A stretch of DNA of 64,000 nucleotides from Closterium sp. NIES-65 (lineage: Eukaryota; Streptophyta; Zygnematophyceae; Desmidiales; Closteriaceae). Made by a program: the position numbers and the translations under genes. Shown here piece by piece: positions 1-64,000 of this stretch (position 1 is the first letter of the stretch; every line of letters starts with the position of its first letter). Under the pieces are notes generated by a model, which saw only the letters and a list, made by a program, of their open reading frames with translations, was not told where the DNA came from and ran no database searches. The stretch spans positions 1,674,001 to 1,738,000 of the forward strand of contig CANXME010002192.1 in the NCBI GenBank assembly GCA_948144175.1, given 5' to 3'.

Positions 1-135
1 CGAGCCGCGCGAACCCAGCCGAGCCGCGCGACCCGACCCGAACCGAGCCGCCCCACCCGAGCAGCGCCGCCCTGCCCGAACTGAGCCGCCGTAACTGCTT
101 CTTCTACTGCTACTACTGCTACTTCTACTGCTCCT

Positions 136-3100
136 ATGGCTAGCCCACAGGTTCTAGCTTTTGATGCTGAGGGCCGCCCAGTGAAGTTTGACACCTGGCT
201 AGATGACCTGCACCTCTACCTATAGCTCACAGCAAAGGATGACATCTCACTGTACGATCACACCCTAGGCCATGTCACTGCCCCTGCTTCTACTGCTGAC
301 AGCACTGCTCGCTCACAGTGGCAGACTCGTGATGCCCACGCTCGCTTCGCTATTCGCAACTCCCTGCCGATAGACGAACGCGAGCACTTTGGCCAGCACA
401 AGACTGCACAGGCACTGTACACAGCTGTAGTTGCTCGCTACTCCTCACCTGCCTCTGCCGCACTAGGCCGTCTCTCCCTTACCTACCTGTTTCCCGACCT
501 GGCCTCTTTACACACAGTCGCTGACCTCATCACGCACCTCCGTACTAGTGAGGCCCGCTTCCGTGCCGCCATGCCCGCTGAGTTCCTTGCCACGCACCCC
601 CCTCCACTCTGGCTCACTCTCTACCACCTAGTCACCCGCCTCCCTGACACACTTCGTGCTGTCAGGGACCACTTCCTAGCTTGCTGCCCCACTGAGCTCA
701 CCATTGCCCTCCTCGAGAAGGAACTGCTTGCAGCTGAGACTAGCATAGTCGCTGTAGGTGCCTCTCGTGGCGACCCCCGAACCCCGTTCTTTGAGGGGTG
801 TTCTCCTTCCCCCCTTCTTCCCTCTATCGCCTCTGCTGCTGCTGTCGACCTTCTTGGTGTTGAGAAGGTCGGTGCTGCGTCTGCTTTGAGCGGGCGCCAC
901 AGCGGCAAGGGCAAAGGGGGCAAGGGTGGTGGTGGTGACGGCGGGGGAGGCGGCGGTGGGGGCGGTGGAGGCGGCGGGGGTGGTGGCACGACTGGGGGGA
1001 TTAGTGGCGGCGGTGGGGGTGGTGGCGGCAGCGGCGGGGGAGGTGGCAGGGGCGGAGTCGGTGGTTGGGGTGGCGGTGGATGAGGCGGCGGCAGGGGTTG
1101 GGGTGGTCGAGGAGGTGGTGGCGGTGGTGGTGGCCGTGGAGGCGCTGGCGGTGGCCAGGGCCAGCAGCACACTCCTTCGCCCCAGGAGGTCCGTGAGTGG
1201 TACTCTTAGCACGGGGGTGGGGGTGGTCTTAGCTGCACGTACGTCATTCACACTGGTGACCGCACTGGTTAGCAGTGTGGACGACCGCACGCCACACAGC
1301 GCTGCTTCGCTCGTCTCGACGACGCTTGGCGTGTTCAATTCCCTCAGGCCACTGAGCTGCCCCGCTGGATTGATCTCCTGAAGAAGGGGATTGATATCTA
1401 TGCTCTAGACTTTGATGCTATTCTATCTGCTATGTATGTGATGTCTACTAGTGGAGAGGGTGCTGAGTACTTGTGTGTGCCGCCCGACCCGGGCATTAGG
1501 GCCAGTGCGTCTGCCGCTCCAGGTACTCGCGTGTCGGCTACCCCAGGTGCTGGTGAGGCAGCCGCTCTAGGTGCTTGTGTGTCTGCCCCCCTTGGTACTG
1601 AGTCGACTGCAGCACTGCACACCTTCACACTGGACTCAGGTGCTTCTCGCTGCTTCTTTCGTGACCGCACTGCCCTTGAGCCGCTTGCTCGGCCAGTTGC
1701 TGTCTCCCTTGCTGACCCCTCTGGGGGTCCGGTCATTGCGACCTCTTCCACTGTCCTTCCCTGTCCTGCGGTCCCGTCGGGCACACTGTCAGGTCTCCAC
1801 ATCCCCTCGTTCTCTACGAACTTGGTGGCAGGATGTGCGCTCCAGGACGGGGGTGTTCACCAGTTCACCCCTGCCTACGAGCGCGTGACACACTGTACGT
1901 GTGCTCGTACGGGCCGTCACTTGGCTACCTTCACTTGGCAGCCGGGGTCGGACCTGTACACACTGACTAATGAGTCCCCTCAGGTTGCTGCTTCTGCGTC
2001 TACGTCCGCGTCAGGTCAGCTGTCGGCCCCCTGCTCGTGTCGCTCTCTGGCACACGAGACTGTCCTCTGGCACCACCGCCTTGGTCACCCGTCTGTGCAG
2101 CGGCTTCGTGCCATGCACTCCCGGTACCTTGTCTCTGGCCTGCCCAGGGTCCTTCCTCCCCTCCCACCCTCATCTGCTCCTACCTGTCTTCCCTGTGTCG
2201 AGGGACGGCAGCGCGCCGCTCCTCACTCCTCCTCGTTTCCCCCGACGACTGCTCCCTTGCAGACGCTCCACATGGACGTGTGGGGCCCAGCCCGCGTCCG
2301 TGGTCAGGGTCAGGAGAGGTACTTCCTGATAGTTGTTGACGACGACTCGCGCTACACCTCGGTCTTCCCCTTGCGCACCAAGGGTGAGGTCCCTGATGTC
2401 TTGATCCCTTGGATCCGCAGAGCCCGTCTCCAGCTCAGCGAGCGTTTTCACTCGGACTTTCGTGTCCTGCGCTTGCACTCTGACAGAGGTGGTGAGTTCT
2501 CCTCCGACCTCTTGGCAGCCTACTGTGCTGAGCAGGGCATTGAGCAGTCGTTCACGCTTCCGGCCTCTCCACAGCAGAATGGGGTTGCGGAGCGCCGCAT
2601 TGGCCTGGTCATGGAGGTCGCTCGTACCTCCTTGATCCATGCGGCTGCCCCCCACTTTCTGTGGCCGTTTGCGGTCCGGTACGCTGCGCATCAGCTCAAC
2701 CTCTGGCCCCGTGTCTCCTTGCCGGAGACCTCGCCCACGCTGCTGTAGACAGGGGAGGTTGGCGATGCGTCGCGTTTCCGGGTCTGGGGATCTCGAGCTT
2801 TTGTCCGAGATACGTCTGCGGACAAGCTCTCCTCCCGTGTTGTTCCCTGCGTCTTCCTTGGCTTTGTCCCGGACGCGTCTGGTTGGCAGTTTTACCACGC
2901 CACCTTGCGCCGAGTCTTGCCCTCTCAGGACGTCACTCTTGACGAGTCCGTCCCCTACTACCGCCTCTTCCCCTACCGCACTGCCCCGCTCCCTCCCCCG
3001 CCTCTCTTCCTCGCACCAGGTGCTGCTGTTGTAGACCCCCTCCCTCCTCAGGGTGCCGCTCCCTCAGGTGTGTCTCAGGTAGACCCGGTTGCACCTGTTG

Positions 3101-4305
3101 AGGTAGCTGTCGACTCTCGTCCTGCTGGGGGTGCTGAGCCTGGGGGTGCTGAGCCTGGGGGTGTGGAGCTGGGGGTGTGGAGCCTGGGGGTGTGGAGCCT
3201 GGGGGTGCTGAGCTTGAGGGTACTGAGCCTGGGGGTGCTGAGCTTGGGGGTGCTGAGCTTCGGGGTGCTGAGCCGCAGAGTCCGGAGTCTGGGGGTTCTG
3301 GGTCTGGAGGTACTGGGCCTGGGAGTCCTACACTTGGAGGAGCCCTCTCCTCGGAGCAGCTGCGTGGGTGGTACTTATAGTACTGCAGCCTCAGGAGAGG
3401 TGCCGCTGGAGCCGGGCGTGCTACTGGGACTGGTGCTAGTGCTTCTCCTCCCAGTCGGGAGCTCCCCTCCCGTGAGCGGATCCGTGAGTGGTACGAGCGG
3501 CGCTGCACTCTTCGGAGTGGCGTGCCTCGTGTTGCGGACCCCGCTGTCGTGGGCGTTGCTGCTGGTGGTGCGGACCCGGGCGTTGGAGCTGCTGCTGGTG
3601 CTGCGGACCCGTGCGTTGGAGCTGATGCTGGTGCTGCGGACCCGAGCGTTGGCGCTTCTGCTGGTGCTGAGAACCCCGGTGTTGGAGCTGCTACTGAAGC
3701 TGCGGACCCAGGTGTTGGAGCTGCTGCTGGTGCTGCGGACCCTGGTGCGGGTGTCCCTGCTGGTTCTGCTGTCGCTGCACGGTCACGGCCGTACTTCGTT
3801 CCGCTCCTTCAGCAGGTTCTTGGTCAGCTCCCTCCTCCTTGTCCTCCTCCCTCCTTAGCATGTCCTCCGTCTGTCCTGCTGCAGTCGCAGTTACTGTCTA
3901 CCTCCTCTCTCCCTGGTCCTGCTCCTTACACTGGTCCGACTGGAGGTCTTACTGAGCGTCGTGAGCCTGAGTCTCGTCCTGCGTTGCCTGTCCGTACTGC
4001 TCTCACTGGTAGTCGTGTCCAGCGTCAGTGGTTCCTGCTGTCCCAGGCACTCACCGGATGGTGCTTCGTCCGTCCACTGCTCCACAGCGTGTCCCACTGC
4101 CGTCTCCTCCTGCTTCCTCTCTTCCTGCTCTTGCTGACCCTGGGTTAGACTCTCTTCGTGCTGCCAGTCCTACTGTGACGCGTCTCCTGGCTACTGTTCT
4201 TACTGACCCTTCCTTTGAGTCTGCTGCTGCGTCTGCCTTAGTTGCTGAGCTTGTCGACTTTGCTGCCACCTGTCGTCTAGACTACGCTGCTAGCCTGGTT
4301 GCTGA
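136..4305 (+). pseudogene. Copia-1 gag-protease-integrase, disabled
   Basis: The ATG at 136 starts a gag that resembles those at 15773 and 39806 (MASPQVLAFDAEG). A Gly-rich tract follows at about 930-1170. The aspartic protease motif LDSGAS is near 1635. The integrase has HMDVWGP near 2270, HSDRGGEF near 2477 and QQNGVAERR near 2575, so all three acidic catalytic residues are present. In-frame stops are TAG 223, TGA 1081, TAG 1207, TAG 1270 and TAG 2746. The linker to RT is made of two peptide repeats, GAEPGG-like (3130-3300) and GADPGVGAAA-like (3550-3760), with frameshifts near 3170 and 4030. The gene is cut at 4305 by the Copia-2 insertion. Confidence 0.9.
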
Positions 4306-4825
4306 TGTTGATTGTGTAGGATTGTGTAGGTGGTTGTGGTATTTTGCTCTAGCTGGTTGTGGGCTAAGGGTTTGGGCAAAATGTGGTGGTTAGACTTGTT
4401 GCGGGCTGGAATTGATCTCGCACCCAACAAGCACCAACAAACCTTTGCTATTCACTACAACAGCTTTGGTGTTGCTAGTTTAGCACCGTGGGTTGTTGGG
4501 GATTGTTGTAGGGCGAGGGTTGGGCTGGTAGGGTTTGAACAACTCGTCACTTTTCAGATCTGAACTCTTGCTAAAGCTACTTTCTTGAACTAATCCATGG
4601 CTGCCTAGTAATTCCGCCAGGATACACCTTCGCACTTAGATCGCGATAGCGATCGGCCCAGATTTTTGTTGAAAGCGTGCGTTACCATTCTGGAAAGTAG
4701 AGATTAAGACCTTTCTAACGCGTACCTGCTCATAGTTTAAGATTACGTGAGCTGCACGCAATGTTCCGTCGAAGTCGGCGGACTTAATCTCTTGTACGCT
4801 CTCCAGATTCGCTCGCTTTCCATCA
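4306..4825 (+). repeat. Copia-2 5' LTR (520 bp)
   Basis: It matches 9625-10134 along its whole length. A 10-bp direct duplication (ATTGTGTAGG at 4311-4320 and 4321-4330) makes it longer than the 3' copy. Confidence 0.95.
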
Positions 4826-4826
4826 G

Positions 4827-4841
4827 TGGTATCAGAGCTGG
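4827..4841 (+). promoter_or_regulatory. Copia-2 primer-binding site (initiator tRNA-Met type)
   Basis: TGGTATCAGAGC lies one base after the LTR end and is the usual plant copia primer site, complementary to the 3' end of initiator tRNA-Met. Confidence 0.9.
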
Positions 4842-4913
4842 TTAGGCCTGCGACATTCCCTCTTTTCATCATATTTCGAATTGGTTGAAGGACCTCCAGA
4901 TCTAGGGTTGGTC

Positions 4914-7796
4914 ATGGCCCAGAAATTAGATGGCCCTCCTAGGTTCACTGGCTCGGATTTTTCGCTATGGCGGTTCCAGTTTACGCTTTGGCTAGGTATC
5001 AAAGACCTAGAAGGCGTTTTGGAGGGATCGGAGCGAAGACCTGAAGCTGATGTAGGAAAGGCATCTACTGGAGTCTCTATCCAAGTGGGAGAAGGGGCTG
5101 GGGGAGCCTCTAGCTCATCCATAACTGAGGGAAGTGGAGGTGGATCAGCAGCATCGCGAACCGGAAGGCAACGGCTTAGTGCGGAGGAGCTTCTTAAGGC
5201 ACAGGAAGCATGGGACCGCAAGGACAAGCAAGCGTTCCAGTACCTGTGTTGGGCCTTGGAAGGCCAACTAGAGCTCCTAAAGATGCTGATTGACCTGAAG
5301 GGCAAGCAAGGAGCAGCTGCACTAGCATGGAAGAGAGTTCAAGATCGACATTTGCAAAAGGGGTTGCTAAGCATACTCACCTGGGGGAAGCGGTTCTACA
5401 CCATGGAACGCAACTATGGCGATGGGGAGACCATGGTGCAGTATCTCCAGAGGGTGGATGAGTATGTGAGAGCCTTAGAGGAGTTGAACTACACTGTAGA
5501 TGAGAAGGAGATCATCTACACCGCACTCCAGGGGCTGGACCAAGAGGTGAACGAGGCCCTACTGCAGTACCTTCACCTTGAGCAACAGAAATGGACCAAG
5601 GCCTGGATATGGGAGGTGTTGGTCTCTGATGAGGCTCGCAAACGGGATGCTAGTAGAATAGTTGAAGGGGGAATGGGGGCAGGGGATAGGGCTGCCTCCA
5701 AGAAATACCAGCAGCGGCAAGGAGGTGGGGGGAAGAAGAAGGAGCTCGACAAGTGCCTCGTCCCTGGATGCAACCGGAAGCATTCTTGGAAGGAGTGTTG
5801 GAGCCGTCCTGATGGGTGGAAGCCTCAAGGGTACCCAGGAGAGGCTCCACCTGTCACTAGGCCTGAGTGGGTGGAGAGGAGGATGAAGAATGGAGCATGG
5901 AACAAGAAGGGCAGCAAAGAGAAATCGGCAGCAACGGCGGCAAACGAGAATAAGAAGGGAAAAGAGGACTCATCGGATGATGGTTTCTCCTTCTTATCCT
6001 TGGAGAAGGAGACAGCGCTTGCTGGTCGTGTGCTGGCTGACCCAAATCAGCTCATTCTAGACTCTGGGGCAACCTGTGGAATGGTACCTCGGCGCGACCT
6101 CTTCACCACCTATCACTCCCTCCCACCTTACTCTAGAAATGTGATTATGGGGAGCGGAGATACGCTGCAAGCAATCGACATCGGCACCATCACCGTCATG
6201 GGGAAGGAGGGGGAGGTGCTGAATGTGAAGGGTGTGCTTCATGTTCCTGATTTGGCAGCCAACCTTCTCTCATGCTCTCAACTTGCAAGGCAAGAATACA
6301 TATGCACCTTCACCATGGAAGGTGGCACGGTTCGCAAGGGTGGAGCTGTGGTGATGGAAGCCAAATTAGAGAAGGGCCTATACCTTGTTCCAGTTTGTGT
6401 GCCTCAGGTGGAGAGGGCACATGGAGTTGAAGCCAAGGAAGCCGCTTGTAGCAGCCGTTGGAGGGACGTGGAGCAGGTGACGGCAGATTTGCTGCACCTA
6501 CGCATGGGGCATGCAGGAAGGCAGCAACTTGTGGAGTGTGTGAAGAAGGGGGAGCTGAAGGGTGTGGAGATCAAGGAGGGTGGTGGGCAGCCAAGCAAGT
6601 GCCCTGATTGCACGACCGGGAAGCTGCCAAGGACCTCTTTCCCTACCTCCACCACTCGAGCCTCCGCACCTCTTGAGTTGGTGCACACGGATGTGTGTGG
6701 CCCCATGCAAACACCGGATAGGGAGAAGGGCAGCAAATACTTCATCACCTTCTTGGATGACTTCAGCCGCCTAAGTTGGGTTACCTTGGTGAAAACCAAG
6801 GATGAGGTGGCCAAGGTCTTCAAACGTTGGATACGCTATGCGGAGAGGGAAGCCGGGGCGAAGGTGAAGATACTAAGGTCTGATCGGGGTGGGGAGTACA
6901 TGGGGAAGGATCTGGAGTCTTTCCTTGAAGACAAGGGCATTACCCACCAGCTTTCAGTTGCCTACACGCCGCAGCAAAATGGGGCAGCGGAGCGGCTTAA
7001 CCGGACCCTCATTGACCTTGCCCGATCCATGCTTGCTCATGCGCAGCTGGACCATACTTGGTGGGGGGCAGCAGTGCAATATGCCAACTGGGTTAAGAAC
7101 AGAATGGGCAGCAAGGGGCTAGGGGGCAAGAGCCCTTACTTCATGTGGACCAGGTAGGTGCCTAGTGTGTCCATGGCACGAGTGTGGGGGTGCATGGCGC
7201 AGTACAAAGTGCCCGACCAGCAACGGAGGAAACTGGATCCTAAGGCACAATGGGGCATTTTTCTTGGGGTGTCGGAGAGAAGCAAAGCTTGGATGTTGTG
7301 GAGTGTGGCGGATCAGCGGGTGGTGGAAAGCAGGGATGTGGTTTTCCACGAGGGGCTGAGCTATAAGGGGTGGAAGGAGCATGGTGCTAGTACATTTGGG
7401 AGCTCCCTTCAGGATCCCTACACCTCTTCCATCTTTGAGGGGGCATGGGAAGACCCTGGAGAGGAGGTAGAGGAGCAGCAAGAGGAACAAAAGGCAGCTG
7501 CACCTCACCATGAGGAGTCACCAACTGCTGGTTCTACCCCTGACCCTAACGCACCAGCCCATGACCCGGAGCAGCCACAGGGGCAGCAGCAGCAACAAGA
7601 GAAGCCGCAGCAGCCACCACAGGAGCATACACCACCTGTTCCTGTGGGTAGGTGGCAGCAAACTACTGCAGCAGCAGCTGTCCAAGTCACCATGGTCCCC
7701 CATGAAGAGAGTGACTTGGAAAGAGAAGCTGCAAAGTTTGGAGCAGGGGGAGGCTTCACCTCTGCGCCGCACCACACGCATCTCCCGGCCACCTGA
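4914..7796 (+). pseudogene. Copia-2 gag-protease-integrase with one TAG and a downstream frameshift
   Basis: I take the ATG at 4914 (MAQKLDGPPRFTGSDFSLW) as the start because it begins the conserved gag. The frame is open back to 4881. A zinc knuckle of form CX4CX3HX4C is at about 5757-5801. The protease motif ILDSGATCGM is near 6055, GAG-pre-integrase LRMGHAGRQQ near 6500, and the integrase motifs HTDVCGP (6682), RSDRGGEY (6880) and QQNGAAERLNRT (6972) are intact. An in-frame TAG at 7155-7157 interrupts the integrase C-terminal part, which goes on in the same frame to 7796. The Gln/Pro-rich linker then shifts frame near 7.70-7.74 kb and again near 7.84 kb before RT. No active polyprotein is expected. 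Confidence 0.92.
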
Positions 7797-7810
7797 AAGG
7801 TTCACACCAA

Positions 7811-9574
7811 GTGCACAGTATGCTTGCATGCATGATCAAGGTGTATGACTTGGAGGAGTGCATGTTTGTGGATGCTGAGGGGGGTGAGCTTGGGCTTGAT
7901 TTCTGTCTCATGGGTCAGGTGCATGAGCCCAAGTCGGTCAAGGAGGCCTTGTCCCGTCCTGAGTGGGTCGAGTCCATGCGTGCGGAGCTTGAGTCTCATA
8001 GGGTGAACGAGTCTTTTGAGCTGGTTGATCCAGCTTGTGTGCCACCTGGAATGGAGGTCTTGAGGTGTCAGTGGGTGTGGAAGTATAAGCACATGGCTGA
8101 TGGGAGTATTGAGAGGCCTAAGTCCAGGTTGGTGGCCATGGGGAACACTCGAACACGAGGCGTTCACTATGACCAGGTATATACCCCAGTGGGTAAACCT
8201 ACCACCCTGAGAGGTTCCCTTGGGATGGCAGCATCCTCGGGGTCTCACATCCATCACATGGATGTGACCACTGCCTATCTTCATGGGGTCTTGAAGGAGG
8301 AGTTGTACATGAGGCAGCCCCCTGGTTTTGATGATGGGTCCGGCAGAGTTTGCCGACTCAGGAAATCAATCTATGGGCTAAAGCAAGCTCCAAGGCAGTG
8401 GTACCTCAAGTTTGACGAGGCACTGATGGATTTTGGGTTTGAGAGGTCGGAGTGTGACCCCGCCTTGTACCACTTGGTGAGGCATGAGGGCCGGCTGTCC
8501 CTCTACCTCTATGTGGATGACATTCTGCTCATGTCTTCGAGCATGGTCTTGCTGGACGAGGTGAAGGGTCTCTTGTCCTCTCGTTTCCGCATGAAGGACT
8601 TGGGGGAGGCTAAGTACTATTTGGGGGTGCAGATTGAGCGTGATGAGAGTGGCATCTTGATTCATCAGGAGAGGTACATTCTCAACATGCTTGAGTCCTT
8701 TGGCCTTTCTGAGGCTAACCCCGTGCGTACCCCTCTCCCTACAGGGTTCGACGTGCATGCACATGCTGCGGAGCCCTTGCTGCGAGATGAGCTGGTCCAG
8801 CTCTATCAAAGTATTGTGGGGTCTCTCATGTATGCAAGCACGACCACACAGCCCCAGATTGCTTATGCAGTGTCACAGCTGTCCAAGGTGGTGTCTTGTC
8901 CCAAGGCATTTCACCTGCAGGCTGCCAAGAGAGTGCTAAGGTACCTGAAAGGTTGTGTCAAGTCAGGTATATTCTACCCCGCACACAGCAAGCCTCAGGT
9001 TGAGTTGGTGGGCTTTAGTGATGCTGATTATGCTGGAGATTCAGCTGATCGCAAGAGTCACACCGGCTATGTATATTGCCTCAATGGTGCAGCCATCTCT
9101 TGGCAGAGCAAGAGGCAGCCGGTGGTTGCATTGTCCACCACTGAGAGTGAGTACATCAGTCTGTGTCAGTGCATTCAAGAGGGTGTGTGGCTGAAGCGTT
9201 TGTTTGGGGAGTTTGGGCATGAGTTTGCTGGTGGTGTGCCTGTGTTTGTGGACAATCAGTCTGCCATTGCCCTTGCACAGAATGCATGCTTGCATGGCCG
9301 CACCAAGCACATGCAGGTTCGGTGGCATTTCATCAGGGAGATGGTGGCGTGCGGCGAGGTGATCCTCCGGTGGTGCCCCACCAACCGTCAAGCAGCAGAT
9401 ATACTCACCAAACCCCTCCCTTTTGAGCGGTATGGTGTGTGCATGTCCTTAATGGGGATGCAGCCCTATGTCAGCATGGTGCCTGAGCAGGATGTGGGAG
9501 GACTGGTGCTTCTCTGCATTGACGACCTCATGCTGTGGATGGCTCTCTTCCCTGGGCAAGGGGGAGTGAAGTGA
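7811..9574 (+). pseudogene. Copia-2 reverse transcriptase-RNase H (open, separated from gag by frameshifts)
   Basis: This is a 587-codon open frame. The RT domain carries WVWKYKHMADGS, DVTTAYLHG and YVDDILL (near 8512). RNase H carries GFSDADYAGD (near 9010), ALSTTESEYIS and VDNQSAIALAQN, and the frame closes with the ADILTKPL motif near 9395. The domain looks full length and undamaged. Its only faults are the two upstream frameshifts, so it is part of the Copia-2 polyprotein and not a separate gene; the first ATG is not a natural start. Confidence 0.92.
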
Positions 9575-9611
9575 AGGATTTTGCCCAGTGGTGTTCAGCC
9601 ACCTCCAGCAC

Positions 9612-9624
9612 GAGCAAGGGGGAG
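9612..9624 (+). promoter_or_regulatory. Copia-2 polypurine tract
   Basis: The run GAGCAAGGGGGAG directly precedes the 3' LTR, the expected position of the plus-strand primer. Confidence 0.85.
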
Positions 9625-10134
9625 TGTTGATTGTGTAGGTGGTTGTGGTATTTTGCTCTAGCTGGTTGTGGGCTAAGGGTTTGGGCAAAATGTGGTGGTT
9701 AGACTTGTTGCGGGCTGGAATTGATCTTGCACCCAGCAAGCACCAACAAACCTTTGCTATTCACTACAACAGCTTTGGTGTTGCTAGTTTAGCACTGTGG
9801 GTTGTTGGGGATTGTTGTAGGGCGAGGGTTGGGCTGGTAGGGTTTGAACAACTCGTCACGTTTCAGATCTGAACTCTTGCTAAAGCTACTTTCTTGAACT
9901 AATCCATGGCTGCCTAGTAATTCCGCCAGGATACACCGTCGCACTTAGATCGCGATAGCGATCAGCCTAGATCTTTGTTGAAAGCGTGCGTTACCATTCT
10001 GGAAAGTAGAGATTAAGACCTTTCTAACGCGTACCTGCTCATAGTTTAAGATTACGTGAGCTGCACGCAATGTTCCGTCGAAGTCGGCGGACTTAATCTC
10101 TTGTACACTCTCCAGATTCGCTCGCTTTCCATCA
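9625..10134 (+). repeat. Copia-2 3' LTR (510 bp)
   Basis: It pairs with 4306-4825, about 98% identical by eye. It is followed by the second GCTGA target copy. Confidence 0.95.
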
Positions 10135-10139
10135 GCTGA

Positions 10140-11877
10140 GTCTGAGTCTGTCTGTCCTCCGTCCGTCGGAGGTGAGTGTGCTCTTGGCACTGACATCCTT
10201 GAGGACAAGCAGGAGGAGTTTGAGTGCTTTGTTGCCGCTTTGCCCCATCTCGTGTCCATGCTTGTTGCCCCTGAGGGAGACCCGGATGCACCAGACATCC
10301 CGACCCCACGCTCTTACGCAGAGGCGATGGCCGGTCCCTACTCCTCTCAGTGGCAGTCAGCCATGGACACAGAGATGGCTTCCTGGAAGTCCACAGGCAC
10401 CTACGTCGACGAGGTTCCCCCACCTGGGGCGAACATCGTCAGTGGCATGTGGATTTTCAGGGTGAAGCGGCCGCCGGGCTCTGCGCCTGTCTTCAAGGCG
10501 CGTTACGTTGCACGAGGCTTCTGTCACCGAGAGGGAGTTGACTTCTTCCAGACCTTCTCCCCGACCCCAAAGATGACCACTCTTCGGGTTCTGCTGCACA
10601 TAGCCGCTCAGCGTGACTACGAGCTCCACTCGCTTTACTTCAGCACAGCTTTCCTACAGGGCAGCCTACACGAGGAGATCTGGCTGCGCCGTCCACCTGG
10701 CTTCACTGGGTCGTTCCCTCCTGGTACCCAGTGGAGCCTCCGACGGCCAGTCTACGGTCTGCGCCAGGTGCCTCGTGAGTGGCACGACACACTGAGGACT
10801 ACACTTGCGGCTCTTGGGTTCGCGCCTTCTACTGCTGACCCGTCGCTGTTTCTACGCACCGACACCTCACTGCCGCCGTTCTACGTCCTTGTGTACGTCG
10901 ACGACTTGGTCTTTGCTACTGCTGACACTGTGGCACTCGCCCACGTGAAGTCGGAGCTGCAGAAGAGACACACGTGCACAGACCTGGGTGAACTGACAAG
11001 CTATCTTGGCTTGCGGATCACCCGGGACAGAGCACGCCGCACCATCACCTTGACTCAGTCACACATGGTGCAGCAGGTCCTTCAGCACTTCCGCTTCACG
11101 TACTCCTCGCCTCAGCCCACTCCTCTGCCTACCGGTCACTCGCTCTCAGCTTTGCCTTCGGATGAGTCCGTAGAGTCGAGTGGCCCGTATCCAGAGCTTG
11201 TGGGTTGCCTCATGTACCTGATGACCTGCACTCGACCTGACCTTGCATACCCTCTCAGCATTCTTGCACGCTATGTCGCTCCCGGCCGTCACCGAAAGGA
11301 GCACACAGATGCAGCTAAGAGGGTGTTGCGCTACTTGTGCAGTACGTCGGGCATGGGGCTAATGCTTGGAGGGCGAGTCCCAGTTGTTCTCACTGGGCAC
11401 TCAGACGCTTCTTGGGCAGACGACCAGGCTACTCAGCGGTCGTCTCAGGGTTACTCCTTCAGTCTTGGCTCTGGTTCAGTTTCTTGGCGTTCTACTCGCT
11501 CTTCTTCTGTTCTCAGCTCCAGTTGTGAGGCTGAGATCTACGCCACAGCCATGGCGGCCCAGGAGCTACGCTGGCTCACCTACCTGCTGACCGACCTCGG
11601 ATAGCAGCCTCGTTCTCCTCCAGTGCTGTACGTCGACAACAAGGCAGCCATTGCCTTGTGTGAGGAGCACAGACTTGAGCACAGAACGAAGCACATTGCT
11701 CTGCGTTACTTCCTTGCTCGAGAGCTACAGCAGCGTGGTCAGCTTCGCCTGCGTTACGTGGCCTCTGAGGCCAACACTGCTGATGTGTTCACCAAGGCAC
11801 TTCAGCCTTGTGACCATCAGCGCTTTTGCACTCTTCTAGGCCTTGTGCCTACTGGACCTCACTTGCTTACTTCTTGA
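10140..11877 (+). pseudogene. Copia-1 reverse transcriptase-RNase H (one in-frame TAG)
   Basis: This is the continuation of Copia-1 pol after Copia-2. RT motifs are WIFRVKRPPG, FSTAFLQGS and VYVDDLVFA (near 10895). RNase H has TGHSDASWADD (near 11390), SSSCEAEIYA and LYVDNKAAIAL. A TAG at 11602-11604 replaces the GAG seen at the matching place in the sister copy. The same frame goes on through ANTADVFTKAL to a normal stop at 11877. Confidence 0.92.
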
Positions 11878-12111
11878 GCCTGTTTGTACTCTGATCTCTA
11901 TATATATATACCTGCATGTTTACTCTTGCTAGGTTGTGATCATTGTACCTTTTGCTCTATTATCAACGTGCATGTGAACTGGTCTTGTGACCACTTGCTT
12001 GTGCTCGGAATTTGTGTGGTATCCTTGAGATCCACCCTGAGCTTGTTTTGCCTTGCTTTGCCTTGACTGGTCTTGTGACCCCTAGTTCTCCCCACTTCGC
12101 CCATGGGGGTG

Positions 12112-12234
12112 TGTCAAACATTATATATGTTGTTGTGCTTGTTTAGGCTACAGTGGGTTAGCCTGTAGGGGGTACACAATTCTAGGGTTAGGTATTCGTA
12201 CTGTTTTCACTCTTAGTTCATTCATTCCTGTTCA
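12112..12234 (+). repeat. Copia-1 3' LTR (123 bp, subtype a)
   Basis: It starts TGTCAAACATT after the purine-rich ATGGGGGTG and ends CCTGTTCA. It closely matches 21006-21128 and shares the AGGGGGTACA core with the other short LTRs of the family. The stretch before it (11878-12111) is 3' untranslated DNA with a short TA run. Confidence 0.85.
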
Positions 12235-12258
12235 GTTCTTTCAACACATGTAGCCGAC

Positions 12259-12848
12259 CTATTCGCATAGCGCGAGAAAACCGATGGTGTAGTCTTGAAA
12301 TGACTTGAGCTGTCGCCAAGTGCGCAGCTTATGGCGTGCTGAAATCGAAGCCGTGTTTGGCTCAAAGCCCGCACATAGCCCTGCACACCACGCATCCCAC
12401 GTGCGGTATTGAGCGACTTCATAGAACCAAATGCTCTTGGTAATAGTTAGCCTCGAGGGCCTTTCTCCTTGCAGCAGTGGCTTGTAGCCGCTCCTTGGGG
12501 TAACAATTACTCGCCACCAGTCCATGGCTGGCCCACGCAGCAGAGAGACGACGTCATCCGATGTGACGTAATTTGCGTTTAGAAAAGTATATATATATAT
12601 ACATATATCATAGTGAACACCCACGATTTAACCGTCGGACCTCCATGCTGGCTTGGGTCGAAACAAGGCGGACGCTGCGGCTTGAGCGGCATTGTCTCGG
12701 CGATGTGGTTATTGCCGAATGTTGCCGCAATGCTGACGTGACAACGGTTGTCGCGGGGTGTGTTTACGCCTGGTGTTTCCCTGGTTTGCTCCATGCCCGG
12801 CATGTGTTGGGCGGCGCTGTCACTGGCTGCGGCTGAGTGTTGTCCCAC
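12259..12848 (-). pseudogene. Relic of a Ty3-like retrotransposon gag
   Basis: Minus-strand reading gives a gag-like order: PPCFDPSQHGGPTVKSWVF at the upstream end, then VVSLLRGPAMDWWRVIV, then RTWRQLKSFQDYTIGFLAL. The pattern of a Trp-containing start, an A-x-x-WW motif and a W-F-F tail fits the Retrotrans_gag family. An expanded TA microsatellite (about 12587-12601) sits inside the relic and shifts the frame. The part near 12259 is also frameshifted. No RT or LTR is seen with it. Family assignment is from motif memory only. Confidence 0.55.
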
Positions 12849-13106
12849 GTTGTCTTGTCAGGACGCTGAAGGCGTCACCAAGGTGATGGTGATGGGTGCT
12901 TCGGTTGGGGCTTGTGTTGGTGCTTGTGCAGGAGCATTTGCCATTGATTGCCGAAGTGAGTTGCAATCCGCTGTCAATGTGGGATCCTGAGGGCCACTAG
13001 ATATGTTAGGCTGTAGTTAGATGCATAGTATAGGGTACAGGAATTCTCTCGACACTCCTACTTGTAACCCTCTCCTTACTATTCGAGACATTGTGCTAAG
13101 TAACTC

Positions 13107-13408
13107 TAACAAATATCACCTGCACGTCAGTTGACACTCCCCCTCCCTATATCACGTGCACGCTAGTTTACACTCCCACCCCATCACATGCACGCCAATT
13201 GACACGCTCTCCCAATATCACCTGCACGCCAATTGACACTCTCCCCCAATATCACTTGCGCTCCAATTGACACTCTCCCTCAATATCACCTGCACGCCAG
13301 TTGATACTCCCCCCCCAAATATCACATGCATGCCAATTGACTCCCCCCCCCCCTCAATATCACCAACACTCCAGTTGACACTCCCCCCTCAATATCAGCC
13401 CGCACTCT
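13107..13408. repeat. Minisatellite, about 8.5 copies of a 34-37 bp unit
   Basis: Diverged units of the type ATATCACCTGCACGCCAGT plus TTGACACTCCCCC. The C-runs vary in length. The same core recurs in the host gene near 50.5-50.7 kb. The stretch 12849-13106 before it shows nothing recognisable. Confidence 0.85.
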
Positions 13409-14401
13409 GCGCATTGCCGACGGTCCATGTGAGGTGCATCTAGTTTCCATTAGGAGCTACGGGACTAGCAGACGGGGATGACGAGGGCTGGAAGCAGTGG
13501 CAGCTTGGGTAAGAGTGCTGCATCAGCCCGGTTGTAGAGAACTGGTAAATTTGGAGTCTACATGGGTTCAGAATTGGAGTCGGAGGGTGGAAAGGGGGGA
13601 GTGAGCTCAGACTTTCCCTCTTTCCCGCCAGTGGGCGGAGCCCCGTAATTTGCGCATCACCTCTAGATGAGATGCATCTGGCTTCCATTGGAAAGAAAGA
13701 TCTGCAGGACTGGCAAAAGAAAATGATGGGCTCATGCTGTTTGCGTGCTGTCTTTTCCCAGTGGAATGCACGATCCATGGACTGCTGATGGTCCATATGA
13801 GGTGATTTCTGAGGCGCCGCAAAAAGGAGCCCATGGTTTTTGCTTGCTGCGGTTGGGCAGCGGCCTGCACGCTCTGTGCTGAATCTTGGGCAGGCCTTGT
13901 GAAGGGGATGCGTTTCTGTGGGTTAGGTTGGGTGTTGAGTGCCTGTGCTAGGATTCAGGGCATCCTGAGGCCTCAAGGCAACTCTTGAAAAGGTAAAGAA
14001 ATGCCCTGATTCTCCAGGCCAAAACTATATGGCCATCCTGAAGTGTCAGGGCAGGGTACCTGTAGGCCTAATCCTGATTTCTCTGAGCAGAAAAATCGCA
14101 AGACCCTGATTGGTAACACAGCGTGCCAACGAGAGAACATCGCAACTAAGGGTGCATGCGATAAATACAACGTGGCAAAGGATCGTTCGTGCCAAGGCAG
14201 GACCAGATTCCAGGGGGAAACAAACACAGGCTCTCCCTTCTCCACCCCCCCCCCCCCCCCTTCCCCACGCGCCTCCCCCATCCTTAATTCGCGTCAGGGC
14301 GTTCCTCACTTCCATCCTGTTGCTTCGGGGCAAAATATCACGGCCATCCTGAGATTTCAGGCAAAACATTCAACATTATCCTCTAGTAACAGGGTAAAAA
14401 T
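13409..14401. other. Intergenic DNA with degenerate internal repeats, no gene seen
   Basis: A block around 13420-13480 recurs in diverged form around 13655-13730 and partly near 13785 (GGTCCATRTGAGGTG core). From 13950 on there are several scattered CATCCTGA and TCAGGGC motifs in both orientations. The short frames here have no recognisable domain. This was once contiguous with 32127 onward, before Copia-4 inserted. Confidence 0.6.
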
Positions 14402-14501
14402 TGTTGGGCTGAAAAGCCCCTTAGGATCTTTGGTAGGGTAAATCTCTGGGTCTAGTGATGTGGTAGCGGAAGCGTTTAATGATGAGACTTTGAACCACCT
14501 T
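14402..14501 (-). repeat. Copia-4 3' LTR, outer fragment
   Basis: The first 100 bp (plus-strand view) of the LTR, matching 31678-31777. It is cut off from its other 349 bp at 26135-26483 by Copia-3. Confidence 0.92.
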
Positions 14502-14633
14502 TGTCAGAACATTATAGCTTATGCTGTTGTGTAGGCTATAGTGGGGTATCCCATAGGGGGTACAACCCAATTAGGGTTTCCTATATGTACTCACTTCATT
14601 CATAGTTCATTCATTCTCGTTTGTATTTTCTCA
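14502..14633 (+). repeat. Copia-3 5' LTR (132 bp, subtype b)
   Basis: TGTCAGAACATT to TTTTCTCA. No difference from 25998-26129 found by eye. Confidence 0.93.
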
Positions 14634-14647
14634 TGGTATCGAGCAGG
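14634..14647 (+). promoter_or_regulatory. Copia-3 primer-binding site
   Basis: TGGTATCGAGCAGG directly follows the LTR; it is a variant of the TGGTATCAGAGC initiator tRNA-Met site. Confidence 0.75.
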
Positions 14648-14699
14648 TTCCCTCGTGGGAACTATTCCTAGGGCCCACCAACCGATTTTTTTCTTGCCC

Positions 14700-15680
14700 G
14701 GGGCGCGTCCTGCCCCCCTGCCCGAAGCGCGCCTAACCTAGCGGCGGCCCCTAGCGGCCCGTCGCCCTTTCCGCAGCGGCCAGCCGTCGCCCTAAGGCGG
14801 CTCGTCGCCGCCCTTTCCGCAGCGGCCTGCCGCCGCCCTAAGCGGCCCGCCGTCGCCCTTTCCACAGCGGCCCGCCGCCGCCCGTTCTGCAGCGGCCCGT
14901 CGCCGCACTAACCCGCCCCGCCGCCGCCTGTTCTGCAGCGGCCCGCCGACGCCCTAAGCGGCCCGCAGCCGCCCTTTCCGCAGCGGCCCGCCGCCGCCCT
15001 AAAGCGGCCCGCCGCCGCCCGTTCTGCAGCGGCCCGTCGCCGCCCTAAACCGGCCCGCCGCCGCCCGTTCCGCAGCGGCCCGCCGTCGCCCTAAAGCGGC
15101 CCGTCGCCGCCCGCTCCGCAGCGCCTTGACGCCGCCCCCACCGCAGCGACCTGCCGCCGCCCTAAAGCGGCCCGTCGCCGCCCTATCCCCGGCGGCCTGC
15201 CGCCGCCCTACAGCGGCCCGTCGCCGCCCTATCCGCAGCGGCCCGCCGCCACCCTAGAGCGGCCCGTCGCCGCCCGCCTCTGCTGCGGCCTCGCCGCCCT
15301 CACTGCGGCCTCGCCGCCCTCACTGCGGTCTCGCTGCCTCCTGCTGCGGCCTTGCCGCCCTCTACTGTGGCCTCGCCGCCTCTCACCTGCTGCAGCGCCG
15401 CGCCACCCTGCACCAGCACCGCCGAGCCGCCCTTGCACCGGAGCAGCCGGACAGCCGAGCCGCCGAGCCACTCAGCCGCCGAGCAGCCGAGCCGCCGAGC
15501 AGCCGAGCCGCCCAGCAGCCGAGCCGCCGAGCCGCCCAGCAGCCGAGCCGCCCAGCAGCCGAGCCGCCCAGCACCCGAGCCGCCCAGCAGCCGAGCTGCC
15601 CTGTAGCCGAGCCGCCGAGCCGCCCCGCAGCCGAGCCGCCGAGCCGCCCCGCAGCCGAGCCGCGGAGCCGCCCTACTTCC
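14700..15680 (+). repeat. GC-rich tandem-repeat leader of Copia-3
   Basis: From 14740 to about 15260, units of roughly 33 bp built on GCGGCCCGCCGCCGCCC alternate with CTAA or TTCCGCA. From about 15440 to 15670 there are short GAGCCGCCCAGCAGCC units. No reading frame is conserved. Copia-1 (1-110) and Copia-5 (39860-40460) have different GC-rich repeats in the same place. Confidence 0.85.
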
Positions 15681-15772
15681 GACCTGCCTGAGCTGCCCTG
15701 TCTGGTGAGCACAGCACCTCTTTCACTGCACTGCCCTCACCCTACTGCTTGCACTGCTAGTCTACTGTCGTC

Positions 15773-16954
15773 ATGGCTACCCCTAGTGTCCTAGCTTTTG
15801 ACGCTGAGGGTCGGGCCATTGACTTCGAGGTCTGGGTAGATGATTTGCAGCTGTTCTTACAGTGCGATACGGCAGACGGTCTCTCTCTCTCTTTGACCTC
15901 ACCTCTGGCGCTTCCCCTGCCCCTGCTGCTGATGCTGACGCCACTGTTCGTTCCCAGTGGGCCACGCGCGACGCTGCTGCACGTCTTGCTGTGCGTCGCC
16001 ACCTCCCTACCTCCGAGCGTGCACACTTTAGTCAGTACAAGAGTGCTCAGACCTTGTACGACGCTTTAGTTGCACGCTACTCCTCCCCTGCCACTGCTGC
16101 ACTGAGCCGTCTCATGCTGCCGTACCTCTTCCCTGACCTTGCTGCCTTTCCCACAGTCACTGACCTCATTACGCACCTCCGCACTAGTGACACTCGCTAC
16201 CGCGCTGCGCTTCCTGCTGACTTCTGCGCCAAGAACCCCCCCCCATGTACATCACCCTCTACTTCATCGTCACCCGACTCCCTGACTCCCTTAGAGTGGT
16301 CAGGGACCACTTCCTAGCTGTGTGCCCCACCACCCTCACCATTGACCTCCTCGAGAAGTCCCTCCTAGCGGCGGAAAAGAGCATAGTCGATGTAGGTGCC
16401 TCTCGTGGTGACCCCCGCACCCCTGTCTTTAAGGGGTGTTCTCCCTCCCCCCTCTTGCCCTTCGTCGCTTCTGCTGCTGCTGCCGACCTCGTTGGTCTCG
16501 AGTCGGTCGGCGCTGCGTCTGCCCCTTCGAGGAAGCGCCGCACAGGCAGGGGCAAGGGGGGCAAGGGCACTGGAGGAGCTGGCGGGAGCGGTGGAGGTGG
16601 CGGTGGAGGCGGCGGAGGGAGTGGGGGTGGTGGAGGGAGCGGTGGAGGGGGTGGGGGTACCGGTGGCGGCAGTGGGGGCGGAGGCGGCGGCGGTGGCGGA
16701 GGGAGCGGAGGAGGCGGCGGTAGCGGAGGCGGTGGTGGTGGTGGAGGCGGCGGTGGTGGCGGAGGCGGCGGAGGGGGCGGAGGTGGAGGTGGAGCTGGTC
16801 GCGGGTCTACGCAGAGGAGTGGCACCGGTGGTGGTCCGCGCCAGCAGCAGCAACGTGGTCGTGAGACCCTGTCCCCTCAGCAGCTCCGTGAGTGGTACAC
16901 TGCATGCCAGCGGGGTGGGGGTTTTGGTCCGTGCACCTACGTCCTGCGCACCGG
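15773..16954 (+). pseudogene. Copia-3 gag, N-terminal part, frameshifted
   Basis: The ATG at 15773 opens MATPSVLAFDAEGRAIDFEV, matching the starts of Copia-1 and Copia-5. The frame shifts in the CT run near 15885 and again in the C run near 16235, both slippage-prone. Gag motifs DLITHLRTSDTRYRAAL and VRDHFLAVCPTTLTIDLLEK are clear. A long Gly tract (about 16580-16800) and QQLREWYTACQRGG follow. The coding sequence stops at the junction with inverted pol DNA and resumes at 21129. Confidence 0.9.
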
Positions 16955-18303
16955 CTCAGCACCCCCACGCTCAGCACCCCCAGGCTCAGCACCCGCAGGC
17001 TCAGCACCCCCAGGCTCAGCACCCCCAGGCCCCGCACCCCCAGGCTCAGCACCCCTAGTCTCCGCACCCCCAGGCTCAGCACCCCCAGTCTCCGCACCCC
17101 CAGGCTCAGCACCCCCAGTAGGACGAGAGTCGTCAGCTACCTCAACAGGCTCAACCGGGTCTACCTGAGACACACCTGAGGGAGCGGCACCCTGAGGGGG
17201 GAGGGGGTCTACGACAGCAGCACCTGGCGCGAGGAAGAAAGGCGGGGGGGGGAGCGGGGCAGTGCGGTAGGGAAAGAAGCGGTAGTAGGGGACAGACTCG
17301 TCAAAAGTGACGTCTTGAGAGGGCAAGACCCGGCGCGAGGTGGCGTGGTAAAACTGCTAACCAGGCGCGTCCGGGACAAAGCCGAGGAAGACGCAGGGAA
17401 CAGCACGAGAGGAGAGCTTGTCCGCAGACGAATCGCGGACAAAAGCTCGAGATCCCCAGACCCGGAAACGCGACGCATCGCCAACCTCCCCCATCCACAG
17501 CAGTGTGGGCGAGGTCTCCGGCAAGGAGACACGGGGCCAGAGGTTGAGCTGATGCGCAGCGTACCGGACCGCAAACGGCCACAGAAAGTGGGGGGCAGCC
17601 GCATGGATCAAGGAGGTACGAGCGACCTCCATGACCAGGCCAATGCGGCGCTCCGCAACCCCATTCTGCTGTGGAGAGGCCGGAAGCGTGAACGACTGCT
17701 CAATGCCGTGCTCAGCGCAGTAGGCTGCCAAGAGGTCGGAGGAGAACTCACCACCTCTGTCAGAGTGCAAGCGCAGGACAGGAAAGTCCAAGCGGAAACG
17801 CTCGCTGAGCTGGAGACAGGCTTTGCGGATCCAAGGGATCAAGACATCAGGGACCTCACCCTTGGTGCGCAAGGGGAAGACCGTGGTGTAGCGCGAGTAG
17901 TCGTCAACAACTATCAGGAAGTACCTCTCCTGACCCTAACCACGGATGCGGGCTAGGCCCCACACGTCCATGTGGAGCGTCTGCAACGGAGCAGTCGTCG
18001 GGGGAAACGAGGAGGAGTGAGGAGCGGCGCGCTGCCGCCCCCCGACACAGGGAAGACAGGGAGGAGCAGGCGAGGGTGGGAGGGGAGGGAGGACCCTGGG
18101 AAGACCAGAGACAAGGTACCGGGAGTGCATGGCATGAAGGCGCTGCACAGACGGGGGGCCAAGTCGGTGGTGCCAGAGGACAGTCTCGTGTGCTAGAGAG
18201 CGACACGAGCAGCGGGCAGACAGCTGACCTGACGCGGACGCACATGCAGATGCAGCAACCTGAAGGGACGCAGTAGTCAGTGTGTACAGGTCCGACCCCG
18301 GCT
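16955..18303 (-). pseudogene. Inverted integrase segment of Copia-3a
   Basis: Read on the minus strand it matches Copia-1 from about 1936 to 3250. It contains LAHETVLWHHRLG (near 18150), HSDRGGEF (near 17755), QQNGVAERRIGLVME (near 17655) and VPYYRFFPYRTAPLPPP, then the GAEPGG-type repeat at the left junction. The frame is broken near 17940. Breakpoints fall at GCACCGG (16951-16955) and near ACCGGG (18304), with short matching sequence at both. Confidence 0.9.
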
Positions 18304-20793
18304 ACCGGGTGAAGGAGCTGCTGCTGGTGCTGCGGACCCGGGCGTTGGAGCTGCTGCTGGTGCTGCGGACTTGGGCGTTGGAGCTGCTGCTGGTGCTGAG
18401 GACCCGGGAGTTGGAGCTGCGGCTGGTGCTGTGGACCCTGGTGTTGGAGCTGCTGCTAGTACTGAGGACCCTGGCGTTGGTGTCTCTGCTGGTTCTGGAG
18501 TCACTGCGTGGCAGCGGCCGTACTTCGTTCCGCTTCTTCAGCAGGTTCTTGGTCAGCTTCCTCCTCCTTGTCCTCCTCCCTCCTTAGGGTGTCCTCCGTC
18601 TGTCCAGCTGCAGTCACAGCTACCGTCTGCCTCCTCTCTCCCTGGTCCTCCTCCTTACACTGGTCCGACTGGAGGTCTTACTGAGCGTCGTGAGCCTGAG
18701 TCTCGTCCTGCGTCGCCTGAGTCTCGCCGTGAGTCGCCTGTCCGTGCTGCTTCCACTGGTGGTCGTGTCCCTCGTCAGCGTCTTCCTGCTGACGCGGGCA
18801 CTCATCGGATGGCGCTTCGTCCTTCCAGTGCTCCACAGCGTGCCCACTGCCGTCTCCTCATGCGTCCTCTCATCCTGCTGTTGCTGACCCGAGGTCTGAC
18901 TCCCTTCGTGCTGCCAGTCCTACTGTTACGCGTCTCCTTGCTACTGTCATCACTGACCCTTCCTTTGAGTCCACTGCTGCGTCTGCCCTTGTTACTGAGC
19001 TCGTCGACTTTGCTGCTCGCTGTCGCCTAGACTACGCTGCTAGTCTTGTCGCTGAGTCTGAGTCTGTCTGTCCTCCGTCCGTCGGGGGTGAGTGTGCCCT
19101 TGGCACGGACATCCTTGAGGACAGGCAGGAGGAGTTCCAGTGCTTGGCCGCTGCTTCACCTCATCTCGTGTCCGTACTGCTTACCCCTGAGGGAGACCCG
19201 GATGCACTTGACATCCCGACTCCGCGCTCTTACGCGGAGGCAATAGAGGGTCGCTACTCTTCTCAGTGGCAGGCAGCTATGGATGCAGAGATGGCTTCCT
19301 GGAAGTCCACAGGCACCTACGTTGACGCTGTCCCCCCTCCTGGGGCGAACATCGTCAGTGGCATGTGGATCTTCAGGGTGAAGCGACCGCCGGGTTCTCC
19401 GCCTGTCTTCAAGGCGCGTTACGTAGCTCGTGGCTTCAGACAGCGGCAGGGAGTTGACTACTTTCAGACCTTCTCTCCCACCCCGAAGATGACCACTCTT
19501 CGGGTACTGCTGCACGTAGCTGCTCACCGTGACTACGAGCTACACTCTTTTGACTTCAGCACTGCTTTCTTGCAGGGCAGTCTGCACGAGGAGATCTGGC
19601 TGCGTCGCCCACTTGGCTTCACAAGGACTTTTCCTCCTGGCACCAAGTGGAGCCTTCGGCGGCCAGTCTACGGTCTCCGCCAGGCACCGCGTGAGTGGCA
19701 CGACACACTGAGGACTACGCTTGCAGCTCTTGGATTTGCTCCTTCTACTGCCGACCCGTCGCTGTTTCTGCGCACCGACACCTCCCTGCCGCCGTTCTAC
19801 ATCCTCGTGTACGTCGACGACTTGGTCTTTGCCACAGCTGACACTGCTGGACTCGCCTACGTGAAGTCCGAGCTTCAGAAGAGACACACGTGCACAGACC
19901 TGGGTGAACTGCGCAGCTACCTTGGTTTGCAGATCACTCGGAACAGAGCACGCCGCACCATCATCCTGACTCAATCACACATGGTGCAGCAGGTCCTTCA
20001 GCGCTTCGGCTTCACGTACTCCTCGCCTCAGGGCACTCCTCTGTCTACTCGCCACTCGCTCTCAGCTCTGCCTTCAGATGAGTCCGTAGAGTCGAGTGGC
20101 CCGTACCCAGAGCTTGTTGGCTGCCTCATGTACCTGATGACCTGCACACGACCTGACCTTGCATACCCTCTTAGCATTCTCACACGCTATGTTGCTCCTG
20201 GGAGACACCGACCAGAGCACATGGCTGCAGCGAAGAGGGTGTTGCGCTACTTGTGCAGTACGTCGGGCATGGGGCTAGTGCTTGGAGGGCGGAGTCCAGT
20301 GGTCCTCACTGGTCACGCAGACGCTTCTTGGGCTGACGACCAGGCTACGCAGCGGTCGTCACAGGGTTACACCTTCAGCCTTGGTTCCGGCTCTGTTTCG
20401 TGGCGGGCTACTCGCTCGTCTTCTGTTCTCGGCTCCAGCTGTGAGGCTGAGATCTACGCAGGGGCCATGGCTGCTCACGAGCTTCGCTGGCTCACCTACC
20501 TGCTGACCGACCTTGGAGAGCAGCCTCGTTCTCCTCCAGTCCTGTACGTAGACAACAAGGCCATGCTGGCCTTGTGTCGAGAGCAGAGACTGGAGCACAG
20601 AACAAAGCACATTGCTCTCCACTACTTCCTTGCTCGTGAGCTACAGCAGCGTGGTCAGTTGCGACTTTCTTACGTGGCCTCTGAGGCCAACACTGCTGAT
20701 GTCTTCACCAAGGCACTTCCGCCTTGTGATCATCAGCGCTTCTGTACCCAGTTGGGTCTTATGCTTGTCTTGCCTCACTTGCTCTCCTCTTGA
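18304..20793 (+). pseudogene. Copia-3a linker and RT-RNase H, mostly intact
   Basis: The frame starts with GADPGVGAAA-like linker repeats and shifts once near 18840. From there it is open to 20793: VADPRSDSLRAASPTV, RPPGSPPVFKARYVARGF, FSTAFLQGS, VYVDDLVFA (near 19805), TGHADASWADD (near 20310), EAEIYAGAMAA, LYVDNKAMLAL and ANTADVFTKAL. It is a good template for spotting damage in Copia-1 and Copia-3. Confidence 0.9.
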
Positions 20794-21005
20794 CCCTCTT
20801 TGTACTGTTACATATATATATTGCTGCTCTTGCTTGTTTAGCCTTTTATATATATGTGTACTCCTGTATGTGAACTGGCCTTGTGGCCTTGAACTTGTGC
20901 TCGGAATGTGTGGTGACGTTGTGATCCACCCTGAGCTTGCTTTGCTTTGCTTTACTTGACAGGTCTTGTGACCCCTAGTTCTCCCCCACTTCGCCTATGG
21001 GGGTG

Positions 21006-21128
21006 TGTCAAACATTATATATGTTGTTGTAGTTGTTTAGGCTACAGTGGGTTAGCCTATAGGGGGTACACATTTCTAGGGATTCCTACTTGTACTCATT
21101 TCACTGTTAGTTCATTCATCCTTGTTCA
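21006..21128 (+). repeat. LTR of Copia-3a (123 bp, subtype a)
   Basis: TGTCAAACATTATATATG to CTTGTTCA, preceded by CCTATGGGGGTG. It matches 12112-12234 and not the subtype-b LTRs of the surrounding Copia-3. The next base begins Copia-3 gag. Confidence 0.88.
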
Positions 21129-22985
21129 ACAGAGCAGTGTGGGCGTGTGCACCCCACCCAGCGCTGCTTTGGCCGCCTGACGGACGCGTGGCGTCACCAG
21201 TTCCCTGAGGCCACAGAGATCTCTCGCTGGGGTGAGCTGTCTAGGGCGGGAGTAGCCATCTATGATCTTGATTTTGATGCTATCTTGTCTACCATGTATT
21301 CTGTGACTATTAGTGATGAGGGTGACTGTTACCGGTGTTTCCCGCCCGATCTGGGCATTGAGACTGCTGCTCTAGGTACTGGTGCGGCTGCTGCCCTAGG
21401 TGCTTGCAACGCTGCTGCTCTAGGTGCTAGTGCGTCTGCGTCCTCAGGTACTGGTGAGTCTGCGCTCTCAGGTACTGCGTCAGCTTCTCGCTCCTTCTTT
21501 CGGGACCGCACCACACTTACGCCGCTCAGTCGGCCGGTTGATGTGTCTCTGGCTGACCCCTCTGGGGGTCCTGTCCTGTCTCACTTCTCCACAGTCCTCC
21601 CGTGTCCGGCGGCTCCCTCTGGCACCCTGTCTGGTCTCTACCTTCCCTCATTCTCTACAAACTTGGTGAGTGGTGCTGACTTACAGGATTGGGGAGTCCA
21701 CCAGTTCACTCCTGCGAGTCAGCGAGTGACGCACTGTACAGAGGCTCGCACAGGCCGACACCTGGCTACGTTTACACGTCAGCCGGGGTCGAGCCTGTAC
21801 ACACTGACCACTGCGTCTCCTCCAGTTGTTGCGCTTGGTAGGGTGTCTGCATCAGGTCAGGTGTTTGCTGCAGCGTCCAGGTCTGGTCCTGAGTCTGCCC
21901 CCTGTTCGTGTCGTCTCCTGTCTCACGAGACTCTCCTCTGGCACCACCGCCTTGGTCACCCCTCTCTGCTTCGGCTCAGAGGCATGGCCTCTCGTCTTCT
22001 TGTTTCTGGTCTCCCCTGGTCCCTCCCTCCCCTTCCTCAGGGGCCTTGCCCTTCCTGTGTCCCCTGTGTCGAGGGGCGCCAAAGGGCTGCCCCTCACTCC
22101 TCCCAGTTTCCTCCGACAGAGGCCCCGCTGCAGACGCTTCACATGGACGTGTGGGGCCCAGCCCGCGTCCGTGGACAGGGTCACGAGCGCTACTTCCTGC
22201 TTGTTGTTGACGACTACTCGCGTTACACCGCAGTCTTCCCCTTGCGCAGCAAGGGTGATGTCACAGAGGTGTTGATCGACTGGATCCGCACAGCTCGTCT
22301 CCAGCTCAGGCAGAGCTTTGGCTCGGACTTTCCTGTTCTGCGTCTGCACTCGGACAGAGGCGAAGAGTTTTCCTCTGGCCTTCTGAGAGCCTACTGTCGC
22401 GCACGAGGCATCCGTCAGACCTTCACGCTTCCGGACTCTCCGCAGGGAAATAGGATCGCTGAGCGCCGCATTGGCATGGTCATGGACGTCGCTCGTACGT
22501 CCATGATTCATGCGGCTACCCCCCATTTTCTGTGGCCGTTTGCGGTGAGGTATGCGGCGCATCAGATCAACCTCCACCCCAGGGTCTCCAGGCCGGAGAC
22601 CTCCCCAGCCTTGCTGTGGACGGGGAAGGTTGGCGATGCGTCGGCGTTCCGGGTCTGGGGATCTCGGGCGTTTGTCCGCGACTTGTCTGCGGACAAGCTG
22701 TCCCTTCGTGATGCTCCTTGCGTCTTCCTGGGGTTCCCCCCTGACGCGCCTGGGTGGCAGTTCTACCACCCCACCTCTCGCTGTGTTCTGTCCTCCCAGG
22801 ACGTCACGTTTGACGACTCGGTCCCCTACTACCGCCTCTTCCCCTACCGCACTCCGTCCCTACCCCCGCCCTCGCTCTTCCTTGTCCCATGCCCCCCCCC
22901 CGATAGACCCCCTCCCCCCTCAGGGTCCTGCCCCTTCAGGTGTGTCCTAGGTAGACGCAGTCGAGCCTGTCGAGGTCACTGGTGA
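21129..22985 (+). pseudogene. Copia-3 gag end, protease remnant and integrase
   Basis: The frame opens EQCGRVHPTQRCFGRL and runs through IYDLDFDAILSTMYS. Where the sisters have LDSGASRCFFRDRT this copy reads SGTASASRSFFRDRT, so the catalytic Asp-Ser-Gly is missing. Integrase motifs are HMDVWGPARVRG, HSDRGEEF and SPQGNRIAERR, with changed residues next to the last acidic residue (sisters SPQQNGVAERR). The frame is lost at a C run near 22891-22900 and terminates at 22985. Confidence 0.9.
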
Positions 22986-25791
22986 CTCTGATGCTGCTGA
23001 GGGTGCTGAGCCTGGGGGTGCTGCGACTGGGGGTGCTGAGCTTGGGAGTGCTGCGACTGGGGGTGCTGAGCCTGGGGGTGCTGAGTCTGGGGGTGCTGCG
23101 ACTGGGGGTGCTAAGCCTGGGGGTGCTGAGCCTGGAGGTGCTGCGACTGGGGGTGCTAAGCCAGAGGGTGTTGAGCCCGGAGGTGCTACGCCTGGAGGTC
23201 GTCCGGGAGCTTCGTCTCGCCGGGAGCCACTCTCTCCACCGGAGCTGCGCGAGTGGTTTGCCCGGCGCTGGAGGCGTGCTGCTGGAGCTGGAGGTTCTTC
23301 GGCTGCTGAGGATGCTGGTGCCGCGGGTCCCGTAGGTGCTCGTACTGGGAGTACTGGAGCTGCTGGGCCTGCGGGTTCGACTGGAGCTGGTGCTGCTGCG
23401 GGCGTTGGTGCTGCGCCTACTGCTCGCGGTACTGCTGGAGATTCTGGAGCTGCTGGAGGTGCTGCTGGAGCGGGTGCTCCTGCTGGGGGTTCTGGTGCTG
23501 TCCCTGCTGTGTCTGACGTCGCCGCGCGGCCTCGACCGTACTTCGTTCCACTCCTGCAGCAGGTTCTTGGTCTTCCACCTTCTACAGGTCCTTCTCCTTC
23601 TTTAGAGTGTCCACAGCTTGTCCCGTCACAGCTACAGTTACAGCCTGCCTCCCCACTACCTGCTCCCTCTCCCTACACTGGTCCTACTGGAGGTCTTGCT
23701 GAGCGTCGTGAGCCTGCGTCTCGTCCTGCGTCGCCTGTTCGTGCTGCTCGCACTAGTGGTCGCAATTCGCGTCAACGTCCTCCTCCTGTCCTTGGCACGC
23801 ACCAGATGTCTCTGCGTCGGTCCACTGATCCTCTGCGTGCCCCTTTGCCTTCTCCTCCTGCGTCCTCTCTTCCTACTCTTGCCGACCCGGAGTCGGACTC
23901 TCTTCGTGCTGCCAGTCCTACTGTCACGCGTCTCCTTGCTACTGTCTTCGCTGACCCTTCCTTTGAGTCCACTGCTGTGTCTGCCCTAGTTGATGAGCTT
24001 GTCGAATTTGCTGCTCGCTGTCGCCTAGACTACGCTGCTAGTCTTGTCGCTAAGTCTGAGTCTGTTTGTCCTCCGTCCGTCGGGGGTGAGTGTGCCCTTG
24101 GCACGGACGTCCTTGAGAACAGGCAGGAGGAGTTCCAGTGTCTGGCAGCTGCTTCATCTCATCTCGTATCCGTACTGCTTACCCCTGAGGGAGACCCGGA
24201 TGCACTTGACATCCCGACTCCGCGCTCTTACGCGGAGGCAATAGAGGGTCCCTATTCTTCTCAGTGGCAGGCAGCTATGGATGCAGAGATGGCTTCCTCG
24301 AAGTCCACAGGCACCTACGTTGACGTTGTTCCCCCTCCTGGGGCGAACATCGTCGGTGGCATGTGGATTTTCAGGGTGAAGCGGCCGCCGGGTTCTCCGC
24401 CAGTCTTCAAGGCACGGTACGTGGCTCGTGGCTTCAGTCAGCGGCAGGGAGTTGACTACTTTCAGACCTTCTCTCCCAGCCCGAAGATGACCACTCTTCG
24501 GGTGCTACTGCACGTTGCTGCTCACCGTAACTACGAGCTGCACTCCCTCGACTTCAGCACAGCTTTCTTGCAAGGCAGCCTGCACGAGGAGATCTGGCTG
24601 CGTCGCCCTCCTGGCTTCACTGGGTCGTTCCCTCGTGGTACCCAGTGGAGTCTCCGGCGTCCATTTTACGGTCTCCGCTAGGCGCCCCGTGAGTGGCACG
24701 ACACACTGCGGACTACACTTGCGGCTCTTGGGTTTGCTCCTTCTACTGCCGACCCGTCGTTGTTTCTGCGCACCGACACCTCTCTACCGCCTTTCTACAT
24801 CCTCGTGTACGTCGACGACTTCGTCTTTGCCACAGCTGACACTGCTGGACTCGCCTACGTGAAGTCCGAGGTGTAGAAGAGACACACGTGCACAGACCTG
24901 GGTGAACTGCGCAGCTACCTTGGCTTGCAGATCACCCGGGACAGAGCACAGCGCACCATTACCCTGATTCAGTCACACATGGTGCAGCAGGTCCTTCAGC
25001 GCTTCGGCTTCACGTACTCCTCGCCTCAGGCCACTCCTCTGCCTACTCGCCACTCTCTCTCAGCTCTGCCTTCGGATGAGTCCGTAGAGTCGAGTGGCCC
25101 GTATCCAGAGCTTGTTGGCTGCCTCATGTACCTGATGACCTGCACTCGACCTGACCCTGCATACCCTCTTAGAATTCTCGCACGCTATGTTGCTCCTGGG
25201 AGACACCGACCGGAGCACATGGCTGCAGCGAAGAGGGTGTTGCGCTACTTGTGCAGTACGTCGGGCATGGGGCTAGTGCTTGGAGGGCGGAGTCCAGTGG
25301 TCCTCACTGGGCACGCAGACACTTCGTGGGCTGACGACCAGGCTACACAGCGGTCGTCACAGGGTTTCACCTTCAGTCTTGGTTCCGGCTCTGTCTCGTG
25401 GCGGGCTACTCGCTCGTCTTCTGTTCTCGGCTCCAGTTGTGAGGCTCAGATCTACGCAGGGGCCATGGCTGCACAGGAGCTTCGCTGGCTCACCTACCTG
25501 CTGACCGACCTTGGAGAGCCGCCTCGTTCTCCTCCAGTTCTGTACGTAGACAACAAGGCCATGCTGGCCTTGTGTCGAGAGCAGCGACTGGAGCACAGAA
25601 CGAAGCACATTGCTCTCTGTTACTTCCTTGCTCGTGAGCTACAGCAGCGTGGACAGTTGCGGCTTGCGTACGTGGCCTCAGAGGCCAACACTGCTGATGT
25701 TTTCACCAAGGCACTTGCGTCTTGTGATCATCAGCGCTTCTGCACTCAGCTGGGTCTTGTCTGTGTCTTGCCTCACTTGCTCACCTCTTGA
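22986..25791 (+). pseudogene. Copia-3 linker and RT-RNase H with two TAG stops
   Basis: GAEPGG/GAATGG repeats (22990-23170) and GADSGAAGG-like repeats lead to RPRPYFVPLLQQVLG and the RT. TAG at 24679 and TAG at 24874 stand where the sister copies have CAG. The frame is otherwise open: VYVDDFVFA (near 24805), TGHADTSWADD, EAQIYAGAMAAQ, ANTADVFTKAL, stop at 25791. One RNase H acidic position reads Gln (EAQ for EAE). Confidence 0.9.
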
Positions 25792-25997
25792 CCTTGCTTG
25801 TACTGTTACATATATATATACCTGCTCTTGCTTGTCTAGCCTTATATATATATGTACTCCTACATGTGAACTGGCCTTGTGGCTTTGAACTTGTGCTCAG
25901 AATGTGTGGTGACTTTGTGATCCACCCTGAGCTTCACTTTGCTTTGCTTGACTGGTCTTGTGACCCCCTGTTCTCCCCCACCTTGCCTATTGGGGTG

Positions 25998-26129
25998 TGT
26001 CAGAACATTATAGCTTATGCTGTTGTGTAGGCTATAGTGGGGTATCCCATAGGGGGTACAACCCAATTAGGGTTTCCTATATGTACTCACTTCATTCATA
26101 GTTCATTCATTCTCGTTTGTATTTTCTCA
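25998..26129 (+). repeat. Copia-3 3' LTR (132 bp)
   Basis: Pairs with 14502-14633. A TGGGGTG purine run precedes it and the ACCTT target copy follows. Confidence 0.93.
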
Positions 26130-26134
26130 ACCTT

Positions 26135-26483
26135 GCACTAGTGTGTGAGAACAAAGTGAGTTGATTAAAGCAAACAAGTACGAAGGTTTATTTAGGAGTA
26201 CAAGGAATACGAAGAGATATGAATGACAACTGTTTTACTGTTGGCTGTTGCGGTTCGATACAGTGCGACTCGGGCAACTGCTCAATATCGAGTCAGTTGT
26301 GTGTCCTTGCTGTCGCGCTGCCTTTGTCAAGTCAAAGGTCGCTGACCTTTGACTTTCCTGTAACCTCCAGCGGTTACTTCAATCTCCGAGGGTTGACTCG
26401 CTTGTGCCTCGATATGATTTGCTTCGCTTGTGCCTTGGTGTTTCGACACGATAGAAGTGCTTTTGGACCAATTGTTTCCAACA
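26135..26483 (-). repeat. Copia-4 3' LTR, inner fragment
   Basis: Continues the LTR begun at 14402-14501. It matches 31778-32126 with scattered substitutions and ends TTTCCAACA. Confidence 0.92.
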
Positions 26484-27937
26484 CTCCCCTTCGCTTCTGG
26501 AGTGTCGCTGACGTGGCTCTGTCCAGTCAGCAACATGCAGTATTCGAACTTCTGCTTTCCGAGTTTCTTGGTCAAGTAGTCAGCTGCCATCTCGGACGTG
26601 GGACAGTATGGCAGGACGAGTCTTCCCTTCTCGATCTCGTCCTTCACGAAGAAGTATCGTAGGGTGATGTGTTTCGTCCTGTTCGCAAAACCGTTCTTGT
26701 TGGCGATGCGAATTGCAGATTGGTTGTCGCAGAACAAAGTGAAGTTGGGTAACTCGGCTAACTTCGCTTCTTCTAGCAGTTCGCGAAGGTAGAGTCCTTC
26801 CTTGGTGGCTGAGCAGAGTGCAATATATTCTGCTTCAGCTGACAAGAGAGCAATTAGTTCTTGCTTGCTCGATTGCCAGGAGATAGGCCCGATAGGCTCG
26901 AAGCGATAGATATAGCCGGTACGCGATCGTCTGTTGTCGGAGTCGCTCACGTGATCTGCGTCGACGTAACTGATTAGCTTGGGCGGTGCAGTTGCGTTAT
27001 TATGATAGGTCAGGCTGACCGTCGGGGTGCTGACGAAGTAGTGAAGAGCGCGGTCGAGTTCCGCCAGATGTTCTGCTTTAGGCCTTTTGAGATAGGTAGC
27101 GAGCTAGCTTGCGGAGTATGAGAGGTCGGGACGACAGGTGACGGCTGCGAAGAGAAGGCATCCCAGCTTCTTCTGGTAGTCTCGTATGCCGGCGGGCTTG
27201 AGTAGGGCGGAGCCTCCTTTGTCGTTCCCTGCCGTGTAGCGGTATCGCGTGGAGATGGCTGTTGGTGTGAGCGTAAAGCGTTTGGCGATAGTGTCGGCAT
27301 ATTTTTCGGCGCTGAGGTAGATCGCGTTCTTTTCTTCGCGGATGTTGAGGCCGAGGTACTGAGTGACGGTAGATGAGACTGTGAGCGTGAGATCTCGCTG
27401 CAGCTCCCCTTCAAACCAGGTGGTGATGCCGTCAGTCGAGCCGATGTAGAGGAGATCATCCACGTAGACGATTAGCAGGATGTAGTCTTCGTCTTTGGTG
27501 AGCCGGTACATGTCTTGATCGTGCGGTATTTGCTTGAAGCCGATGCGGATGAGGCGAGCGTGCAGGTGCTGTTGCCACAGTTGCGGGGCCTGCTTGATGC
27601 CGTAGAGTGACTTGAGTAGCTGGCAAACTTAGTTGGGTTCTCCGTGGGAGCTGTGCGATAACTCAACGAAGATTTCGGCATCAACAGGTGCGTAGAGGAA
27701 TGCGTTGGCGACGTCGATTTGCCGCAGTTTATTTTTCTTCATGGCGGCGATCGCGAGGAGGATTCGAAGTGAGGTATGTCGGCTAACCGGGGCGAATGTC
27801 TCGGTGAAGTCCCGTCCGTGCTCCTGATCGAATCCATGCACAACCCAGCGTGCTTTGAACTTCTCAATTGTGCCATCTGCTTTTGTTTTAACGCGGAAGA
27901 CCCATTTCCCGGTGAGGATGGTTTTGTTCCTCGCCAC
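26327..27937 (-). pseudogene. Copia-4 RT-RNase H with in-frame stops
   Basis: RT motifs are GKWVFRVKTKADGTIEKFKA, IDVANAFLYAPVD and VYVDDLLYIGS (near 27465). RNase H motifs are DADHVSDSDNRRSRTGY, LLSAEAEYIALCSATKE, CDNQSAIRIANKN and AADYLTKKLGKQKFEYC. Stops at 27629 (TAA) and 27104 (TAG) fall in the same frame, with no frameshift. The frame runs past the RNase H end and into the LTR to 26327. Confidence 0.9.
26484..26496 (-). promoter_or_regulatory. Copia-4 polypurine tract
   Basis: On the minus strand the run AAGCGAAGGGGAG abuts the 3' LTR. Confidence 0.8.
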
Positions 27938-27955
27938 ACTGATGGGGACGACTTT

Positions 27956-29572
27956 CTAGGTGTTCCGTTCCTCCAGCGCCTTTAATTCTCTGTCCATGGC
28001 TTCACGCCATTTCTCCCTGTGTTCCCCCCCCAGAGCTTGTTGAACCGTCGCAGGCTCCTTAGGAAGAATGTTGCCGTGGACTGCGGTGACGAGGCCGAGT
28101 ATCTGCAGTCCAGTTTGTGAGTAGCGGGGAAGAGTTGCGTCCTCGGGATAAGCTGCTTCATCTCCTGCTTCTGGATCAGGTATGAAATTCGGTCCTACTC
28201 GTTCAGCTTCGTTGGTGTTGACTGTCGCAGGTGTTACGTAACCGTTGTCGGCGAAGTAGTAGAAGGTTTTGGCGTTGGCACTTTCGCGAGGGTTGTCGTC
28301 GTCCATGGGAACGTCGACGGAGCAGAACGGAAGAGGTCCGGCTTCTTCTGATGCGTTGTCCACATTCTGCTCGTCCCAGTCAGCTTCGTCTTCTGCGGAG
28401 GCGAAGGCTCGGTCGCCACGAAAACCACTTGTGGGATCTTGGTCCTCTTGCAGGTTGGCAAGGTATGTCTGGAGCGTGAGTCGTTCGTAGAAGATGACGT
28501 CGTGTGCTGCTACTGTTTCCTTGGAGTGGACGTCGAAGATTTTCCACGCGTTGTATTTCTTTTCGATGCCGAGGTGTAGTCCCCACTGTGCGCATTGTGA
28601 AAATCGGCCCGCCCGTGCTTCTGGGGGTCGATACTGTACCATACATCCAAACACTCGTAACATTTTTGTACTGCCCTGTTTCCCTGTCCACAGCAGATGC
28701 GGTGATGCGTTGTTCGGAAGCGATGATGACGACAGCAAGTTGTGCAGCATGACAGCGTGGTCCATTGCTGCAGGCCACTGGTGGTTCGGTAGCCGCATGC
28801 CACGTAACAGTTTGCGCATGCTGTTCTTCAGAGTCCTGTTCATTCTTTCTGCTACACCTTGCTGCTGATGGGCGTAGGGAAGAGAGAGGAGCTGCTTGAT
28901 TCCCCTTTCTGCCAGATACTGCTTGAATCGCTGAGAGGTGTATTCTCCTCCCCCGTCTGACTGGAAGCTTTTCAACTTTACGCCCGACTCTCTTTCTGCT
29001 ACTGGTAGCCAAGCAGCGAACGCTGCGAGGACCATGTCGCGGCTGGGTAGGTTTAGATGCCAAACGTAACGAGTGGCGGCGTCGATGAAGGTGATTGTGT
29101 AGTTGTAGATTACTTGTCCTGGTTCCCGATTGTACAGGATGTCGCTGTACACCTTTTCGAGTGGTGCGTACGCGGGTGCGCTCGGGTTGTGATGAGGGGC
29201 GAACGGCCGATGTGGTAAGTCGGCTTCGGGGCAAGTAAGACAGGTTCCTCGTGCCCGTTGAAGTTCTCTGCCGTCGAGTAATAGTAACGAGTCCTTGTCA
29301 AGGACTCCTGCTCTTATTGTGTTGTTTAACACAGTGTTGCTTGGGTGTCCCATCCTTGCGTGCCAGGTGCTTTCGTCGGCGCGATGCCCGGGTGATTGAC
29401 GGTATATGTCGGAGTTGGAATAGAAGTTGGCGATGAAGTTTGCGCTTCGATGAACTTCTCGTGGATCTGGGTGGAGCTGTTGTGCTGGTGTTGGTGGTGT
29501 TTCGTCAACGAGGAGTGGTGTCATTGTTGCTGCTGCTGTTGTTGTTCCCACTGCTGCTGTTGTTGTTCCCAC
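27956..29572 (-). pseudogene. Copia-4 integrase (538 codons, flanked by in-frame stops)
   Basis: STWHARMGHPSNTVLN is the pre-integrase zinc region. The integrase core has EKVYSDIL, FQSDGGGEY and HQQQGVAERMNRTLK, so the DDE residues are present. It ends in TAG at 27956, directly before the RT region in the same frame. The region just upstream (29574-29671) is a tandem of AAAETTS-like and AAVGTTT-like peptide repeats. Confidence 0.9.
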
Positions 29573-29671
29573 TGCTGCCGATGATGTCTCTGCTGCTGCC
29601 GATGATGTTTCTGCTGCTGCCGATGTTGTTTCTGCTGCTGCCGAATGTTGTATTGTTACTAACGCGCGTGT

Positions 29672-31621
29672 TCATTCTGCTTCAGGTATGGTATGTGAAT
29701 ACCAAAAACCTTCCGGGCTGAAGTCTGGATCAAGGTCTGGAGGATGTGTCCAGTCGGCGAAGTTCACGATGGCGTCGCTGTCTGTCGTGCCCAGGTCTGG
29801 GACGAAGTCGATGACGAAGACATTGTTCTTCAGAACCGCCTTTCCGATGTAGAGGCCGCCCTTCCCGTGGTACAGCTTGAACTCCTGAGTGGTACTGTCG
29901 GCTTCCAAGTGTATGCCTTTCGCCATCAACTGACTGACGCTCAGTAAGTTGTAGCCGAGTCCCTCCGCGATTAGTACTTTTGACATCTGTAGTATAACGT
30001 TTGTCTCTCGTGACTGAAGTTGCACAATCCCTTGTCGTCGTGTGCGCAGGTTTTGGTTATTGGCAACTGTGATGACGACTTCTCGTTGAAGTCGGTGCTC
30101 GCGTTGAACGAAGCGTCCCGAGGAGCACATGTGTTGTCCGCAGCAACTGTCCAAGAACCACGTGTCCTTCCCGGACGGTTCGCTTTGAGCGATGGCGGCG
30201 TACGTCGGGTTCGGTTGAAGTGACTCGCGGCGAGGCGTGCGGTTGTCGAGTTGTTCTTCTGGTGAGTAATATGGTGGTGACTCAGTCGTGCAGGAGTCAC
30301 TCAGCCTTGCCATGCAGCTGACGATGTTTCTTGTTTCCTTTGCAGGTTGTCCTGTCGATGTTGTTGACGCTTGTACTGAAGTTGTCGGATTTGCTTGCGT
30401 TGAAGCGACTTGACTGCTTGAAGGACGAAGTTGGCGTTGCGGCGATGTTGACTGTTGTTGATTTGGGCAGTGCGTGCGACGATGCCCTGAAGTCTTGCAG
30501 AGGTGGCAGAACGGAGGTACTGGCTTCGGTTGTTGCTGCCGGTTGTTGTTGTAGTTGTAGCGTCGCTGAGTGTGGAACGCGAATTCGGGTACTGATACCT
30601 TTTTCTTGTGTCGTTCTTCTTGCACGTCCATGTCTTGCTGTTCAGCATGGATTTCGGCGCAGAGTGCTGCTTCGGAGATTCTCCTGTGTGCTCGTAGTAT
30701 GGCGCGAGTGGAGCGCCAGTGAGGACCAAGACCGCCGATGACAACCGTGACGAAGGCGTCTTCTGAAATTGATCCTCCACATCGAAGAAGCTTGTCGCGC
30801 AGCTCGCGGCAGCGACTGATAAACGCCATTCCCTTCTCGCCTGGTTTCATCTCGATTGTTGTCAGCTGCGCCATTAACCGACTTTGGTTTACGCTGTCTG
30901 TTGCTTGATACAGGTTCTTCAAGTGATTGTACGCGAGCTCCGCGGAGTTGCCATATCCTCGGTAAGTCCTTATGTTCTGCTGTTGAGTCGGGGTGATGTT
31001 CCTCAGTAGTATCGTGTACGCCATCATCGATTGATAGGTGTACTGCTGCTTCTCATATTGTGTGCCGTTTGTTGGGTATGGCTGGGACCCGTCGAAGAAG
31101 CCAAGGATTTGCGCTCCTTCCATCATCAGTTCGAATTCGAACGACCAAGTAAAGAAGTCCTTCCCGTCGAAGGGTTTTGTCGTTTGCAGTTTTAAGACGT
31201 GCGCGAACTGCGACTGAACTTGTAGTGCATCCAGCTTTCTTTCTTGTCCCGGTGCAGGTTGAGGTTGTGGCATGAAGCTGACGGAGCCGCGCTGGGGCTC
31301 ATACGGAGCGAAGGTGGGTTGTTGTTGTTGATTCCCGCGTGCGTAGGATGAGCCATCGAGACTCATGGGCGTCACGTTGTTGCTGTTGTTTGATTGCGCA
31401 GGTACTCCTTGCTGGTGCTGCTCGTAGAAGGACATGAAGGAGAAGAATTTCTCCATCATGCTTGGATCGAAGCCCGCGCCTTGGTTTGCGGGTGTTTCGG
31501 TAGATCCTGCTGCCAGTCTTGTTGTTGTGTCTTCCTCTGTCTGTAGGCCAGAGGCAGGAGGTGGAGTAGGAGTAGTACCAGGAGAGCCGTTGGAGGAGCT
31601 CCTCTCCTTTCTGGTAGACAT
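29672..31621 (-). CDS. Copia-4 gag-protease (649 aa), closed by TGA
   Basis: The ATG at 31621 begins MSTRKERSSSNGSPG. Residues about 160-340 form the gag (DFFTWSFEFELMMEGAQILG). A zinc knuckle CHLCKTSGHRRTHC (CX2CX4HX4C) follows near residue 390. The protease region reads WFLDSCCGQHM near residue 500, with Cys at the usual Gly of Asp-Ser-Gly. The frame stops at TGA 29672 and then goes on in phase into integrase. This could be a gag-only product with readthrough, or a nonsense mutation. The other stops in the element favour decay. Confidence 0.8.
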   Translation of the reverse strand: MSTRKERSSSNGSPGTTPTPPPASGLQTEEDTTTRLAAGSTETPANQGAGFDPSMMEKFFSFMSFYEQHQQGVPAQSNNSNNVTPMSLDGSSYARGNQQQQPTFAPYEPQRGSVSFMPQPQPAPGQERKLDALQVQSQFAHVLKLQTTKPFDGKDFFTWSFEFELMMEGAQILGFFDGSQPYPTNGTQYEKQQYTYQSMMAYTILLRNITPTQQQNIRTYRGYGNSAELAYNHLKNLYQATDSVNQSRLMAQLTTIEMKPGEKGMAFISRCRELRDKLLRCGGSISEDAFVTVVIGGLGPHWRSTRAILRAHRRISEAALCAEIHAEQQDMDVQEERHKKKVSVPEFAFHTQRRYNYNNNRQQQPKPVPPFCHLCKTSGHRRTHCPNQQQSTSPQRQLRPSSSQVASTQANPTTSVQASTTSTGQPAKETRNIVSCMARLSDSCTTESPPYYSPEEQLDNRTPRRESLQPNPTYAAIAQSEPSGKDTWFLDSCCGQHMCSSGRFVQREHRLQREVVITVANNQNLRTRRQGIVQLQSRETNVILQMSKVLIAEGLGYNLLSVSQLMAKGIHLEADSTTQEFKLYHGKGGLYIGKAVLKNNVFVIDFVPDLGTTDSDAIVNFADWTHPPDLDPDFSPEGFWYSHTIPEAE

Positions 31622-31662
31622 GCCTTTTGGTGTGATAAAAAAAAAAAAAGATTTTGCCCTAA

Positions 31663-31677
31663 CCAGCTCTCATACCA
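31663..31677 (-). promoter_or_regulatory. Copia-4 primer-binding site
   Basis: Minus strand TGGTATGAGAGCTGG directly follows the 5' LTR; it differs by one base from the standard initiator tRNA-Met site. Confidence 0.85.
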
Positions 31678-32126
31678 TGTTGGGCTGAAAAGCCCCTTAG
31701 GATCTTTGGTAGGGTAAATCTCTGGGTCTAGTGATGTGGTAGCGGAAGCGTTTAATGATGAGACTCTGAACCACCTTGCACTAGTGTGTGAGAACAAAGT
31801 GAGTTGATTAAAGCAAACAAGTACAAAGGTTTATATACGAGTACAAGGAATACGAAGAGATATGAATGACAACTGTTTTACTGTTGGCTGTTGCGGTTCG
31901 ATACAGTGCGACTCGGGCAACTGCTCAATATCGAGTCAGTTGTGTGTCCTTGCTGTCGCGCTGCCTTTGTCAAGTCAAAGGTCGCTGACCTTTGACTTTC
32001 CTGTAACCTCCAGCGGTTACTTCAACCTCCGAGGGTTGACTCGCTGGTGCCGCGATATGATTTGCTTCACTTGTGCCTTGGTGTTTCGACACGATAGAAG
32101 CGCTTTAGGACCGATTGTTTCCAACA
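31678..32126 (-). repeat. Copia-4 5' LTR (449 bp)
   Basis: Complete copy, TGTTGG to CCAACA, pairing with 14402-14501 plus 26135-26483. Confidence 0.93.
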
Positions 32127-32676
32127 AAATCAGCATCATCCTGAAATCACAGGGCAAGCGCATAAAAACATCTTGAAATCAGGGTAATCAGGATGTTTTA
32201 CCCTGATATCGTGATGCGGCTTCACAGGATCATGACCCAATGCTGTAAATGTTGGGTGACTTATCAAACGTGACTCGAAAGTCACCGTGTCAAGCATGAT
32301 GCGATGCTGTAAGTAGCTTCCTATTACGGATGGGTGATATATTAAGCCACTTAATAGGGCTGGTGTAGCTCCCTTCGTCTCTCACAGAGCCAACCGATCA
32401 GATCTTACACACTGGCACCGAACGCATTGCATGATCAAACATTAACACTTCACATACAGACATACGAAGCAGCTGCCCAGATAGGCATGCCAGGCGCAAA
32501 TCCTAAGCCAGTAGCACATACACCCACTGGACCATGCAAATGAACTAAACTTAAACAAACCTCTCAGTTGAGTCTCGGCACAGCCTCTCAGCGAGCGAAG
32601 CTATGTCATGTGTCATCAGCAAGTGTGGAGCCGGAGAGCCTTAAACAAAGCTCTCATCTGCAGACCAGGCCTCACG
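32127..32676. other. Intergenic DNA, no gene seen
   Basis: Starts with more CATCCTGA/TCAGGG motifs like those at 13950-14400, which it adjoined before Copia-4 inserted. The rest is unique-looking sequence with no recognisable frame. Confidence 0.6.
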
Positions 32677-33005
32677 TTATCAGAGTAAATTACTCTGTTT
32701 CTCCGAAAATCAGAGTCATTTTTTAAAGTAACTCTGTATCCGCTGGGTTTTTTTTTTGGAACTTACGGTAAGATTTCTCTGATTTGTCAGAGTTATGCTG
32801 TAGGTTACTCTGAGGGCATGTTCCTACGCTCTTATCAGGCAAACCTCTTGTCAGCCTTGCCTGGTAAAAGTAGCGAGGGTTTTCAGGTTTATGAAATTTT
32901 CAGTGTGTTTTGACGCGAGCTTGATAAGAGGTTGGCCTGATAAGGGGCCGTAGGAACATGCCCTGAGGCCTCTGGGTTTTTTTTCAGGGACCGAATTTAC
33001 TCTGT
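32677..33005. repeat. TCAGAGTAA-type short repeat, copy 1 (interrupted by a MITE)
   Basis: Runs of TCAGAGTAA and TTACTCTGA with the core CTCTGATTTGTCAGAGT. Copies recur at 33245-33420, 46795-46960 and 49116-49275. The MITE at 32814-32963 lies inside it. Confidence 0.65.
32814..32963. mobile_element. MITE, 150 bp, terminal inverted repeats about 40 bp
   Basis: The ends GGGCATGTTCCTACG and CGTAGGAACATGCCC are perfect inverses. The imperfect pairing goes on inward through CTTATCAGGC and AACCTCTT. TGA flanks both sides (32811-32813 and 32964-32966), a possible 3-bp target duplication. No coding capacity. Confidence 0.8.
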
Positions 33006-33244
33006 ATAGGGAATACATGCCCCCTAGCCGAAACCCACCCACCCCCCTCCCCCCCCTCCCCCTCCCCACGTTTAGCGGGTTTTCCCCGAATCGTTGAGAT
33101 TATTATCCTGATTTCGGTCGTGTGTTGGGGGCAATATGAGCGTTGATTGGCTACAAAAGTTTGACAACTTCTCAACCAGCGCACATGTCAGCCACTCCCC
33201 TCCCTCTCCTTGAGTCAGATTATCGGTGCCAACCAGGGGTTTTT

Positions 33245-33420
33245 TTATCAGAGTAAATTACTCTGTTTCTCTGAAAATCAGAGTGGTTTATAGGGGGTCA
33301 CTCTGACGTGTCTGGGTAATTTTTTTGGAGGATAAGTTTTCTCTGATTTGTCAGGGTTCTGATTTTAGCTACTCTGAGAGACCAGTGTATATTTGTGGCG
33401 GATGTACTTTTCTCTGTACA
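33245..33420. repeat. TCAGAGTAA-type short repeat, copy 2
   Basis: Begins TCAGAGTAAATTACTCTG like copy 1 and carries TTCTCTGATTTGTCAG in the middle. It lies just left of the Copia-5 insertion. Confidence 0.65.
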
Positions 33421-33451
33421 GGGTATAGGCATTTCGACAGGCCCTCCCCCC

Positions 33452-33561
33452 TGTCAGAATGAGGAATGGATGTTGCATTGATGTTGGTTGGGGTACATAT
33501 GACAAACCCTAACTTCTGTACCCCCTAAGACAAACCTCACTACAGGCTACAACATTTGACA
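33452..33561 (-). repeat. Copia-5 3' LTR (110 bp)
   Basis: Intact copy. The adjacent minus-strand CTATGGGGGTG (33562-33572) is the polypurine tract and matches that of Copia-1. Confidence 0.92.
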
Positions 33562-33767
33562 CACCCCCATAGCCTAAGTGAGGGGTGTCTAGCAAAAACA
33601 AAAAAAAGAGTACGGTCACAAGACCAGTCCAAAAGAAAACAAAGCTCAGGGTGGATCACAACGTCACCACACACTCTGAGCACAAGCAACAGTGGCCACA
33701 AGGCCAGTCCAAGAGATCACAAGTATATATAGTAAGTGTACAGACGAAGCAGGCAATAAACTCAAGT

Positions 33768-36700
33768 CTACGCATGACTAGAACCTGTGTCAACAAGGCC
33801 TAACTGCCCACAACACCTCTGGTGGTCACAAGGCGGAAGCGCCTTGGTGAAGATGTCTGCAGTGTTGGCCTCGGACTCTACAAACTCAAAGCGAGCCTGT
33901 CCACGCCTCTGCAACTCTCGCAGAAGAAAGTACCTGACGTGAATGTGCTTCACTCTGCTCTCCAGTCGCGGCTCACGACAGAGGAGGATCGACGCCTTGT
34001 TGTCAGTAAACAAGGTCGGTGCAGAGCTCGGCCGCTCACCAAGGTCGGCGAGCAAGAAGGTCAACCACCGTAACTCCTGTGCCGCCATGGCACCAGCGTA
34101 AATCTCAGCCTCAGCTGTAGAGGTCGAGACAGAAGAGGAGCGCGTGGAACGCCAGGAAACAGCTCCAGAACCCAGACTGAAACAGTACCCCTGAGTAGAC
34201 CTGTGAGTCTCAGCGTCGTCAGCGTAAGAGGAGTCACAGTGACCAGTGAGTACGACAGACTGCTGCCCTCCAAGAACTAGCCCCACGCCTGATGTAGTCG
34301 CTAGGTACTTCGCCACCCTCACAGCTGCCGTCCAGTGAACAGGACGGTGTCTCCCTGGCGCAACAAAGCGCGCAAGGATGCTGAGAGGGAAGGCGAGGTC
34401 CGGGCGAGTACAAGTCATCAGGTACATGAGGCAACCCACAAGCTCTGCGTAGGGACCACTAGGCTCAAACGGCTCGTCAGGAAAGGGACCAGTGAGTCTG
34501 TGGTCAACAGCTAGAGGTGTGCACTGTACGGTGGAGTGCTGAAGCCCGAACCGCTGAAGGACCTGCTGCACCATGTGTGACTGTGAGAGTGTAATGGTGC
34601 GAGCGGCTCTGTCCCTGGTGATCTGCAGGCCAAGGTAGTGGCGCAGCTCACCAAGATCAGTGCACGTGTGTCTCTTCTGCAGTTCGGACTTCACGTCTGC
34701 CAAAGCAACCCTGTCCGAAGTGGCGAAAACGAGGTCGTCGACGTAGACCAGAACAAAGAACGGTGTGGAGCCACGACGAACGAACAGCGACGGGTCGGCA
34801 GAAGACGGCTGGAACCCAAGGTCAGAGAGGGTAGAACGCAGAGTGTCGTGCCACTCACGAGGGGCCTGGCGAAGACCGTAAACAGGTCGCCTCAGCCTCC
34901 ACTGGGTCCCAGGAGGGAAAGTGCCAGTGAAGGCCGAGGGACGACGCAACCAGACCTCCTCGTGTAGGCTGCCCTGAAGGAAAGCAGTGGAGAAGTCAAG
35001 AGAGTGTAACTCGTAGTCTCTCTGTGCTGCTACGTGTAGTAACACCTGAAGAGTGGTCATCTTCGGGGTAGGTGCGAAGGTCTGAAAGAAGTCAACTCCC
35101 TCGCGCTGACTGAAACCTCTAGCCACGTAGCGCGCCTTGAAGACCGGGGGAGATCCCCGTGGCCGCTTCACCCTATAGATCCACATGCCGTCGACTACGT
35201 TCGCCCCAGGGGGGGGAACCTCATCGACGTAGGTGCCTGTGGATCTGTAGGAGGCCATCTCTGCGTCCATGGCAGCTCTCCACTGAGAGGCCCAAGGCCC
35301 TGACACTGCCTCAGCGTAAGTGCGAGGAGTCGGAATGTCAAGGGCGTCGGGGTCACCCTCAGGGGCGAGGAGCATGGCACAGAGATGAGGGGAAGCGGCC
35401 GCCAGGAACTCTAGCTCAAACTGCCTGTCCTCTAGGGCGTCACAGCCAAGGGCAGACACACCCCCGACGGCCAGAGGACTGGTAGGAGGAGCAGCCACAA
35501 GCGTGGTGGCGTAGTCAAGGCGGCGAGTAGAGGCAAAGTCAGTAACTGCGGCAGTAAGAGCGGACACAGAGGACACAGAGGCACGAGGGTGAGTAACAAG
35601 AGAGGCGAGAACACGAGAGAGAACAGGACGGTACGTGCGGTAGTAGTCAGTGACAGGAGTAGGGAGCGACACAGTGAGGGCCGACTCAGGAGGAGACGGA
35701 AGCACAGACTGAGACGGACGAGGTGGACTAGAAAGAAGGAAGGCAGTACGAAGGTCAGTGAAGGGAACAAGAGACGAGGGACGAGCACGAGGGGAGCGAC
35801 GAGTAGCCCAAGAACGAGACGGAGGAGGAGAGGACAAAGGCGGAGAACTGGGGAAAACAGCGGGGGAGGAGTCAGGAGGAGGAAACGTGGGACCGTAGAC
35901 AGGAGGAGAGGCGGAGGAGGGAGGAGAAGGGGAGGGGAGACCAAGGATCCGAAGACCCGAGACAGGAGGAGGAAGTGGCTGCTGCTGCTGCGGCTGCGAC
36001 TGCTGCTGCTGCGGACGCGGCTGCTGCTGGGACTGCTGCTCCTGCGGGTCCAGCTGCTGCTGCTGCTGCTGCTGCTCCTGCGGCTCCAGCTGCTGCTGCT
36101 GCTCCTCCAGCCGCTGTAACTCCCTCTCCTCTCTCTCCAACTCCAGCTGCTCGTCACGGGCACGGCGAACACGAGCCTGGTGCCTAGTCGGGTAGGGGTG
36201 GGGGGGTGGAGTAGTGTCCGAAGCAGCGGCAGCTCCAGAGTCCACCTCAGAAGAACTAGGCGCACCACCCCCAGAGGCAGCACTAACACCAGCTCCAGAC
36301 CCAGGCTCACCTGAACCCGAAGGAGGCGCACCCTCACCCCCAGACGCAGCACCCCCAGTGTCCGCGCGGCCAGCACCAGCTCCCGGACGACAAGAGTCCT
36401 CTGCACCCACCGGGTCAGCTCCAACTCCAGAACCAGAAACTCCAGCTCCAACCCCAGCTCCAACTCCAGCACCCCCAGAACCAGAAACTCCAGTGCCAAC
36501 TCCAGCTCCAACTCCAGCTCCAACTCCAGCACCCCCAGAACCAGAAACCGGTACAGGAACAGGCGCCGCACCAACCTCTCGAGAGCTAGCACCAGCGGCA
36601 CGCTGCGAGGAGGACTGTGGGGAGGGAGGCTGTACCGGAGGGGCTACCGAAGGAGGAGGGGTAGCCTGGGACACACCTGACGGGGCTGGACCAGGGGGGG

Positions 36701-37845
36701 GAGGCTGTACCGGGGGAGCAGGAGGGGGAACGGCAGTCAGGAAGAGGGGGGGAGGAGGAACCGGGAGACCTCGACTGGGGTACCTGACGTAGTAGGGAGT
36801 TGACTCCTCGAAACGGACGTCACGGGAGTCAAAGAACCGGTGAGAGGGAGGGTGGTAAAAGGTGAAGTCAGAGGAGTCCTCAGGGAAACCAAGGAAGACA
36901 CAGGGGACGGCACGAGGCGAGAGCTTGTCCGCGGAGGTGTCGCGGACAAGAGCCAAGCACCCCCAGACACGAAACCGCGACGCAACACCAGGGGACCCTG
37001 TCCAAAGACTGGTCGGTGAAACCTCTGGTCGAGAGACAGGTGGCCAGAGGTTCAGCTGGTGCGCGGCGTACCTGACCGCGTAGGGCCACAGAAAATGGGG
37101 GGCACAGGCGTGAGTCAGGGAGGTGCGGGCGATCTCCATGACCAGGCCTATGCGGCGCTCAGCAACCCCATTCTGCTGTGGGGACTCTGGAAGCGTCCAG
37201 GACTGACGAATGCCCTGCTCGCGACAGAATCCAGCGAGAATGCCGGAGCGAAACTCACCCCCACGGTCGGAGTGGAGACAGCTGACACGACGACCACGAG
37301 TGTCCTCAGTGGTGAGCAACCACCTGATCAGCGTAGAAGTCACCTCAGACTTCTTCGCCAGAGGGAACACTGTGGTGTAGCGGGAGAAGTCGTCAACGAC
37401 CACCAGAAAGTAACGCTCACGCTCAGGGCCTAGACGAGGGGCTGGGCCCCAGACGTCCAAGTGAAGCGTCTCAAAAGGCTCGGTGGCCGGACGAAGGGAG
37501 GAGGAGTGAGGGGTGGCGCGCAGCCTACCCTCGACGCAGGGACGACACGGCGGCGCAGGCGAAGGCGGCAGCGACGGCAAGACACGTGGGAGGCCTAGGA
37601 CAAGACGCTGACTAGACATAGCGCGCAGACGTGGAAGGGACGGGTGCCCCATCCGGTGGTGCCACAGAACGGTGGGGTGGGCAAGCGACCGGCAGGAGCA
37701 CGACGCAGCGACTGGAACAGACGTAGGAACCTGACACGACACAGACACCTGGGGGGACGTAGCAACCTGGTGAGACGCGGGGACCCGAACGGGGGGGGGA
37801 ACCGGGGGCAGTGGCAGTAGGGGGGGCTGCTGGTGCGGCCGCTGG

Positions 37846-37881
<36 letters not shown>

Positions 37882-39806
37882 GGCTGCTGCTGCTGCTGCG
37901 GCTGCTGCTGCGGCGCACGCGGGCCAGTGTGAAGAGTGTAGAGACCCGAGCCCGGCTCAGCAGTAAAGGTAGCAAGAGGCTGGTAAGAGTCTCCGTCAAC
38001 ACACACCGCAGTCTCTCCAGAAGGCTCAAACCACACACCCACGTGCTGACTCACGAGGGGTCGCACGCCCACCAAGTTCCGGGAGAACGAGGGGATGTGA
38101 AACCCAGTGAGAGACCCGGAGGGAGCAGCAGGACACGGTAAAGTGGTAGTGTGACGTGCAGTGACTGGTCCCGTAGTGGGATCAGCCAACGCTACAGAAA
38201 CAGGCGCAGGAAGTGGTGTAAGTGTCGTGCTGTCCCGAAAGAAGCAGTGGGAGGCTCCAGAGTCCAGTGTGAACGACAGCGAAGCGTCCTCTGAGGTAGT
38301 CGCTGGTCTAGAGTCTACACAAGTACCTACACTAGCAACAGGCAACTGAGCAAGATTAGCACCTAAGCTAACAACACCAGAGTAAACAGAGTCAGAAACA
38401 CTAGAGTCAACAACAGGATACATAGCATGAGGAGCACTAATCAGATCAACTAACTGCTCAGCAGACATGCCCCACAGAGCGGAGCCGTAGCGCTGAACCA
38501 GAGGGAGCCAGTCAGGAGCAGGACCGCCAACCCCGTAGGTCAACCGGACCGTGTCAGTGAGCTGAGCAAAGCACTGACCAGGGGGGTGAAAGCGGCCACA
38601 AGGGTGGCCCCGACGAGGACCTGTCTGAACCTGGTAGGGGCAGGGAGGGTAAGCAGCACCGCGCTGGGGCTGACGCAGCCCCGACCCCGGAGCCAGCTGC
38701 TGACGCTGCTGCTGCTGAGGCTGCTGGGAGGAAAGGGGCTGCTGCTGCTGCTGAAGGTGCTGCTGACGCTGAGCCTGGTACCACGCCGCTGCTCCACCTA
38801 GCGGGGCCGGCAGTACAGGAGGCGACTGACGAGCACGAGGGTCGCCGCCACCAGCAGGTGCAGTGGAGTCACCAGCCGCTGCACGAGGGGTCTCTCCAGA
38901 CGCTGCACTCCCACCACCGCCAGTCGCAACAGCACCCCCACTACCTCCGCTACCTCCGCCTCCACCTCCACCGGAACCACCTTTCTTGCCCCCCCTGCCG
39001 CGGGACCGCGACGCAGTCGTAACAGCAGCCGCAGTCGCGTCAGTAGCGGCAGTGGCAAGAGAGGCAGTGAAGGTGGGTAACTGCGGGACTGTGCACCCGT
39101 GGAAGAGTGGGGGGGACACAGTACCAGAGGCGGCAGCTACCGAACGAAGGTTGCTCTCGACGTCCTTGAGTGCAGACTCAAGGACCTCGATAGTCAGCTC
39201 ACTAGGGTGCTTCAGCAGAAGCGCGTCACGAACGGAGGCAAGGCGGTCAGGGAGGCTAGTGGCGATGAAATAGACAGTAATCGCCATGGGGGGAGGAAGC
39301 AGTGCAAGCTGTGCCTCAGTGCAAGCAGCGCGGTAACTAGCGTCGAGCGAGCGGAGGTGAGCGATCAAGTCAGCAGAGCGCTCAAACGAGGCAAGATCAG
39401 GAAACAGGAACGGGAGGAAAAGATGGCCGAGAGAGACAGTAGCGGGAGTAGAGTAGCGGGCCTTAATCGCAGTGAGGTACGCAGCAGCGGTGCGAACCTG
39501 AGTAAAGTGGACCTCCTCGGACTCAGTGAGGAGGCTACTGAGTGCGATGCAGGCCGCAGCGTCACGCGACGTCCAAGCCGTCCGGTCAGCGCGCTGACGG
39601 GCAAAGCGAGCCGTAGCAGCGTCGTCAGGAGCAGGGCCTAAAGTGGTAGGCTCGGGGGGCTCGGGGAGGTCACCAGTAGCGTGTGACCAGAGGGTCTCGC
39701 CCCCCTGGACCTGACTCTCTAACAGACGACGAGCGCGAAGAAGCCAGACGGAAAAGTCAAGGGGTCTACCGTCAGCGTCGAAACGAAGAACTCGCGGAGT
39801 CGCCAT
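33768..39806 (-). CDS. Copia-5 gag-pol polyprotein, intact
   Basis: The frame is open from 39842 (2024 codons). I place the start at the ATG at 39806, 12 codons in, because MATPRVLRFDADGRPLDFSV aligns with the starts of Copia-1 and Copia-3. In codons from 39842: gag with a Gly tract (about 275-320), Gln-rich stretches and a Cys/His cluster CPYQVQTGPRRGHPCGRFHP; protease LDSGASHCFF near 528; integrase HLDVWGP near 796, HSDRGGEF and QQNGVAERR; a Ser/Gly/Pro-rich linker with GAGVGAGVG repeats; RT VYVDDLVFA near 1699; RNase H TGHCDSSYADD near 1866; and ANTADIFTKAL at the end. All catalytic motifs are present, so this copy could supply proteins to relatives. Confidence 0.95.
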
Positions 39807-39859
39807 AGTGAGAACCAACGCGAACGAACAGGCGAGTAACAACCGGGGGGGAAGAGGAC

Positions 39860-40460
39860 TCAGTCGCAGCGGAAGAGCGGGCTAGGGCGACGGGCCAAAA
39901 CGTAGGGTAGGGCAACGGGCCAGGGCCTAGGGTAGGGCGACGGGCCAGAGCCTAGGGAGGGCGACGGGCCAGGGCCTAGGGAGGGCGACGGGCCAGGGCC
40001 TAGGGAGGGCGACGGGCTAGGGCCTAGGGAGGGCGACGCGACGGGGGAAAGGGCGGGAGCGACGCGACGGGGCAGGGCGACGCGACGGGACAGGGCGACG
40101 CGACGGGGCAGGGCGGCGCGACGGAGCAGGGCGACGGGACAAGGCAGGGCGACGCGACGGGGTAGGGCGACGCGACGGGACAGGGCGACGGGAGGGGACG
40201 GGACGGGACAGGGCGACGCGACGGGACGGGACAGGGCGACGCGACGGGACAGGGCGACGGGACGGGACAGGGCGACGCGACGGGACAGGGCGACGGGACG
40301 GGACAGGGCGACGCGACGGGACAGGGCGACGGGACGGGACAGGGCGACGCGACGGGACAGGGCGACGGGACAGGGCAGGGCGACGCGACGGGACAGGGCG
40401 ACGGGACGGGGGGGGAACAGGCGGGCGCGACGCGACGGGGGGGAACGGGCGTGACGCGAC
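39860..40460 (-). repeat. GC-rich tandem-repeat leader of Copia-5
   Basis: On the plus strand, units such as GGGACAGGGCGACGCGAC (about 15-25 bp) repeat from 40060 to 40420. A related GGGCCAGGGCCTAGGGAGGGC-type block (units about 25 bp) runs from 39890 to 40030. It lies between the primer site and gag, the same place as in Copia-3. Confidence 0.85.
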
Positions 40461-40583
40461 GGGGGAGATGATGCTAGGCTCGGTACTAGGCGCGGTAACA
40501 ACTAAACTGGTACGAACGAGAGGTAGGATCAGGCTCGGGAGGTACGAACGGAGAACGGAGGAACGGGATCCCACAGGATCCTA

Positions 40584-40598
40584 ACCTAGCTGATACCA
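40584..40598 (-). promoter_or_regulatory. Copia-5 primer-binding site
   Basis: Minus strand TGGTATCAGCTAGG directly follows the LTR end; its first eight bases fit the initiator tRNA-Met site. Confidence 0.8.
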
Positions 40599-40699
40599 TG
40601 TCTGAATGAGGAATGGATGTTGCATTGATGTTGGTTGGGGTACATATGACAAACCCTAACTTCTGTACCCCCTAAGACAAACCTCACTACAGGCTACAA
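40599..40699 (-). repeat. Copia-5 5' LTR, main fragment (101 of 110 bp)
   Basis: Matches 33452-33552. The missing nine bases, CATTTGACA, are found at 46636-46644 on the far side of the PAT-like element. Confidence 0.93.
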
Positions 40700-40756
40700 A
40701 TTGAGAAAGCTTGCTTTCTTGTCCTTATAATTTGGCATCGTTCTCATTGCAACTGG
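40700..40756 (-). repeat. PAT-like split repeat B2 (57 bp)
   Basis: ATTGAGAAAGCTTGC to CATTGCAACTGG, identical to 41057-41113. It forms the outer 3' end of the element. Confidence 0.9.
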
Positions 40757-40875
40757 CTTATTACAACATATGCATCGTTCGTAAACACATGCTAGTACAT
40801 GCAAATATTACTAGCTATGGAGTCGTCCGTCCAAGCAGCTGTGGTCTTGTAGTTGGTCCGGGGTGGGTGGTGGGG

Positions 40876-41056
40876 ATGTTGATTGAGCCGTTGGAAAACG
40901 AGAAACGTGGGTGGAGGGAATGAACTCCAACCCACGGTTTTTGTAGTTGGAGAAGGGCGTTTAGCGCGCTTCGACGCTGCCAAATATTCGGTACAGTCAG
41001 CTTCGCTTTCACAATACACAATTTTGAAAAACATCAATGTGTTTAAAAATTATAAT
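40876..41056 (-). repeat. PAT-like split repeat A2 (181 bp)
   Basis: Identical by eye to 46455-46635 and directly adjacent to B1. Confidence 0.92.
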
Positions 41057-41113
41057 ATTGAGAAAGCTTGCTTTCTTGTCCTTATAATTTGGCATCGTTC
41101 TCATTGCAACTGG
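41057..41113 (-). repeat. PAT-like split repeat B1 (57 bp)
   Basis: Second copy of B2. It overlaps the last codons of the recombinase frame. Confidence 0.9.
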
Positions 41114-42150
41114 GGCCTCTGAGACATGGCCAGTGGTGGCTTGCGGTTGCGTAAGAGTGCCTCTGCGTGCTGTTCTGGGGGCAGCGCGTATGTCGGGTCC
41201 TGTAGGTCGCGGGATGCCTTGATAAGATGTCCGACGTATGGTGTGACGTACATCTCTTTGGCGGTGTCACTTCGCCACCTGCCCATCCTTTTGAAGATTC
41301 TGTCCGGCACGCCGATGTTGGCGGCTACGGTTGCCGCGCCCTTTCGGAAGGAGTGCGTGCCGAGCTGCTGCTCCCCAAGTCCTACTTTGGCGAATGCTTC
41401 TTTACACCAGTTTCGGATCGTTGTGTACGAGGGTGGCTTGGCCTGGCCCTTGTTGGCTGAAGCGTGGCTGAAAACGCGAATCAACGACCCCTCGGAATGA
41501 GGGCCATAGCCAGCGAGTTGGAGGAAGCGTTGGGTGCAGCGCACGGGGCAACAAGGGTCCGTCGTTGCGGCGATGGGAATCCAGGTTCCACGACCAGCCT
41601 GGTCCGTTTTTGAGTGTGGGATGAGGATCCACATGACTGCATCGTCGAATTGGATGTCTTGCCACTGGATGGCAACGAGGTCGGAGTATCGCAAAAATCC
41701 GGAGTACATGAGGATAGGGATCAACCCCTTCTGAAATTCAGCGGGATTGTCCGACTGCAAGTAGTTCGCGGACATGTCCCGAACTTGTTGGATTGATACG
41801 GGCTCCTTCAAACGACTAGGGCGAGGGCAGTGTCGTTTCGCGTAGTCCCGCACTTGGGTGGTAAACGGTCCGACAGTCGGGCATTTGCTTCCAGTCATGC
41901 GATGGGCGAAGCTGACTGCCGAGCACGTGAGCTGCACTACAGACAAGGTTGCTTTGCGTTGGATTGCATGCACCAAGTATAGCGCGAGGGTCATGTCGGA
42001 TGCGGGAAGAAATGGAAGATCCACCTTTGTGCAGAAGGCCCGAAACTTGGCCCAGTACGGTTCGTATGTACGGATTGTCGAATTCGCTCGCGATTGTGTG
42101 AGCATGTTGATGAGTTGGTTGTGTAGCTTTGGGAGCGGATCTGGACACAA
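41101..42150 (-). CDS. Tyrosine recombinase of the PAT-like element (349 aa)
   Basis: It would integrate the element's circular DNA by site-specific strand exchange. The N-terminal part (residues 1-110, SRANSTIRTYEPYWAKFRAF) is a SAM-like DNA-binding region. The catalytic part has the first Arg in SGFLRYSDLVAIQW (near 153), HSFRKG (near 265, the H-x-x-R pair), GRWRSDTAKEMY with the probable nucleophile Tyr near 300, and a conserved Trp. Its ATG lies 17 bases after the stop of the RT frame, on the same strand. In Volvox kangaroo, as I recall, the recombinase is inverted; here it is not. Confidence 0.93.
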   Translation of the reverse strand: MCPDPLPKLHNQLINMLTQSRANSTIRTYEPYWAKFRAFCTKVDLPFLPASDMTLALYLVHAIQRKATLSVVQLTCSAVSFAHRMTGSKCPTVGPFTTQVRDYAKRHCPRPSRLKEPVSIQQVRDMSANYLQSDNPAEFQKGLIPILMYSGFLRYSDLVAIQWQDIQFDDAVMWILIPHSKTDQAGRGTWIPIAATTDPCCPVRCTQRFLQLAGYGPHSEGSLIRVFSHASANKGQAKPPSYTTIRNWCKEAFAKVGLGEQQLGTHSFRKGAATVAANIGVPDRIFKRMGRWRSDTAKEMYVTPYVGHLIKASRDLQDPTYALPPEQHAEALLRNRKPPLAMSQRPQLQ

Positions 42151-42167
42151 GGCGCGTACATTCTCAA

Positions 42168-44261
42168 TTAGTCAAAAACCACCCGAAGTGCGATGATTGG
42201 GCTGTGTGGTAATCCAGTGCCTGAAAAAGCAGCGGAATGTGTTCCAGCTGCCAGGCATTGGCTGCCGTGTGTCAAGGGAATGTGCGCGTGGATGTACGGT
42301 GCCCAGTTGCATGGGGAAGGTTGTAAAAGTGGCCACCAGTTTGCACCCGGCCAGTGTGGGATGATCAATGTGAGCGATGCACGGGTGCGCTGTGCGTGAT
42401 GGAGGACGGCCGGAACTAAATGGGGCGGGGGGAACGCAAAGCTATTTTCTGATGTCCATGCGAGCGAGAATGCATCGACTGCGGTGGCTTGTGGATGAGG
42501 AATTTTAGTGCAGAAGCGTGGCAGCTGGGAGTTGCGGGAGTTTGCAAAGAGGTCGATGGAATGGGGACCCCAACGCCGTTCTAAGATGCGGAACCACGGC
42601 GTCTTCAACGAGTAGTCGTCATGATCGACTGCTTTTGAGAGCTCATCGGCGTGTGAGTTTAGCTCCCGTGGGATCCATTCGATGATTAGACGCGTGCCGT
42701 GCTCCATGCATAGTCGAATGATGTCTTGGCAGGCCGTGGTAAGGTCGGGGCTGCGCGAGCCACCTTTGCGAAGGATGAAGAAGACGCCCTGATTGTCCAC
42801 CCGCACAAGAACATGTTTGTGCGTGATCTTGCTGGAGTATGTTTGGAGTGCCCAAAGCACACCTTCGATCTCCCTCCGTGTGCTGGACGTCGCTCGCAGC
42901 GGCTCTGGCATTGTTGCGCTAGCTTCTTCGAGGCCGCCAGGAATTGTGGTCAAAGTGGCGCCCCAACTGTGAGCGCTAGCATCCACATGGATGACAGCGT
43001 CGTAGCTGTTTCGAACGTGAAACGGTGCACCGTTGAACCTGTCAAACTCTTCGAGCCAGAAGTTTAGCTCCTCAGCCGCGTTTGGGGGGATGATCACGCT
43101 GCTTTTCCATGAAGGTGCGTCATTGATCACTTGTAGCATGGCGTGGCTGAAAGCACGAGCTGTTGCGCCCAGCGCGACGCCCATTGACGCGAGCATGCCT
43201 GTGATTCTGGCCACTTGGCGGACTGAGACGGGTCGACATGCCTTGCTTGCGCTCAACAGGTTCCGAATGGTTGCATGTAGTGAGGCTCGTCGTTCGGGAC
43301 CGATGGTAAATCGGCCTGTGGCCGTGTCTAGCTCCACACCCAAGAATCGAAGGTGTTGCGATGGTGACAGCTGTGATTTCTTCGCATTTATCACCAAACC
43401 TGCTGCTTTAAGGTCCAGTATTACACGGTGGCAAGTAGCCTGCGCGTGAGCTTTTGACTGGCAAAGGAATAAGATGTCGTCCACGTATGGTACTACTCGG
43501 ATGCCTTGCTCCCGCCAGCGACGGGCTAGCTGCTTGATGAGTTGCGTGAAGATGAATGGGGCTGTCGCAAGACCGAACGGCAATGAACGAAAGGAGTAAG
43601 TGCGCCCATCGAATCCAAAACCGAGAAACTTCCAGCATGAAGGATGGATATCGATGTGATGGTACCCGGATTTGAGATCAATAGAAAACATCCAATCCCC
43701 AGCGCGTGCCACGTCTGCCACACGGCTGAGTCCTTCGTACTTGAATTTTGGGACGATGAGGTTCGTGTTGACTTTTCTCAGGTCGAGGATGAGCCTGCAT
43801 TTTTCTTTCTGCTCGACCACGTTAAGTGGGCTTATGCACGTAAGCTCGCTTGCGGCTGTCTCGACTGCAGCTCCGGTCTCTGTGAGTTCTTGGATGGCAG
43901 TACGTGTGAACGACGCATGCGCGTATGCACCAGCGTGGTTACGCTCCCGAAAGGCCTGTGGTGGGCCGTGGCTCCATGGAAGCCAGTAACCGTTGGCGAT
44001 GATGGATAGGACGAGGCTGCAAGGGCACCATGAGCTCCACCACGCAAAGGTCGAGCGAAGCCGACCGCACATCCGTGTGACGGTTTTGTCCGTGACGGCG
44101 AATTCGTACGGGCCATCGTCGCGAGGCACCTCGTATTGTTGTGCTCCTGTATGTACGGCAAGGAAATGAACGCGAACAATCAGGTTGCACGCCTTAATTA
44201 GTTCATGCGTGTGACATATACATGCATGCGCGAAAAATGAACCGTCAACAGTGAGGACCAT
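42168..44261 (-). CDS. Reverse transcriptase-RNase H of the PAT-like element (697 aa)
   Basis: RT motifs are ELTCISPLNVVEQKEKCRLI, LDLRKVN, FSIDLKSGYHHIDIHP, SLPFGLATAPFIFTQL and PYVDDILFLC (near residue 259). RNase H follows: HVDASAHSWGATLT (near 424), RREIEGVLWAL, VRVDNQGVFFIL and RELNSHADELSKAV. The tail SIDLFANSRNSQLPRF is typical of DIRS-group proteins. The first 90 residues do not match a known fold, so the true start may lie a little inside the frame. Confidence 0.93.
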   Translation of the reverse strand: MVLTVDGSFFAHACICHTHELIKACNLIVRVHFLAVHTGAQQYEVPRDDGPYEFAVTDKTVTRMCGRLRSTFAWWSSWCPCSLVLSIIANGYWLPWSHGPPQAFRERNHAGAYAHASFTRTAIQELTETGAAVETAASELTCISPLNVVEQKEKCRLILDLRKVNTNLIVPKFKYEGLSRVADVARAGDWMFSIDLKSGYHHIDIHPSCWKFLGFGFDGRTYSFRSLPFGLATAPFIFTQLIKQLARRWREQGIRVVPYVDDILFLCQSKAHAQATCHRVILDLKAAGLVINAKKSQLSPSQHLRFLGVELDTATGRFTIGPERRASLHATIRNLLSASKACRPVSVRQVARITGMLASMGVALGATARAFSHAMLQVINDAPSWKSSVIIPPNAAEELNFWLEEFDRFNGAPFHVRNSYDAVIHVDASAHSWGATLTTIPGGLEEASATMPEPLRATSSTRREIEGVLWALQTYSSKITHKHVLVRVDNQGVFFILRKGGSRSPDLTTACQDIIRLCMEHGTRLIIEWIPRELNSHADELSKAVDHDDYSLKTPWFRILERRWGPHSIDLFANSRNSQLPRFCTKIPHPQATAVDAFSLAWTSENSFAFPPPHLVPAVLHHAQRTRASLTLIIPHWPGANWWPLLQPSPCNWAPYIHAHIPLTHGSQCLAAGTHSAAFSGTGLPHSPIIALRVVFD

Positions 44262-44411
44262 ACGGACGGTTTGTCGTCATTCCATATAGGGCGTCCGATC
44301 GCACCTTGGCAAACTCTTTCTCATACTCTCTCCTTTTCCCTCCCCTCGTTTTTTTTTTTTTTTTTTTCTGGAGGATTGATGCTTGGGACCATGATCATGC
44401 TTCCCTCGTGT

Positions 44412-44498
<87 letters not shown>

Positions 44499-45132
44499 CT
44501 TTCTCTCTCTCCTCTCTTTTTGGATGTGTTTCCATTGTTGTTTGAGCATTTGCATGCTTCGCTTGTCATGAGCTCGTGTCTTTTCGCGCGTGCCTTTACT
44601 TGGGCTAGGCGACATCGCTATGCCCTACTCCCCCCCCCTTGCTCCTTCTCACCCTTTTTGGGCTTCCAACGGTTGAACCAGGGCTGCTCATCCTTGCCAT
44701 GCATGGTGGCGGTTTGAGTGAGGAGCGTACGTACTCTCTTTTTCTCCCTCTCCCCTTCTCCTCCTTTTTTTTTTTTTTTTTTTAATCCGTGACAAACAAG
44801 AGGGGCCTTTAATAAAATCCCTATCTCTCATGGTCATACATTGTCATGCCTACTAGCATGTTTCTCATCCCATCAATTGGGGCATACGGGGGACCGAGAG
44901 GCATTCTTCCTCTTCCCCAAAGCTAGACCTACGGCCATACTTTATTACCCTATCCTAGGGGACCGAGAGGCATTCTTCCTCTTCCCCAAAGCTAGGCCTA
45001 TGGCCAACTTCTACCACCCTATCCTAGGGCTGGCCATGGCCACCGCAAGCCCTACTAGGCTGCCCACGGTCTAAGCACTCAAAAGTGCACCGTGCATCGC
45101 GCCTAGAGGCGCGCTTCACCATAGCCCGAACC
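44262..45132. repeat. PAT-like element gag-RT spacer with CT microsatellite and 66-bp duplication
   Basis: Holds a CT run of over 40 dinucleotides (44411-44495), T tracts (about 44349-44367 and 44767-44783) and a two-copy tandem repeat of about 66 bp (GGGGGACCGAGAGGCATTCT start, about 44890-45025). No frame of interest. Confidence 0.8.
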
Positions 45133-46341
45133 TTACACAACCGGTGCGGGTCCTTGGCCCCCATGCCCATTCCGAGGGCAGGCATTGGCGACGTGGCCTG
45201 GCTGTCCGCAGCGGAAACACGAACCACGAAAGCCTTGGAAGTTGCCCGAGGTTGGAGGGCCACGTTTTGGGGCGAACGCCTTGGCGCCGTGGTTTCCACC
45301 ACGGTGGGAGCGAGCGTGAGCGCCCGCCGCTCGGTCCATGGCAGCCACGTCCGCGACGGCTTGCTTGAACGGCCGCGAGGTGAGAAGGCTTTTCTCCAGG
45401 TACATCTTGTAGCGCTTGGCAACGCGGTCGTCGGATGCGTCTTCGACTTGAAACATGTCGAAGCGCGCGGAAATGTCGTCGAGGGCGGCGACGACCATTT
45501 CGAGTCCGCCCGCCGAGTCGCCGTGCTGCAGCTTGTGCTCTGCGTGTTTCAGGTAGGCCCGCATGTCCTCCAGAATCTCCGCTTTCGCCCGCACGTGCTC
45601 GTCGTTGAACGTCGCCGCCGACCAAGTGGTGTTAGTAGTAGAGGGGAGGGGGGGAAGATGCTCCATGGAATGAAAATTTGCGGTATGGACCGGAGCCTCA
45701 CCATCATCGTCGTCGGAGCCGTCGGTGTCGTTGTCGGCCGCTGGCGCAGGTGGGATGCTGGCTGGTGCTTCCTTGTTGTGCCGGTTCGCCGTTGTTCCTC
45801 GCGCTCCTTTTTCTTTTTTTGCGTTTTCCTTGTTAGCAGATGCAGACGCCGCGGGTTGTGCAATTTCCGTAGCTGTAACGCTGGCGGGTTGTTGCTGTAA
45901 CAGGGACAGAAGCGCAGCGACCTGGTCCGGAGTCAACGCGTTGGTCAACGCCGGGGTCGTCGCGTCAGAAGAAGTCGATGTTCGGCGCCTCTGGCGCTGA
46001 CGCGACGGTCCAGCCACAGGCGCCGGCGTGTGCTCCGCGTCAGGCGCGTGTGGCACCCCAGGTGCTGCAGGTGCCGCCGTCGCCACTTGCGCCACACGCG
46101 CCTCAGGCGCCACAGGCGCCACAGGCGCCACAGGGGCCGAGGGGTGCTGCTGCTGGGGCGGGCTCGAGTTTTTGTTGACCTCGAGCCCGCCCAACAGCAC
46201 GTCCACGGCAGTTGGGGCGGGCGATCCTTCCTCTGCCCGCCGCTTGTTACGGCGATCGCCCGTCATTTCTCGGGCGTTACGGTCGGAGTCGGAAACCGGC
46301 GCAGACGAATTGACGCGGTTAAGTGCCGGCGTAGACGCCAT
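45133..46341 (-). CDS. Gag-like protein of the PAT-like element (402 aa)
   Basis: First frame of the element. It has a low-complexity N-terminal half rich in Ala, Pro and Val (AVAPVAPVAPEARVAQVAT), a helical middle part around EHVRAKAEILEDMRAYLKHA, and one zinc knuckle near the C-terminus, CFRCGQPGHVANAC (CX2CX4HX4C, near residue 375). Position and knuckle point to the nucleic-acid-binding structural protein. I could not match the rest to a named gag family. Confidence 0.85.
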   Translation of the reverse strand: MASTPALNRVNSSAPVSDSDRNAREMTGDRRNKRRAEEGSPAPTAVDVLLGGLEVNKNSSPPQQQHPSAPVAPVAPVAPEARVAQVATAAPAAPGVPHAPDAEHTPAPVAGPSRQRQRRRTSTSSDATTPALTNALTPDQVAALLSLLQQQPASVTATEIAQPAASASANKENAKKEKGARGTTANRHNKEAPASIPPAPAADNDTDGSDDDDGEAPVHTANFHSMEHLPPLPSTTNTTWSAATFNDEHVRAKAEILEDMRAYLKHAEHKLQHGDSAGGLEMVVAALDDISARFDMFQVEDASDDRVAKRYKMYLEKSLLTSRPFKQAVADVAAMDRAAGAHARSHRGGNHGAKAFAPKRGPPTSGNFQGFRGSCFRCGQPGHVANACPRNGHGGQGPAPVV

Positions 46342-46454
46342 TGTAGATCGATTGTGGTTGAAAATGTCTTGCAGAAGTGTTGAGGGTGACTCGCCTCTGG
46401 GAAGGGTGCGAGTTCTAGCCAGCTTGGACGGGGAAAAGAACTACTCGAACGGAA

Positions 46455-46635
46455 ATGTTGATTGAGCCGTTGGAAAACGAGAAACGTGGGTGGAGGGAAT
46501 GAACTCCAACCCACGGTTTTTGTAGTTGGAGAAGGGCGTTTAGCGCGCTTCGACGCTGCCAAATATTCGGTACAGTCAGCTTCGCTTTCACAATACACAA
46601 TTTTGAAAAACATCAATGTGTTTAAAAATTATAAT
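46455..46635 (-). repeat. PAT-like split repeat A1 (181 bp)
   Basis: 5' end of the element on the minus strand, copy of 40876-41056. The following CATTTGACA is the missing LTR end of Copia-5. Confidence 0.92.
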
Positions 46636-46644
46636 CATTTGACA

Positions 46645-46667
46645 CCCCCCCCCCCCCCCCCCCCCCC
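46645..46667. repeat. Poly-C tract, Copia-5 target site
   Basis: 23 C residues. The left flank of Copia-5 ends in six. Confidence 0.9.
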
Positions 46668-46714
46668 AATTAGTGGGTTAACAAGAATATATAATGTTTG
46701 TAAGCAAATCTAAT

Positions 46715-46790
46715 GATGACCGCGTAGCACAACGCTCAGCATAGTTTTTTGGTAGGAGTGCAGAAGGCCTGGGTTCAATACTTGGGAGGG
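46715..46790 (+). repeat. Possible tRNA-derived SINE head or tRNA relic
   Basis: TAGCACAACGC (46724) fits the internal A box and GGTTCAATACT (46772) fits the B box of RNA polymerase III genes, 48 bases apart. The stems do not fold well as a tRNA. Weak call. Confidence 0.35.
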
Positions 46791-46794
46791 CACT

Positions 46795-46960
46795 CAGAGT
46801 TGGAAAAATAGGTACACTGGGTGCCCAGAGTAAATTTTTCAGAAGTGCAGTTTTCTTTGACAAATCAGAATAACGCTCATAATGAACCCTGAATTTCAGA
46901 GTTCCCTAGAAAACAGCTCTGGAAATCCGAGTAGTGAAAATCCAAACAAGAGGCGACAAA
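46795..46960. repeat. TCAGAGTAA-type short repeat, copy 3 (inverted)
   Basis: Reverse orientation relative to copies 1 and 2; contains TTTGACAAATCAGAATAA and several CAGAGT motifs. Confidence 0.6.
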
Positions 46961-47062
46961 GTCGACCTAGGGTTGCGAAGCTATTTGTCTAGTTGTATAC
47001 GTTGTATTTGATGTTCAAAAACTAAACAATCTTCATTAAGATTTAACTACAAACTTTTCTGT

Positions 47063-47138
47063 GGGTTAAATTCGTCTACCAGAATCGATCCTGCAACCTT
47101 CCGATTCTGATGCCAAACTCAACCATTGAGTTAAACCC
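47063..47138 (-). repeat. Possible tRNA-like relic
   Basis: The minus strand has TAACTCAATGG and, 42 bases on, GGATCGATTCT, close to A and B boxes with nearly exact tRNA spacing. GGGTTTA and TTTAACCC bound it. The acceptor stem is offset, so it is not a working tRNA. Confidence 0.35.
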
Positions 47139-49115
47139 GTCGATATTCATTCGTATTTTTAACAAATCAGTTTTACGCGACGAATGAGGTGGTTAGGTTT
47201 TTCACGTTCCTTCTTTTCCTTTCCTCTGCTTCTTCTCCAACCACTCCTGTCTGTCACGCTATTCCAGTTTCTAGGTAAGAGAGTAGCAGCAGCTGGAAGA
47301 GTAGGAGTAGCAAGTGTTGCTAGTTTGTTAAGACTATCGTTAGCCTACTTAAGTTGACTAGGAGAAAGTTAACTCGAGATCATGCCTTCGTCACGTGAAG
47401 ACTACCTTTCCGTTTTTTTGTATCATGCCTTCGTTTTTGCTACCTTGTTACTCCTGTTTTGTTGCATATTCAAGGTTCCGTATGTCTTTCTCCTTTCCTT
47501 CTCTCTCCATCCGCTATTGTTATCTCTCTTCTCATTTTCTCTCCGTCCGTGTTTCTCTTTTGTTTTCCCTCTTGTAACTTCTTGCTGGAATCGTTCTGCT
47601 TGTGCTTGGCGCGTTGGTGACTTTTTGCTCGTGCCAGGCGCGCTAAGGGAGAGGCCGCCACTCTCACCTACAGCTTCTTAGGTAAGCTTTACTTCCTCTA
47701 TTCTTAGATGCCGATGATGACACTCAGCGTCCTGCGCATTCTCCGTTTACATATTCCGTTTTTTTATTTAGATATTCCAGTTCGTATTTCTTCCTAATCT
47801 CTTCTCTTCTTCTTTCAGTCCGTCATCTCACATCCTATTTTCTCTAATTTTCGGTTTCACATCCTCTTGCATGGTCTTCATGTCCTCCTTCGTTCGTTCA
47901 TTCCGTACGACCTAGCTCTTATGTGTTTTCCCTCTGTTCCCGTTCCTTACTTTCGTTTTATGCCTCTGTACCTCCTTTCTATTTGTCGGCTCTAACCTTT
48001 CAATGCTCACGGCGTTTTTCTTAGCCCTTGTATTGTTTCATTCGTTTCTTGGTTATTCCTGCATCTCGTCATTTCATCACACCTCATTTCCTTTTCTGTT
48101 TTTTTTTTTGTACCGACTATTTCTTTCGTTCCTCCTTTCTACATTCTAAACCCGTTTCTCAGGAGTCTTGCTGCTCAGGAAGGGGATTTGAATCTGGAAA
48201 ATGTGTATCGGTCACTTTCAGGATTTATCTTGTCATATTGTCCATTTAATGTTGATTTGCATGTTATTTATTATCGCGTGTTTTGGCTGGGTTTGCTGCT
48301 GTTTGTGCTTTTGATTGTGTGAATGTGTTTGATTGTGAGAGTGCATTCATCTCATTGATCATTGCAATATTAATGCATGTCTGTCAATTTAAAAAAAGGG
48401 GTTCATTTCTATCATTTCTCATTGGTTCATTGGCGCACTCAGTGACTCGTGTGTTTGCCACTTCGAACTGGATTTGATAGTGTGAACCTCTTTTTTAGAG
48501 TTAACAGATTGCATTTTTTCATGTGTTGGTTTATTATTCAAAGACTTTGCTATTGACTTCCCCCCCATGCTAGGCAGGGGATGCGGTAGCCTAGTTTTTG
48601 GGTCGTTAACTATCACGCATTTGTATGACATCTCGTATGTTGCATTTCAGCATTTCGCTTCATGGAAAAGCATTTTCATCCATGTATCAGTATTATGCAT
48701 CTATATATCTTGCCGCATTACATTCATTTAAGCATGCGTGGTATGTACTTCATTACTCATATTCGTAATATTTTTTACATGCAATTATCACAACAACGGC
48801 AAGCAGTAAAACATAAAACGCAAACAGTATAGCATATAGGCAAAAAACTACTATAATAAAAAAGAAATTAATATATGCACAATGGGAAGGATGGTACTGT
48901 AGCTTACGAATTTTATTTTCGTGTTAAATAAAAAACATGGAAAGAAAATTTGTCAAAATCGATTGTAAAGGGTTGCTTCGCAACCCAAAAAAAGCCCTGG
49001 TGCCAACACCTCACTTGGAAACAACGCACTGAGGGGGGAAGCGTGGGCGACGCGGAAATGAAACATAGTGCAAGCACAAAAGGCGTAACAAAAACTTTCA
49101 TACAGCAAACTTAAC
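47139..49115. other. AT- and pyrimidine-rich DNA, no gene seen
   Basis: Pyrimidine-rich plus strand to about 48150, then AT-rich. Frames of 60-99 codons here have no recognisable domain or start context. Confidence 0.6.
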
Positions 49116-49275
49116 CAACATCAGAGTAGAGAAAAATATTACTCTGACGTGCCTAGGTTTTATTTTTTAAAGTGTAGGGTTACTCTGACAAATCAGAGTA
49201 AGGCGCATGAACAACCCTAGATTTCAGAGTTGGGAAAAAAACTACTCTGGAAATCAGAGTACCTAGAATCCAAAA
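49116..49275. repeat. TCAGAGTAA-type short repeat, copy 4 (inverted)
   Basis: ACATCAGAGTAG, TTACTCTGACAAATCAGAGTAA and ACTACTCTGG in order; shares the CTCTGAYTTGTCAGAGT core with copy 1 on the other strand. Confidence 0.65.
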
Positions 49276-49303
49276 GTAGGCCCTGCTGCAGACATACCCT
49301 CTG

Positions 49304-49535
49304 CTCAAACAAACCCATGTCCCATCATCTGCTCAAACAAACCCATGTCCCATCATCTGCTCAAACAAACCCATGTCCCATCATCTGTCCCATCATCTGT
49401 CCCATCATCTGTCCCATCATCTGTCCCACGGACGCCTCCCCTCCATATAATCAACGATGACCGCCTTTCTGTGGGGCACATGGCACAGCATGGCACAGCA
49501 TGGCACAGCATGGCACAGCATGGCACAGCATGGCA
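49304..49535. repeat. Three short tandem repeats
   Basis: A 28-30 bp unit (CTGCTCAAACAAACCCATGT start) in three copies to about 49385, a 12-bp CTGTCCCATCAT unit in four copies to about 49430, and a 10-bp ACAGCATGGC unit in about six copies (49476-49535). Confidence 0.85.
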
Positions 49536-49791
49536 CACGCCCTGTCAGAACACACTGCATGTGCAAGCCTCTCACTAGCAGCGTGTGCAAGGCAAGGGCC
49601 CCGCCAGCCCCTCATGAAGGCGGTCATCGTCGCAGGCGCGTGCAGTGCATACCCAGCTAACATCTCGCTGCAAACCAGCTAAGCCTCGCTATTACCAGTG
49701 CATGCAGCAGAGGCTAACACAAAAGCGGCGGTCATCGGCTCATCAACGCTGCACTGCACACGTACCCGTTATTCAGCCCTCAGAGGCACTC

Positions 49792-50319
49792 CTACCTCCG
49801 CGTGCACAGGCTCAACCCCACATACAGCCGGTCATTGTTGCACACGTATCCATTGTTCAGCTCTGCCATCTTTCGCGCACTGTTCTGGAACTTGAGCGAT
49901 ATGATGCGCGCACAGAAGTCCCCCCTCGTCACCGAGTAGAACGCCAGGCACCGCCGCTTCGTCACAGGCGCCCGGCCCACCCTTAGCACTCCGGCTTTAA
50001 CTAGCCTTGCCCACCGCTGCTGCCACGCGGGCTGCTGCCACGGGGGAAGCTGGAAGGGCGGCTTGCCTGTGAGGTGCTTTGCTGTCCAGACGCGTTTCCA
50101 AGGGGATTGATGGAGGAGGCCTTGTTGGGGTGAGGGATGTTGTATGGAGGAGCTCTGCTGTGGAGTGAGCTTTCCCAGTGAGTGGGGTGTTGATGGGAGG
50201 GGAAGAGCGGTGGGCTGCGGCTGGGTGCGGTGCTGCTGGGTGAGGAGTGGCTGGGTGAGCGAGTAGGATCGGTAGCTGGCGCTGGTGGTGCTGATGTAGA
50301 TGTATGCGAAGAGGCACAC
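49792..50319 (-). CDS. Exon 12: Ser/Pro/Gln-rich linker and terminal LysM 4
   Basis: 175 codons and stop. A low-complexity linker is followed by FYSVTRGDFCARI, MAELNNGYVCNN and LYVGLSLC, a LysM module that closes the protein at CTRR. Confidence 0.8.
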   Translation of the reverse strand: MCLFAYIYISTTSASYRSYSLTQPLLTQQHRTQPQPTALPLPSTPHSLGKLTPQQSSSIQHPSPQQGLLHQSPWKRVWTAKHLTGKPPFQLPPWQQPAWQQRWARLVKAGVLRVGRAPVTKRRCLAFYSVTRGDFCARIISLKFQNSARKMAELNNGYVCNNDRLYVGLSLCTRR

Positions 50320-53300
50320 CTGGGGGCCAGATGGGTGGATTTGGGTGCCGTGAGATGAAGAGCGGTGAGAGGGGGTTCAGTGAGATGGGGTGTGGTGACA
50401 GGGTTGAGGAGAGAAAAGACTAGGTGCGGGACACGCAATGGGATGGGCCGAAGGCACTGGATCAAACGGTAAGAGCTGCCTGCACACCAGTAGAAACCTC
50501 CCTCCAATATCACCTGCACGCCAGTAGTAGCAAGCCACCTTCCATCCAGCATAGCACCTCCCCTGGTTGTCACCTGCACGCCAGAAAACACCTGCCCCCA
50601 ATGTCGCCTGCACTCCAGATGCCACCTCCCCCAAGTGTCACCTGCACTCCAGAAGCCACCTCCCCCAAGTGTCACCTGCACTCCAGAAACCACCTCCCCC
50701 AAGTGTCACCTGCACGCCTGTGATGTCCATGCCGTTGGGGAAGAGGTTGTCACATGCGAGGCCCGGGTTCATCCAGAAGGAGAGTGCCGGAAGGTTGTAG
50801 CGCTGCATGAGGGTGGCTACTCCCTCCCTCCCTAATACCAGTTGCTACCTGCACGCAGGCACAAGTAACCACCTCCCCCAGGTGTCACCTGCACTCCAGT
50901 GATGTCCATGCCGTTGGGGAAGAGGTTGTCACACGTGAGGCCCGGGTTCATCCAGAAGAAGGAGAGTGCGGGCAGGTTGTAGCGCTGCATGAGAGTAGCA
51001 CATGTGTCCCCTGGTTTCACACCCTCCCACCACGAGCACATCGGGTAGTCCATCCCATCGCCCTCTCGCACACAGATCTGCGGAATGGGGAAAGGGGGGA
51101 TGGAGACGGGGGGATGGAGAAAGGGGAAGGGATGGGAGGGTGATTGCTCTGCTCGCTCGGCCTCCCGCCACGAGCACATAGGGTAGTCCATCCCATCGCC
51201 CTCTCGCACACAGATCTGCGACTGTGAGTGAGGGAGGGGGAATGGAGGAGGGGGAATTGAGAAAAGGGGAAGACGAAGGGGGAAGGGATGGGATTATGCT
51301 GGCTCACTCGCCCTCCCACCGCTCACACATGGGATGGATGAATTCCAGAGAAGTCAAGACCATATCAATCAACTGTTGTACAAATCCTTACGTGAACTAG
51401 CTAGCTTTTAGCACAACAGCTTACATGAAGTCCAGCGCAGTCAAGACCAGAGAAGTCAAGACCACATCAATCAAGCCTAGACAAGTCAAGGCATCTCAAA
51501 CGACGGCTGTGGCTTTTCTTTTCTTTGCGTTTCATGACCCACCTGCTGGCCTGGAGAGGGCGCGAGGCAGGACTCGCTGCCAGAGCAGTCAAGACCCGAA
51601 CACTACAAGTTGCTGATTCCCGCTAAGCGGTTAAAGCTGCTTTCAACCGTTTCCAACCCACCTGCTGGCCTGGAGAGGGCGCGTGGCAGGACTCGCTGCC
51701 AGAGCAGTCGAGCCCGGGATTCAAGCGAGTCAACTCGGTCTCGTCGATTTCGAACAGTTCCGCTACAGCCGAGCAGGAGTCGTCGTTGGTCCAGGAGTAG
51801 AAGAGGCTGCAGGCGATGCAGGTGGATGTGGGTGCCACGTTGACTTCGGTGTTGGCTGGGATGGTGGCGCATGGGGAGGCCTGGTGGGAGAGGGTGGGGA
51901 GAGAAGGAGGGCGAGGGGAGGGGGGGAGGGAGCACATGTGAATGGTAGCCACGTTGATTTCAGTGTTGGCTGGGATGGTGGCACATGGGGAGGACTGGTG
52001 GGGAAAGTGGGGGAATTGGAGGAGGGAGGGAGGGAGGGAGGGAGGGAGGGAGGGAGGGAGGGAGGGAGGGAGGGAGGGAGGGAGGGAGGGAGGGAGGGAG
52101 GAAGGAGGGAGGGAAGAATGGGGGAGGGAAGGGGGAGAGAAGGGGGAGAGAGGAAGAGGCGAGGGTATGAGCGTCAGGAGTTGCCTCCAAAGTACTAGAG
52201 AGCATTATTCAAGCGATTCAACTGGGTCAAAACCGAGTGGAACAGTGCTCGCCTCACGTGCGTCAAGAGAGGGAGCTCACCAGCTCGGAGTTCTGAGCGA
52301 GGAATGCCTCCTCTGTGAGGCCGTAGAGCTGGTAGACGAGCGGGCAGTCCACGTCCACGGGGAAGGTGAGCGTTGTGGGGGGATCGGTGGCTGGCGAAGG
52401 GGGGGGGGGGGGGAAGGAAGGGGAATGCCAATTCAGGAATGCGGAATGCGAAAGAAAGAGCTGGTATACTTGTGGGCAGTCCACGTCCACGGGGAAGGTG
52501 AGCGTTGTGGGGGGATCGGTGGCTGGCGAAGTGGGGGGGGGGGGGGGGGAAAGGTGAAAGGTGAAAGGGGGTTAGCGGGCAGTGGGTGGGGGGAGTTAGT
52601 GGCTGAAGGGAGGTGGGGTAGAGAGGAGGAGGGAGGGCATGGAGGCAAGGCAAGGAGTGAGCGTGGTGGGCGGGGAACGAGGATGCAGCAGTGGGGAGGG
52701 GGGAAAGTGGAAGGGGGTTAACAACGGGTGGGGGAGTTGGAGTTGGTCAAAGGAAGGGGGAAGACGAGCGGGCAGTTCATGTCCACTGGGAAGGAGGGGG
52801 TGGTGGTGGGGGGGGGGGGCGAGACTGCAGCAGGGTGGGCTAACGGGTGGGGGAGTGGGAGGCGGAGAAAACAAGGAAGAAGACGAGCAGAGCGGGGCGG
52901 TCCATGAGAGCCAGGAGGAAGGCGAGTGTGGCGGGCGGAGGGGGATGAGAATACGTTTGAGGCGCCTGAACGAAAACTGAGAAAAAAAAAAAACGGAAAT
53001 AGGCGCCTCAGAAACAGTCCATGTGAAGCAGGAAGGCGAGTCCATGTGAAGCAGGAAGGCGAGTCCATGTGAAGCAGGAAGGCGAGTCCATGTGAAGCAG
53101 GAAGGCGAGTCCATGTGAAGCAGGAAGGCGAGTTTGGTGGAGGGAGAGGAGTGAGGCTGGATAAGCAGGGTGGGGGCAGGTGGGTGGGTGGAAGAGGAGG
53201 TGAAGGAGCAGAACACAAGGGCGGGAGACATGTGTAAGTACACAAGAGTGCATGTGCATGTGAGGCATGTGTGCATGTGTGTGTGTATCCCACATGCAGG

Positions 53301-56300
53301 GGTACCCATGTGTATGCATACCCATGCACAAGCATGCCCATGTGCAAGCATACCCATGCACAAGCCCGCCCAAGTGAACGCACGCCCAAGTGAACGCACG
53401 CCCAAGTGAACGCACGCCCAAGTGAACGCACGCCCAAGTGAACGCACGCCCAAGTGAACGCACGCCCAAGTGAACGCATACCACAGCCAGGCACCAGCGT
53501 CACTCACAGGGCGTGCAGGTCTCCTGTCCGAGTGCGTGTCTATGTGTGTTGCCACATGGTATCATGCCCATCTGCACGCATGCCCATCTGCACGCATGCC
53601 CATCTGCACGCTTGCCCATCTGCACGTATGCCCATCTGCATGCTTGCCCATCTGCATGCATGCAACAGCCGGGCCCCAGCGCCACTCACAGGGCGTGCAG
53701 GTATCCCATCCGAGCGTGAGGCTGCCCTTCACATATCCCGGGGGGCAAAGACAAAAGTAGCCGCCCGCATTGTCGTTGATGCAAGTGCCTGTGAGGCATG
53801 GGTTGGACGCCTGCGTGCCACATGCATCCACTGGGATGGAAGGGAGGAGAATGCGAGACGGGTGAGGAGGGGAAAGGTGAGAAAAGGGCACAGGGAACAA
53901 GACATGGGACGGAATGTGTCGTTGATGCATGTGTCTGTGAGGCATGGGTTGGACGCCTGCGTGCCACATGCGTCCACTGGGATGAAAAAGGGGGGAAGGG
54001 GGGAGGAGGGAGGGGGGAGGAGGGAGGGAGGAGGAGGGAGGGAGGAGGTGAGAAAGACTTCCAAGGCGGCTAAAAAAGGTGCATGTGTCTGTGAGGCATG
54101 GGTTGCACGCCTGTGTGCCACATGCATACACTGGGATGGCGAGGGAATGGGAACAGGGGGAGGGGGGAGGTGAAAAATACTTCCATTCCAAGGCGGCTCA
54201 AGAAGGTGCGTGTGCATGTGAGGCACGGGTTAGATGCCTGCGTGCCACATGCATCGACTGGGATGACAAGGAAAAGGGAACAGGAGGAAGGGAGGAGGTG
54301 AGAAAGGGGCGCAGAAAAGAAGGCAAGATAAGGCCGGTGCTGAAGCGTGCATGTGCGTGTGCACGTGCATGTGCATGTGAGACATAGTAACTTTTGAGTC
54401 GACTCAAAAATCACGTCGTTACAATGGCACACGGCAGAAAACGAGGCAAGATAAGGCCGGTGCTGAAGCGTGCATGTGCATGTGCATGTGCGTGTGCATG
54501 TCTGTGTGCATGTGAGACATGGGAAGGATAGTGCTGAAGCGTGCATGTGCGTGCGAACAGAAGGACACAATAGAAAGCAAGAGACTCACGTGGAGCGCAC
54601 GTCTGCATGCCGTCGTCGTTGGTGAAACTGACAAAGCCCGCCGGACACTGACAAGAGTAGCCGCCCTCCTCAGGCACACACACGCCGCCCCCACAGGGCT
54701 TCTGAGGCGAGTCACAGGGCGATGGCACTGGTGTGGCACGGCGGTTAATGGGGGAGGGTGATGGGGGGGAAGGTGTGGGGGGGAGTGGAGGGGGGACGGA
54801 GGGGAGTGAGTTAATTTTGCGCCGCCCCCACAGGGTTAGTGGCCAAGTCACAGGGGGAAGGCACTGGTGTGAAGGGGAAGGGGATGGGCATGGGGACGGA
54901 GAGTGGGGGAGGGTGATAGGGGAAAGGTGTGTGGGGGGAGAATGGAGGGGCAACGAGTCACAGGGGGACGGAACTGGTGTGGCTTGGTGGCAGATGGAGG
55001 AGGATGATGGGGGGAAGGTGTAGGGGGGAGTGACGGGGGAACGGAGGGTAGTGAGTTACTGCTGTAGCGGATTGATACAAGCGCTGCCCCCCCAGGGCTT
55101 CTGGAGTGAGTCAAAGGGGAACGGCAGGGGAGGGGGAGGGGGGGGGGGGGGAGGAGGGGAGGACGGGAGGAACGGGGAGGAGGAGGGGAAACGGAGAGAA
55201 TTGAATCACTCTTGTAGATGATCGACGGTTGCAAAGGAGCAGAGGACGACATGGCTCGATGACAACTCACCCTGAACAAAATGGTAAATGGTGTAACTCA
55301 CCCCTGAAAGAATGGGTACATGGTGTAACTCACCCTGAACGATGGGGTAAATGGAGTAACTCACCCTGAATGATGGGGTAAATGGTGTAACTCACACTGA
55401 ACGATGGGGTAAATGGTGCAACTCACCCTGAACGATGGGGTAAATAGCCGGCACGGAATGGATTCCGCAGATGCCAACGCTTCCTGCGAAAGCCATCCTC
55501 ATATGGCCCTGATGGGAAGGGAGGGAGGGAGGGAGGGAGGGAGAGAGGGAGACAAACTTCACAAATGGAGGGCGAAGGGGGAGGTGAGGTGAAGTTAAAT
55601 ACAATCTATATCCGCAGATGCCAACGCTTCCCGCGAAAGCCATCCTCATATGGCCCTGATTGGGAGGGGAGGGAGTGGGGAGAGGGGGAATGGGGGAGAT
55701 GGGGAGGGGCAGAGAGGTAGAGAGAAGTGGAGAGAGTGATGAGGAGAGAAGTGGAGATGCCAACACTTCCTGCAAAGCCATCCTCATACGCCTTGATGGG
55801 AAGGGAGAACGGGAGAACGGGAGAGGGGGAGTGGGGGAATTGGGGAATGGGGGAGATGGGGAGATGCCAATGCTTCTTGCAAAGCCATCCTCATACGGCC
55901 TTGATGGGAAGGGAGAACGGGAGAGGGAGAATGGGGAGATCGGGGAAAAAAAGGGAGAGAGCTTCATCCTCTCATGCCCCAGATAGGAAAGAAAGGGAGG
56001 GGAAGAGCACGGGGGGGAGAGGGGAGGTGGTTAGAGGTGGAGAGAGGTGGAGAGATGGATTGATGGAACAAGGCAACTTCCTAGCTTGACCTGCTTGAAA
56101 AAACACTGCACACTTCTATATCCGCACCTTCTTGGCAATGACCTCGCTCTCTATATCCGCACCTTCTTGGCAATGACCTCGCTCTCTATATCCGCACCTT
56201 CTTGGCAATGACCTCGCTCTCTATATCCGCACCTTCTTGGCAATGACCTCGCTCTCTATATCCGCACCTTCTTGGCAATGACCTCGCTCTCTATATCCGC

Positions 56301-59300
56301 ACCTTCTTGGCAATGACCTCGCTCTCTATATCCGCACCTTCTTGGCAATGACCTCGCTCTCTATATCCGCACCTTCTTGGCAATGACCTCGCTCTCTATA
56401 TCCGCACCTTCTTGGCAATGACCTCGCTCTCTATATCCGCACCTTCTTGGCAATGACCTCGCTCTCTATATCCGCACCTTCTCGGCAATGACCTCGCTCT
56501 CTATATCCGCACCTTCTCGGCAATGACCTCGCTCTCTTTATCCGCACCTTCTTGGCAATGACCTCGCTCTCTATATCCGCACTTTCTTGGCAATGACCTC
56601 GCTCTCTATATCCGCACCTTCTTGGCAATGACCTCGCTCTCTATATCCGCACCTTCTTGGCAATGACCTCGCTCTCTATATCCGCACCTTCTCGGCAATG
56701 ACCTCGCTCTCTATATCCGCACCTTCTCGGCAATGACCTCGCTCTCTATATCTGCACCTTCTTGGCAATGACCTCGCTCTCTATATCTGCACCTTCTTGG
56801 CAATGACCTCGCTCTCTATATCCGCACCTTCTTGGCAATTACCTCGCTCTCTATATCCGCACCTTCTTGGCAATGACCTCGCTCTCTATATCCGCACCTT
56901 CTTGGCAATGACCTCGCTCTCTATATCCGCACCTTCTTGGCAATGACCTCGCTCTCTATATCCGCACCTTCTCGGCAATGACCTCGCTCTCTATATCCGC
57001 ACCTTCTTGGCAATGACCTCGCTCTCTATATCCGCACCTTCTCGGCGATGACCTCGCTCTCTATATCCGCACCTTCTCGGCAATGACCTCGCTCTCTATA
57101 TCCGCACCTTCTCGGCAATGACCTCGCTCTCTATATCCGCACCTTCTCGGCAATGACCTCGCTCTCTATATCCGCACCTTCTTGGCAATGACCTCGCTCT
57201 CTATATCCGCACTTTCTTGGCAATGACCTCGCTCTCTATATCCGCACCTTCTTGGCAATGACCTCGCTCTCTATATCCGCACCTTCTTGGCAATGACCTC
57301 GCTCTCTATATCCGCACCTTCTCGGCAATGACCTCGCTCTCTATATCCGCACCTTCTCGGCAATGACCTCGCTCTCTATATCCGCACCTTCTTGGCAATG
57401 ACCTCGCTCTCTATATCTGCACCTTCTTGGCAATGACCTCGCTCTCTATATCCGCACCTTCTTGGCAATTACCTCGCTCTCTATATCCGCACCTTCTTGG
57501 CAATGACCTCGCTCTCTATATCCGCACCTTCTTGGCAATGACCTCGCTCTCTATATCCGCACCTTCTTGGCAATGACCTCGCTCTCTATATCCGCACCTT
57601 CTCGGCGATGACCTCGCTCTCTATATCCGCACCTTCTCGGCAATGACCTCGCTCTCTATATCCGCACCTTCTCGGCAATGACCTCGCTCTCTATATCCAC
57701 ACCTTTTCGGCAATACCCTCGCTCTCTATATCCGCACCCTCTGTCCTCTCCCAAACTCATCCCCATTGCCCCCCCCTCCCTCCCCTTCTACAACATTTTC
57801 TCCCGCATTCCTTTGCCCCACCTGCGCACCCCATTTGTCACCCAAGAGGCCATGTTCACAACATCATCACATCACATCCATGCAATCACATCACACCCAA
57901 GGTTTAAATAGATGGTTTTCGTGAGATGCAGTCCGGTTTTTTACGGATTTTTTTGCGAGAAAAAAAGCGACCGTTTTTCGTTAGAGCCCGATCACAAAAA
58001 AAAGGAAAGAAAAAAAAAAGGTCGGATACATTTTTCAATCATGTCTACAAACGGAAACATGCAAGAAAATGCAAACAATTATGTAGATAACTTGATAAAT
58101 AACTCTTTCTCCTGCTCAATTTCCCTGTTGTCCCATGGGTTGATTGATACCCCCTCCTAGTGAAAAGAAAGAAAAAAAACGACCGGTTTTTAGACCAAAC
58201 AGAGAACACATCCTGGACCGTGTTTTACCGTTTTTTACAGCCGTTTTATACAATATGGTTCTTAACTGTAAAATTTCAAAGATACCATATTTTTTTATAC
58301 CCTGATTTGATTACACCCATGCCATCATACACACCCATGCGCATGCCATCCATACCATGCCATGCCCATCCATGCCACATGCCATCGCCGCACCGCACCG
58401 CACCTGCTCGCCCCACCACTTGATGCCCCACGAGTTGCGCAGGGTCCAGTTGCCCTGCCCATCAGGGACTGCAAGGGAGCGCCCACGCGTACCCTACCCC
58501 ACCACCAGCACCTGCAGGTAACCCCATCCACCCCACCGCACCTGCTCGCCCCACTTGGTGCCCCACGAGTTGCGCACGATCCAGTTGCCCTGCCCATTTG
58601 GCCCCGTGAACGCATACCCCACCACCAGCACTGCATGGTCCACAATGCCTGCTGCCGCACACCTGGGATCGCCATAGACGCCCTGAGGGGAACAAAAGGG
58701 GTGAGAGGATCGGAAGGGAGATAGGGACGGTGAGGAAGGAGAGGAGGGAGAGGAGTAGCACCCCCTGATGGGAAGTGGAGGGGGGGTGGGTCGATGGGAA
58801 AAGGGGAAGTAAAGGAGATGCAAAAGGAGGGAGAGTGACCGCACAACCCATTGCCCAGCACGAGTTCAAAAACGACTCAACTGAGAATCCTTAAAAGGAA
58901 GATGGAACGAGAGGGAGAATAAACGCATTCCCCATAGCCCACCAGCAGCACTGCGACATTTGAGTCGACTTAAGATCACCTCTTCCCCATAGCCCACCAG
59001 CAGCACTGCGACATTTGAGTCGACTTAAAAGTCACCTCTTCCCCATAGCCCACCAGCAGCACTGCGACATTTGAGTCGACTTAAAAGTCACCTCTTCCCC
59101 ATAGCCCACCAGCAGCACTGCGACATTTGAGTCGACTTAAAAGTCACCTCTTCCCCATAGCCCACCAGCAGCACTGCGACTTTTGAGTCGACTCAAAAGT
59201 CACCTCTTCTTGGTCCACGATGCCTGCGGCTGCTGCACACTCGGGGTCCTAGAAAACGCCTTTTCTTATTACAAGTGCTAAACAAGCCATATCAGCAGCT

Positions 59301-61995
59301 ACACCAAGAAGTAAAAGAACAGCATACCCATTTGTATTTCTGGAAGGAGGGGAAGCTGCCGCGCACAAAGGCAATGACCGGCTGCACCTGCACGGCCAGC
59401 AGCAGCCCGATCCACCCATAGAAGTCCACCTGCTCGTACCGCGCCAGACCCAGTGGCGTGGACGATGTGGCGATCTGAGCGGGGTGAGGGGATGGGGAGA
59501 GGAAGGGGGTGAGGAAGGCAGTGAGGGCGGTAGAGGGAGGAGACAATGGCTGGCTGCACCTGCACGGCCAGCAGCAGCCCAATCCACCCATACAAGTCCA
59601 CCTGCTCGTATCGCGCCAGACCCAGTGGCGTGGATGACGTGGCGATCTGAGGGGGAGCAGAGGGAGAGCAGAGGGGGGAGGATGAAAGGGGAGGGAGTGA
59701 GGGAAGAGGGAGAAGAAAATATTAGATGTCCTTTCACTTCTCTATTCTTCTTTCTACCCAAGCCCGATCCGAACAACACATCCCCCCTCGCACCTTCCCC
59801 TCGCACCTTGCCTGCGTTGCACTTGGCCTGCTTGCCCTTGTACGGGTACTGCAGCTGCGGCACAAGCCCCCCCAGGTCGTTACTGGCATCCACCATGTAG
59901 TCCAGCGCTGATGTGGGCCACCCGCCCTTGCAGCTGCTGCTGCTGGGCTCGCAGTCCACCACCTGAAGCGGTGAAGGAGAGGAAGGAGGGGTGCAAGACG
60001 GTGGAGGGTCAGCACTGGCGCTGATGTGGACCACCTGCCCTTGCAGCTGCTGCTGCTGGGCAGAGGGGACGGGGAGAGGAGCATGAGAGGGTGGGTGGAG
60101 TGTGAAGGATGCGTGCTTGCACGAGGGTGCGCGCATTAGCGTGTGTAGCCCATGCACGCACGATGTAGCCCATGCACGCACGATGTAGCCCATGCACGCA
60201 CGATATAGCCCATGCACGCATGATGTAGCCCATGCACACACTATGTAGCCCATGCACGCACAGCATAGCCGTTTTTAGAGTCGACTCAAACCCTTTGCCT
60301 ACACCAAGGCTTGCCTTTACCTTCGAGTCCGCACCACCAAGGATGACGTGCTCACCGCACCGCACCGCACACCACACCACACCGAACCTGCTGTGTTGCG
60401 TTGGGCGTCTCACTCAATCTTGTCATGTGCTGCTGAGCGCACGCACCTGCTGCACGGAGATGTTGAAGGCACTGTCGTACGACTCTAGCTGGTCTGCAAC
60501 CATGGCCATGGTCACTTCCACCGCGTTCACTGCTGCGATCGCCCATGACGCCTCTGGGCAGGGGGCGAGGAGGAGAAGAGAGAGAGGGGGGGGGGGGGGG
60601 TTGGGGAGGGGTTTGGGGGAAAGGACACTTCAATGGTGTTGCAATCATAGCCATCGTCACTTCCCCCGCGTTCACTGCTGTGATCACCCATGACGCCTCT
60701 GCTCTGAACAGGCGGGAGGGACGGGGGGGGAGGTGGAGGAGGGGAAAGGGGGAGGGTGGTGGGCGGGTTGTTGGAGGGGGGACTTCTGAGGCGTGTCAAA
60801 ATTCGCAATCATAGCCATGGTGTCATGTAACCTCCACCGCGCTCACTGCTGCCATCCCCCATGATGCCTCTGCTGTCGGGGAGGGATGGGCAGGGGGGGA
60901 GGGGGGTGGGGGGGGGAGGACGGGGTCAAAAGTCCCACTCATAGCCATTGTGTCCCCTCCACCGCGCTCACTGCTGCCATCCCCCATGACGCCTCTGCCA
61001 CACGAGGGGGTGGGCAGGGGGGAGGTGGAGGAGGAGGACTTTTGAGACAGGGGCAGTCGCTCAACTGCTACCGGGGGCTTGTGCAGGTGCAGGTGTGATT
61101 TTTGAGTCGACTGAAAAATCGGCTGGTGCAGGTGCAGCCCACAGCACATGGAGCGCGCAACTACTCTCAGTGCGAATCCATGCTCCATGCGCAACTACTA
61201 TTGAGACGTCTCAAGAATTGCAATCATAGCCGCAGTCACTCTCACTCCCACCGCGTTCTCTGCTGCGATCGGCCATGATGCCTCTGCCATGGGGGAAAGG
61301 GACCAGCAGGGAGAGCGGGGAGAAAAGCGGGCGGCACAAGCAAAAACGAACAAGAGTAAGGACGAGGAAGCAGCACACCGCACCACACCACACTGCATCA
61401 CACCACACCACACCGCACCGCACCATACCATACCACACCCCACCACACTCACTGCACTCCTTGCACGCCCTACAGCTCGCGCCTGTCCACATTAAAAGTC
61501 AACACCCCAGCAGTCACAGCTGCTGCTATACCCCATGCTCCGACCAGCAATCATGTGCTAACACTCCGCACCACACTGCACCACACCATATCAATCCACA
61601 CTGCATTAGATAGCACCACACCACACCACCACATTACTCGCTGCACACCCCCTCGTTGCGCACGCCTTGCACGCCCTGCAGCTCGCGCCAGTCCACGTTC
61701 AGGTCAACACTCCAGCAGTCACACCTGCTGCTATACCCCATGCTCCGACCAGCCATCATACGCTAGCACACCAAACCGCACAGAACCGCACACTGCACGA
61801 CACCACCATGTTACTCACTGCACGCGCCCTCGTTGCGCACGCCTTGCACGCCCTCCAGGTCGCGCCAGTCCACGTTCAGGTCAACACTCCAGCAGTCACA
61901 CCCGCCGTCATACCCCATGCTCGGATATCTCGATACGCGGTTCAGGTGCCTCGGCTGTAGCAGCGCAAAGCTGGGCACCGCGCTACAGGCGTAGG
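49792..61995 (-). CDS. Papain-like (Ser for active-site Cys)/EGF/LysM modular protein, 12 exons, 5' end not found
   Basis: Exons: 61819-61995, 60447-60553, 59807-59962, 59328-59474, 58542-58682, 55428-55509, 54590-54727, 53690-53830, 52281-52390, 51662-51880, 50889-51077, 49792-50319. All junctions are GT-AG and phases match throughout, giving about 710 residues. Order: end of a propeptide, complete papain fold, two EGF-like modules on phase 1-1 exons, four LysM modules, stop. LysM binds N-acetylglucosamine polymers; with EGF this suggests a secreted wall or matrix protein. The catalytic Cys is Ser and the oxyanion Gln is Glu, while His and Asn remain, so ordinary Cys-protease activity is unlikely. 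Papain-LysM proteins have, from memory, been reported in volvocine algae. Signal peptide and prodomain must lie further right. Confidence 0.8.
50500..50720 (-). repeat. Splice-donor-bearing minisatellite beside exon 11
   Basis: About six units of 33-40 bp. On the minus strand each carries CTGGAGTGCAG or CTGGCGTGCAG followed by GTGACA, the last exon bases plus donor of exon 11. The most distal unit contains CAATATCACCTGCACGCCAG (plus), shared with 13.1-13.4 kb. Confidence 0.85.
50889..51077 (-). CDS. Exon 11: LysM 3
   Basis: VKPGDTCATLMQRYNLPALS and MNPGLTCDNLFPNGMDI are textbook LysM. The 3' end with its donor (GCAG/GTGACAC) is repeated several times downstream (50560-50720). Confidence 0.88.
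51662..51880 (-). CDS. Exon 10: end of LysM 1 and most of LysM 2
   Basis: PCATIPANTEVNV closes LysM 1. FYSWTNDDSCSAVAELFEID and LTRLNPGLDC form LysM 2. The exon ends APSPGQQ before GTGGGT. Confidence 0.82.
52019..52105. repeat. GGGA microsatellite in the intron after exon 9
   Basis: About 20 GGGA tetranucleotides on the plus strand. Confidence 0.95.
52281..52390 (-). CDS. Exon 9: first LysM module, main part
   Basis: DVDCPLVYQLYGLTEEAF and LAQNSEL fit the LysM helix pair and Asn. Two partial copies lie upstream (near 52420-52530 and 52755-52790). Confidence 0.72.
53008..53660. repeat. Three minisatellites in the intron after exon 8
   Basis: A 22-23 bp unit GTCCATGTGAAGCAGGAAGG (five copies, 53018-53130), a 16-bp unit CAAGTGAACGCACGCC (seven copies, about 53369-53477) and a 16-bp unit GCCCATCTGCACGCAT (six copies, about 53569-53660). 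Confidence 0.9.
53690..53830 (-). CDS. Exon 8: EGF-like module 2
   Basis: ACGTQASNPCLTGTC, then YFCLCPPGYVKG, then WDTCTP: six Cys in EGF spacing on a phase 1-1 exon. Three partial copies of its first half lie upstream (to 54262). Confidence 0.85.
54590..54727 (-). CDS. Exon 7: EGF-like module 1
   Basis: Six Cys in EGF spacing: CDSPQKPCGGGVC, then YSCQCPAGF, then a final Cys in MQTCAP. Phase 1-1 exon. Confidence 0.85.
55265..55445 (-). repeat. Tandem repeat of exon 6 edge and splice donor
   Basis: Five to six units of about 31 bp. Each minus-strand unit contains TTTACCCCATCGTTCAGG and GTGAGTT, the last codons of exon 6 plus its donor. Confidence 0.85.
55428..55509 (-). CDS. Exon 6: papain C-terminus
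   Basis: GHMRMAF then GICGIHSVPAIYPIVQ, the usual C-terminal CGI...YP of the family. It ends in phase 1 at a GTGAGTT donor. Its 3' edge and donor are tandemly repeated at 55265-55445. Confidence 0.85.
55606..55905 (-). repeat. Three degenerate copies of exon 6
   Basis: Copies at about 55606-55654, 55757-55798 and 55863-55905 repeat GGCCATATGAGGATGGCTTT and the following codons with decay. The AG acceptor is kept in the first and altered in the other two. Confidence 0.8.
56116..57740. repeat. Minisatellite of 46 exact 35-bp units in the intron after exon 5
   Basis: The unit begins CTATATCCGCACCTTCTTGG and ends CAATGACCTCGCTCT. 1610 bp divided by 35 is exactly 46, and a partial 47th unit follows. 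Variation is by substitution only, mostly T or C in CTTCTTGG/CTTCTCGG. Markers recur 630 bp apart. Frames across it come from the 35-bp period and are not genes. Confidence 0.97.
57741..58330. other. AT-rich intron DNA, no gene seen
   Basis: Poly-A and poly-T runs, and CATGCCAT-like short repeats from 58315 to 58385. Nothing coding. Confidence 0.6.
58542..58682 (-). CDS. Exon 5: catalytic His and Asn
   Basis: 47 codons. DHAVLVVGY holds the catalytic His and NWIVRNSWGTKWGEQ the catalytic Asn. A diverged copy of the NSW part lies at about 58413-58470. Confidence 0.88.
58925..59201 (-). repeat. Five tandem 56-bp units with an exon-5-like fragment and a palindrome
   Basis: Each unit reads on the minus strand AVLLVGYGEE (like AVLVVGY of exon 5) and carries a GAGTCGACT-centred inverted repeat. 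The last, at 59178-59201, is a perfect 24-bp palindrome. Confidence 0.85.
59328..59474 (-). CDS. Exon 4: papain region before the catalytic His
   Basis: 49 codons, IATSSTPLGLARYEQ to FPSFQKYKW, including the AVQVQPVIAFV strand. A partial second copy lies at about 59535-59646. Confidence 0.82.
59807..59962 (-). CDS. Exon 3: papain middle region
   Basis: 52 codons, VVDCEPSSSSCKGG to YPYKGKQAKCNAGK, matching the LvDC...CxGG and YPY...C motifs of the family. Clean CAG acceptor and GTGCGA donor. Confidence 0.85.
60140..60262. repeat. 20-bp tandem repeat
   Basis: About six copies of CCATGCACGCACGATGTAGC in the intron after exon 2. Confidence 0.92.
60447..60553 (-). CDS. Exon 2: active-site helix with Ser for Cys
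   Basis: After splicing the junction reads CKASWAIAAVNAVEV, where active papains have CGSCWAF. Ser (TCA) takes the nucleophile place. The exon ends SAFNISVQQ before a GTGCGT donor. Confidence 0.82.
60633..61284 (-). repeat. Four partial copies of exon 2
   Basis: Copies ending (high side) near 60699, 60871, 60994 and 61284. Each has a CAG acceptor and begins with codons for ASW; all keep Ser at the catalytic place. They break off after about 20-25 codons and lack the exon 2 donor. Confidence 0.85.
61440..61745 (-). repeat. Two partial copies of exon 1
   Basis: At about 61663-61745 (NVDWRELQGVQGVRNEGVC) and 61440-61545 (more decayed). Both retain the exon end, but the GT donor is altered (GC) in the nearer copy. 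Confidence 0.8.
61819..61995 (-). CDS. Exon 1 of the model: propeptide end and start of papain domain
   Basis: 58 codons in phase 2/1. It ends VDWRDLEGVQGVRNEGAC, the mature N-terminus of the fold; Glu stands where papain has Gln19, and the last Cys is the Cys22 equivalent. The upstream part (VPSFALLQPRHL) is not recognised. Confidence 0.8.
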
Positions 61996-62330
61996 CTGGG
62001 GGAGGGGGGGGCAGGAGGGCATGGGGGGAGGAAGGGGAGAGCACCCGCCGTCATACCCCATGCCCGCATTTCTTGACACGCTTTTGAGATGCCTCGGCTG
62101 TAGCAGCGCAAAGTTGGGCACCGCGCTACAGGCGGATGCTGGGGGAAGGGGAGGGGGAAGGAGAGGGGCAGGATATGGAAGAAGGGCAGGGCAGGGGAGG
62201 GAAGGGGGGCGGGTGGGGAGGAGAGGGGGGCGGGGGGTGGAGAAGGGCAGAGAGAGAGCAGTTGCTGTCACGCCCCGTGAGAATTGAGGATGAAAGGTAG
62301 GAAATTGAAGTGGGCGGCGGGGAAGCAGGT
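61996..62330 (-). repeat. Partial upstream copy of exon 1 and G-rich DNA
   Basis: 62043-62137 repeats the first half of exon 1 (SACSAVPNFALLQPRHL and MGYDGGC). Beyond it is G-rich sequence. No signal peptide exon found. Confidence 0.65.
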
Positions 62331-62449
62331 GGTCGCAGCTGACGTGGCACGTTACGAATTAAGCTGCACATTAGAACGAAATATGGACTTTAGGAAGCAG
62401 AGCAGCTACAGAAAATAGAGCGTACGTTATGACATTGAATGCATGCTGG

Positions 62450-62725
62450 ATGGGATGGGATGCATATGCGGGATGGGATGGGATGGGATGGGATGCATGC
62501 TGGGTAGGATGCATGCTGGGTAGGATGCATGGGGTGGGTGCGTGCATGCGGATGATTAATAGTTTAGTTTTGAGTCGTCTCAAAAGTCGTCTCAAAAGTC
62601 GTCTCAAAAGTCGTCTCAAAAGTCGTCACAAAAGACGTCTCAAAAGTCGTCTCAAAAGACGTCTCAAAAGTCGTCTCAATAGTGGTCTCAAAAGACGTCT
62701 CAAAATTCGCCTCAAAAGACGTCTC
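62450..62725. repeat. GGGAT and GTCGTCTCAAAA tandem repeats
   Basis: GGGATGGGAT repeats at about 62448-62495, then about 13 copies of an 11-12 bp CTCAAAAGTCGT unit from 62570 to 62725. Confidence 0.9.
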
Positions 62726-64000
62726 AAAACTAGGCCACAAGGGCGGGGAAGTGGAACGGCGGCAGGACGAGAAACCATGGCGGAAGGAGGAAAGCGGAAG
62801 GGGGGGAAGAGGAGGGAGGAGGGCGGAAGGGGGAGAGTGGAAGGGGGAGAGTCAAGCACGGGGGAAATGGGGGGAGGAGGGGGGGTGGGGGACGGGGGGA
62901 AGGGGAAAGAAATGAGGGGAAGAGGGGCGGTGAAACGCGCGGGCAGGAAGGAGGGGCGTGGTCAGGAGAAGGGAAAAGCAGGGTTGGAGAAGTATGGATA
63001 GGGGAGAGGGGAAAATGGGGGGGAAGGGGGAAAGGGGGGAGTCGGGGAAACGAGGCGGCGGAAACTGGGGGGGGGGGGAGGGAGTGGAGAAGGAAACAAG
63101 GGGGAAGGGCTCGTGCCACGCACTGGGCGGGGAAAAGTGGAGCGGGGAAGAGTGTAGCGGGGAAGAGTGGAGCGGGGAAGAGTGGAGCGGGGAAGAGTGG
63201 AGCGCGGAACGGGCGCAACGATGAATGCAAAGTGTTTTTCGTGGGGAACCCCAAAGAGCAAATCTTAGGGCTCCTTAAAAGACGACTGTCGGGGTGCGTT
63301 GAATGGCGGGATGGGGTGCACTGATGCGTGAACGAGCGCGGATATTATCGTACTCCCTGGTCCGTAGTAGTGGAAGCAGGACGAATAACGGGCCTGTCCG
63401 TATGGAGGATGACTATAGTAGTAGTAGACGGGGGAAAGGGACCCTTAAGTACGGAAACCCCTTCTACTAAGAATCTTCAGCAGCAACAGATGATGGACTA
63501 AAGCCAACAGTATGATTACGGAGACTATTAACGAAATGGGACTCTAACCTGACGCCGCTCTGATGTTGCTTGCGATGACGAGAAGCACGATCGCATGACG
63601 ATGACACGACAATGCAACGTCGCAGTGCGACGACCGCGATGACGGTGGCTGGCGAGTGTCGCCATATTTATCTTTATTGCCTGGAACCGACGGCATCGAC
63701 GAGAGGCGACTGCGAATCCCACTAGCAGTAACAACAGAATAAAATGATAGAGAGAAGAAAATTAAGTCGGCCCAAGTTGAGGAGATTAACTACTAACAGT
63801 GTGTGGTCGAGGCGGAAGAACTAACTGCTGCAAACGTGCGAACTTTTATCTGCACTGCACGGCACTAACTACTGTACAAATCGTGTAAGTTATCGCGACG
63901 GCGGCGGCGAGGGCGACGACGGCGAATCGCGAGACGACAACTGCGAAGCACGAACTAGAGAGCAATAATCGGCTGCCGTCAAAAGATGGCCCGTCGATTC
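62726..64000. other. G-rich then mixed sequence, no gene seen
   Basis: Purine-rich plus strand to about 63200 with a GGGGAAGAGTGGAGC repeat (63135-63200). The rest is unique-looking sequence with short frames and no domain. It may hold the 5' end of the modular gene, but I cannot show it. Confidence 0.5.

Follow-up and report, generated by a model that had tools for sequence, protein, structure and literature searches.

Partial copies of exon ends beside the exons of a papain-like gene in Closterium sp. NIES-65 and of unrelated genes in the same genome

Introduction

Duplication near exon borders is among the described sources of intron sequence. In the potato RdRp gene, an intron was gained by tandem duplication across an intron–exon boundary, with a duplicated block that consists, as in the copies described here, of the polypyrimidine tract, the acceptor and the 5′ part of an exon (PMC4974935). 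The potato case, however, is one event that yielded a new intron, whereas here many events appear to have lengthened existing introns, in many genes and with spacers that are often non-homologous. The tandem genomic duplication model (PMC3443670) likewise invokes a local direct duplication that is kept as splicing hides it, but there an exonic AGGT segment is duplicated and an intron is created, whereas here existing splice sites are copied. Published cases of a duplicated exon passing into an intron resemble ours in that exon sequence is absorbed by the intron; they are few, stem from duplication within coding sequence and are not described as growing serially.

Two further systems are relevant. 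Introners (PMC9860276) are a genome-wide source of intron sequence, a feature that the copies reported here may share, but they are dispersed elements inserting into exons, whereas the DNA added here repeats the end of the neighbouring exon. Small tandem duplications arising from staggered breaks (PMC8355091; insertions in rice, via PMC7407515) are direct repeats, some with inserts, made by local repair, a description that may also fit the present copies; unlike these, they are presented without a link to exon edges. Across the part of the literature covered, duplications across or near exon borders appear as separate cases, and a genome-wide pattern of the present kind was not found.

Here, we analysed a window of 64,000 nucleotides from Closterium sp. 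NIES-65 (contig CANXME010002192.1, positions 1,674,001 to 1,738,000), in which a sequence-only reading had noticed partial tandem copies, carrying a splice junction, beside most exons of one gene. These exon-edge copies are confirmed and extend to unrelated genes of the same genome. Coordinates below are positions in the window.

Results and discussion

The focal gene

The focal gene lies on the minus strand (49792..61995), and its twelve exons, with GT/AG borders, form one open frame of 710 codons (710 aa) from 61995 to 49792, in a model that lacks the 5′ part of the gene. The protein contains a papain-like domain, EGF domains encoded by two exons, and three LysM stretches (Pfam). Over the catalytic domain, it matches the Papain family (C1) profile (PF00112, E 1.6e-42); when the focal protein is aligned to ficin, Ser occupies the site at which this family is expected to carry its catalytic Cys. 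The region of the Ser codon lies in the start of exon 2 (60553–60510), and TCATGG is found there as well as in all four exon 2 copies. The two EGF domains (54727–54590 and 53830–53690) each occupy one phase-1 exon of similar length, and the two exons are possibly an old whole-exon duplication.

Several members of the gene family are located on the same contig, and in the neighbouring paralog B focal exons 2 and 3 correspond to a single exon (84496–84155 in window-extended coordinates), which reflects intron gain or loss. Positions 1–47000 of the window hold several copia-type retrotransposon frames, plus one set with reverse transcriptase and tyrosine-recombinase domains.

Copies of exon ends in the focal gene

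Searches with the exons alone recovered same-strand partial copies of the 5′ end upstream of 11 of the 12 exons, and of the 3′ end downstream of six, each containing or nearly reaching the respective exon start or end. The E-values are mostly 1e-7 to 1e-34 (the weakest accepted being 9e-5 to 9e-4), none of the copies is inverted, and they diverge by 2–30% from their exons. All sit within existing introns and leave the coding frame unbroken. Some of the 37 focal matches do not mark an edge: two rows pair EGF exon 7 with EGF exon 8, and another row, at 52228, matches the interior of exon 10 at 69%.

All copies are on the minus strand, the start of each being at its higher coordinate. Exon 1 (61819..61995) is preceded by a copy of its 5′ part with the acceptor (62042..62134, 89%) and followed by a donor-side copy of its 3′ part, in which the GT is now GC (61642..61748, 92%), and by a second donor-side copy (61454..61543, 83%). 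Upstream of exon 2 (60447..60553) are four copies of its start (61242..61283, 90%; 60940..60994, 84%; 60805..60869, 77%; 60640..60698, 90%), the first and third of which run into palindrome-like sequence. Exon 3 has an upstream copy whose match lacks the first 14 nt of the exon (60018..60061, 95%), and exon 4 a copy of its 5′ part with the acceptor (59541..59646, 92%). The 5′ part of exon 5 recurs in decayed form within 58928..59248, where the copy itself (59248–59201) lacks the first 12 nt of the exon and is followed by a 56-bp array that contains an exon 5 piece and a palindrome; a donor-side copy of this exon lies at 58404..58541 (70%, with gaps). Intron 5 also houses a minisatellite of about 46 units of 35 bp (56115–57742), which is one unit shorter in the other haplotype.

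Three copies of the exon 6 start (55862..55900, 90%; 55755..55788, 94%; 55611..55655, 98%) are accompanied by a 31-bp array of the exon 6 end and donor, with about 5.8 units (55264..55445). The start of exon 7 recurs twice (55077..55126, 78%; 54820..54863, 82%) and that of exon 8 three times (54207..54255, 88%; 54080..54130, 90%; 53917..53976, 95%), the latter exon also having a donor-side copy of its end (53508..53541, 79%). Further copies represent the start of exon 9 (52759..52810, 83%; 52457..52522, 94%), the start of exon 10 (51943..51993, 90%) and its end on the donor side, where the similarity ceases 6 nt beyond the donor (51543..51596, 94%). Exon 11 has a start copy (51161..51215, 96%), a donor-side copy (50710..50817, 90%) and a 34-bp array of its end and donor, with about 4.4 units (50568..50715). 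Exon 12 yielded no copy at E 0.01 in the exon-only search, and a separate search past its stop codon returned nothing beyond short matches (E 0.003), including an inverted one. The copies that the sequence-only reading had placed beside most exons, including the four starts of exon 2, the three each of exons 6 and 8, and the repeated ends of exons 6 and 11, were all recovered, and exon 3 and the upstream side of exon 5 join its list.

Repeats are error-prone in assembly, but the second haplotype (C531) aligns through the focal gene with the same copy arrangement, differing by 57 SNPs in 15,855 bases, one of which falls in the 12 exons. Since the copies are present in both haplotypes and have diverged from their exons to the extent given above, they are very unlikely to be an assembly artefact. 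The two haplotypes show 15 length differences, and the seven of at least 13 bases, read as repeat-unit changes, include one unit of the 56-bp array and one fresh 36-bp tandem duplication. No single edge copy was gained or lost between the focal haplotypes, the only difference of this sort being the one unit of the 56-bp array, with its exon 5 piece.

Copies in other genes

In a profile search for chaperonin (CCT) genes, copies were already visible in the hit table. At the DNA level, four CCT genes of about eleven loci, two of which (C43 and C1626) were chosen after copies had been seen in that table, carry copies at 19 of their 23 segments. In seven MCM genes, sampled as the loci with several hits and leaving out contigs with one or two weak ones, copies accompany 22 of 31 segments; one of these genes, C1466, with introns of 143–181 bp, has none. 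The CCT and MCM segments are profile-matched stretches rather than exact exons, and profile hits that looked like copies in their own right were excluded from the segments. Taken together with the focal gene, 52 of the 66 exon segments in twelve genes of three unrelated families have a copy. All 160 matches in these genes are direct and none is inverted, the 160 being non-independent alignment pieces that include the two EGF exon 7–8 matches and, for the focal and CCT genes, are limited to matches within 1500 bases.

Paralogs B and C of the focal gene have direct copies at 11/13 and 6/10 segments, respectively, and three inverted matches, all with the last exon (one in B, two in C). Recent tandem arrays are also found, with eleven nearly identical copies in C43 that carry the acceptor and 57 nt of a chaperonin exon at a spacing of about 124 bp (L047 index 4720–6014), and four tandem copies at 146 bp in C2359. 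When exons were compared with loci of other families as a control, 5 of 471 tests matched; this figure, the E-values in the focal gene and the lack of inverted copies together exclude chance. As a separate matter, C213 (G000) holds several actin genes with gaps of about 60–75 bases between profile hits and has no second-haplotype match in the table; it may be another organism or a collapsed contig.

Decay of the copies

The sequence-only reading had also suggested that the copies might be a source of alternative splicing. Across 26 of the 37 focal matches (the short, array, EGF and low-complexity rows being omitted), mismatches amount to 8.7, 8.1 and 15.5% for the first, second and third codon positions, the pattern that a freely drifting copy of a constrained exon would give. 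Seven of the 26 copies contain a frameshifting gap and three an in-frame stop. The AG is kept in 14 of the 20 acceptor copies inspected, or 14 of the 17 that reach the edge, which is near the prediction from about 10% neutral divergence. Between haplotypes, SNPs number 11 in 6326 bases of copies, 59 in 21861 of introns and 2 in 6638 of exons, with low-complexity arrays (77 SNPs in 3422 bases) set aside. That AG or GT persists in most copies and that copies have slightly fewer SNPs than introns would suit a role as alternative splice sites or exons, but the latter difference is not significant (p 0.20), and neither codon positions, gaps and stops nor splice-site retention supported such a role. 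Given this near-neutral decay, use of the copies in alternative splicing is highly improbable, and we do not retain the suggestion.

Copy anatomy and intron length

Among matches over 30 nt with an offset up to 900, 64 of the 80 upstream copies begin within 6 nt of the 5′ end of the segment and none reaches its far end, while 46 of the 58 downstream copies end within 6 nt of the 3′ end and six reach the far end. Complete exon copies, as tandem whole-exon duplication would leave them, are accordingly limited to 0/80 upstream and 6/58 downstream. Median distances to the nearest copy are 147 bp upstream (34/44 offsets in 110–190) and 159 bp downstream (26/37). A model with uniform breakpoints expects 55% and 50% of offsets, respectively, in this range; as it already places about half of them there, copy size is only somewhat tighter than the model. 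In all 19 introns with both kinds of copies (eight genes), the donor-side copies come first and the acceptor-side copies follow, between the two flanking exons. The nearest copy resembles the exon more closely than the second copy does in 28 of 39 pairs (p 0.005).

Long introns are usually attributed to transposons and drift. In the 42 introns of nine genes sampled here (C1626, C2128, C637 and the first intron of C1919 being left out), the number of exon-edge copies predicts intron length (rho 0.92). Introns free of copies have a median length of 181 bp (n=11, 143–385), and for one, two, three, four, five and six copies the medians are 400, 497, 625, 923, 1220 and 1256 bp (n=9, 6, 4, 8, 1 and 3, respectively). 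Because longer introns offer more room for copies, which inflates the correlation, the better argument comes from what is left after the stretch out to the farthest copy is subtracted; this residue is independent of length (rho −0.04) in 41 introns, a set that further omits the 3,033-bp intron holding the 35-bp array. In introns over 250 bp, the stretches to the farthest copy account for 96% of the length in excess of 181 bp.

What is seen directly comprises the copies, their order in the intron, strand and size, their number relative to length, and their roughly neutral decay. We consider it likely that introns of the sampled genes grew by accretion of exon-edge duplications, and somewhat better than even that such accretion under survivorship is the best explanation overall. 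Introns would start at about 150–200 bp and lengthen by serial events, each inserting about 150 bp beside a working exon, that is, an exon-end copy with its splice site (a median of about 86 bp of exon) and a spacer (often 40–100 bp). Events that spare one intact exon and usable splice sites would persist while others would be purged, a regime that predicts 5′ copies upstream, 3′ copies downstream and few whole-exon copies; older copies would drift toward the intron centre. From the centring of duplications on exon edges, the sequence-only reading had proposed a local mechanism. The local process at exon edges is borne out, being seen in unrelated genes, but the centring is in part geometric, because a copy survives only if an intact exon and usable splice sites remain.

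Introns lengthened by repeatedly added and decaying ends of neighbouring exons appear to be an unusual way for genes to lengthen. If the pattern is genome-wide, intron growth could be read step by step, and duplication across exon borders would be open to study in bulk.

The splice-site boundary

Similarity between copies and exons breaks off at the splice site more abruptly than would be expected from plain tandem duplication, which poses a direct question on the copying step. Of the 56 nearest copies, 20 have a homologous spacer (z above 4), 24 do not (z below 2) and 12 fall between. Plain tandem duplication predicts a homologous intron spacer, so the 24 spacers that show no such homology, which can be absent even when the exon part is 94–95% identical, constitute a puzzle. 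Where the spacer is complex and the exon part at least 95% identical, three of six are still non-homologous, and age or low complexity does not fully explain the missing homology.

Past the splice site, the median extension of the match is 6 bases at donors, versus 5 for unrelated exons, and 8 bases at acceptors, versus 3. The match exceeds the 95th percentile of unrelated exons in 6/24 donor-side and 14/43 acceptor-side copies, but 10 of these 14, with matches of at least 120 bases, belong to two tandem arrays, removal of which leaves 4/32. Outside the two arrays, 10 of 56 copies match beyond the splice site above chance and 46 no further than unrelated exons do. The rarity of similarity past the splice site indicates that copying may respect exon borders, or that gene conversion refreshes the exon parts.

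The latter possibility amounts to old tandem duplications, with ancient copies, diverged spacers and an exon that repeatedly overwrites the part matching it, and is compatible with accretion. It would account for similarity that ends at the splice site while the spacers retain an intron-like composition (the median pyrimidine fraction being 0.79 ahead of acceptors, n=32, and 0.42 following donors, n=24). It would also fit the geometry that young arrays share with older copies, and paralog B, in which edges that have copies in the focal gene often have them too, matched to the exon of paralog B itself. However, spacers are also non-homologous in 19 of 34 copy-to-copy pairs and no conversion tract was seen directly, and we regard this explanation as possible but rather doubtful.

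A second match in the sampled DNA was found for 27 of the 56 spacers, in many cases within their own array or locus and in some as a weak pyrimidine-rich match elsewhere. A dispersed origin of the spacer was considered for two stretches beside the exon 10 copy and set aside for these two, as a genome search found each only in its two alleles. As the origin of the boundary, conversion, filler from break repair and a border-aware process are all candidates.

Coding ends and background repeats

Were any coding edge able to be duplicated, copies would be expected at stop codons as well, and their absence there counts against accretion: at E 0.001, copies span the stop codon in none of 12 genes, versus copies at 36 of 63 donor edges (p 2e-4, Fisher's test; 0/7 and p 0.004 without histones). 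This comparison omits L030, L033 and L037, which have no clear stop, L036, which is the same gene as C1894b, and, from the histone set, L067 (poly-Q); it covers 260 bases downstream for C1757 and 327 for C43, and the stop of C584 is uncertain. Several last exons lack direct acceptor copies (those of the focal gene, C43, C1757 and paralog B, whereas that of paralog C has two), so that gene ends may be cold for another reason.

The contrast between stop-codon and donor edges, like the 46 blocks that go no further past the splice site than unrelated exons, would also suit a splicing-linked or RNA-templated step, in which the block would already be bounded by the splice site when it is copied. Yet a search of 11 focal junctions gave no convincing spliced exon–exon junction, and RNA copying was rejected on this ground; a weak match of exons 6–7 (76%, E 4e-7), extending 14 bases across the junction into pyrimidine-rich sequence, was read as chance. 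Moreover, the spacer has an acceptor or donor of its own, which is beyond what RNA copying alone supplies, and the last exons may simply be cold. We deem such a step improbable.

Another explanation holds that random local duplication is uniform everywhere and becomes visible only where exons keep one copy recognisable. Local matches at an offset of 100–200 were found for 58% of 298 exon-edge probes versus 25% of 966 intron probes away from copies, and the latter value, as well as the frequency of minisatellites, speaks for uniform duplication. It fits less well with three retrotransposon stretches, possibly young, in which 0% of 1759 probes have such a match (window positions 12–16 kb were rejected as an old non-genic control, the repeats there being low-complexity arrays). 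Five intronless histone genes have no copies at either coding edge, and their flanks (about 350–560 bases, low complexity masked) contain no repeats; the histones resemble those of plants. Together with the splice-site boundary of the copies, these observations make uniform duplication unlikely.

Accretion of exon-edge duplications remains the reading that we prefer, and for its molecular step error-prone repair of staggered breaks, which would leave direct repeats that may or may not be separated by filler, is the likeliest candidate, although we put it forward tentatively. More speculatively, a genome-wide process that recognises borders, either directly or through homology-bounded conversion, might copy exon ends as far as their splice sites, stack each such echo and a new intron-like spacer beside the exon in modules of ~150 bp, and be a main source of intron length in this lineage, a proposal that we regard as possible rather than probable.

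Haplotype insertions and palindromes

Haplotype comparisons identified no new haplotype-specific event of about 150 bp; an apparent difference of 173 bp proved to be the end of the compared stretch rather than a polymorphism. The C1133/C1657 pair differs by some 150–200 bases in a repeat-rich stretch around an exon-start copy, where the alignment is of low confidence. In the comparison of L048 (~3600–4200) with L052 (~4200–4400), the two haplotypes differ around a chaperonin exon-start copy, the first bases of which are replaced by a 34-bp array in one of them.

Two smaller insertions are polymorphic between haplotypes. That in C1657 (L052 2241–2263) consists of a perfect 22-base palindrome and one further base; it lies within an exon copy and has a 30-bp direct repeat at its flanks. 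That in C2261 (L054 2882–2900) is likewise palindromic, with a direct repeat of about 20 bp. The two cases show that unrelated filler does come to be framed by direct repeats in this genome, at a smaller scale than the exon-edge copies.

Both insertions, with direct repeats of about 20–30 bp, are sites of a palindromic motif with a variable centre, TTTTGAG NNNN CTCAAAA. As a general cause of the copies this motif was rejected: at 10 or more of 14 matches, it lies near 13 of 160 copy junctions, versus 2.5% of random windows, and would explain a minority of them at most. A total of 197,603 bases contain 74 sites of the motif, the majority within one L046 array, with sites in the window near 54392, 59178 and 62568; the palindrome is possibly a tiny mobile or repair-derived element.
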